The position numbers were made by a program, and so were the translations under genes. Below, piece after piece: positions 1 through 33,468 of a DNA stretch of 33,468 nucleotides (position 1 is its first letter; each line of letters opens with the position of its first letter). Source of the stretch: a virus. Under the pieces are notes generated by a model. The model ran no database searches and was not told the DNA's origin. It saw nothing but the letters and a program-made list of their open reading frames with translations. The stretch is taken from the IMG/VR virus record IMGVR_UViG_3300046328_000237, positions 1-33,468 of that record. One strand, written 5' to 3'.

Positions 1-13
1 CTTTTAAATTCAT

Positions 14-853
14 TTAAAATAGTTTCCCGAAGGCTGCTAGCGCTTCTGCGTCCGACATATCGCCCCCTTCCCCGTTTCGTGCCTGCTGTAGGTAAGTATC
101 AAACTTACCGCTAAAAATTGTACTTAGCCTATTGTACTTGGCCATAAAATGCGAGCCAGTCCAAGTCGATGCGGTAAAATTTATAACCTCTTTCGCTTCT
201 TCTACCGTAAACCCTTCCTTGAGTCTGGCCCTAATTTCTTTAAAGTTTGATTCTACCAGCTTTAGCGTCCTGTTATTTTTTTCATTAAAGAAATTTACTA
301 TCTCCTCTTCTGGCTTAGCTTGTTTTTGTTTAGGTGCGCTAATGGTCTTAGTTTTTTCTGGGGCAGGGGTGCAGGCTTCTAAGTTGGAAGAATTATGGTT
401 TCCCCTTGCATCCCCTTCCTTATCCTTATCCTTATCCTTATCCTTATCCTTATCCTTATCCTTATCCTGTAGTGTACCACTACTCTTCCTCGTCTGTACC
501 CATACAGTAGGGGTACTGTTAGTTTCTATCCCATGGTATTTTAAAGACTTCAGTACTCCTATATGAGCATTACACCCCTCTTTAAGCCCTTCTGGGTACT
601 GGAAGCGAATAAACTTCGGCAGGTACCATATCTCATCGCTAACAACGATAACCCTTTCCCCGAAATGTTTTAGGGTACTCTGTTTATCGAGTAACGCACC
701 TATACTAAAAGACGCTAGCTTAAAGTTAACTTTCCAGACTCCAGCGCAGTCGCAGTTATCGAGCATATACAGGTAAAGCATTTTAAGCGAAGGCTCTAGC
801 TCTAAAAACCATTCGTCTTTCCATTTATCAGTATCAGTAAACCGCTTTCCCAT
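14..853 (-). CDS. Phage replication initiator / replisome organiser
   Basis: 279 aa. The N-terminal ~110 residues (Trp-rich WKDEWFLELEP start, then LYLYMLDNCDCAGVW) look like the winged-helix DNA-binding domain of phage replisome organisers. Residues about 185-265 match the conserved C-terminal domain of phage replication proteins (Phg_2220_C/TIGR02220 type: EEIVNFFNEK, ARLKEGFTVEEA, then KYNRLSTIFSGKFDTYL). Between them is a charged linker with eight Asp-Lys pairs. Family members bind the origin and load helicase; no helicase gene is visible here. The ATG is preceded by a G-rich SD (GGGGGG, four bases before the ATG). The gene is divergent from the early operon and lies behind a structured leader. 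After its stop an ATG at 13-11 could open another minus-strand gene that leaves the window. Function is inferred from domain resemblance. Confidence 0.75.
   Translation of the reverse strand: MGKRFTDTDKWKDEWFLELEPSLKMLYLYMLDNCDCAGVWKVNFKLASFSIGALLDKQSTLKHFGERVIVVSDEIWYLPKFIRFQYPEGLKEGCNAHIGVLKSLKYHGIETNSTPTVWVQTRKSSGTLQDKDKDKDKDKDKDKDKEGDARGNHNSSNLEACTPAPEKTKTISAPKQKQAKPEEEIVNFFNEKNNRTLKLVESNFKEIRARLKEGFTVEEAKEVINFTASTWTGSHFMAKYNRLSTIFSGKFDTYLQQARNGEGGDMSDAEALAAFGKLF
418..468. repeat. Hexanucleotide tandem repeat (CCTTAT, 8.5 copies)
   Basis: Eight perfect CCTTAT units plus CCT. On the minus strand this reads AAGGAT and encodes alternating Lys-Asp residues in the linker of the replication initiator. 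The unit is six bases, so gain or loss of copies keeps the frame and only changes linker length by two residues. The antisense Leu-Ser open frame here is a shadow of the repeat. Confidence 0.95.
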
Positions 854-868
854 TAATCCCCCCGTGAT

Positions 869-921
869 AAAAGAAGCCTCCCTAACTTCCCATTTCTGGG
901 GTCGTACAAGTTAGAGGAGGC
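869..921 (-). terminator. Long stem-loop with U-tract: attenuator candidate upstream of the initiator
   Basis: Arms 876-888 and 908-921 form 13 pairs with a single bulged base (A915). An inner CCCA/TGGG stem (889-892 / 897-900) closes a TTTC loop, leaving a seven-base bulge at 901-907. Read on the minus strand the stem is followed at once by TTCTTTT, as in an intrinsic terminator, and lies about 15 bases before the SD and ATG of the replication initiator. Acting as an attenuator is an inference; pairing is directly visible. Confidence 0.6.
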
Positions 922-973
922 GTATGGCGCTATGGCCGACTAAAGTAAATCTATGTTAAGGTACGACCCTTAA
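876..973 (-). ncRNA. Structured leader with loop-bulge (kissing) complementarity
   Basis: A second hairpin, TTAAGG (956-961) with CCTTAA (968-973), exposes a six-base loop TACGAC (962-967). That loop is exactly complementary to GTCGTA (901-906), the bulge of the 13-bp stem-loop at 876-921; the match extends to seven bases if G961 is freed. On the minus strand the order is small hairpin, large hairpin, U-tract, SD, initiator ATG. This looks like a leader RNA whose tertiary contact could stabilise or disrupt the terminator-like stem. A double-stranded DNA role (origin) is the main alternative. Confidence 0.5.
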
Positions 974-986
974 GTATTCAGAAAAT

Positions 987-995
987 AATTTACCA
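987..995 (-). promoter_or_regulatory. Candidate extended -10 promoter for the replication initiator
   Basis: On the minus strand TGG is followed by TAAATT, an extended -10-like element; a -35 is poor. The predicted start, about seven bases downstream near 980, would begin the transcript just before the 973-956 hairpin, giving a leader of about 125 bases that contains both stem-loops. Weak as a motif alone; supported by position. Confidence 0.35.
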
Positions 996-1069
996 GAGCT
1001 TAATTCTCGCTTAAGATATCTGTAAAGATTACTTTAATGCTGAAAGAAAATATTAGAAATTGCTTTTAC

Positions 1070-1102
1070 TGATATACTCCTCCGAAACTAAAAGACTCGG
1101 AG
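1070..1102 (+). promoter_or_regulatory. Early promoter (TGA-TATACT) with inverted repeat over the start and SD
   Basis: TGA at 1070-1072 followed by TATACT (1073-1078) is a good extended -10. Two bases later an inverted repeat CTCCGA (1080-1085) / TCGGAG (1097-1102) begins. Its right arm contains the SD (GGAG) of the gene at 1110, and its left arm covers the expected start site near 1085. It could be an operator. The -35 is not recognisable. Confidence 0.5.
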
Positions 1103-1109
1103 TATCTGT

Positions 1110-1307
1110 ATGGTAGAAATTTTAATTTGTGATAAATGTAAATGCGAATACGAGCTTTACTACGACGATAATAATACGGTAGTTTCTTCTACCAAGTGTA
1201 AATGTAGCCGAAAGATTAAAAAAATAAATAGTCTAAAGATATTAGACTATGCTCTTAAAAAAATAGGAAGGTTTAAAAATGAAAAATCTCGTAAGCGCTT
1301 TAATTAA
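1110..1307 (+). CDS. Small Zn-ribbon-like protein, first gene of the early operon
   Basis: 65 aa. Residues 7-12 are CDKCKC and residues 30-32 are CKC, so two cysteine clusters could hold a zinc ion; the rest is Lys/Arg-rich (pI clearly basic), which suggests nucleic-acid contact. The start has a GGAG SD seven bases upstream. The gene overlaps the next one (ERF) by 29 bases, so the two are likely co-translated. No family recognised. Being first after the promoter suggests an immediate-early role, but this is inference. Confidence 0.65.
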   Translation: MVEILICDKCKCEYELYYDDNNTVVSSTKCKCSRKIKKINSLKILDYALKKIGRFKNEKSRKRFN

Positions 1308-1839
1308 GTTTCAGAAAGCTGTACCAGTAATCCCTAAGAATAAGATTAACCCCCATTATAAAAGCTACTATGCGGAGCTATCGACTGTTATAGACGTATG
1401 CGCTCCAGTTATGAATGCGAATGGACTCGCCATAACTCAAACGCTGGGAGCCTCTTTAGACCTAGGGAATACTCTTACTACTAGACTATGGCATGAGTCG
1501 GGGGAGTGTATCGACTCGACGGTTATGCTTCCTGCCATACCAGAGCCCCAGAAACTAACTGCTGCCATTACTTATCTCAGACGAGCGCAGTACCTTGGCG
1601 TACTAGGGCTAGTAGCTGAAGACGACGAGGACGGTAACGACGCTCCTGAGAAGAAGCCTACCTATGAAAATAACCCAGCAGGTAGAGCGGTAGCTAACCT
1701 ACCTAGTAATAGCTCTCCTACAGAGCAGCAGAGTAAAGCTATATATGCTATCAGTATGAAGAATGGGATTAACCCTATACCTAAATTTAAAACATCTAAA
1801 GAAGCAGCAGACTGGATTACCCAGCAGAATAAAAAATAA
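1279..1839 (+). CDS. erf: ERF-family single-strand annealing recombinase
   Basis: 186 aa. The N-terminal ~120 residues carry the ERF family signature: YKSYYAELSTVIDVCAPVMNANGL, followed by the strand with TTRLWHESGE and the TAAITYLRRAQYLGVLGLVAEDDEDGN block. ERF proteins anneal complementary strands, typically with a phage exonuclease and SSB, for recombination-dependent replication. The C-terminal part (after about 125) is a linker plus a short helical domain (EQQSKAIYAISMKNGI...ADWITQQ). The start has AGGAAGG 4-5 bases upstream. SSB follows 12 bases after the stop and a DEDDh-type nuclease lies further down the operon, forming a recombination set. Confidence 0.88.
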   Translation: MKNLVSALIKFQKAVPVIPKNKINPHYKSYYAELSTVIDVCAPVMNANGLAITQTLGASLDLGNTLTTRLWHESGECIDSTVMLPAIPEPQKLTAAITYLRRAQYLGVLGLVAEDDEDGNDAPEKKPTYENNPAGRAVANLPSNSSPTEQQSKAIYAISMKNGINPIPKFKTSKEAADWITQQNKK

Positions 1840-1851
1840 AGGATTATAATT

Positions 1852-2163
1852 ATGAATGAACTACGACTAGCGGGCCGGATTTATAGTATCAAGGCTATTG
1901 AGACTAAGACGGGTAAAGCTATGGTAGCCTATACCGTTACTACGTATACGAAGCAGGGGGAAGATAAAGAAGATAAGGCTCAGTTTCATAACTGCGTATC
2001 ATACGGTAATACTGCTGAGAATATTTTAAATAATATTAAGGACAGAGATAGCGTTATAGTCTTCGGCTACGTCGACCACTATAAAGATAAGAACGAAGTA
2101 CAGCGTACTCAGATGATTATCAATAGAGCTTATAATACTATCGTACCTGCGAAAGAAGCATGA
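1852..2163 (+). CDS. ssb: Single-stranded DNA-binding protein (OB fold)
   Basis: 103 aa. The start NELRLAGRIYSIK, central AQFHNCVSYGNTAENILNNIKDRDSVIVFGYVDHYKD and terminal QMIINRAYNTI follow the beta-strand pattern of a bacterial/phage SSB OB fold. It is shorter than cellular SSB and lacks the acidic C-terminal tip that recruits host repair proteins. Its stop overlaps the next start as ATGA. Together with ERF just upstream it protects and presents single strands for annealing and replication. Confidence 0.85.
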   Translation: MNELRLAGRIYSIKAIETKTGKAMVAYTVTTYTKQGEDKEDKAQFHNCVSYGNTAENILNNIKDRDSVIVFGYVDHYKDKNEVQRTQMIINRAYNTIVPAKEA

Positions 2164-2390
2164 GCTACGTAGAATTAAATATAAATGCTATTCTATATAG
2201 CTCAGTAGTTAATCTAATTAACAGGGAGCAGACCCTTGAATATAAACTCGACTTACTTACCGCTATCAGCATTACTTCTACAGATGAGGAAGTCTTCAAT
2301 ATCTGCGAAGGACTCAGAGATACTCTGGTACATCAAACCAGTAGTGAGACGGGGAAAGAAGGTAGCGAGTTATTACAAGGTATACCGTAA
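2160..2390 (+). CDS. Hypothetical protein
   Basis: 76 aa, starting in the ATGA overlap with the SSB stop. The first ~55 residues are a plausible all-helical domain (LINREQTLEYKLDLLTAISITSTDEEVFNICEGL). The last ~20 residues are low-complexity polar and overlap a different frame that looks more protein-like. No family recognised. It may end as written, or join the +1 frame (2236-2460) as one protein. Confidence 0.5.
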   Translation: MSYVELNINAILYSSVVNLINREQTLEYKLDLLTAISITSTDEEVFNICEGLRDTLVHQTSSETGKEGSELLQGIP

Positions 2391-2460
2391 CGGTATAATC
2401 TTTACGAGGGTTAAAAGACGTAAAGAGGCTATGGAGTTAATGAGTAAGTATGCTTCCTAA
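2236..2460 (+). CDS. Hypothetical basic protein, TTG start
   Basis: 74 aa if read from TTG, which has AGGGAG seven bases upstream; an internal ATG at 2284 has no SD. The C-terminal 40 residues (VVRRGKKVASYYKVYRNG, then RVKRRKEAMELMSKYAS) are strongly basic and look like a small beta-hairpin plus helix nucleic-acid binder. The gene overlaps the previous frame by 155 bases and the next by 11. It is either a nested gene or the second half of a protein begun at 2160. Confidence 0.5.
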   Translation: MNINSTYLPLSALLLQMRKSSISAKDSEILWYIKPVVRRGKKVASYYKVYRNGIIFTRVKRRKEAMELMSKYAS

Positions 2461-3154
2461 TAATTATCTGGTAGTAGACCTAGAATATACTAATAAGGTA
2501 CCACTACTAGCAGAGCTTCTTACTGGGCATTTTCTTTTAGTAGACGAGAGCCTTCATATCGTAGACGAGTACAGCCTCCAGGTTAAGCCCCGTATCTGGG
2601 ACGACGAAGCGGATAAAGCAGCAGAGATACATAACATAGGATACGATAAAGCTAAACACTTTCCAGAATTCAGTAAGGCCATGGGCGACTTTAAAGACTG
2701 GCTAGCAGATATACCTAAATGCTTCTGGGTATCTCATTCTAACCGTACAATTTTTAGAGCTGCTGGTAATCTATCTACTAACGACTATCAGGTATTAGCT
2801 ACTTCCCTCTTCGACCTTAATTCTGCTCATTACGTACTTTACAGTAAATGCCCGACTCGATATATCCTTAGTACTCATTCAATGGCTTCATACTTAAAGT
2901 TACCATGCTCTTTAGATTTAGAGGGTATCGTTAACCACTATAAGATAGGAAGCTTTAAGCATCATGATGCGAGAGAGGACACGCTAGTTACGTATAAGAT
3001 ATTTAAAAACTTGATAGCTAATATTAACGTCGAAGAATTCCTGGACTATGAGAATTTTAGACTACGACCAGAGGTATTAAATGATAGACAAGTTACTACT
3101 AGACCTAAGAAAATCCCCAGAAAATTACAGAGAGATACTACCCTCCTTATTTAA
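2450..3154 (+). CDS. DEDDh-type 3'-5' exonuclease-like protein, altered motif II
   Basis: 234 aa. Motif I is DLE in LVVDLEYT (residues ~8-15), and motif III is HDAREDTL near residue 173-180, fitting HxAxxD of DEDDh exonucleases. The motif II region reads VSHSNRTIFRAAG: Asn and Phe are there but the expected metal-binding Asp after Phe is Arg. The fold and position after SSB suggest strand trimming with ERF and SSB. Without the second Asp activity is uncertain; another acidic residue may substitute. The 3' end overlaps the next gene by 74 bases, unusually long, so the C-terminal Lys/Arg-rich tail is constrained by two frames. Confidence 0.65.
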   Translation: MLPNNYLVVDLEYTNKVPLLAELLTGHFLLVDESLHIVDEYSLQVKPRIWDDEADKAAEIHNIGYDKAKHFPEFSKAMGDFKDWLADIPKCFWVSHSNRTIFRAAGNLSTNDYQVLATSLFDLNSAHYVLYSKCPTRYILSTHSMASYLKLPCSLDLEGIVNHYKIGSFKHHDAREDTLVTYKIFKNLIANINVEEFLDYENFRLRPEVLNDRQVTTRPKKIPRKLQRDTTLLI

Positions 3155-3482
3155 TAAGCTAGACCCTGATAAGAAATATCATAAAGAGTTAATCTGGTTA
3201 ATGGCCATACCTGCCAGTCTAATAAAAGACCTGCACCCTTTAGTTGTAAGCATAGTACATAGATTTACTCCAGAGCCTACTACTATAGGCGAGGTTATAG
3301 AGCTAACCATGAGTAGAAATAATTCCTTTCTAACTATGATAGACGGTAAAGAAGAATACTTACAGGTATCAGGGTACTACGGGCCTAAAGGGGATAAGGA
3401 GTATGCTATAGTTAACTACGTCGGAAAGCCTACCCATTGTTTTAAAGTACCATCTAGCCTACCTATAAAATGGGTATTCTAA
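3081..3482 (+). CDS. Hypothetical protein
   Basis: 133 aa, unrecognised. N-terminal half helical (LLLDLRKSPENYREILPSLF; HPLVVSIVHRF), C-terminal half beta-rich with SGYYGPKGDKEYAIVNYVG. It shares 74 bases with the exonuclease-like gene and its stop overlaps the next tiny gene as TAATG. Placement in the recombination/replication operon is the only clue to its role. Confidence 0.6.
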   Translation: MIDKLLLDLRKSPENYREILPSLFNKLDPDKKYHKELIWLMAIPASLIKDLHPLVVSIVHRFTPEPTTIGEVIELTMSRNNSFLTMIDGKEEYLQVSGYYGPKGDKEYAIVNYVGKPTHCFKVPSSLPIKWVF

Positions 3483-3604
3483 TGTTGCCTCTTACCAGGC
3501 TACTACTAATAATCTGGATTACTCTTCTAGCTTATCACTACGGTAAGATTATAGGAGTAACTAAAGGTACGGTTAATATATCGTGCCATAAGGCTTTTAA
3601 ATGA
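3482..3604 (+). CDS. Tiny single-span membrane protein (40 aa)
   Basis: 40 codons from the ATG in TAATG. Residues about 5-18 are hydrophobic (RLLLIIWITLLAYHYG) and suit one membrane span, followed by a short Lys/Cys-containing tail. It is joined to both neighbours: TAATG at its start and ATGA at its end. No family recognised. Coupling on both sides is the main support for translation. Confidence 0.55.
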   Translation: MLPLTRLLLIIWITLLAYHYGKIIGVTKGTVNISCHKAFK

Positions 3605-3795
3605 GTCGCTACCATGAGCAGAGAATAACTGTAGAGACCGAAGAAAATACTTACGACCATGGTAAGTTAACCACTATTAGCGTAAGCTCTGAAGAGACTA
3701 AGATAATTATAGACGCTCATTTAGTAGTGGAGTCTAACTCTAGGTACGCTTTTATAGCCCAGCTAAACGAGCTTATAGAAAGATGGGCCCTATGA
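3601..3795 (+). CDS. Hypothetical protein
   Basis: 64 aa. Beta-rich (QRITVETEENTYDHGKLTTISVSS, then TKIIIDAHLVVE) with a C-terminal helix (YAFIAQLNELIERWAL). ATGA overlap with the preceding gene and with the following one (at 3792). No function can be proposed from the sequence. Confidence 0.55.
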   Translation: MSRYHEQRITVETEENTYDHGKLTTISVSSEETKIIIDAHLVVESNSRYAFIAQLNELIERWAL

Positions 3796-4034
3796 ATATT
3801 AGCGGATACTGCCCGTACTGTAAGGTAAGCTTCGACGGGGATTTAGTTATAAACTACCCTAGAAGTCAAGGTAAGAGCTACGAGGAGATTTTAGAATACG
3901 CTCGCTGCTACGCTGGATTTACTGAGCATGGGTTAGATAATCGCTGGAGTAGGAAAATATCAATCTACTGTACAGACCGAGATAGGACTATAAGCTATCG
4001 CTGTCCAGACTGTAATAAAGAATGGGGGAGATAA
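3792..4034 (+). CDS. Zinc-ribbon protein
   Basis: 80 aa from the ATG at 3792, chosen because it forms an ATGA overlap with the previous stop; an ATG at 3783 would add three residues. CPYC near the N-terminus and CPDC near the C-terminus give a two-knuckle zinc ribbon spanning the protein, with a further Cys and Tyr-rich middle. Ribbons like this appear in phage regulators and transcription-binding proteins, but the partner is unknown. Confidence 0.6.
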   Translation: MNISGYCPYCKVSFDGDLVINYPRSQGKSYEEILEYARCYAGFTEHGLDNRWSRKISIYCTDRDRTISYRCPDCNKEWGR

Positions 4035-4420
4035 TGTTAGAGACTGTTAAAACCGATAGCGCTGGTAACGAGCTTAAGCTTTATGCTGGAGGGTTAGTAA
4101 CTCTTAAGCTAGCGCATGAGCAGAGGGAAAGAAATCTAGGGACTATTACTAGGTCTGTAGACGGCTCAGTATTTTATAATAAGCACGTAAAGGAAGTAGA
4201 GCATATCTACCGTAAGTTAAACGCATGGGGCTTTCATTATGCAGTACTGGAGTCTCTAGACCCAGCTACTACTATAAGAGTCATATCCGACGTTAAGGTA
4301 TATTCCATTAAAGCGAAAGAAGCTTTAGAGGTAGCTAAGTATTTACATTTTAAAAATGAAGGCTTTGAGAAGCAGGCCTTCGTAGAGTTAACTAAATTTA
4401 AAACTATGGGGTTAGTATGA
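4022..4420 (+). CDS. Hypothetical protein
   Basis: 132 aa. An internal ATG at 4034 overlaps the previous stop as TAATG and may be the true start, making it 128 aa. The middle contains KHVKEVEHIYRKLNAWGFHY and a predicted helical pair, with a strand-rich start (GGLVTLKL). Its stop overlaps the next start as ATGA. No family recognised. Confidence 0.6.
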   Translation: MGEIMLETVKTDSAGNELKLYAGGLVTLKLAHEQRERNLGTITRSVDGSVFYNKHVKEVEHIYRKLNAWGFHYAVLESLDPATTIRVISDVKVYSIKAKEALEVAKYLHFKNEGFEKQAFVELTKFKTMGLV

Positions 4421-5070
4421 ATTATGTAGCTGATACTGGTCTATGGAATGTTAAACCCATTAAGGAAGACGGTAAGGATACTGGTAATGATGGCTGGATA
4501 GTTTCGGCTTATGCCTGTAAGGCAGGGCTTCCTATAGAGGAGGATAAGCTTAGTGACACTTTCCAGAAGTTAAGACGCTCTAACTTTAGCATTATACCTA
4601 CAGAAAGATTACCAAACAAGAAAGAGCCTCCGTTATCGAGAGACGTTATCCTGGGCATGGTTTACTTTAACCTATTAGACGTAGACGATTTAATAGAGTC
4701 TGGCTGGTACTTCGGAGCTGTAGAGCCTCCTAAGTTTAATCTAGTAAAACTATTAAAGCAGTTATGGAAGCTACGAAAGGCTCACCGTAATACATTTTGG
4801 AAAGAGAATGGGTACGAGCAAGTATACCGACTAGCATACATGATACCATTTCAAGATAGAGCATTTCATTATATAAGAAGCGGCAAGAAGGCTCCTGTTA
4901 TTTACCGAATTATAGAATGGGTAGATAAAAAACAAGGCTCGGGTAGCGACTCAGGAGCCTTGATAAGATGGCTTAAGTACGATTTAAAACCAGACTCAGA
5001 AGTTTTTGAAAGGTATTTTAAATCAGGACACCCTATAGCCATAGCAGAGAAATATGATAAGACTATGTAA
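4417..5070 (+). CDS. Hypothetical early protein
   Basis: 217 aa. Residues ~1-60 are beta/loop with WNVKPIKEDGKDTGNDGW; the centre is helical and rich in Trp, Lys and Arg (LLKQLWKLRKAHRNTFWKENGYEQVYRLAYMIPFQDRAF), suggestive of nucleic-acid binding. The start is in an ATGA overlap; the end overlaps the HNH gene by 17 bases. I do not recognise the family; it could belong to replication or nucleotide metabolism. Confidence 0.6.
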   Translation: MNYVADTGLWNVKPIKEDGKDTGNDGWIVSAYACKAGLPIEEDKLSDTFQKLRRSNFSIIPTERLPNKKEPPLSRDVILGMVYFNLLDVDDLIESGWYFGAVEPPKFNLVKLLKQLWKLRKAHRNTFWKENGYEQVYRLAYMIPFQDRAFHYIRSGKKAPVIYRIIEWVDKKQGSGSDSGALIRWLKYDLKPDSEVFERYFKSGHPIAIAEKYDKTM

Positions 5071-5578
5071 GGTATGCAATAAAGAGCAGAGGCCAGAAAA
5101 TTCTTACCAATCTAAAAATGGTAAATTTAAAAACAGGTTATGTAATAACTGTATAGCAGACTACTACAGACTAAGAAATAAGCACGAAACAGAGGTACCA
5201 TTTAACAGAAGGCTATGCCAGTATGCTGAGCTATTCCAGCCAGAGGATACAGAGCTTAGAAGTAACGGGATTATAGACGGTATACTATGTAACCATGATG
5301 GCAGCATAGTCTTTAGTGTGTTTAATTCTGGGGCCACTAATTCTAAGGCAGGCACAATTCCCCAGAGAGTATCTTTAAAAGGTTACTGGGTATTCGACTT
5401 CTGCTACAGCCAGATTAAGACGCATAGGATAGTATGCGACGCTTTTAATGGTAGCGCTCCTATTGATAATCCTATCGTAAATCATATAGACTTTAATAAG
5501 CTAAATAACCATTACTCTAATCTTGAATGGTGCGACTACCAGTATAATAATTACCATGCAAGACAAAGGAATAAATGA
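5054..5578 (+). CDS. HNH endonuclease with N-terminal Cys knuckles
   Basis: 174 aa. CKVC (residues ~5-8) and CNNC (~31-34) form an N-terminal zinc knuckle. The HNH_3-like core near the C-terminus reads THRIVCDAFNG, then IVNHIDFNKLNNHYSNLEW, supplying the His/Asn/His residues of free-standing phage homing endonucleases. It sits between an unknown early gene and a lipoprotein gene, with short overlaps on both sides. These enzymes cut related genomes lacking the gene; the target is not visible. Confidence 0.85.
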   Translation: MIRLCKVCNKEQRPENSYQSKNGKFKNRLCNNCIADYYRLRNKHETEVPFNRRLCQYAELFQPEDTELRSNGIIDGILCNHDGSIVFSVFNSGATNSKAGTIPQRVSLKGYWVFDFCYSQIKTHRIVCDAFNGSAPIDNPIVNHIDFNKLNNHYSNLEWCDYQYNNYHARQRNK

Positions 5579-6117
5579 AACTTCTAACCCTACTTCTGCT
5601 GGTATCGTGTAATTATAGAGCCGAGGTATTAACCCCAGAGCTGCCAGCTCCAGCGCCTATTATCGAAGAAGAATTACAGATAGCCTCGATTAAGTTAACC
5701 CCTAAGTCGAGCCTTAGCTGGGTAGCAGACCTAACTAAGGTAGCTGCCTGCGTACTAACTAATAAAGATTTTATTAAAGAAGTATCTGCTATCGAGAAAT
5801 TCGACCTTAGTACTGCGACTGGTAAAGAGGTAGCTGCTGCTTATTCTAAGGGAGGTAGTTACGTTATCTCTACGTATAAGACTAAATCTCCCTGGTCTAA
5901 GGTAATAGCTACGACCTATAAGAGCGACCCTACTACCCTTTACTTAAACCTAAGACTTAACCCTAGACGTATGGAAGCTATGGTAAATACTATCGTTCAC
6001 GAAGTAGGGCATTTAAAGGGCTTCTCCCATGGAGATAATAGCTCAGTCGGTAAGGGTAAGACTGTTAACTACTGGGTCGGAGATATCGCAGAGAAGTACG
6101 TCAAGCTCTGTAATTAA
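5575..6117 (+). CDS. Secreted lipoprotein with metzincin-type zinc-protease motif
   Basis: 180 aa. The start is a short lipoprotein signal ending LLLVSC, with lipidation Cys at residue 12, then a Pro/Glu-rich linker. The motif HEVGHLKGFSH begins at residue 142 and fits HExxHxxGxxH: three His zinc ligands and the catalytic Glu. The rest is ~100 residues of mixed fold. It should be exported and anchored to a membrane of the envelope, acting on envelope or surface proteins. It is last in the early operon (ATGA with the HNH gene), so it would be made early rather than at lysis. Candidate roles are envelope remodelling or superinfection exclusion; both are inference. A Met-turn is not obvious. Confidence 0.7.
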   Translation: MKLLTLLLLVSCNYRAEVLTPELPAPAPIIEEELQIASIKLTPKSSLSWVADLTKVAACVLTNKDFIKEVSAIEKFDLSTATGKEVAAAYSKGGSYVISTYKTKSPWSKVIATTYKSDPTTLYLNLRLNPRRMEAMVNTIVHEVGHLKGFSHGDNSSVGKGKTVNYWVGDIAEKYVKLCN

Positions 6118-6148
6118 TTCTGGGTTAAGGTTACATAGTTAAATTTTA

Positions 6149-6199
6149 TGCTATACCTGTCCGATATACAGACTAGGAATAATCCTAACTATCGGAGGT
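6149..6199 (+). promoter_or_regulatory. Promoter with nested inverted repeats before the HTH gene
   Basis: TGC then TATACC (6149-6157) is an extended -10-like element. Four bases on, CCGATA (6161-6166) and TATCGG (6190-6195) form an outer inverted repeat enclosing TAGGA/TCCTA (6174-6178 / 6183-6187). The outer right arm runs into the SD GGAGGT (6194-6199). The layout resembles the 1070-1102 site: repeat just after the -10, right arm touching the SD. The following HTH protein is a candidate autoregulator. Confidence 0.45.
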
Positions 6200-6205
6200 A
6201 AACCC

Positions 6206-6523
6206 ATGAGTAAAGTTAAAAGAAAGACAGCCAAGAAAGTAACCCCAGAAATGCTCGGACGTATGAAGGCCATGCTAGGTAAAGGAGCTACTGCTTACCG
6301 CATAGCTAAAGACCTTAAGCTAACTCCTTCAGTAGCTAGTTATCATTTAAAGAAAATGAGTACTCCTGTAAGCTCTACAGCAGCTAATAAGGCCGTAAGG
6401 ATAATTGATACCTTCCCTAAAGAAAGCGCCATGTACAGGCTAGATAAAGAGATATCCGAGATAGAAGTTAAGCTAGAGCAGTATAAAAATGCTCGAAGTA
6501 TTCTAATGGAATTAAACGATTAA
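6206..6523 (+). CDS. Small HTH DNA-binding protein
   Basis: 105 aa. A helix-turn-helix is visible at about 15-50 (MLGKGATAYRIAKDLKLTPSVASYHLKK), like the MarR/Lrp-type or resolvase-type recognition helices, preceded by a Lys/Arg-rich N-terminus. The C-terminal third is a coiled coil (LDKEISEIEVKLEQYKNARSI) that may mediate dimerisation. A strong GGAGGT SD supports the start. It begins its own transcription unit with inverted repeats over the start site, so it is a candidate transcription regulator of the early-late switch or of itself. No specific family assigned. Confidence 0.7.
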   Translation: MSKVKRKTAKKVTPEMLGRMKAMLGKGATAYRIAKDLKLTPSVASYHLKKMSTPVSSTAANKAVRIIDTFPKESAMYRLDKEISEIEVKLEQYKNARSILMELND

Positions 6524-6534
6524 GGAGGTATTAA

Positions 6535-6678
6535 ATGGACTATGAAGAAGAAGAGTTATGCGACTGCGGCTCATGTAAGTACTGTAAGGCGCATGGCTCG
6601 TCTGAAGACGACTATGCTACTAAAGACTATGTATGCGTTAGATGTAATGGCGCTGGCTGTACGAAGTGCGAAGAGTAA
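6535..6678 (+). CDS. Cys-rich zinc-knuckle protein (47 aa)
   Basis: 47 aa with GGAGGT six bases before the ATG. Two clusters are visible: CDCGSCKYC (residues 9-17) and CVRCNGAGCTKC (34-45); the second resembles half of a DnaJ-type zinc finger (CxxCxGxG). The protein is otherwise acidic. It follows the HTH gene by 11 bases and is probably co-transcribed. Another frame is open here but lacks the SD and the Cys pattern. Function unknown. Confidence 0.65.
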   Translation: MDYEEEELCDCGSCKYCKAHGSSEDDYATKDYVCVRCNGAGCTKCEE

Positions 6679-6728
6679 AATACGCCCAGCTATCAGTCCT
6701 TCGATAAACCAGGCGTACCCACAAACAA

Positions 6729-6771
6729 AGAGGGAGGAGGTAAAAGAATAAACCCTTCTCCCTTATTTATA
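6729..6771 (+). terminator. Candidate intrinsic terminator
   Basis: AGGGAG near 6730 pairs with CTCCCT near 6758, with weaker internal pairing (AGG with CCT), followed by TATTTAT. The run of U is imperfect, so strength is uncertain. An upstream repeat TACGCC/GGCGTA lies at about 6682-6718. Ends the HTH/Cys-rich unit before the HNH-AP2 gene. Confidence 0.4.
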
Positions 6772-6800
6772 GTCCATGCTAACTAAAGGAAAGTCAAACC

Positions 6801-7325
6801 ATGCCAAGACCTACGATAGATAATAAGTATATTGATATAGACGAAGAGACTGTAGGAATAGAGTTTAACTCTATAGTTTATGGAAGAAAGTTAGCCTTGT
6901 TTGATAGAGAAGACCTAGACAGACTTAAAGTTTTTAAATGGGAGATAACGAGCTTATCTAAAAGAAATAAAACTCATTACGTTAAGTGTAGACCATGGAG
7001 ATATGGGGATACTGCTAAATGGTTTATTCCTGCTCATAGATACATATTATCTTTCCCCGATATGGGAGAGGTAGACCATATTAACCAGAATGGGCTAGAT
7101 AATAGAAAAATAAATCTAAGGCTAGTTACTAAGTCTGAAAATGCTATTAATAAAACTAGTAGGATAATTCCTAAGTCCGGATATAGAGGGGTTTACTTTA
7201 TAAAGAAATGCACCTTAAGGCCATGGGCAGCAGAGTTAAGAAGAGATAAGAAGCTAACTAGAATAGGTAATTATAAAACTAAAGAAGAAGCAGCTGAAGC
7301 TTATGAAGAATATCTTAAACGCTAA
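6801..7325 (+). CDS. HNH homing endonuclease with AP2 DNA-binding domain
   Basis: 174 aa. HNH core at about 75-115: IPAHRYIL, then GEVDHINQNGLDNRKINLRLVTKSEN. The C-terminus (about 125-174) is an AP2-type domain: SGYRGVYFIKK, PWAAELRRDKKLTRIGNYKTKEEAAEAYEEYL. AP2-HNH fusions are typical of phage homing endonucleases. AAGGAAAG precedes the start. The 3' end overlaps the opposing metallophosphoesterase by 11 bases, so it is squeezed between two transcription units as expected of a mobile gene. Confidence 0.88.
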   Translation: MPRPTIDNKYIDIDEETVGIEFNSIVYGRKLALFDREDLDRLKVFKWEITSLSKRNKTHYVKCRPWRYGDTAKWFIPAHRYILSFPDMGEVDHINQNGLDNRKINLRLVTKSENAINKTSRIIPKSGYRGVYFIKKCTLRPWAAELRRDKKLTRIGNYKTKEEAAEAYEEYLKR

Positions 7326-8001
7326 AAGGGTATAATACTGGGTCTCCATCTTCTGTTATACCGCATGAGCCTAGTATCGGTTTTATCGTATGGTTTTTAC
7401 CATAAGCCATGGCCATAGATTCAGTATCTACCAGACAGCCAGTAAACATAGAGAATCTGCTGGAGAGTACGCTATTATGATATGTAATTTCAAACTTCCC
7501 GTGAAAATGCCCCTGTACGCACGATACCCCTACTTCCTTTACTAGTTTACCGTATGCTCCAGATTTACCGTGACAGATATATACAGGCCCTTTATGGGTA
7601 CTCATAATTATATCTTCGTGCCAGCTCCATTTAGGAGTCTCGTATAGCTCCTGTAGAGTCTTAAGCGTCCTAACTGGTATACCATGATGCTTAGCCCTTC
7701 TCAGTACCATGGAGCCGTGATTAGACTCTAGTAAAAGCATTTCTGGAAAGAGTTTATGTAGCCCTTCCTGTAGCTCTATAATAGCTCTATCTAGTTCGTC
7801 TCCACCGCTCATTAAATCATTATCAGAATCATGGAAGCTTAAATTATGGTAGTCTAATTCGTCTCCGATACTTATTACAATGTCTGGCTTAACTTCTTCC
7901 TTTAGTTTGGTTAGAAATTTAATATATCCGTTAACACTAAACGGTATATGAATATCCCCGATTATTAATACTCTCTTACCTCTAGCATCTAGCTCTAGCA
8001 T
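7315..8001 (-). CDS. Calcineurin-like metallophosphoesterase
   Basis: 228 aa. The family motifs appear in order: GDIHIPF (residues ~16-22), GDELDYH (~46-52), SNHG (~93-96, in place of GNHD/E), CHGKSG (~143) and GHFHG (~164-168). These bind two metal ions. Phage members hydrolyse phosphodiesters or protein phosphates; some act on DNA or nucleotides. AAGGAG lies four bases before the ATG. It is a minus-strand island among plus-strand genes, convergent with HNH-AP2 and divergent from the RusA-like gene, so it needs its own promoter (TATAAT at 8032-8027). Confidence 0.85.
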   Translation of the reverse strand: MLELDARGKRVLIIGDIHIPFSVNGYIKFLTKLKEEVKPDIVISIGDELDYHNLSFHDSDNDLMSGGDELDRAIIELQEGLHKLFPEMLLLESNHGSMVLRRAKHHGIPVRTLKTLQELYETPKWSWHEDIIMSTHKGPVYICHGKSGAYGKLVKEVGVSCVQGHFHGKFEITYHNSVLSSRFSMFTGCLVDTESMAMAYGKNHTIKPILGSCGITEDGDPVLYPFSV

Positions 8002-8026
8002 AAGTCTCCTTCTGATTAGGGTATGA

Positions 8027-8032
8027 ATTATA
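8027..8032 (-). promoter_or_regulatory. -10 hexamer (TATAAT) for the metallophosphoesterase
   Basis: Perfect TATAAT on the minus strand, with start predicted about 12-20 bases before the SD AAGGAG. No good -35 is seen at 16-18 bases. Position in the 8002-8165 divergent gap supports it. Confidence 0.45.
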
Positions 8033-8153
8033 ATGGGGTAATAAGTGGTAGAAAGCCGATAACCTAGATATAGGTATAAGACAGGCCTCTAACCAGAAAG
8101 AGCGCAGTAGTTTATCCAATAGCAGTCCCTCGCTAAACGATATCTTTTATTAC

Positions 8154-8159
8154 TATAAT
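8154..8159 (+). promoter_or_regulatory. -10 hexamer (TATAAT) abutting the RusA-like start codon
   Basis: Perfect TATAAT whose last base is six bases before the ATG at 8166. Transcription starting seven bases after the hexamer would begin at or beside the A of ATG, and no SD is present upstream, so the mRNA may be leaderless. The -35 region is weak. Confidence 0.45.
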
Positions 8160-8165
8160 AGTCGT

Positions 8166-8663
8166 ATGAATGAATTAATATTACAACTACCCCTAAAGCC
8201 CCTGTCGGTTAACTCTAAGTTTACGCTGAATAAGTATAGCCGACGTATCATTAAGAGCGTATCAGCTAATAAATTCGAGAAGGCAGTTAACGGTATGCTC
8301 TCCCAGTACGGGGAAGCTATGAAGCGCTTCAGAGAGTCCTTCGATAAGAAGACTCAAGGGCTTATGCTCGAAGTAGTTATGTACGTACCAGAAGACGAAT
8401 TCTTTACCCAGAAGGGGGAGATAAGTTCGACCTGTATCGACGCTGGTAATGCTCTTAAAATGCTAGAGGATATTATCTTTAAAGCGCTGGAGCTTAACGA
8501 CGGTCTTAACGTAAAGGTTAGCTCTGAGAAGCGACCTTACATAGAGAAGGAATGGCTTACACTAGTAACAATATCAAAGGTTATTAAACCTAAGAGCTGC
8601 TATCTGGATAACGTCCTAGTTAGTAAATTGAATGGGCCAGAGCGTACAGGAGTCCTACAATAG
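8166..8663 (+). CDS. rusA: RusA-like Holliday junction resolvase
   Basis: 165 aa. The beginning LPLKPLSVNSKF matches the family start (PxPxSxNxxY/F). The core reads CIDAGNALKMLEDIIFKALELNDGLNVKV, aligning with E. coli RusA DLDNLQKAAFDAL...DD: first Asp, Asn, Lys and a later Asp are kept, but the second catalytic Asp is Gly. RusA resolves four-way junctions as dimers, fitting with the ERF recombination module and packaging. About 20 extra residues are at the C-terminus. Because of the changed residue, activity is not assured. Confidence 0.65.
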   Translation: MNELILQLPLKPLSVNSKFTLNKYSRRIIKSVSANKFEKAVNGMLSQYGEAMKRFRESFDKKTQGLMLEVVMYVPEDEFFTQKGEISSTCIDAGNALKMLEDIIFKALELNDGLNVKVSSEKRPYIEKEWLTLVTISKVIKPKSCYLDNVLVSKLNGPERTGVLQ

Positions 8664-8703
8664 GGGCTAGTACGACGACAGAAAATTCGATAGCTACTTC
8701 CAT
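8620..8703 (-). CDS. Candidate 27-aa membrane peptide at the end of the late region
   Basis: ATG at 8703 has AGAGG eight bases upstream. The peptide is almost entirely hydrophobic (SVVVLAPIVGLLYALAHSIY after an acidic start), one membrane span. It runs antisense over the last 44 bases of the RusA-like gene. It would be the last gene of the minus-strand late region, beside lysis genes. It could be a holin-like or antiholin-like peptide; evidence is only SD and hydrophobicity. Confidence 0.35.
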   Translation of the reverse strand: MEVAIEFSVVVLAPIVGLLYALAHSIY

Positions 8704-8844
8704 TTAATACCTCTTATTTACAAGTTATCTCGTTATAACTTACTGATAAAAGATTATCTATAGATAGTGTAAAGGTTACTTAACTTGTCTTTAACTGATA
8801 CGAAATAGACTATCTGTTATATTTAATGGGTAGTTATTATAACA
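8704..8844. other. AT-rich non-coding gap with palindromes between convergent units
   Basis: Contains a perfect 7-bp inverted repeat AAGTTAT/ATAACTT (8722-8728 / 8735-8741) and a perfect 12-bp palindrome TATCTATAGATA (8755-8766). The core ATCTATAGAT recurs at 32205-32214. The words TTACTGATA and AACTGATAC nearby resemble the early -10 region at 1066-1074. May hold terminators, a protein-binding site or an origin; no gene was found here. Confidence 0.5.
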
Positions 8845-8979
8845 CTACTTAGGGACTTTTATATTTAGTTTTTGCATGATTTTTAAATAAAAATCTGCCA
8901 GCTTCTTATCTCCCTCTGCCTTCGCCTGGAGATAAAGCTGTATCCAATGCTCTACGCCTTTAGGCTTACTCTTTCCCAT
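8845..8979 (-). CDS. Hypothetical 44-aa basic protein
   Basis: Starts at the ATG inside the end of the lipoprotein gene (14-base overlap), which suggests coupling. Lys-rich and helical: GVEHWIQLYLQAKAEGDKKL, ending with LKIMQKLNIKVPK. No family recognised. Belongs to the lysis end of the late region. Confidence 0.55.
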   Translation of the reverse strand: MGKSKPKGVEHWIQLYLQAKAEGDKKLADFYLKIMQKLNIKVPK

Positions 8980-9304
8980 GGCGCTCTAAAGCTTCTTTAA
9001 TAGCTCTACGCAATTCTTCCCAGTAGTTTGATACTAAGGCGTACTCTTTAGGGCTCCAGCCAATTAACTTATTACAGCTCTGAATAGGCTCATAAGTAAC
9101 AGGGCCAGCAGGTACAGGCCCTACGTAGTCCTCGTTAAATCGGTACTGCCTACAGATACAGTAAGACTCCTCCATAGAGATATACCCTATAGCTTCTATC
9201 TCGACGTACTTAAAGACTGGGGAGCATTGTAATGTATCCCTTACCTTTACAGCGCAGGAAGTAGAGAGGAAAAATATAAGGGAGAATACGATAGCGTTAC
9301 TCAT
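8966..9304 (-). CDS. Small lipoprotein, possible outer spanin
   Basis: 112 aa. Signal-like hydrophobic start ending FFLSTSC with a candidate lipidation Cys at 17 (position -3 is Ser, so the box is not perfect). More Cys residues (CSP, CICRQ, QSCN) could form disulfides in the periplasm. The C-terminus is helical. It begins in an ATGA overlap with a small membrane protein and lies downstream of the endolysin: the order suits a two-component spanin. As an outer spanin it is longer than most Rz1 proteins. Function is inferred from context. Confidence 0.45.
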   Translation of the reverse strand: MSNAIVFSLIFFLSTSCAVKVRDTLQCSPVFKYVEIEAIGYISMEESYCICRQYRFNEDYVGPVPAGPVTYEPIQSCNKLIGWSPKEYALVSNYWEELRRAIKEALERHGKE

Positions 9305-9492
9305 GGTAGATTCTCAAACTCTGTTTTTATTTCTTGCTCAGTCTTAGCAGCTTCGTAAGCAGCGGCCCTTTTAGCAGCTTCTTCTTTACGCTCTTTTCGT
9401 TTAATCATTTTATGGGAGAGGTTAAATAGATACTTAACCCCGTCTATTAAATAAGGAATTAAAGCGCTGATTATCATTTTTACAATGCCCAT
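9301..9492 (-). CDS. Small membrane-anchored charged-helix protein
   Basis: 63 aa. Residues ~4-27 are hydrophobic/amphipathic (VKMIISALIPYLIDGVKYLFNL), then a highly charged helix (KRKERKEEAAKRAAAYEAAKTEQE). This is an N-in or N-out single span with a coiled tail, a layout seen in small inner spanins and some holin-type proteins. The ATGA overlap with the lipoprotein gene supports a pair. Which lysis role it has cannot be decided from sequence. Confidence 0.45.
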   Translation of the reverse strand: MGIVKMIISALIPYLIDGVKYLFNLSHKMIKRKERKEEAAKRAAAYEAAKTEQEIKTEFENLP

Positions 9493-9527
9493 AGATACCC
9501 CTCTAACTTAATGATATTAACTACTGT

Positions 9528-10049
9528 ATGGAATGGAAAGATATTAAGGGTTATGAAGGCAGTTACCAAGTCTCTAATACGGGTATGGTTAGAAGCTTAG
9601 ATAGAGCTATTAAATTTCGATGGTTTTTTCGATACGCCAAGGGAAGGATACTCAAGGTAAATATTGATAAGTACGGATACGAGGTAGTATCTCTTCAAGA
9701 TGGGACTACTCCGAAATACAGAAAGGTACATAGGCTAGTAGCCGAAGCTTTTATCGGAGAGTCTGAATTAACTGTAAACCATAAAGATTTTAATAAAAGA
9801 AATAACCACGTAGATAATTTAGAGTATCTTACGGCTAGCGAAAACTCTAAGCACGCTAGAGCAAACAAGGCCTTTAACTTACGCAAAGGTAATAACCATC
9901 CTAATTATCGAATTACAGAAGAAGTAAAAAAAGAAATAGTTAACGAGCTTAAAAGGGGCATACATTATAAAGACGTTGCCATCATATATAATATACACCC
10001 CGTAACGGTTTTAAAAATTAAGCGTCTTTATTCCCATCTATCTTATTAA
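9528..10049 (+). CDS. NUMOD4-HNH homing endonuclease inserted against the late operon
   Basis: 173 aa. NUMOD4 motif at the N-terminus (EWKDIKGYEGSYQVSNTGMVRSLDR), HNH core in the middle (VHRLVAEAFIG, then TVNHKDFNKRNNHVDNLEYLT), and a C-terminal helix-turn-helix (YKDVAIIYNIHPVTVLKIKR). This is the standard free-standing homing endonuclease layout. It lies on the plus strand inside minus-strand lysis genes, and its 3' end overlaps the end of the neighbouring gene by 32 bases. Insertion is the natural reading. Confidence 0.9.
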   Translation: MEWKDIKGYEGSYQVSNTGMVRSLDRAIKFRWFFRYAKGRILKVNIDKYGYEVVSLQDGTTPKYRKVHRLVAEAFIGESELTVNHKDFNKRNNHVDNLEYLTASENSKHARANKAFNLRKGNNHPNYRITEEVKKEIVNELKRGIHYKDVAIIYNIHPVTVLKIKRLYSHLSY

Positions 10050-10251
10050 GAGCTGGCACTACTACTTTATCAAGCATAGGGAAAGCGAGAGGCATAACCA
10101 TATCGTCTACCTTATTCTCAGATACTACAGCAGACTCCTGCGCCCATTCTTTAACGGCTTCATAGACTTTTTCAGCAGTATCTTCTAGTACTGGGAGTCC
10201 TTTGGCCTTTAATTTTTCTGCAAGGTCTTTAAGGTCGTAAGCTTTTTCCAT
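10018..10251 (-). CDS. Hypothetical helical protein beside endolysin
   Basis: 77 aa. Soluble and helical in its first two-thirds (YDLKDLAEKLKAKGLPVLED; AEKVYEAVKEWAQES), with a final hydrophobic stretch VDDMVMPLAFPMLDKVVVPALNKI. It overlaps the endolysin by 23 bases and its tail shares 32 bases with the opposite HNH gene. No family recognised; it may be a lysis or virion accessory. Confidence 0.55.
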   Translation of the reverse strand: MEKAYDLKDLAEKLKAKGLPVLEDTAEKVYEAVKEWAQESAVVSENKVDDMVMPLAFPMLDKVVVPALNKIDGNKDA

Positions 10252-10696
10252 TTTTATTTTCCTTAGTTATCTTATGGACTGGATAGCGCCATAAGGGGTA
10301 TTTGTTTTTAAACTTCTGAATTATATCGTTACCGATAGCAGTATGAAAATGCTCGTTACTTCCATCTCCATGCCTAAAGACTATTCTTCTAATCTTTCCA
10401 GATAAAGGCAAGTAACCATACTGCGAATACTTCTCATGAGCGTATGCCTCGAAAGCTTTCTTCTTGGCCTCTGTCCAATCGTGACAGCGTATATCTACTG
10501 CTCTGGCCTCTGAATGAGCAGGACTTAAACGGGATAGCTTCTTATCCAGCTCAGGAGTACTAAGAGACTCAGTAATAACCAGAGGCTTCTTGTCATAGCT
10601 ATAGCTCCATAATCCTAACGACTTTACGATATCCCTAATCAAAGGGTGTAATTTTAAGAAGTCTTCTTTAATTTCTGAAGTTTTAAATTCTAACAT
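10229..10696 (-). CDS. Endolysin: M15-type D-Ala-D-Ala/L-Ala-D-Glu peptidase
   Basis: 155 aa. Zinc-binding motifs of the M15 (VanY/endolysin) family are visible: SPAHSEARAVDIR (residues ~78-90; His and Asp ligands) and EHFHTAIG (~121-128; catalytic Glu and third His). Length matches single-domain phage endolysins of this class. It cuts peptide stems of peptidoglycan. There is no signal peptide, so release needs a holin; candidate membrane partners flank it. Confidence 0.85.
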   Translation of the reverse strand: MLEFKTSEIKEDFLKLHPLIRDIVKSLGLWSYSYDKKPLVITESLSTPELDKKLSRLSPAHSEARAVDIRCHDWTEAKKKAFEAYAHEKYSQYGYLPLSGKIRRIVFRHGDGSNEHFHTAIGNDIIQKFKNKYPLWRYPVHKITKENKNGKSLRP

Positions 10697-10980
10697 TATT
10701 CCTCTAGTTTTATTTCTATTCTCTGAATCCTACTTCCTATAGTATTCATTAAATCATGGTGTCTTTCTCTTAACTTTACTACTTCACTCTCTAAAGCGTC
10801 TAGCCTATCGTCGTTAGAGTCCATACGTTTATCTGAATGGGTAGACTTCTCGATAAGAATAGCTGTCTGTAGTTTAACTTGGTTTAAGCTATCTAAAAGC
10901 TCTTTAATGAAAAAAGCGTTAAGCCCCAGAAGTATAATTATCATAGAGCCGATAACTGCTAATACTTCTGGAGATATCAT
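10696..10980 (-). CDS. N-terminal membrane span plus coiled coil; holin or inner spanin candidate
   Basis: 94 aa. One strong membrane helix at about 7-27 (LAVIGSMIIILLGLNAFFI), then a continuous coiled coil (RMDSNDDRLDALESEVVKLRERHHDLM, IQRIEIKLEE). Type II single-span with periplasmic coiled coil is the layout of inner spanins; small phage proteins of this kind are also annotated as holins. Its position immediately before the endolysin supports a lysis role; the exact role is open. Confidence 0.55.
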   Translation of the reverse strand: MISPEVLAVIGSMIIILLGLNAFFIKELLDSLNQVKLQTAILIEKSTHSDKRMDSNDDRLDALESEVVKLRERHHDLMNTIGSRIQRIEIKLEE

Positions 10981-10989
10981 AGTTACCCT

Positions 10990-11487
10990 TTAGCTTGGCT
11001 TGTTATAGAGGGATACCCAGAAGCCAGCGCCCGTAATAACGTCGCCTGCCTTAACCCAGATTTTATGCTCTGGAAGTGTCCAAGTATAGATAGTGTATCC
11101 AAAGGTATCGTTACCAGCAGTAAAGGTCATAGAGCCCCCTCCTACTGTATTGGTAGCGGTAAAGCTTCCTGAAGTGGCAGAGCCAGAGGGTCTACCAATC
11201 TGTCCTACCCCTCCGTTAACTGTAACGTAATCTACACCCGAGCCAGACATAGTCCAGTCCATCTGGTATACGAATGGAGTAGATGGCCCAAAGCTGGCAG
11301 AGTTAGATACTGATAAGTTACCAGAAGTTAAAGTATATTTTATACCTACGTCTACAGCGTTAATAGCTAGATTGGTATAGATTGGAATAATTTCTGCATA
11401 CTGTCCCGTAGGAATAGTATAGGAGGAAGTCTTCTTAGTGGTAGATACTGGGCAGTAATCGAATGGTACAAAAACTGGGCTACTCAT
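10990..11487 (-). CDS. Probable tail-fibre/virion surface protein
   Basis: 165 aa. Ser/Thr/Gly-rich beta protein without signal or membrane segments (GSGVDYVTVNGGVG; SFTATNTVGGGSMTFTAG). It sits at the distal end of the tail gene cluster next to another beta-rich protein and before the lysis genes, so it is likely a minor tail tip or receptor-related component. No family recognised. Confidence 0.55.
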   Translation of the reverse strand: MSSPVFVPFDYCPVSTTKKTSSYTIPTGQYAEIIPIYTNLAINAVDVGIKYTLTSGNLSVSNSASFGPSTPFVYQMDWTMSGSGVDYVTVNGGVGQIGRPSGSATSGSFTATNTVGGGSMTFTAGNDTFGYTIYTWTLPEHKIWVKAGDVITGAGFWVSLYNKPS

Positions 11488-11499
11488 TTCTATGGCTCC

Positions 11500-12012
11500 T
11501 TAAATGTTACCGTAGACTAATACTTTAAATTTACCTAATGGTATCGTAGGTAAACTCGTAACGTCTAATCTTAAAATATCTCCCTGAGCTACTGACTGCT
11601 GGGTAACGTCTAGCGCTCCATACTTAACTACGTAGTCTGCATCTGAAGCGAAGTTAATTATAGGCTGAGTAGTTAGGATAGAGTTAAAGGTAGTCCCATT
11701 AGTAGAGGTACCCTTCTGGATATCAATAGATAACGTACCAGAAGTAATTAATCCCTTATCCCATATCTGTATCTGTACCGATGAGACGGTAAAAGCTGCT
11801 GAAGCAGTAAAGTAAGCGAGGCCCGTAAATGAAGCAGAAGAAGAAGCGTTAAATACTGGGAAGTTAAATACTTCTACAGGAGAAGCCCCTAATGCCAGAG
11901 AAGTAATCCTGCTTTCGTGGTCGTCTAGATTATCTTTAATTAGAGAGAATAGCTCTTTTTTAATAGCTTTCCCTACGTTAATCATAATCGAAGGTATAGT
12001 TACGAATGCCAT
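11500..12012 (-). CDS. Probable tail-tip / receptor-associated protein
   Basis: 170 aa. The N-terminal ~45 residues are a helix typical of trimer-forming attachment segments (GKAIKKELFSLIKDNLDDHESRI). The rest is a jelly-roll-like beta domain (FNASSSASFTGLAYFTASAAF, VSSVQIQIWDKG). N-terminal anchor and C-terminal beta body is the usual plan of small receptor-binding proteins. It follows the large tail hub candidate by five bases. Function by context only. Confidence 0.55.
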   Translation of the reverse strand: MAFVTIPSIMINVGKAIKKELFSLIKDNLDDHESRITSLALGASPVEVFNFPVFNASSSASFTGLAYFTASAAFTVSSVQIQIWDKGLITSGTLSIDIQKGTSTNGTTFNSILTTQPIINFASDADYVVKYGALDVTQQSVAQGDILRLDVTSLPTIPLGKFKVLVYGNI

Positions 12013-12017
12013 TAGTC

Positions 12018-14777
12018 TTATCCTATTAGGTTAGTACCCAGCTCTAACTCGCTGGTAGCGTCTGGAGTCTCTGTATTATTATCTAGAATATAACCCCATT
12101 TAGCAAGGTCGTCTAATCCAGCTACGTAATCTAGAGCGTCGTTAGGAGCTATGGCAGGTACTCGCCCGAAGACGTTACCTAAGTCGTTAAACTCGACTAT
12201 AGTATTGGCACCGTCTTTAGATATAGAGTTAATAATACCAATCTTCTTAGTATCTCCTCCACCGAAGCGCTTATATAGCCTAGAGAGATTTAAGTATACT
12301 CTGTCATTAAGAGACTTAAGAGATAGGTTAAGCTTAGACTCTACCTTGACTACGGACTGGGTAAGAGACTTAAAGAATAGCCAGCGCTCTGCTATTGTAT
12401 TGGCCTCGTCTTCGTAATAAAGAAATGCCTTAACCTCTAAAGTCTCTTTTTTCTCTATGGCCTCGTTAACGAAATCACTCTCTAGGAGTATGGTCTTAAA
12501 TACTTCCTGCTGAGTACTAATCTCTACGTATGGGCTATAGCTAATTTCTATATCAGAATAAATATTACTCTTAGTGGTTACAGAGAAGTTAATAATGTCT
12601 TCGTCGGTAAGAGCTTCTAAGTCTTCTGCCTTATCAGCGTTTAAGATGCTATATGTAAAGTTAAAATCAGTATCTAGATAAAGAGAGCCAAAGCAGCTCT
12701 TATTAATATCTGTAATCATATCTCTGATTACTGGGAGATTAGAGCCAATATCCAAAGGATAATAAAGAGCAAGGGTATACGGGCAGTCTACGAGCGCTTG
12801 CGTAAAGCTATCTTCCCCTAGGTCGTTTAGCCCTATCTCTTCTAGTAACCATTTAACTGCATGAGCTGGGTATCTAATCCACTCTCCAGTATCTAGACCT
12901 AATACAGAAGCAGTAACTAATGAGTCGTCCTCTATGTACTCAGGGCTCTTATACTGCATGGTACCTGTATGAGATGCTAAGGCAGGATTACGAAGCAGAA
13001 AGCTGGTATCGTCTACGCTTAATATTTCGTACCAGTCTGGGGTAGAGATTGTTTTAATTCTTACCCAGTCTCTAGGCTTGAGAATGGCAGTTAAGCTTAC
13101 GTCGGTAGAGGGAGCTGTAACAGTCCGAGAGCCATTAGTAAATACGAAGCTAATAGAAGGGTTACGAGTAGTGGCCGTATTAAATTCTGCGTCTTCATTA
13201 AATTCTATTACTGCATCTGTAGAAGTATTATCTACCGAGTAATCTCTATCTACTTCGTACTTCTGCTTACCTACGTAAACTGAGTTTACAGGAGTCTTAG
13301 TAACTACTGAGGAAGTGTTAACATCTGAAGGTAGAGCTTGGTTAAGTCTTATCTTATTACCAGATACTCGTATAACTGTATACGTTACACCTTCGATAAG
13401 TAATACGTCTCCTGCTTCTACGTCGTAAATATTATCTACTTCTATATTCGTATCGTTAATAATTGAGAGCATAGTTAAATCATAAGAGCGAAGCTTATGG
13501 CCTGCTACGTGCCATCTTCGATTAAAACCGTAGTAGCCTCTAGAGGGTAAGTTAATGGCAGACACTCCAGTAAATCCCGTCTCTATCTCGTCTGATAAAA
13601 GTAAGTGAGTAGCATCTACTACCGTATCTACTTTATAGGTATACTCCTTACCAGCGAGTACTACTGTTATCGTATCCTCTCCAGATACTTCATTAAAGAA
13701 ATCTGTACCTACTCCTACTACCTCATTATTTTCTATCTCTAAATTTCTACAAGTAGCTACAGAGAAAGTCGTGGAGATTGTACCAGTTACAGTTAGACTC
13801 GTATTATTAGTAACCGTATTTACGGTATATGAGTACTCTACGAATGGAGTAATAATTTTAATCTGGTCACCTGCTGTAACCTCTGTAGTAAAGCTAGTAC
13901 CAGTACCAGTTATAATATTAGTCGTAGCGGTACCAGATACAGTACCAGTAAGTAAGTTACGGTTTGAGTCTCCAGTAATTGTACCAGTTAACGGGAAGCC
14001 ATCTTTAATCTTATTAATGCCAGTAGTGCGTATCGTATCTACTCTACCGAAGATAAGGCGTTTATGCTTACCATCTACGTCTGAGCTTATCTCCCCGTCT
14101 GCTGAGGAGAATCTACCCCAGTCTAACGTCTGCTTAAGCTGGGAGAGCTGGTCTTTTAAAGTGAATTTTACTAGCTGAGAAGAGAAGCTTTTATCTGTAG
14201 TAATGCCAGTATATAGAAGCTTGGCCTCTGTAAAAGGGATAGCTCTATTATAGCTCCAGAATTTAGCAGAGGTATTTTCCCAGATAAGGGTATCGAAGAT
14301 GCTATCAAAGTAACCGTCGTTATTTTCCAGACTGATAGAAGAGTTAGACTCTAGTGCTATGCCAGTATTCTCGTAATCCAGCTCTAGCTTTAAAGCTCCG
14401 ATAGATTTTATACGAGCTTCATAATGTACAATATCCCCAGAAGTAATATTAGCTGGAGCATTAATAGGAATATTAGAATAAAAGAAGCGATAAGTAATAT
14501 AGATACTATGAGTCTTCGGATTAGCGTTATCAGGCATACGTACATAGAGTACGCCTTCGATAGGGGAGTAATAATATTCTCCTGCGTTTAACGAGTTAGA
14601 AGCTGCTAATGTTAGATATGCTCCGTCTACCTTAACCGAGACTACGTACTTATTAACTGTACGTTTATAGATACTCCCACTATGGAGGGTGAATAACTTT
14701 AACTTCTCCCTAGCGTGGAGCTGAGCTAAAATTATCTTCTGGCTTCTGGTCTTGTTAGCGTACTCTTCGTAGTTCAT
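12018..14777 (-). CDS. Large tail-tip/hub protein with tandem beta modules
   Basis: 919 aa. The N-terminal ~220 residues resemble tail hub/baseplate proteins of siphophages (Trp/Tyr-rich strands, NDGYFDSIFDTLIW). About residues 270-560 hold up to four related beta units with the pattern G-T/V ... GD-x-I ... Y-x-V-x-x-V ... L: for example GTSFTTEVTAGDQIKI, and GTDFFNEVSGEDTITV followed by YTYKVDTVVDATHLLL. The C-terminal third has YPLDIGSNLPVIRDMITDINK and may form the cell-facing part. It starts in TAATG overlap with the fibre gene. Exact position in the tail cannot be fixed. Confidence 0.6.
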   Translation of the reverse strand: MNYEEYANKTRSQKIILAQLHAREKLKLFTLHSGSIYKRTVNKYVVSVKVDGAYLTLAASNSLNAGEYYYSPIEGVLYVRMPDNANPKTHSIYITYRFFYSNIPINAPANITSGDIVHYEARIKSIGALKLELDYENTGIALESNSSISLENNDGYFDSIFDTLIWENTSAKFWSYNRAIPFTEAKLLYTGITTDKSFSSQLVKFTLKDQLSQLKQTLDWGRFSSADGEISSDVDGKHKRLIFGRVDTIRTTGINKIKDGFPLTGTITGDSNRNLLTGTVSGTATTNIITGTGTSFTTEVTAGDQIKIITPFVEYSYTVNTVTNNTSLTVTGTISTTFSVATCRNLEIENNEVVGVGTDFFNEVSGEDTITVVLAGKEYTYKVDTVVDATHLLLSDEIETGFTGVSAINLPSRGYYGFNRRWHVAGHKLRSYDLTMLSIINDTNIEVDNIYDVEAGDVLLIEGVTYTVIRVSGNKIRLNQALPSDVNTSSVVTKTPVNSVYVGKQKYEVDRDYSVDNTSTDAVIEFNEDAEFNTATTRNPSISFVFTNGSRTVTAPSTDVSLTAILKPRDWVRIKTISTPDWYEILSVDDTSFLLRNPALASHTGTMQYKSPEYIEDDSLVTASVLGLDTGEWIRYPAHAVKWLLEEIGLNDLGEDSFTQALVDCPYTLALYYPLDIGSNLPVIRDMITDINKSCFGSLYLDTDFNFTYSILNADKAEDLEALTDEDIINFSVTTKSNIYSDIEISYSPYVEISTQQEVFKTILLESDFVNEAIEKKETLEVKAFLYYEDEANTIAERWLFFKSLTQSVVKVESKLNLSLKSLNDRVYLNLSRLYKRFGGGDTKKIGIINSISKDGANTIVEFNDLGNVFGRVPAIAPNDALDYVAGLDDLAKWGYILDNNTETPDATSELELGTNLIG

Positions 14778-17473
14778 TATTTAATCTTCTGTATTTTAAC
14801 TTGAGTATAAACTTCAGAAACTCCTACGTTGTTAGCAGCCCCGAAGCCGTTAGAAGCTTGGGTAGCCTGCGAGTAATGTTGTATCTCGAATACCTTGGAA
14901 GAAGTAATAGTAAAGGCTCCAGCTACTATAGAGTTACTTACGGCATAGTTAGCTACAGAGCCAGAGAAGACAGAGCTACCTATTAATGTATCTGTAGAGT
15001 CTGTAATATTTCTTAACTTAGCTTTATGCCCGTCTACTCTAAAAGCAGGTGCAGTAGCGTATAAATCATAAGTACCAGCAGGAAGGGTAAACTGGTTAGA
15101 GCTTAAGCTTGTAACTACCCCCGTATCGTCTGATAAAGTATTAAGAGTCCGAGTACGCCAAGCCCCTAGAGTTAAAGTACCTCCGTCTGTATTGGCGGCT
15201 TTTACGTCTGAGATATAAGCGAATCTAGGAATAACTTGAGGTACTCCGACTAGAGCAGGAGACTTAGAAGCATTGATAACTAAGTAGCCATCTGTTTGAG
15301 AAGTAGTGGCTCCAGTAGAGCCGTTATTAAATACGAAGCTGTAAGTAAGGTAAGTGCTGGCCGGTACTGTAGCGGTATCTATAACTAGTATCCCAGTCTT
15401 CTCATTGTAACTTTTTTGATAAAGACCGCTTACATGAGTAGTGCTTCTTAGGGATAAATCTATCTCCCCAGTTTGACCAGACTTAGCAGACCCAGAGAAT
15501 AAGTTTAAATTTAGCCCCTTATACCCTTTACCTATCTGTACAGCGAAAACAGAAGGAGAGGCCGCTGTACTCGCTTGAGAATAGTTACGACTAAAAATTC
15601 TTAGGCCGCTTGTATTCATATCAGTAGTCGTCTGGGTAGGGGCCGTAGTCGTCTGAGTAAAAGTATCTGTAGTAGAGGCTGAACAAGTAAAAGTAATAAC
15701 CGTCCCTATTGGAGCGTCTGCTAAAGTAGTTATAGTATAACTAGAAGAAGGTGCATAAACGAAGCTAGCTGAGTCTGAAGAGAAGCTTTCGCTAGCTGTT
15801 ACTATCTGAGCTGCTTTAGCATATGCCACTACAGCTATATACTGCTCGTTAGTAGAGCCAGCCAAGGCGTTGCGTACTTTAAAGGTAGAGCCAGACGCTA
15901 AGTAAACCATGGTAGTAGCTGAGGCCCTGTTAGCATTTATCGCTGGGGAAGTATCTGCTGCGTACTCTATCGAGCCATCTCCAGAAATAATTAGGACTTG
16001 CGAAGAAGCTGCCCCTGCATTTCTAAAGCTGGCCGTAATGTGAAAGTAAGCAGGCTGAAGTACCGTATAAATACCAGTACCCGAGGCGTATGAGTAAAGA
16101 CCGCTACCCTCTGAGCTAAAAAGTGCCCCTGTTATATCAGCGTTACCGAAAGTAACAGACTGTGATAAACGGCTAGATTGAGTTACTATAGTCTCAGCGT
16201 ACTTAGTTGTATCAGAAGATAACTGTACGTCGTCGAAGCTTAGAATTTTACCAGAGTTTAATGCCTTAACTTGAAAGCCGACCCTAACCTGCGTACAGGT
16301 AGAGGGAATTAAGATATTTGCTTTATAGATAACTGAGCTAGTCCCAGTAGAAGGAAGAAGGTTAGAGCTTGTAGTAAGCTTAGCTCCGTTAGTAACGTCC
16401 CATACTACGGGCTCTATATCAGAGCTGCTACCGTCGTACTTATAAGGGAATACTAGAGTTACCGTATTACCTCTAAATCTAACTGGTACGCTCTGTACTG
16501 GAGAAGCTAGGTAATCGTCGAGCGAAGCTGCGGCCTGCGTATATTTGTAAGAAGCTAACCCGTTTAATGGCGAAGTAGTCTCTTTAGCGAAAGTACCAGC
16601 GAGAGTCCCGCCCCCTAAGAAGGTAGCGTTATCTCCTGTACTCCAGCCAGCTAAAGCTTCTGAAGCATCTAAGTTAACGAAAGTATCTGCCCCTCCGTTA
16701 CCAGAGCCTACGCTTACCAGAGTAGTGTCTACTACCTGATACATAGCTTTATTATCGGTAGCAAAACATAACTGCCCATTAGTGGCAGTAGAAGCATACG
16801 TAACCAAGTTAGCGTAAGTATCCTGCTTAACGTCGAGCCTAGAAGGAGTAACGATAGATGGAGAGTTAACGATAGGGGAAGTTAGAGTCTTGTTAGTAAG
16901 AGTAACTGAGGCAGAATTTTTAGTACTATCACTCGTATTATCTACAGCAGAAAGTCCTACATCTGCTTTTACTAGACCAGTAGGAGAAGAGATAGCTGGA
17001 GCTGTTAAAGTTTTATTAGTAAGGGTCTGAGTATCGGTAGTCCCTACGATGGCTCCTGATACTCCATGAGTAGCAGTTAAAGCAGCATGGGTAGAGACTC
17101 CAGTAGATACTCTAGCGTCTGCTCTTACGTCTGTATAAAATAAGTTAGTGGCCCCTTCTATGAATAAGTCTGTATCAAGTACAGCAGCAGATACTTCTAC
17201 GTAAGCAGACCCAGACCAGCGATAGGTAAGGTTATCGTCCAGAGTAATATAGATAATGCCATCTACTCCAGTAACGGGTAGAGAGGCGTAATCTGCGTAC
17301 TCTAGGATATCGTCTACATATGAAGGTAGTTGAGCTGCTGGCACTTTACCAGAGCCGTCTAACTCTGCTACTCCATTAGCTACGCCTCTATCTGCTTCTG
17401 GTATATAAGCTGCGTCTGTAGGTACGGTAGAAGACTCGAAGCCGTCTGAAGTTTCTAATATTCTAATGCTCAT
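14777..17473 (-). CDS. Tail fibre protein
   Basis: 898 aa. Residues ~95-200 show the repeated trimeric-fibre motif TDTQTLTNKTL and TLTNKTLTSP, plus LVKADVGLSAVDNTSD, common in phage fibres. The remainder is Ser/Thr/Ala-rich beta structure. ELDGSGKVPAAQLPSYVDD near the N-terminus is a typical fibre attachment segment. No enzymatic domain is evident. Starts in an ATGA overlap with its upstream neighbour. Probably recognises the host surface. Confidence 0.8.
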   Translation of the reverse strand: MSIRILETSDGFESSTVPTDAAYIPEADRGVANGVAELDGSGKVPAAQLPSYVDDILEYADYASLPVTGVDGIIYITLDDNLTYRWSGSAYVEVSAAVLDTDLFIEGATNLFYTDVRADARVSTGVSTHAALTATHGVSGAIVGTTDTQTLTNKTLTAPAISSPTGLVKADVGLSAVDNTSDSTKNSASVTLTNKTLTSPIVNSPSIVTPSRLDVKQDTYANLVTYASTATNGQLCFATDNKAMYQVVDTTLVSVGSGNGGADTFVNLDASEALAGWSTGDNATFLGGGTLAGTFAKETTSPLNGLASYKYTQAAASLDDYLASPVQSVPVRFRGNTVTLVFPYKYDGSSSDIEPVVWDVTNGAKLTTSSNLLPSTGTSSVIYKANILIPSTCTQVRVGFQVKALNSGKILSFDDVQLSSDTTKYAETIVTQSSRLSQSVTFGNADITGALFSSEGSGLYSYASGTGIYTVLQPAYFHITASFRNAGAASSQVLIISGDGSIEYAADTSPAINANRASATTMVYLASGSTFKVRNALAGSTNEQYIAVVAYAKAAQIVTASESFSSDSASFVYAPSSSYTITTLADAPIGTVITFTCSASTTDTFTQTTTAPTQTTTDMNTSGLRIFSRNYSQASTAASPSVFAVQIGKGYKGLNLNLFSGSAKSGQTGEIDLSLRSTTHVSGLYQKSYNEKTGILVIDTATVPASTYLTYSFVFNNGSTGATTSQTDGYLVINASKSPALVGVPQVIPRFAYISDVKAANTDGGTLTLGAWRTRTLNTLSDDTGVVTSLSSNQFTLPAGTYDLYATAPAFRVDGHKAKLRNITDSTDTLIGSSVFSGSVANYAVSNSIVAGAFTITSSKVFEIQHYSQATQASNGFGAANNVGVSEVYTQVKIQKIK

Positions 17474-17919
17474 CTAAATAGCTCCCTATTATTATATTCT
17501 AAAAGCTTATACTCGTAAGGATAGTCTGACCAGTCCTCTGCTACGCCTACCATATTAACAGGCGCATAGTTGTAGTCTTTATTCCAGCCTACCCATGAGG
17601 TATAGGAGTAAGTATATCCTGAAGACTCCAGCTTAATTGTATAGTCGTCGCCTACTCTTAAATTGAATGCCCCACTAAAAGATACGTGAGCTGCGAAATA
17701 ATTAGAAGTAAAACCAAAGTAAGTTTTTAAACCTAGCGCAGTAAATGAGAAGCTCTTAACTAACTCAGAATTACTATTATAAATATTAAAGTAAAAGATA
17801 CCAGCAGGTAGATTGTAAATATTGATATGGACTCTAAGCCCTGCTAAGGATAAGTCCCGTAGCATGGTTAAAGGCTGAGCTAACTCAGTCTCTAGCATAT
17901 CGCTGGCTATAGTACTCAT
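17470..17919 (-). CDS. Hypothetical tail protein
   Basis: 149 aa from the ATG at 17919, chosen because it overlaps the previous stop as TAATG and has AAGGAAGGGA upstream; an upstream ATG at 17949 would add ten residues inside the neighbour. Beta-rich with several aromatic residues (GIFYFNIYNSNSE, YTYSYTSWVGWNKDYNY). Located between a distal-tail-like protein and the fibre, so it is likely part of the tail tip. No family recognised. Confidence 0.6.
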   Translation of the reverse strand: MSTIASDMLETELAQPLTMLRDLSLAGLRVHINIYNLPAGIFYFNIYNSNSELVKSFSFTALGLKTYFGFTSNYFAAHVSFSGAFNLRVGDDYTIKLESSGYTYSYTSWVGWNKDYNYAPVNMVGVAEDWSDYPYEYKLLEYNNRELFR

Positions 17920-18683
17920 TAAGTCCCTTCCTCGAAGGATAAGCTGCAATTCCAGAAGTTACCCTCTACGAAGGATAACGTAGGGTCGTCTTTAAGATAG
18001 TAGTAACCGTTAAGCCTGTTATTATCGTTAAAGATATTACCCTCTGGGAAGAATAGCCATACTGGTAAAGTGTAAGAGGCGTAGTCTAGTACCTCTAGTA
18101 AGGGGTCTAGCTCGTCTCTATTCATTGTAGATATTCCACCGCTAAACTCTTTCTGAGTATTAATCTCATCTATGAAGCGCTGACCTAATCTATTCTTAGT
18201 TACGGTAGCATTATTATTCTGTTTATATTGAATAGGGTAATCGAAAGATAGCTCTCCTATCTGGGCAGATTTACCTACGAATAATTTAGCTACTTCGCAG
18301 TATCCAGCACTATTAGTTAGCACCAGTCTTACATAGCGATAGTTAACAGGGGTAGTAAACTCAACGTAAGCAAACCCATACTCCTGAGATATGTTAGCTA
18401 CCTCAGATACAGCAGGGCTAACCCATGAGTTAGTTCCATTCATTTCGACGGTAAGAACTGTAAAGCCTAGAGCATTAGCTCCAGAGTCTACCAGAGCTAC
18501 GAAGTCTAGCTCCATAGTTGTACCTAAATCTATTACCAGAGTCGTATTATTATTCGTACTTCTGAAGACTCTAGTACGTCTATCGTCTGTAAGGTTACTT
18601 ACTGGGTATGAAGCGTTAACCGTAGAAGGCGTTAGTACTGCCTGCTTAACTAAGTTATCGACTAGAAATTTCTGATTAGACAT
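17919..18683 (-). CDS. Distal tail-like protein with discoidin-type beta domain
   Basis: 254 aa. Residues ~25-140 look like an F5/8 type C (discoidin) galactose-binding fold: ASYPVSNLTDDRRTRVFRS, TTLVIDLGTTMELDFVAL, YRYVRLVLTNSAGYCEVAKLFVG. The C-terminal ~110 residues have YPIQYKQNNNATVTKNRLGQ and VWLFFPEGN and probably form a tail ring domain. Immediately downstream of the tape measure, the standard place of the distal tail protein. A carbohydrate-contact role is inferred. Confidence 0.65.
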   Translation of the reverse strand: MSNQKFLVDNLVKQAVLTPSTVNASYPVSNLTDDRRTRVFRSTNNNTTLVIDLGTTMELDFVALVDSGANALGFTVLTVEMNGTNSWVSPAVSEVANISQEYGFAYVEFTTPVNYRYVRLVLTNSAGYCEVAKLFVGKSAQIGELSFDYPIQYKQNNNATVTKNRLGQRFIDEINTQKEFSGGISTMNRDELDPLLEVLDYASYTLPVWLFFPEGNIFNDNNRLNGYYYLKDDPTLSFVEGNFWNCSLSFEEGT

Positions 18684-20710
18684 TAAAATACCTCGAAGCC
18701 GCTACGGCCTTCGTCTCGAATTAATCTGGCTAGCTCTCTACCATTAGCTTCTACTCTGATAGGGATACTTCTCACTGCTTCTATAATAGCGTCGATACTA
18801 AGCCCTGCGCCTCCGTTACCGTTAGCTACGTCGAATAGTTTGGCCTGCTGCTGCTGGTTTAAAATCATTTCTCCAGCGTTAACTCTAACTGGTATATTAT
18901 CCCCTCTCATAGAGCTACCTTGTACGATACCCCCTGAAGCGAATTTAGCCCCAGCGATACGTGCCACGTTAGCTAAGCCGATGGCCACAATAGAAGCCGC
19001 CATAGCAGGGGCTAGGTAGGCTGGTCGAGTATCAGCTAATGCGTTAGTAGCACCTTGATAAGTAGAGATGGTAGCGGCGGTAATAGCTAAAGCCTTCTGA
19101 GCTGCTGAGCCATCTTTAGATATTGCTAGCCCTGCCTGTAGGAAGTTAGAGGTAATAGCTAACTTAGCGTCGCTCTCCTGCTTAAGTATTGCGGTCTTAT
19201 CTTTCTCTGCTTTATTAGACTGGGTAATATAATTCTTCTGATTAGCTAGGTCTGCTTTATCGTTAGCAGCTTTCTCTGCTAGAGTACGAGCGCCTGCATC
19301 TTTTATGATTTTAGCTTTCTCTAGCTCTGCTGCTCTTACAGCTTCTACCTTGGCCGTCTCTGCCATGAGTACGTTATCAAACTCTAGCTGTCTCTGCTCT
19401 GCTGATAAAGTATCTTTAGTAAGCTCCTGCTCAGCTTTAAATATCTGGAAGTCTGCTTCCTGCTGGATAAGCTGGTTATTAAAATCTGCCTTCTGAGCTA
19501 AGAGAGCGTCCTGTTTGGCCTTCTCTTTATCTAGCTCTTCTTTATCTTTAAACTCTGGAGCTTTAGCGGCCTTATCTCCCTTTATAATCTCGTCTGCTCT
19601 AGCGGCTGAAGCTGCTTTACGAGCTTCTTCCTGAGCTACTCTATTAATAGCTAGCTTATCATTAAGAGACTCGATAGCTTTCTCTGTATCCTGTATAAAT
19701 TTCTTCTGCTGACCAAAGCCGCCTACGTCGCCATCTGCTTTCATTTTAGCTAAGTCCGACTCATAATCTATAAGCTTAACTCTTAGGTCGTCGTACTCTC
19801 TGGATAACTGCTCTACAGTACTTATAGTCTCTACGATAGTACCGTTAGCTCTAGCTTCTGCTATTTTCTTATCTTCTAAAGACTGTACATATTTATTTAC
19901 TGCGAAGGTGATAGACTCGAATACGCCTGCTAGGCCTGAGTTAACTACGATTAAACCCAGAGACTCCTGTAATTCGCTAATAGACTTTTTAAGCTGCGAT
20001 AGCTTACCTGCATAAGTGTTAAGCTCTGCTGCTGCTGCATCTCCAAACTTACTATTAATAAAGTCTGCTGCGCCTCCAGCTTTAAGCTGAGCTTCTGTTA
20101 ATCCCTGAAGCTCCTTAACCTGCTTACCTAATTTACCTGTAGTACCGTCGAGAGATTTACCTAACTGCTGTACTCGCTCCTCTAAAGAGCCCCCGAAAGT
20201 GGCAGATAGATTAGCAGCAGCTTTTACAATATTCTTCGCCTGCTCGTTAGTGGCTCCAAAGCTTTTAGCTAAAGCTACCTGAGATAATATTAGGTCGTCT
20301 CCATACTTAGTTACTTGGGCCATCTCTCCAGCGAATGCCTGAAAGCTAGAGCTAGCAGACTCGCTAAACTCTCCAGACGCTCTAAGCGCTTGGTTAAGTT
20401 TATTAATAGCTTCTTCCTGCTCAATAGCAGCGTTAACCGTACCAGCTAAGAATGAGCCGATAGCAGAGGTAGCTCCCATAATCCCGTTAGCTACGAGAGT
20501 CCCGATAGCAGCGCCCTTAACTATATTCTTAAATGATTTATTAAAGTCTTCTGTAATCTGATTACCGACCCTAGCAGAGGCTACTGCTACAGGCTTTAGG
20601 GACTGAGCAGCGTCGGTAGCGAATTTATTAAATAGTCTAGAAGCATCTTTTAAGGCGACTGCTAGCCCGTCTGTACCTGCGCTAAATTCAATCTCTAATT
20701 GATTGGCCAT
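18683..20710 (-). CDS. Tail tape measure protein
   Basis: 675 aa, helical and Ala/Gln/Lys-rich throughout with hydrophobic segments near 60-90 (AAIGTLVANGIMGATSAIGSF) and 570-600. The C-terminal FASGGIVQGSSMRGDNIPVR followed by VNAGEMILNQQQQ is a hallmark of tape measure proteins. At roughly 1.5 angstrom per residue this implies a tail near 100 nm. It begins directly after the chaperone stop. A short tape measure without sheath genes supports non-contractile tail morphology. Confidence 0.92.
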   Translation of the reverse strand: MANQLEIEFSAGTDGLAVALKDASRLFNKFATDAAQSLKPVAVASARVGNQITEDFNKSFKNIVKGAAIGTLVANGIMGATSAIGSFLAGTVNAAIEQEEAINKLNQALRASGEFSESASSSFQAFAGEMAQVTKYGDDLILSQVALAKSFGATNEQAKNIVKAAANLSATFGGSLEERVQQLGKSLDGTTGKLGKQVKELQGLTEAQLKAGGAADFINSKFGDAAAAELNTYAGKLSQLKKSISELQESLGLIVVNSGLAGVFESITFAVNKYVQSLEDKKIAEARANGTIVETISTVEQLSREYDDLRVKLIDYESDLAKMKADGDVGGFGQQKKFIQDTEKAIESLNDKLAINRVAQEEARKAASAARADEIIKGDKAAKAPEFKDKEELDKEKAKQDALLAQKADFNNQLIQQEADFQIFKAEQELTKDTLSAEQRQLEFDNVLMAETAKVEAVRAAELEKAKIIKDAGARTLAEKAANDKADLANQKNYITQSNKAEKDKTAILKQESDAKLAITSNFLQAGLAISKDGSAAQKALAITAATISTYQGATNALADTRPAYLAPAMAASIVAIGLANVARIAGAKFASGGIVQGSSMRGDNIPVRVNAGEMILNQQQQAKLFDVANGNGGAGLSIDAIIEAVRSIPIRVEANGRELARLIRDEGRSGFEVF

Positions 20711-21546
20711 TTACTTCTTCCTTTTAGCGACTTCATTCTGCTTACGCATCTGGGTTATTTCGTCTGATAGACGCATACTATTTAGTAGCCCATAAACTTC
20801 TATGAGCTTAGCAGGCTGCTCTAATAACCCTCCAGCATAGGGTAGCAGACCATTTTCTATATGCCTAGCATGGCCTACTAGCTCAGCTATATAGGGAGAG
20901 TAATAGCTAGAAGGGCATCTATAGAATAATAGTTTATCGTCGTATTTAGCTACTGGTTTTTTAACATTAACCATACAGCCTTTTAGGTTATTTCTCTTCT
21001 CCTCAGTATGGAGCTTTAGGCATAGCTTACAGTTATAGTTAGGGTTACTCGTAGATAGATGAGTAGCATATATCTCTATAAGGTCTGACCATGTAACAGA
21101 GGATACGTTATTAATCTCTAGGAGAAGCTTATCTAGTAGGCTCCCTACTTCGCCTTTCCCAGTTTTATCTTCTCCCCATTAATAAGGATATCTACACCCT
21201 CGAAAGACTTAGGAGTACAGCTCGTAGATATATAGCTAATAGCTGGGATAAATGGAGTCTGTACTAGTACGCTAATAATAGTACTTACGTCGTCGTCTGA
21301 CATTTCGCCATTAACTGACTTAAGAATGATATCTTTATCTGAGAAGTCTTTTACCCCTCGTACTTCCTTAACTGCGAATTTAATCATAAGTCCCGTCTGA
21401 GCAGGCATATCAGTAACGAGCTTTCCCCCTATATTGCGAGTTACGTTAGCTATCTCCATAGACCTATCGTATCGAAGTGGAGAGAAGTCTACCTCTATAT
21501 GGTTATGCTTAAGGGTTACGATATCAGTAGTTCGTAGTACTTTCAT
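20711..21546 (-). CDS. Tail assembly chaperone GT fusion by programmed -1 frameshift
   Basis: Reading 131 codons from 21546 and slipping back one base at the G-GGA-AAG heptamer (21160-21154) continues in an open frame of 147 codons to 20711, giving about 278 aa. The T part begins GEVGSLLDKLLLEINN and contains CKLC and further Cys residues (GC, RC) that could bind zinc; its second half includes the reading frame MVNVKKPVAKYDD. Lambda gpG/gpGT uses the same heptamer and the same position just before the tape measure gene, where G and GT wrap the tape measure during tail assembly. Without the shift the T half would lack a start with SD. Confidence 0.85.
21135..21160 (-). promoter_or_regulatory. 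-1 frameshift signal: slippery heptamer and downstream hairpin
   Basis: On the minus strand GGGAAAG (21160-21154) is in zero frame G GGA AAG, then four bases, then a six-pair hairpin AGTAGG-GAG-CCTACT (21149-21135) that includes the G stop codon. In addition GGAGAAG (21175-21169) upstream can pair with CTTCTCC (21127-21121) downstream, enclosing the site. The heptamer is identical to that of lambda G/GT. Confidence 0.85.
21145..21546 (-). CDS. Tail assembly chaperone G (unshifted product)
   Basis: 133 aa, made when ribosomes do not slip; stop TAG follows the slippery site by six bases. It has an N-terminal beta section (DIVTLKHNHIEVDFSPLRYD) and helical part (DDDVSTIISVLVQTPFIPAISY). SD AGGAG lies ten bases before the ATG. 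Family assignment rests on place, length and the shared frameshift, since gpG-like proteins diverge greatly. Confidence 0.8.
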   Translation of the reverse strand: MKVLRTTDIVTLKHNHIEVDFSPLRYDRSMEIANVTRNIGGKLVTDMPAQTGLMIKFAVKEVRGVKDFSDKDIILKSVNGEMSDDDVSTIISVLVQTPFIPAISYISTSCTPKSFEGVDILINGEKIKLGKAK

Positions 21547-21595
21547 TCTATGCTGCTCCTGTTAGTTGTTTAGATTAGTATTCTACAGGAGGTAT

Positions 21596-21626
21596 AAAAA
21601 AGCTAGGGCCAGCGTTAGCCAGCCCT
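21596..21626 (-). terminator. Intrinsic terminator downstream of major tail protein
   Basis: On the minus strand an AGGGC...GCCCT stem with a two-base internal mismatch and an inner GC pair is followed by AGC and six T (21601-21596). It sits in the 112-base gap between tail tube and chaperone genes and would lower transcription into the tail chaperone and tape measure relative to the tube. A TATACCTCC and GAATACT follow, possibly a restart promoter. Confidence 0.65.
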
Positions 21627-21645
21627 GCACTACTTAACCGAAGTT

Positions 21646-21661
21646 TAGGTAGGTGATAATT
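21646..21661 (-). repeat. 16-bp repeat copy 1 (AATTATCACCTACCTA)
   Basis: On the minus strand AATTATCACCTACCTA immediately follows the stop of the tail tube gene. The identical 16 bases occur at 32693-32678, just after the partial adhesin gene and before the late promoter. Role unknown: common regulatory element or recombination seam. Confidence 0.7.
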
Positions 21662-22835
21662 AAATGAAACTCATAAAGATAGTATCGTTACCAGCTTCCT
21701 TATAAGCTTGAAACTCTAACTCATCTGTAAGAGAGCCTTCTTCGTCTCCATTCTTAACTGAAGTAAATACTACCTGAGGAAGCCAGATAGCTCCTACGTT
21801 TTCGTATTCTCCAGCTACAGAAGCAGGGTTAGCAATATGAACGAATAAAGATACAGGAGTAGAGTCGTTAAACTTATCGAATCTATCTACGTTATCAGTC
21901 TCCATATAAGGGTTAATGCTTCCAGTTACGAGAAGCTTAGTCTTACGAGAGCCCACTTTACCAGAAAGCTTACACGCAGATTTAAGCTCAGCGATTGTAT
22001 TAGCGATAGATAAGCTAAACTCGTTATAGTCTAACTCTACACCGTCGATATAAGCGCAAGCGTTCAACGCTACAGGAGGCTGAGGCTCAGCAGAGAAGTC
22101 TGGCTCTAATCCTGATACAGAGTCAATCTTATCTAAAGAAAGGGCCTTCATTGAGAAGCTAATTTCTGGTATCTCTCCAGTAGTCCAGTTACCAATCTCA
22201 GCAGTCTCTACCTTACAGCCAGCAGCTTTCTCGGTAATTACTCCCCCAAGCTCAGCAGAGATAGAAAGAGATGGCTCATCTTCTCCGAAGAAGTAGGTAG
22301 TAACTGGAGCGATAACTACAGCGTTAGGAGGCGTATAAGGAGCTGGGATAGCTAAAGTAATGTTAGCAGCGCCTAAAGAGTTACTTACTGAAGCGATAGG
22401 ACGAATACAATGAGCGCCCGTCTTCTTAATAAGTACTGAGTCTCCAGCTTTGAATTTATTAATATCTGCATCTGCTAAATTAATAACTGTAGTAGAGTGT
22501 CCAGTAGAAGAAGTTACTGCTGAAGCTACGTTACGCTTATCTCCTAGAAGTGATTTAAGAAGAAGGTCTGAGCGTGGAGCTGCGCCTTCAGTAGCGCCTG
22601 CCTTAAACTCTGTAGGTAATGACCCAGAGACTTCAGGTAGACCGTTACGAGGGGCCTTGCTTTCTACGGTAGCAGAAAGGACTTTAGAGTTAACTGTATT
22701 TCTGGAGTAATCAAACCCAGTAAAGTCTTCTAAGACTTCGATAGCTTCTGAAGTAGCTACAGGAGCGATATAAGTACCCTCTGTTACTTCTTCTTTAATG
22801 AAAATAGAGCTTCTGCCCTTGATTACGAAATCCAT
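21660..22835 (-). CDS. Major tail tube protein
   Basis: 391 aa. N-terminal FVIKGRSSIFIKEEVTEGTY and later FDYSRNTVNSKVLSATVESKAPRNG are typical of siphophage tail tube proteins, and the length suits a tube domain plus an extra Ig-like or insertion domain (VNACAYIDGVELDY, LSGKVGSRKTKLLVTGSIN). AAGGAG precedes the ATG at optimal spacing, consistent with high expression, and a terminator follows. It polymerises into the tail tube. Assigned by motif and by place before the chaperones. Confidence 0.8.
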   Translation of the reverse strand: MDFVIKGRSSIFIKEEVTEGTYIAPVATSEAIEVLEDFTGFDYSRNTVNSKVLSATVESKAPRNGLPEVSGSLPTEFKAGATEGAAPRSDLLLKSLLGDKRNVASAVTSSTGHSTTVINLADADINKFKAGDSVLIKKTGAHCIRPIASVSNSLGAANITLAIPAPYTPPNAVVIAPVTTYFFGEDEPSLSISAELGGVITEKAAGCKVETAEIGNWTTGEIPEISFSMKALSLDKIDSVSGLEPDFSAEPQPPVALNACAYIDGVELDYNEFSLSIANTIAELKSACKLSGKVGSRKTKLLVTGSINPYMETDNVDRFDKFNDSTPVSLFVHIANPASVAGEYENVGAIWLPQVVFTSVKNGDEEGSLTDELEFQAYKEAGNDTIFMSFI

Positions 22836-22844
22836 ATTAACTCC

Positions 22845-23285
22845 TTAAGTAGGTACTCTGTATTTAATTGATAACGTAAGCGTTATCGTAATATTATCAT
22901 TTTCTATGAGAGGCTCTGATAAGTCTAGAGGAGCTATATTGATTAGGCTAGCAGAGTCTATATTACCTGCTCGTCTATAAAGCTCTTTATAGATTAACTC
23001 CATATCTCCAGAGATAGCATTAATCTTATCTCTTAAGTCCTTATCCCCAGTAGACTTCTTAGGCATATGCTTCTGTAGAAGTATTACCTCAAAGTTATGG
23101 TCTATAGTAACGTACTTATTAACCCCAGAAGTAGAAGAAGCAGAGCCTACTCTTACACCAAAGTTTTTATCTGCTAGTTTATCGTTAATCTCAATATCAT
23201 AAACGAATGGTAATGGACGATATGAAGGAAGAAGGTTAGCTACCTTATCTTCTACGAGTTTAGTTAATTCGCCTACTGCGCTCAT
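22845..23285 (-). CDS. Tail terminator / tail completion protein candidate
   Basis: 146 aa. Mixed alpha/beta: GELTKLVEDKVANLLPSYRPL at the N-terminus, strands in the middle and TITLTLSIKYRVPT at the end, which suits the small alpha/beta fold of lambda gpU/Z-type proteins. It lies immediately before the tail tube gene, the normal place of the tail terminator. ATGA overlap with the upstream gene. Assigned mainly by synteny. Confidence 0.55.
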   Translation of the reverse strand: MSAVGELTKLVEDKVANLLPSYRPLPFVYDIEINDKLADKNFGVRVGSASSTSGVNKYVTIDHNFEVILLQKHMPKKSTGDKDLRDKINAISGDMELIYKELYRRAGNIDSASLINIAPLDLSEPLIENDNITITLTLSIKYRVPT

Positions 23286-24079
23286 AATCTCCCTACGAGA
23301 GTTACGATAGGGTCATTGGCCTCTGCTTCGTCCTGCTTTCCGTTATCGTTTATATCTACAGAAATAACAGGCCCGATAGACTCTCCAGCCAATGCCATAT
23401 ACTTATTAGCTAGCTGGCTCCAGTTATCGTCGGGGGAGTCTGATAGCCATGTAAATATTTTATTAAGGGTAGAGTACTTAGCAGACTGCCTAACTTCTTC
23501 TAAGTCTAGCAAATCCCATGCGTCTAAAGCTTTAGCAGCAGTACCAGTAATAGAGCTACCGTTAATCTTAACCCCTGAGCGTTTAAGCTCTGTAAGGATA
23601 TCGTTACGAGCTACCTCATGGAAGCGCACGAAAGACTCCTGAGCGTCTGGTAAATGCTCCATGATAGAAGGATATTCTGCCACTAAGTCTAGGTCGTTAG
23701 AGAATAAAAGGTTAACCCCCTTAAGCGCTACAGTCCCAGCAGTAGGAGTAATCTTATACCAGTACAGCTCAGTACTTACTAAGGTGGTCTTGGCTTCGTT
23801 CGTTTGGTTTTTATCCCATTGGATAAATGCAGGACGGGTTAGCCCGAAAGTCTCATCTATCAAACCATAACACTCTAACCAAGTAGAGCCGTTATAATAT
23901 TGTACGGTTAAGCTTCTGCTTCCTGAATATTCAGGGATATTAAAATAGAGATTGTGGATAGGTTTATAGTAACCGATTAGTAGCGACTTAGTACCGTCGA
24001 AGATAACTGAGCATTCTATATACTCGTAGCGACTCTGCTTAACTGATAAGTCTGTACCGTCGTAATTAATCTTTAGCAT
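23282..24079 (-). CDS. Neck/connector candidate with EF-hand-like loop
   Basis: 265 aa, located between the capsid and the tail terminator, the place of head-tail connectors. The N-terminal ~130 residues are beta-rich (YYKPIHNLYFNIPEYSG, LTVQYYNGSTWLECYG), the centre is helical, and residues 242-253 read DINDNGKQDEAE, matching the 12-residue EF-hand loop DxNxNGxxDxxE at all six ligand positions. Only one loop is seen. Calcium binding and a gating or stabilising role are inferred. Family unrecognised. Confidence 0.55.
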   Translation of the reverse strand: MLKINYDGTDLSVKQSRYEYIECSVIFDGTKSLLIGYYKPIHNLYFNIPEYSGSRSLTVQYYNGSTWLECYGLIDETFGLTRPAFIQWDKNQTNEAKTTLVSTELYWYKITPTAGTVALKGVNLLFSNDLDLVAEYPSIMEHLPDAQESFVRFHEVARNDILTELKRSGVKINGSSITGTAAKALDAWDLLDLEEVRQSAKYSTLNKIFTWLSDSPDDNWSQLANKYMALAGESIGPVISVDINDNGKQDEAEANDPIVTLVGRL

Positions 24080-24099
24080 ATAACCCCTAGACGTAAGAA

Positions 24100-24121
24100 G
24101 GGAGCCTATTGCTAGGCCCCC
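24100..24121 (-). terminator. Stem-loop downstream of major capsid gene
   Basis: Arms GGGAGCCTA (24100-24108) and TAGGCCCCC (24113-24121) pair over nine positions with one mismatch and a four-base loop. On the minus strand TTCTT follows, a short U-tract. Either a weak intrinsic terminator or an mRNA 3' stabiliser for capsid message. Confidence 0.5.
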
Positions 24122-24142
24122 TGAGAATCATTTAACTAAAAA

Positions 24143-25000
24143 TTAAACCCCGTCTGAGCATCGAATCATAAGAGCAGACTTACCTACAGAAGCGTTAGCT
24201 TGGCCAATCTGAAGAGACTTAACTCCGTACAGACAGTCCATAGCTTTCTTCTTAGCACCTACTCCATGGTCGATATCGTCCTGCTCTCCGATAGCTGGAG
24301 ACTTCTGGAAGCCGTAAGCAATAGCGCCTTCTTCGGCCATAAAGTAAAAGCCGTCAGCGAGAAGGTTATGCTCAATAACTGGAATACCGTAAACTTTACC
24401 GATAAGACCAGAGGCCAAAACGTCAGACCCGAAAGCATCGACTCTAGTAAACTCGTCGATTTTAAGGAGAGCTGTCATCTGGTCAGCCGCTACGAATAGA
24501 CGAACTTTAGACATATCAGCTTCATTCTTCTTAAGATACTGACGCATTTCGAGTACAAGGTTACGAGTGATAGCTACTGCTGAGCCAGAGCATTCGCCTG
24601 CGTCTGCTACTACAGAAGCTAATACTTTAGCATCGAAGTAACGGCCATGGGCAGAAGCAGCTCTAGATACAGTCTCAAGCTCCCAGTCAAGTGTAGACTG
24701 GATAGCGTCGTTAGGGTCGATAATCCACTTAATGTACGCTGGGATATTAAGAAGAAGTGTGTCTACAGAAGACGTTAGGGCCTGAGCATCTAGCGTACCT
24801 CCTGAGCTTCTTTCAGCAGCAGTAAACGAAGTAAGAGCAGGGAAAGAAATAGATTTAACTCCCTTAACTGCGAACTTAGATACGTCCATAAAATAAGAAG
24901 CGAAGATAGAAGAAGCTTTAAGCTCTTTCTGAGCCATAGCTGCAATAGCAGCCTGCTTAGTAGCAGTAGTCTGCGTATTTCCAATAATTGTGTCGGCCAT
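24143..25000 (-). CDS. Major capsid protein (HK97-like fold)
   Basis: 285 aa. Pattern of a small HK97-fold coat: N-arm (ATKQAAIAAMAQKELKASSIF), E-loop like SISFPALTSFTAAERSSGGTL, spine-helix region NAIQSTLDWELETVSRAASAHGRY approximated at 95-120, and P/A-domain LFVAADQMTALLKIDEF followed by IGKVYGIPVIEHNLL. A strong GGAGGG SD and scaffold directly upstream support it. No protease gene is visible, so maturation may proceed without a cleaved delta domain. Confidence 0.88.
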   Translation of the reverse strand: MADTIIGNTQTTATKQAAIAAMAQKELKASSIFASYFMDVSKFAVKGVKSISFPALTSFTAAERSSGGTLDAQALTSSVDTLLLNIPAYIKWIIDPNDAIQSTLDWELETVSRAASAHGRYFDAKVLASVVADAGECSGSAVAITRNLVLEMRQYLKKNEADMSKVRLFVAADQMTALLKIDEFTRVDAFGSDVLASGLIGKVYGIPVIEHNLLADGFYFMAEEGAIAYGFQKSPAIGEQDDIDHGVGAKKKAMDCLYGVKSLQIGQANASVGKSALMIRCSDGV

Positions 25001-25024
25001 TGTAACCCTCCATGGGTAAGTTTA

Positions 25025-25612
25025 TTATTTAAAAGTCTTACTAATATATTCTTTTAACTCCGAAGCGCTCATGCTCTCCATATCTACCGTACCTGCTGTA
25101 CCAGTATTAGAAGGCTTTCCTGTATTCGCTCCGATAGGCCCTTGTACTTTCCATAGGTACGGGCTTTCTTTTTTAACTTCTTCGATAAAGCGCTTAGCTA
25201 CTTCGTCGTTAAAGTCTAGGTTATCTTCGTCTAACCCTTCCTTTAGAAAGCTCTTAAGTTGTGGTCTATTCATAATCTCGTCGATGTTATGAACGTCTCC
25301 AGCATACTTAGAAATCTTATCCTTAACTGCCTGAGTAACGACTTTCTTTTTCGTCTTACCTAGCTCGTCAAGCGCCTGCCTTGCTTTCTTCTTCTCAGCT
25401 TCTAATTGAGCTGCTAAGTCTCCAGAGTCGGCCAACTTCTTCGCTTCTAAATCTTCCTTCTCTTTCAGGACAGCTTTATACTTATCCTTATAGTCCTGCG
25501 ACTCTTTGAGAAGACGAGCATTAGTAGCTTGTAGTCTTTCTGCGTCTAAATTGTTTTTGGATTTTTCCGCTTCCAGCTCTTCAGCCGTTAGCTCGTGTGA
25601 GCGTTCGCTCAT
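25025..25612 (-). CDS. Scaffolding protein
   Basis: 195 aa. Long coiled coil over residues ~1-95 (SHELTAEELEAEKSK, LLKESQDYKDKYKAVLKEK) with Lys/Glu richness, then a compact helical C-terminus. Acidic/basic coiled coils directly before the capsid gene are the classic phage scaffold. It guides capsid assembly and leaves or is removed before packaging. Confidence 0.85.
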   Translation of the reverse strand: MSERSHELTAEELEAEKSKNNLDAERLQATNARLLKESQDYKDKYKAVLKEKEDLEAKKLADSGDLAAQLEAEKKKARQALDELGKTKKKVVTQAVKDKISKYAGDVHNIDEIMNRPQLKSFLKEGLDEDNLDFNDEVAKRFIEEVKKESPYLWKVQGPIGANTGKPSNTGTAGTVDMESMSASELKEYISKTFK

Positions 25613-25658
25613 AACCTTACTCCTATTTAAATATGCTTAATCGCATACTGTCAAACTT

Positions 25659-26303
25659 TTACTTTATATTCATTTTTACAGTAAGAAATTTCTTAACCCT
25701 ACCCTTCTGTAGACCTATGGCCTTGGTCAGAGCTTCAGTAATCTTATTCTGTATTAGTCTATTAAACTTCTCATTAGGCTTAGTTGGCAATAGTCTACGT
25801 ACAGGAAGTTTACCAGCGCCTTCATTATGCCACTTCCATTTCTCATCTGAGGCAGTAAGCTTGCCAGTCTTAGGGTCGTACTCTAAGGTACTAAGCATTT
25901 CTCCTGTTAAGTGTAGACTAACTGGGGCTATCTTCTTTCCTACACCCATACCCTTCTGGAAGTAATGTATCTTCTCTTTACCTGCTGAGAAGCCAGTGCC
26001 ACCGAAAGCTTTATTCTTTTTAAGTGTAGTAGACTTAGGCGCTTCTATACGTACAGAGCCGCCTCCCTTACTTCCTATAAATCTGGCCTTACCTTGGATA
26101 ACGTCTATGTAATTCTGAGAGTATTTAACGAAACGTGTAGCAGCTCCGAAGACTGGGCTAATGCCTTTCTTGATAGTATCTACAATGAGTTTAGCTATAT
26201 TAATTACGCCTAGCTCTTTCCTAAACTTCTTATTTAAGTCTTTAAATGACTCTTTAAATATCTTCTCTATCTGGGCAGTAGAAAGGTTACTCTTCTTCGC
26301 CAT
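25659..26303 (-). CDS. gp10-like head/tail morphogenesis protein, copy 2
   Basis: 214 aa. Core LHLTGEMLSTLEYD and KWHNEGAGKLPVRRLLPT are the hallmark of the HK97 gp10 / Mu gpG (virion morphogenesis) family. The N-terminal 70 residues are Lys-rich helices and a Gly/Lys loop. Overlaps the upstream paralogue by 17 bases. Gene is more basic than its partner. Family members act in head-tail joining. Confidence 0.65.
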   Translation of the reverse strand: MAKKSNLSTAQIEKIFKESFKDLNKKFRKELGVINIAKLIVDTIKKGISPVFGAATRFVKYSQNYIDVIQGKARFIGSKGGGSVRIEAPKSTTLKKNKAFGGTGFSAGKEKIHYFQKGMGVGKKIAPVSLHLTGEMLSTLEYDPKTGKLTASDEKWKWHNEGAGKLPVRRLLPTKPNEKFNRLIQNKITEALTKAIGLQKGRVKKFLTVKMNIK

Positions 26304-26742
26304 TCATATACTCCTCGATAATACGGTTAACTCCCCGTATAATATCTGCCTTTAGTAACTGGTCTTCGTCTGGGATAAATTGGCGCTTAGGTAGGGTGTC
26401 TCCTACGTTATGGTTATATGCCTTAGGAGTTTGAGTCTCATCGAATATACCTACGACTACAGTATTACCTTCTATGCGATACTCTAGAGCGTTTAGCATA
26501 TCTCCAGCTAGCTCTAGGTTAGGGTTAGTATCTCCCATTTTCTGAGCGTCTGCATAAGCTGTACTTAGCTTCTGGAATGAGCCTACGCCTGCTACAGGGC
26601 TTCTTCCTGAGCCTACGTTATCTAAGATAGACTCCTTAAGGAAGGTACCTATCTCCTCTAGTAATGCATCTGGGTCTGTACTTTTTTCTAGTACGTCTTC
26701 TGGTATCTCAAAGGTAAAGCTAACTTCGTCTAGGCTAATCAT
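26287..26742 (-). CDS. gp10-like head/tail morphogenesis protein, copy 1
   Basis: 151 aa. LELAGDMLNALEYRIEG and AYNHNVGDTLPKRQFIPD match the same two blocks as its downstream neighbour: L-x-L-x-G-E/D-M-L-x-x-L-E-Y and H-N-x-G...LP-x-R-x-x-x-P. Start is in an ATGA overlap with the portal stop. Acidic where the paralogue is basic. The pair probably arose by duplication, possibly specialising for different faces of the neck. Confidence 0.65.
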   Translation of the reverse strand: MISLDEVSFTFEIPEDVLEKSTDPDALLEEIGTFLKESILDNVGSGRSPVAGVGSFQKLSTAYADAQKMGDTNPNLELAGDMLNALEYRIEGNTVVVGIFDETQTPKAYNHNVGDTLPKRQFIPDEDQLLKADIIRGVNRIIEEYMNGEEE

Positions 26743-28424
26743 TTAACCTCTGGCTTAATTACTTCCTTCTTAGGGGGAAAGCCGAAAGCTGGCTTCTCTT
26801 CCTTCTTAGGTATAGAGCCTTCCTTAGGTACCATCTCTTTAGCTTTCTCTTCTGGGATACTAAACGAAGTAACTAGGATAGCTACCCCAGCGTCGTAAGT
26901 TAACTCTCCAGCTCCGACCTTAGCAGATACGTCTACGATAGCAGTTACCTGCGCTCCATTGAATACTTTAGTAGGGTCTGAGAATGCTACTGCGAAGTCT
27001 GCCTTAGTCTGCTGTATCATGGTTAACTTATCTTTAGCTTCGTCCTCTGATAGGTTAGGGTCATACTGCTGGATAAGCTCATGGTCTGCCCATAGTCCTA
27101 GATTTTTCATTAGCTGTAGATTTTCTAACTTCTCTTTATCGCTAATCATAACCTTAGGCTTCTTATAGATAATCTGAAAGCCTTCTAATGGTAATGTATT
27201 CTGGCCCTGAGTCGATAGCTGAGTAGCTACGATACGGTAAACTTCTTGCTCTACCTTCTGGTATAGCTCCTGATTTTCCTCGATAATCTGCTGAGTACTA
27301 GCAGACGATAGAAGTCTATCGAAGCCAGAGCTAAACTCCTGATTAGGATTTACAATCTGATTACCCTCGATACCTTGCTCATCTAGGATACAGCTAAGGT
27401 AAGTAGTAATAGCTTCCTTATGCCCTGCCATGTTAGGAGTAGGAGCGATAAAGCTAATATCTGAAGGCTTATCTTCTGGTCTAGACGACTGAGGTACCTC
27501 TACTGCTGTATACATAGACTGAGAGGCTATGGTTATCTTCTGCTTCTCTGGTCTAGTTACTTTAAGTATTCCTACCTGCATATTAGCAGAGGTAAGGTAA
27601 ACGCTCATAAGAGCATTAAACTCTACAGTCTGGGTAGGTAAAGGGGATACGTTAGGATAATTCTTAGCGCAGTCCATTGGCACGTATACGAATGGAAGTA
27701 TGCCATAAGGGTTAGTGCCATTAGGGTTATTAGGAATAGGCATAAACTGAATATTTAATTTATCTGTACCCTTCTCTCCTTTAACCTTTACCATGATATG
27801 TTGCCTATCAGTCCAGAAGGAATAGAAGCGCTCTCTGCTAGACTCGTCTACGTTACCTGCTTCTGCGATAGTGGCGTTATAATTATCTCCTGAGCCAGAC
27901 GTAATAGAGTCTGCTGGGTAAGAAAGAATAACTACTTTAACTTTACCGTCCTCGTCTTTTACTAGGTCGTACTCATATGGAGCAAGTGAGAAGAATTTAA
28001 AGAATAGCTTAGTTTGGTTAGTAGCATCTGTAAGTCTGTCCATAAAACAGGCAAGAAGACCATGCTTATGCTGATTAAAACTAATGTCTAGCTCTTTCAT
28101 AGCTTGATTAAGAGCGTATTTATCTACTAGCTCCTGATAGATTTTAGTAGCGGCCTCAGCGTTAGCTACCTTTCTGATAGGGGCTTCTTTATATGCTTTA
28201 GCTTTCTTATTAATAATCTTAGATAGGATAGAGTAATCAGTAACCGTATACATGGAATGAGTCTTAGGATACATCTGCTCTATACGTCTTTCTACGTATG
28301 GCTTAAGCTCCCCCGTCCTAATCTGCTCAGAGTCCCAAGCTATTCGCTTACGCTTAAGGTTACTCTCCGACTCTATTTCTTTTAAAGTATTCTGGATAAA
28401 CTCGGGGGTAATTAGATAGTCCAT
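26739..28424 (-). CDS. Portal protein
   Basis: 561 aa. N-terminal YVERRIEQMYPKTHSMYTVT and later KIINKKAKAYKEAPIRKV match the entry of siphophage portals; the middle has FFKFFSLAPYEYDLV and LPFVYVPMDCAKNYPNVSPLP, and the C-terminal third is helical (crown/stem region) with a Lys/Pro-rich tail. It lies directly after TerL. Forms the dodecameric DNA channel and packaging motor dock. Confidence 0.85.
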   Translation of the reverse strand: MDYLITPEFIQNTLKEIESESNLKRKRIAWDSEQIRTGELKPYVERRIEQMYPKTHSMYTVTDYSILSKIINKKAKAYKEAPIRKVANAEAATKIYQELVDKYALNQAMKELDISFNQHKHGLLACFMDRLTDATNQTKLFFKFFSLAPYEYDLVKDEDGKVKVVILSYPADSITSGSGDNYNATIAEAGNVDESSRERFYSFWTDRQHIMVKVKGEKGTDKLNIQFMPIPNNPNGTNPYGILPFVYVPMDCAKNYPNVSPLPTQTVEFNALMSVYLTSANMQVGILKVTRPEKQKITIASQSMYTAVEVPQSSRPEDKPSDISFIAPTPNMAGHKEAITTYLSCILDEQGIEGNQIVNPNQEFSSGFDRLLSSASTQQIIEENQELYQKVEQEVYRIVATQLSTQGQNTLPLEGFQIIYKKPKVMISDKEKLENLQLMKNLGLWADHELIQQYDPNLSEDEAKDKLTMIQQTKADFAVAFSDPTKVFNGAQVTAIVDVSAKVGAGELTYDAGVAILVTSFSIPEEKAKEMVPKEGSIPKKEEKPAFGFPPKKEVIKPEVK

Positions 28425-28465
28425 TATATGTATCTCCTATATTCCACTTTATGTTATTAGTTCAA

Positions 28466-29842
28466 TTACGATATGACCATAGCTTGTATATCCCTAGTTA
28501 TTAGGTCTGCTCTTACGCAGTAATAGCCTAAGGCCGTAGTTATATGCTGCTCTCTTAATGAGTCGTCTTCTATAAGTTTAGCATCTTTCTTTAATTGAGT
28601 TAGGCGTAGCCCCTTGCTTAGGTCTTTAGCATCTTTATAGATAAATAGCCTGCTCTGTCCTGCTACGTTATGGCATATTCCATTAATAAGATTATGCCTA
28701 GCTTTAATAGGCGGATTGGCCTGAGGTACTTCTAGCTCGTATTCTAAGTAAGGCCTATTCTTGGGTCTATAGTTAGATAAGAAATTTTCTATTAAGTCCC
28801 AGTCTGGTCTGTTAGCTCTGGTATCGCTATGTCTGCCTGAGCTATCCCCGAAGAGTCTTATAATGGGAAATCCCATATCTAAGAAGCCGTCGTTAGCTAG
28901 CTCGTCAAACATATCTAAGGTACGCATACCTGCAATAATCCAAGTCTTACCTATATGGAATATACCGTTAATATGCTGGCCAGCTCCTATGCTCATAGGC
29001 TTACCAGACTTACTATTATTAAAATCTATCATTAGGTCTAGTGGGTACTTGTAATCCCAGCTATACGGAATATCCAGATAGTTCCTATCTTCTTCATACT
29101 CGTAGTAGATACGCTCCTGATTAATCTCTACCCATAGCCCTTCTAGAAGTCTCATGGCCTGCTTCTTATCTAGACTCTTCTTTAAGCTCTCTATGTACCA
29201 TGGGGGAAGGAATGGGTTATCGGCTGTCTTACTGTAGAAGACTCTACGAGACTCTGAGATATTCTCCATAAAGTAAGTGTAGGCAGGGTGCGAAGGGCCA
29301 GCAGGGTTAGTAGCGCAGATTAGTAAATTCTCTGCTACCCCTTGCGCTCTCCCTAATCTCGCTCTAATTTCTGTAAGCATATCGACGCTGTCATTCTCTG
29401 TAAGCTCCTCGATAACTGCTAAGCTAAGCTCGTAAGAACGAAACTTAGTATAGTCTCCCTTATCCCAGCTTACACCGTAGATAATAGAGCCGTTAGGTAG
29501 TCGTATAGTAGTGTCTGATTTATTCCAGAAGTTACGAAGGTAAGGGTAATGCTTAAGTAGCATGGCCCATATTGTATTTTTCATATCCTTATGGACTCGA
29601 CGACCGATTAGTACCCCTGCGCCTGCGTGTAAGATTACATGAGTCGCTATGATATGAGCTAACAGTAAGGACTTAGCAGACCCTACAGAGCCGCTTAGTA
29701 GTATTTCTAATGGCCCTAGATTGTAATTATATTCCTGCCTGATAAGGCTAATTACTTCTATCTGATATGGTACTAGGTATGGGTTAAATTCTGATATGGT
29801 AGGTACTGCGCTAGCTACCTGTACGGTAGTTACTTCGCTCAT
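28466..29842 (-). CDS. terL: Terminase large subunit
   Basis: 458 aa. ATPase: Walker A GSVGSAKS (51-58), Walker B LAVIEE (141-146), coupling motif CATNP (176-180). Nuclease: Asp273 in LMIDFNN and Asp333 in LFGDSSGR. The usual third acidic residue near the end (H-x-x-D-A-L-x-Y) is Thr in HITTALGYY, so metal coordination may differ. Pumps DNA into the capsid and cuts it. ATGA overlap with the small gene before it. Confidence 0.92.
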   Translation of the reverse strand: MSEVTTVQVASAVPTISEFNPYLVPYQIEVISLIRQEYNYNLGPLEILLSGSVGSAKSLLLAHIIATHVILHAGAGVLIGRRVHKDMKNTIWAMLLKHYPYLRNFWNKSDTTIRLPNGSIIYGVSWDKGDYTKFRSYELSLAVIEELTENDSVDMLTEIRARLGRAQGVAENLLICATNPAGPSHPAYTYFMENISESRRVFYSKTADNPFLPPWYIESLKKSLDKKQAMRLLEGLWVEINQERIYYEYEEDRNYLDIPYSWDYKYPLDLMIDFNNSKSGKPMSIGAGQHINGIFHIGKTWIIAGMRTLDMFDELANDGFLDMGFPIIRLFGDSSGRHSDTRANRPDWDLIENFLSNYRPKNRPYLEYELEVPQANPPIKARHNLINGICHNVAGQSRLFIYKDAKDLSKGLRLTQLKKDAKLIEDDSLREQHITTALGYYCVRADLITRDIQAMVIS

Positions 29843-30006
29843 TTGTAGATATCGTATTTAATTAAAATTTCGTTTATCTCTTCTAGCTCTTTACTAACCC
29901 TATCGTACTCATTCCTAGATAGTGGGTTAATACACTCTAAAGCGTACTCAGCTATGGAGCATACCTTTTTTAGGTCTATCAATAGGTCGTCGATATCTGC
30001 GCTCAT
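29839..30006 (-). CDS. Small acidic helical protein (55 aa)
   Basis: 55 aa between 30006 and 29839, filling what is otherwise a gap before TerL. ATGA overlaps at both ends. Acidic and helical: MSADIDDLLIDLKKVCS, then a coiled-coil end NEYDRVSKELEEINEILIK. Could be an accessory packaging factor; no family recognised. Confidence 0.6.
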   Translation of the reverse strand: MSADIDDLLIDLKKVCSIAEYALECINPLSRNEYDRVSKELEEINEILIKYDIYK

Positions 30007-30209
30007 TTACCCTCTAGCTCTATTACTCTCTTCTTTAGATATCTATTCTCTTCTTTAAGTCTTTTAATAGTCCCGTTATCTTTACGAGCGATAACCCTAA
30101 GAAGGTTAACTTCATTTACAAGGTCTTTATTATATTCTTCTAATCGGGCCGTAAGCCTTACTAGCATTTCTGTCTTCTCGTTATTACGAGTACCAGCGTC
30201 TCCATTCAT
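30003..30209 (-). CDS. Coiled-coil protein
   Basis: 68 aa from the ATG at 30209, chosen because it overlaps the stop of the 24-aa gene as ATGA; an ATG at 30236 would add nine residues. Nearly all coiled coil: VRLTARLEEYNKDLVNEVN, KRLKEENRYLKKRVIELE. Situated between TerS and TerL. A structural adapter role is possible. Confidence 0.6.
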   Translation of the reverse strand: MNGDAGTRNNEKTEMLVRLTARLEEYNKDLVNEVNLLRVIARKDNGTIKRLKEENRYLKKRVIELEGK

Positions 30210-30280
30210 TCCATTACCCATAGTACGAATAGCCATATAATGCTAGCGCCTACTGCTCCTGTAATGAAGTCGGTACTCAT
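30206..30280 (-). CDS. 24-aa single-span membrane micropeptide
   Basis: 24 codons: MSTDFITGAVGASIIWLF followed by VLWVME. One hydrophobic helix. It begins in an ATGA overlap with the zinc-ribbon gene before it and ends in an ATGA overlap with an in-frame ATG of the next gene. Coupling on both sides argues for real translation. Holin-like size, but function unknown. Confidence 0.5.
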   Translation of the reverse strand: MSTDFITGAVGASIIWLFVLWVME

Positions 30281-30687
30281 AGGCTTTGAGCATAACCAGC
30301 GATATTAAGGAGCTTCTTAAGGCTCGTTACTTGTCGCTGTAGTTCGCTATTCTCTAATCTAAGTCTATCGTACTCTTTAGCTTTATTAACCCATGCTCTG
30401 TTAGATATCTTTTTAGGCTGTACTTCAGCTCTAGGGATATAAACCTTACCGTCTGGAGAGAATGAGTAGTAGCAGTTATTTAAACAGATAACCCTTCTAC
30501 CATTGGCAGACTTACAGAATTTAGTGTTATCGTCGTTACCGCATTCTGGACATTTAAACGCTACATAGAAGGGAGGAGGTACTTCTGCTGGGTTAATAAT
30601 CTCGTAATGGTCTGGTAAAGTCTTAGTAGAGAAAGACGTAATCTTATCTGCTAGCGCCTGAGTAATTCTAATCTTATCGTTACTCAT
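30277..30687 (-). CDS. Zinc-finger coiled-coil protein
   Basis: 136 aa from the ATG at 30687 with GGAG upstream; the upstream ATG at 30729 lies inside the neighbour and lacks SD. CPECGNDDNTKFC and ICLNNC give four Cys in a zinc-ribbon layout (residues ~46-72). The C-terminal ~35 residues form a coiled coil (YDRLRLENSELQRQVTSLKK). No family recognised; may bind DNA in packaging or regulation. Confidence 0.6.
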   Translation of the reverse strand: MSNDKIRITQALADKITSFSTKTLPDHYEIINPAEVPPPFYVAFKCPECGNDDNTKFCKSANGRRVICLNNCYYSFSPDGKVYIPRAEVQPKKISNRAWVNKAKEYDRLRLENSELQRQVTSLKKLLNIAGYAQSL

Positions 30688-30710
30688 TATGAAGCTCCAT
30701 ACATAAAAGG

Positions 30711-30872
30711 TTAGGCATTGTAGACCCATACCTTAGACCCGTCTACGTCGTCGTAGGTAAGAAAGTTATTAGCTATATTGATATTAGAATAATCGAAGTT
30801 AAAATATACCTTGGAGGAATTAGTTATCCCATTATTATAAGTTATCTCTAGCGTCTTAGTTAGGTTACTCAT
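30711..30872 (-). CDS. Hypothetical 53-aa protein
   Basis: 53 aa with GGAG eight bases before the ATG. Beta-rich and Asn/Tyr-rich: KTLEITYNNGITNSS, VYFNFDYSNINIANN, ending GSKVWVYNA. Looks like a small beta-sandwich or virion decoration piece. Overlaps the upstream membrane gene by eight bases. Confidence 0.55.
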   Translation of the reverse strand: MSNLTKTLEITYNNGITNSSKVYFNFDYSNINIANNFLTYDDVDGSKVWVYNA

Positions 30873-31050
30873 TATCATGGCTCCATGTCTGAAGTTTTAA
30901 CCAGTAGCTTCTAATGGTCTTATCTGTAATCTCTAATACCCAGCTAGCTTTACCCATTACTGCGTACTGAAGTGTATTAACCACGTTATTAAACGAGGCC
31001 ACTACGATTAATATTAGTAGTGCTGGTAGTACTGTAAGTCTCTTAAGCAT
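30865..31050 (-). CDS. Membrane-anchored small protein
   Basis: 61 aa. Residues ~5-22 are a membrane span (LTVLPALLILIVVASF) followed by a soluble tail with Trp-rich TIRSYWLKLQTWSHDNE. Eight-base overlap with each neighbour. No family recognised. Confidence 0.55.
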   Translation of the reverse strand: MLKRLTVLPALLILIVVASFNNVVNTLQYAVMGKASWVLEITDKTIRSYWLKLQTWSHDNE

Positions 31051-31231
31051 TTTCTAGCTCCATGTATGCGGTCTGTATTTCTATTTCTTTAATAGTTTTT
31101 TCATATAAACAGTATGCGTAGTTATCGTCTTTATTATAATCCTGTTTTAAATATGAGATTAAATTTATAACTGTCTTCTCCATATTCTCGATACGAAACT
31201 TACGGGGGTTAATCATTTCTTTAGTAATCAT
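31043..31231 (-). CDS. Hypothetical helical protein
   Basis: 62 aa from the ATG at 31231, which overlaps the previous stop as ATGA; an upstream ATG at 31243 would add four residues. Helical with basic N-terminus (NPRKFRIENMEKTVINLISYL) and acidic end. Function unknown. Confidence 0.55.
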   Translation of the reverse strand: MITKEMINPRKFRIENMEKTVINLISYLKQDYNKDDNYAYCLYEKTIKEIEIQTAYMELENA

Positions 31232-31404
31232 TGTTTGGCCCATTTAGCTTTATTAATCTTCCATGCTCTCTTAAGGAAGCTGTAATGATATCTACCGTTA
31301 ACGCTTGATACAGTCTCGATAGTAAAATTACCTTCTGGCCTGCGCTTAAATCCAGATAAGTAAAACTCATTCCAGAATGGGTTATAGTGATAAGGGTTAC
31401 TCAT
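31228..31404 (-). CDS. Hypothetical 58-aa basic aromatic protein
   Basis: 58 aa occupying what would otherwise be a gap after TerS. Tyr/Phe/Trp- and Lys/Arg-rich: MSNPYHYNPFWNEFYLSGFK, HYSFLKRAWKINKAKWAKQ. Overlaps TerS by eight bases and the next gene as ATGA. No family recognised. Confidence 0.55.
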   Translation of the reverse strand: MSNPYHYNPFWNEFYLSGFKRRPEGNFTIETVSSVNGRYHYSFLKRAWKINKAKWAKQ

Positions 31405-31876
31405 TTTCTTCCTTTTTTGCTGGTAGGTTATAAGCTAACTTAATAAAGTTTTTAGCTTCGTCTGTTACGTCTATAGTCGTCTTCTCTTTAAATGTATTAG
31501 ATACAGAATTTAAAATAAATTTCGTAAAATTACTATCGTAGGCTTTAGTTAGCCCTGCTTCTACTAGCATCTGCTCCTGTAATTCCTTACATCTATTATA
31601 TGCGTGTAAAAAGTCTGGGTAATCTTCGCACCAATTAAGTAAAGTCTTAGTAGTTACCCCTAACTCTCTAGCAGAGAAGCCCTGAAAGCTAGGAAATCGA
31701 TTAAATTCTTTCTCTTTCTTAAAGCCTGTAGACTCTTTAAATATATCTACTGAGAAGTAATCTATCATACGCTGGCAGTATGCTGGGTCGTACTTAGTAG
31801 GTCTACCAAACTCGTAGCCATCTGGCTTAGCTTTCTGTTTACCGTTAGGCTTTAGCTTTTTAATTTCTTTACCCAT
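31397..31876 (-). CDS. terS: Terminase small subunit
   Basis: 159 aa. N-terminal basic tail, then helix-turn-helix FSARELGVTTKTLLNWCEDY and helices HAYNRCKELQEQMLVEAGL, NFTKFILNSVSNTFKEK, the usual TerS plan of DNA-binding HTH plus oligomerisation helices. About 1.5 kb and seven small genes separate it from TerL (31397 to 29842), an unusual distance. Recognises packaging sites and stimulates TerL. Confidence 0.8.
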   Translation of the reverse strand: MGKEIKKLKPNGKQKAKPDGYEFGRPTKYDPAYCQRMIDYFSVDIFKESTGFKKEKEFNRFPSFQGFSARELGVTTKTLLNWCEDYPDFLHAYNRCKELQEQMLVEAGLTKAYDSNFTKFILNSVSNTFKEKTTIDVTDEAKNFIKLAYNLPAKKEENE

Positions 31877-31955
31877 GAGCGAATATCTTTAGTGCTAGTA
31901 TTACTATTAGACCTAAACAGACGTAATCTACGAAGTCTTCTTTAAGGTACTTCAT
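31869..31955 (-). CDS. 28-aa single-span membrane micropeptide
   Basis: 28 codons: MKYLKEDFVDYVCLGLIVIL, then ALKIFAHG. One hydrophobic helix after a charged start. Joined to the upstream gene by TAATG and overlapping the TerS start by eight bases. Similar in plan to the 24-aa gene at 30280. Unknown role. Confidence 0.5.
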   Translation of the reverse strand: MKYLKEDFVDYVCLGLIVILALKIFAHG

Positions 31956-32143
31956 TAGCTCAGCCTTAAAAAAGCTACCTGTAATAGGCGCTCATTCTGT
32001 AAATATGCGTTAATAAGTTTACCGATAATGGTCTGGTCTTCTGGATTAATTTCTAGGGTTACTTTAACTGAGCCGTCTACCTTAGTAGAGACTCCTGATA
32101 GTATAGCTTGACAGCTACCTAATTCTGCTATTTTTACGCTCAT
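31955..32143 (-). CDS. Hypothetical 62-aa protein
   Basis: 62 aa with a GAAGG SD. Beta start (VKIAELGSCQAILSGVS, VKVTLEINPEDQ) and helical C-terminus (IGKLINAYLQNERLLQVAF). Unrecognised. Its stop sits in the TAATG of the 28-aa gene. Confidence 0.55.
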   Translation of the reverse strand: MSVKIAELGSCQAILSGVSTKVDGSVKVTLEINPEDQTIIGKLINAYLQNERLLQVAFLRLS

Positions 32144-32204
32144 GCTGGGCCTTCGCCTAGTAAGTAAAGTAGTCTTCGCTACTAATACTATCTAGCTTAG
32201 CTTA

Positions 32205-32214
32205 ATCTATAGAT
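32205..32214. repeat. Palindrome ATCTATAGAT shared with 8756-8765
   Basis: A ten-base perfect palindrome in the 83-base gap between two late genes, also present in the non-coding gap near 8756. A hairpin AGTAG/CTACT and a TTGACA hexamer lie in the same gap on the minus strand. Could be a protein-binding site. Confidence 0.4.
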
Positions 32215-32226
32215 ACTCTGTCAATT

Positions 32227-32406
32227 TTAAAAATGTACTTTCTTCTTATCTTTAAAAGACGCAGGGCCGTATAACTCCCAGTCTACCCATGCCTGTACGC
32301 TACCATATAATAAAACTATCTTGGCTTTTACAGAAGGCTCTAGCCTAATGCTGGTAATCTTCTTAGCCTCCTTACCCTTTAATGGTCTGCCTATTTTCTT
32401 ACTCAT
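32227..32406 (-). CDS. Candidate ribbon-helix-helix DNA-binding protein (59 aa)
   Basis: 59 aa with GGGAGG six bases before the ATG. GRPLKGKEAKKITSIRLEPS followed by VKAKIVLLYGSVQAWVDW resembles an Arc/MetJ ribbon-helix-helix: basic arm, beta strand ITSIRL, two helices. Second gene after the late promoter, which holds a palindrome, so it may regulate that promoter. Assignment is tentative. Confidence 0.5.
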   Translation of the reverse strand: MSKKIGRPLKGKEAKKITSIRLEPSVKAKIVLLYGSVQAWVDWELYGPASFKDKKKVHF

Positions 32407-32407
32407 A

Positions 32408-32605
32408 TTAGACCTCCCCTTTATTTTCTAACTCTTCTTTAGCTGCTTCCATAGCTGATAGCCAGCCATCCCAGTAAGCTATCTCTCTAGCTGCGTATTT
32501 AGCAGTCTCTTCGTCGTTATGCTTACGAGCTGCTGCGTATCTAACCTTAGCAGAATCTAACTGGGCCTTACCTTCTTCTAGTTTTAAATTAATAAAGTCT
32601 TTCAT
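32408..32605 (-). CDS. Small helical protein, first gene of the late region
   Basis: 65 aa, all helix: NLKLEEGKAQLDSAKVRYAA, RKHNDEETAKYAAREIAYWD, ending charged. AAGGGG lies six bases before the ATG. It is the first gene behind the late promoter and adjoins the ribbon-helix-helix candidate. No family recognised. Confidence 0.6.
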   Translation of the reverse strand: MKDFINLKLEEGKAQLDSAKVRYAAARKHNDEETAKYAAREIAYWDGWLSAMEAAKEELENKGEV

Positions 32606-32637
32606 TTATAACCCCTTTTATTTTTTGCAATAGGGTT

Positions 32638-32666
32638 ATAGTAATGCCTTTCGTATTACGAAACAA
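32638..32666 (-). promoter_or_regulatory. Late promoter with 15-bp palindromic operator candidate
   Basis: On the minus strand -35 TTGTTT (32666-32661) and -10 TACTAT (32643-32638) are 17 bases apart. A perfect palindrome TTTCGTA-A-TACGAAA (32649-32663) fills most of the spacer, where a bound repressor would block polymerase. Predicted start near 32631, about 26 bases before the 32605 ATG. Confidence 0.5.
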
Positions 32667-32677
32667 TTTAAAAGTAA

Positions 32678-32693
32678 TAGGTAGGTGATAATT
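32678..32693 (-). repeat. 16-bp repeat copy 2
   Basis: Identical to 21646-21661 (AATTATCACCTACCTA on the minus strand). Here it lies just upstream of the late -35, whereas the first copy lies after the tail tube gene. Confidence 0.7.
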
Positions 32694-32718
32694 TTAGGGT
32701 AGACTGCTAAGCTATCGA

Positions 32719-33468
32719 TTAGATAGCAGCAGGTATTAGGTCTGTATTCTTTTTAATATCTGTAATGTCAGAATTTGCAGGGGCCGTATAACTTGCCGAT
32801 GCAAGTCTTGAACTAATGGCTGCGTCTATTCTTGCAAGCTCAGTCGCTAGCTCTACTCTAACTTGTGCCGCAATCGCTGACGGAGTAGTGGAAAAAGTTC
32901 CTGTCGTGTTATCGGTTGAAACTCCAAGTAATACGTTAGCAGGATTTGGAACTGCTAAAGTTCCTGTTAACTCTAGTGACGCACCATAATTAGTTCCGCT
33001 TCTTACGTTAGCAGGAGTTGGATTTCCTAGAGCTACCCCTGCGGTGTACATTAGTTTATTTACGTTTGATTCATTTTTAAATGTCCATGTCACGTTAGAG
33101 GCTGCGAATAGCTTTATGTTTGGTGCATATACCGCCATATGGGTATTAGAGTTCACTAATGGGCCTGAAACTGTAACAGTCCCCATTGACTCGATTGCAT
33201 TGTAAGCCCCTGCGGTAACAGTACCTGTTACAGAAAAAGGACTTGTGGTTGCAGTAGTTAATAATGCAGGGCCAGTAGACCCAGTACAATCACCTGTCAC
33301 GTTTATAGCACTCGTACCTACCACTGAAACGGCTGAAGCAGTTGCAGTAGTTCCGCCAGTTGAGTTCCCTGTGATGTTGACGGTAGAGGATGCGATTGTG
33401 CATCTTATCGCCACGGCTGCACCAGTAGTAATATTTCCGGTCATATTAATAACTATGTTTCCTACGGT
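32719..33468 (-). CDS. Partial fibre/adhesin-like repeat protein, open at the right edge
   Basis: About 249 codons in the window; the frame stays open to the edge (TVGNIVIN precedes the first Met), so the N-terminus is missing. Gly/Ser/Thr/Asn-rich beta repeats: TGNITTGAAV, VNITGNSTGG, INVTGDCTGS, FSVTGTVTAG, consistent with a beta-helix or solenoid fibre. The C-terminus is a helix (VRVELATELARIDAAISSRL) and ends DIKKNTDLIPAAI, common in phage-tail/adhesin C-termini. Codon choice (more ACA, GCA, TCA, GTG) looks different from the other late genes. Stop lies inside a GCTATC/GATAGC hairpin. Confidence 0.6.
   Translation of the reverse strand, partial: TVGNIVINMTGNITTGAAVAIRCTIASSTVNITGNSTGGTTATASAVSVVGTSAINVTGDCTGSTGPALLTTATTSPFSVTGTVTAGAYNAIESMGTVTVSGPLVNSNTHMAVYAPNIKLFAASNVTWTFKNESNVNKLMYTAGVALGNPTPANVRSGTNYGASLELTGTLAVPNPANVLLGVSTDNTTGTFSTTPSAIAAQVRVELATELARIDAAISSRLASASYTAPANSDITDIKKNTDLIPAAI

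Follow-up and report, generated by a model that had tools for sequence, protein, structure and literature searches.

The question raised by this locus is what two hairpins with complementary loops do directly in front of a phage replication initiator gene. The window, as we call the whole stretch of DNA analysed here, is a 33.5-kb virus record (33,468 nt, IMGVR_UViG_3300046328_000237) that probably derives from a tailed phage, judging from its terminase, major head, tape-measure and tail fibre genes. The initiator is encoded on the minus strand at 14-853, comprises 279 residues and is of the Phg_2220_C / DnaD-like type (Pfam PF09524, 4.6e-14; PHROG replication initiation and DnaD-like helicase loader). 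Its linker contains a tandem repeat coding for KDKDKD at about 414-470. From 1110 onwards divergent genes are found, namely a small ORF, ERF, SSB and an exonuclease-like gene. The small ORF (1110-1307), which is the first gene of this divergent recombination operon, has CxxC and CxC motifs and no family match. A nucleotide search with the first 6 kb of the window gave no match to annotated phages, and the ERF relatives, which were checked for a syntenic close relative of the window, yielded matches of 42-44% identity only.

The leader element in the window

Read from 5' to 3' on the minus strand, to which all positions in this paragraph refer, the leader consists of an extended -10 sequence, a 5' hairpin (SL1), a 34-nt linker, a terminator hairpin, TTCTTTT, GGGGGG, and the ATG of the initiator. 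SL1 (956-973), evident from both the sequence and the fold, has a stem of 5 bp, TTAAG[GGTCGTAC]CTTAA, and contains the putative kissing segment X, GGGTCGTAC (961-969), which is an exact 9-nt complement of 899-907. The latter positions form the segment X', GTACGACCC, which was recovered together with 961-969 in an inverted-repeat search. X' starts the 19-nt loop of a large-loop intrinsic terminator (876-921) that was predicted by folding and by a terminator scan and has a 13-bp stem with one bulge and the arms GCCTCCTCTAACTT and AAGTTAGGGAGGC; X' lies directly against the 5' arm. The U-tract TTCTTTT (869-875), the SD-like GGGGGG (858-863) and the ATG (853) follow, with 22 nt between the end of the terminator and the ATG. 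Both the two hairpins with loop complementarity and the succession of U-tract, SD-like sequence and start codon had been described in an earlier note on this DNA, and sequence reading and folding bear them out. The same note had placed the complementarity in a seven-base bulge. The minimum-free-energy fold indeed shows a bulge, GUACGAC, beside a small inner hairpin, but the complement comprises nine nucleotides and not seven.

The promoter-like site that had been proposed just before the first hairpin is less clear. An extended -10 sequence is present (TGGTAAATT, 987-995, minus strand) and would predict an RNA start at about 978-981, but the -35 sequence is weak (TTAAGC, 1009-1014, minus strand) and a sigma-70 scan did not include 987-995 among its listed sites. 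Given this weak -35, TGGTAAATT is no more than a plausible leader promoter. A promoter-like pair is also found upstream of the 5' hairpin in several relatives. On the minus strand, TTAAGC occurs as direct repeats 11 bp apart (998-1003 and 1009-1014, the latter being the weak -35-like sequence), a possible operator. In a consensus scan of positions 1-1500 of the window, which is a weak test, no plus-strand promoter-like (antisense) sites were listed.

Taken by position, a predicted intrinsic terminator sits between the promoter-like site and the first gene on the same strand, as in an attenuator, and its loop has a 9-nt upstream complement where a kissing leader requires at least 7 nt. It is the only large-loop terminator in the 33-kb window, both strands of which were scanned. 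The fold energy of the minus strand is mildly better than that of shuffled sequences (z = -1.75), and the energy by itself is therefore insufficient to make the case. Rfam gave zero matches for the leader element at gathering and at permissive thresholds, and a limited literature search found no described equivalent of a kissing-loop terminator leader, both of which agree with the earlier impression that no named element has such a design.

Recurrence of the architecture

The relatives of the initiator provide a first comparison. Around relatives of its N-terminal region 299 viral loci were collected, corresponding to 166 non-redundant upstream regions including that of the window. Strong terminators at most 60 nt from the initiator start are present in 24 of the 166 regions and in none of the shuffled controls, and many of these 24 have loops of 17-66 nt. 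When both strands of the complete collected DNA (1.42 Mb) were scanned blind, 26 non-redundant large-loop terminators turned up immediately ahead of an ORF with an ATG start. A complement of at least 7 nt between the loop and the upstream sequence is found in 16 of these 26, against 2.7 expected from shuffled upstream sequence, with the window counted among the 26 and some of them belonging to one sequence family, so that the independent positives number roughly 13 to 14. At 8 nt the corresponding numbers are eight of 26 against 0.6. The remaining ten pre-ATG terminators lack a 7-nt kiss. Large-loop candidates elsewhere than before an ATG are near background (33 against 23.6). In most cases about 5-27 nt separate the terminator end from the start codon, and the U-tract is on the strand of the gene.

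The structure in the window thus belongs to a recurring design. The closest initiator (L001, 57% identity) is encoded without such a leader, no such leader was found adjoining the initiator start at two further loci (L002, L003), and in the Pseudanabaena phage Pan5, which alone among isolates has a related initiator N-terminus, there is no comparable element. Long tandem CTGGCT repeats coding for RSRSWS lie beside related initiators, upstream in L001 and downstream in L204. The L309 group has the promoter-like arrangement TTGACT-N16-GATAAT, whose spacer, TCTCGTTCGAGCGAGA, is palindromic and might bind a repressor of the leader promoter.

Covariation and controlled genes in a homologous leader family

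Viral contigs were searched in two DNA-pattern scans, which recovered a family of homologous leaders; 20 of these were aligned. The structure that was scored comprises SL1, the terminator and an inner hairpin, with the kissing pair added in pseudoknot notation. Across the 20 rows 99.4% of the alignment cells pair, compared to 35-43% in slid controls, and changes on both sides are seen in 17 of the 31 pairs against 8.7 in shuffles. In the kissing helix both sides changed in four of seven pairs while 99.3% of the cells are paired. The alignment contains six variants of X/X' (GTAAGAA/TTCTTAC, GTAGAAA/TTTCTAC, GTGAAAC/GTTTCAC, GTGATAA/TTATCAC, GTGAAAA/TTTTCAC, and GTGAAAG/CTTTCAC), and the related leaders L179 and L073 provide two more, CTGAGAAA/TTTCTCAG and GTGGAAA/TTTCCAC. 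One leader (L303, 9678-9790) combines the X GTAAGAA with the X' TTTTCAC of a different variant at the cost of one mismatch, and is perhaps a recombinant. Columns 57 and 100 of the terminator stem read UG in 18 of the 20 rows; G-U pairs kept in this way indicate that the element acts as RNA and not as DNA.

We regard the class, with high confidence, as a true RNA element that belongs to phage replication operons. The earlier proposal of an attenuator with a tertiary contact is supported in so far as the architecture recurs before phage replication genes and the contact covaries in a family sharing it. The covariation does not come from homologues of the window sequence itself, for which none was found, and the aligned family, which is not homologous in sequence to the window leader, shows the architecture to be a biological element. 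The membership of the window in the class therefore rests on shared design, position and statistics, and it is with moderate confidence that its copy is expected to act in the same way.

The homologous leader comes from metagenomic viral contigs, where it stands in front of replication operons that between them have at least five different initiator families. The downstream genes encode KRFTET-type initiators, a DUF1376-like primosomal protein, an O-like initiator, an HTH initiator, and members of two further PHROG replication-initiation families. A DnaB-like helicase comes next in several of these operons; elsewhere the first gene is an HNH gene, a helicase-like gene or a short ORF, with an initiator or initiator-like gene behind it. 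Thus, the leader goes with the front of the replication operon and not with one gene family, which suggests that the leader rather than the initiator is the conserved control point. Two of the elements were looked for in an annotated phage collection and were absent.

Leader reading frames and a model of attenuation

A feature that the earlier note had not mentioned is a short leader ORF, which most relatives have and the window does not. In the homologous family an ATG is located 1-10 nt past SL1 and opens an ORF through the terminator loop in all 17 distinct linkers, against 7.1 expected. In many cases the ORF stops at the TGA of an ATGA that it shares with the next gene, or only a few bases from it; in other members the stop codon lies in the 3' arm. 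A transcript terminated at a U-tract preceding the stop of the leader ORF would have no stop codon. Most of the genes after the family leaders lack an SD sequence. Over the whole set of 26 terminators the excess of leader ORFs is modest (16 against 9.1), and the window, L309, L280 and a number of others have none. The leader of the window does not contain an ATG or GTG start; a frame is open up to the TAATG at the initiator, its starts being just ATA, or TTG at the loop edge. A conserved leader peptide was considered and ruled out, since the frame in which the RNA is read differs between homologous members and the peptide can thus not be what is conserved.

We propose, with a probability of roughly 0.6, that the window leader acts as a transcription attenuator in which a kissing hairpin at the 5' end locks the terminator. 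RNA polymerase would start just upstream of SL1, which would fold earliest and expose X. As soon as the terminator has been transcribed, pairing of X with the X' of its large loop would lock the terminator fold, a leader RNA of about 110 nt would be released, and the initiator would be expressed from read-through transcripts only. X' abuts the terminator arm, which allows stacking, and the pairing is through the loop and not the stem. Because the kiss is compatible with the terminator stem, we infer that it stabilises the terminated state; it may also have the opposite sign and act as an antiterminator. The start and end of the transcript, the direction in which the kiss acts and the ribosome as release signal are all deduced from the architecture, and we have low confidence in the exact regulatory logic.

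The release by ribosomes would apply to the members with leader ORFs; the window has a possible SD of its own and no leader ORF starting with ATG. In the SD-less members the leader ORF begins no more than a few tens of bases beyond X, or overlaps it, and crosses the terminator. If a ribosome loads before X' is synthesised, neither kiss nor terminator would form, and the ribosome would go on to re-initiate at the replication gene, whose start codon overlaps the leader ORF. Conversely, a formed kiss would cover the leader start region, so that the terminated RNA, lacking a stop codon in many members, would remain untranslated. Since SL1 lies within the ribosome footprint of the leader start in these members, ribosome loading and kiss should exclude each other. 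Early loading of the ribosome would thus lead to read-through and coupled expression, and late loading to termination and a closed RNA.

Alternative explanations

The terminated leader could be mainly trans-acting: the X and X' of a released RNA would pair with those leaders of the same phage that are still being transcribed, and would set the termination frequency in the manner of the P4 CI RNA. In P4 the replication genes are indeed controlled by premature termination via a leader-derived RNA (PMC4825925), and the X/X' pairs diversify between close relatives while the flanks are unchanged, which would suit specificity. However, pairing in cis accounts equally well for the covariation, one 9-nt pair was found and no third complementary copy noticed, and a lysogenic role is unlikely, given that the window proteins scanned gave no integrase or repressor match, that the element pattern did not occur in a collection covering 84,980 bacterial and archaeal species with one genome each, and that related initiators are nearly absent from this collection. 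We therefore consider a mainly trans-acting leader unlikely.

A compact structured RNA with a promoter-like sequence and a terminator might also be an independent small RNA gene that by chance ends beside a replication gene, and the same RNA is found before different genes. It is hard to reconcile such a gene with a short distance between terminator and start codon that holds across unrelated genes, with downstream genes that are consistently at the heads of replication operons, with leader ORFs that in the homologous family overlap or abut the gene start, and with an interval between terminator and gene that is too short to hold a promoter of its own. An independent small RNA is for these reasons quite improbable.

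For the window alone it might be argued that its terminator is an ordinary one with a chance complement, given that the window sequence has no homologue and that a 7-nt complement is found in 34 of 144 random large-loop terminators of shuffled DNA, about a quarter. A complement of at least 9 nt between the loop and about 180 nt of upstream sequence, as present here, occurs in only 0.3% of dinucleotide shuffles, and position, distance and context of the window element fit the class, which makes a coincidence very unlikely. That the inverted repeats are a DNA element such as a replication origin, as their place beside the initiator gene could suggest, is hardly credible in view of the G-U pairs kept in the terminator stem, the U-tract on the strand of the gene, and the leader ORFs. 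A self-cleaving ribozyme had been considered for its pseudoknot and was rejected, as there is no Rfam ribozyme match and the contact sequences are not conserved.

Significance and comparison with known systems

The presence of this design in unrelated phages, with base changes that compensate each other, points to an undescribed RNA switch on phage replication operons, which would be an unnamed switch on the decision of a phage to begin DNA replication. It would be recognisable by its architecture and not by its sequence, and would thus have been missed by family searches. The model predicts that compensatory loop swaps restore the contact, that a terminated RNA of about 110 nt exists, and that terminated leaders lack a stop codon. 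It is quite doubtful that the class is widespread and its kissing pair also acts in trans, so that a released leader recognises nascent leaders sharing its X/X' code. If this were true, related phages in one cell would regulate, or fail to regulate, each other's replication according to a code of 7-9 bases that diversifies.

Premature termination in the leader of phage replication genes (PMC4825925) is shared with the CI RNA and seqA-seqC of the satellite phage P4 and with the prophage RNA IsrK, which differ in having a trans-acting processed RNA, three complementary segments, and lysogeny. That ribosomes suppress terminators within leader ORFs is established for the Escherichia coli pyrBI operon, whose pyrL leader resembles the leader-ORF members in that an intrinsic terminator is located inside the leader ORF and the closeness of ribosome and RNA polymerase is controlling (PMC4824070, PMC5021804). 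However, pyrBI serves pyrimidine synthesis, and a kissing partner is not described in these two papers. A leader ORF across the terminator, as in pyrBI, is found in the 17 of 17 distinct family linkers and not in the window.

In pT181 and pIP501 an attenuator in the leader also controls the replication initiator, driven by an antisense RNA whose pairing competes with a terminator arm. These are initiator-leader attenuators like the one proposed here, but here the pairing is with the loop and compatible with the stem. In the IncI and IncL/M plasmids (ColIb-P9 repY-repZ) the initiator is controlled via a 5' stem-loop that pairs with a downstream hairpin, together with a coupled leader ORF; an antisense RNA acts on translation, and the downstream hairpin is not a terminator. 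The likeness is thus a loop contact controlling an initiator, and the difference lies in the plasmid setting, the translational level and the antisense RNA. Both the pseudoknot and the kissing complex of this type of plasmid control are named in PMC10724649. While a demonstrated member of none of these systems, the unit in the window would work like an attenuator that is reminiscent of pyrBI, the ColIb-P9-type plasmids, and P4.
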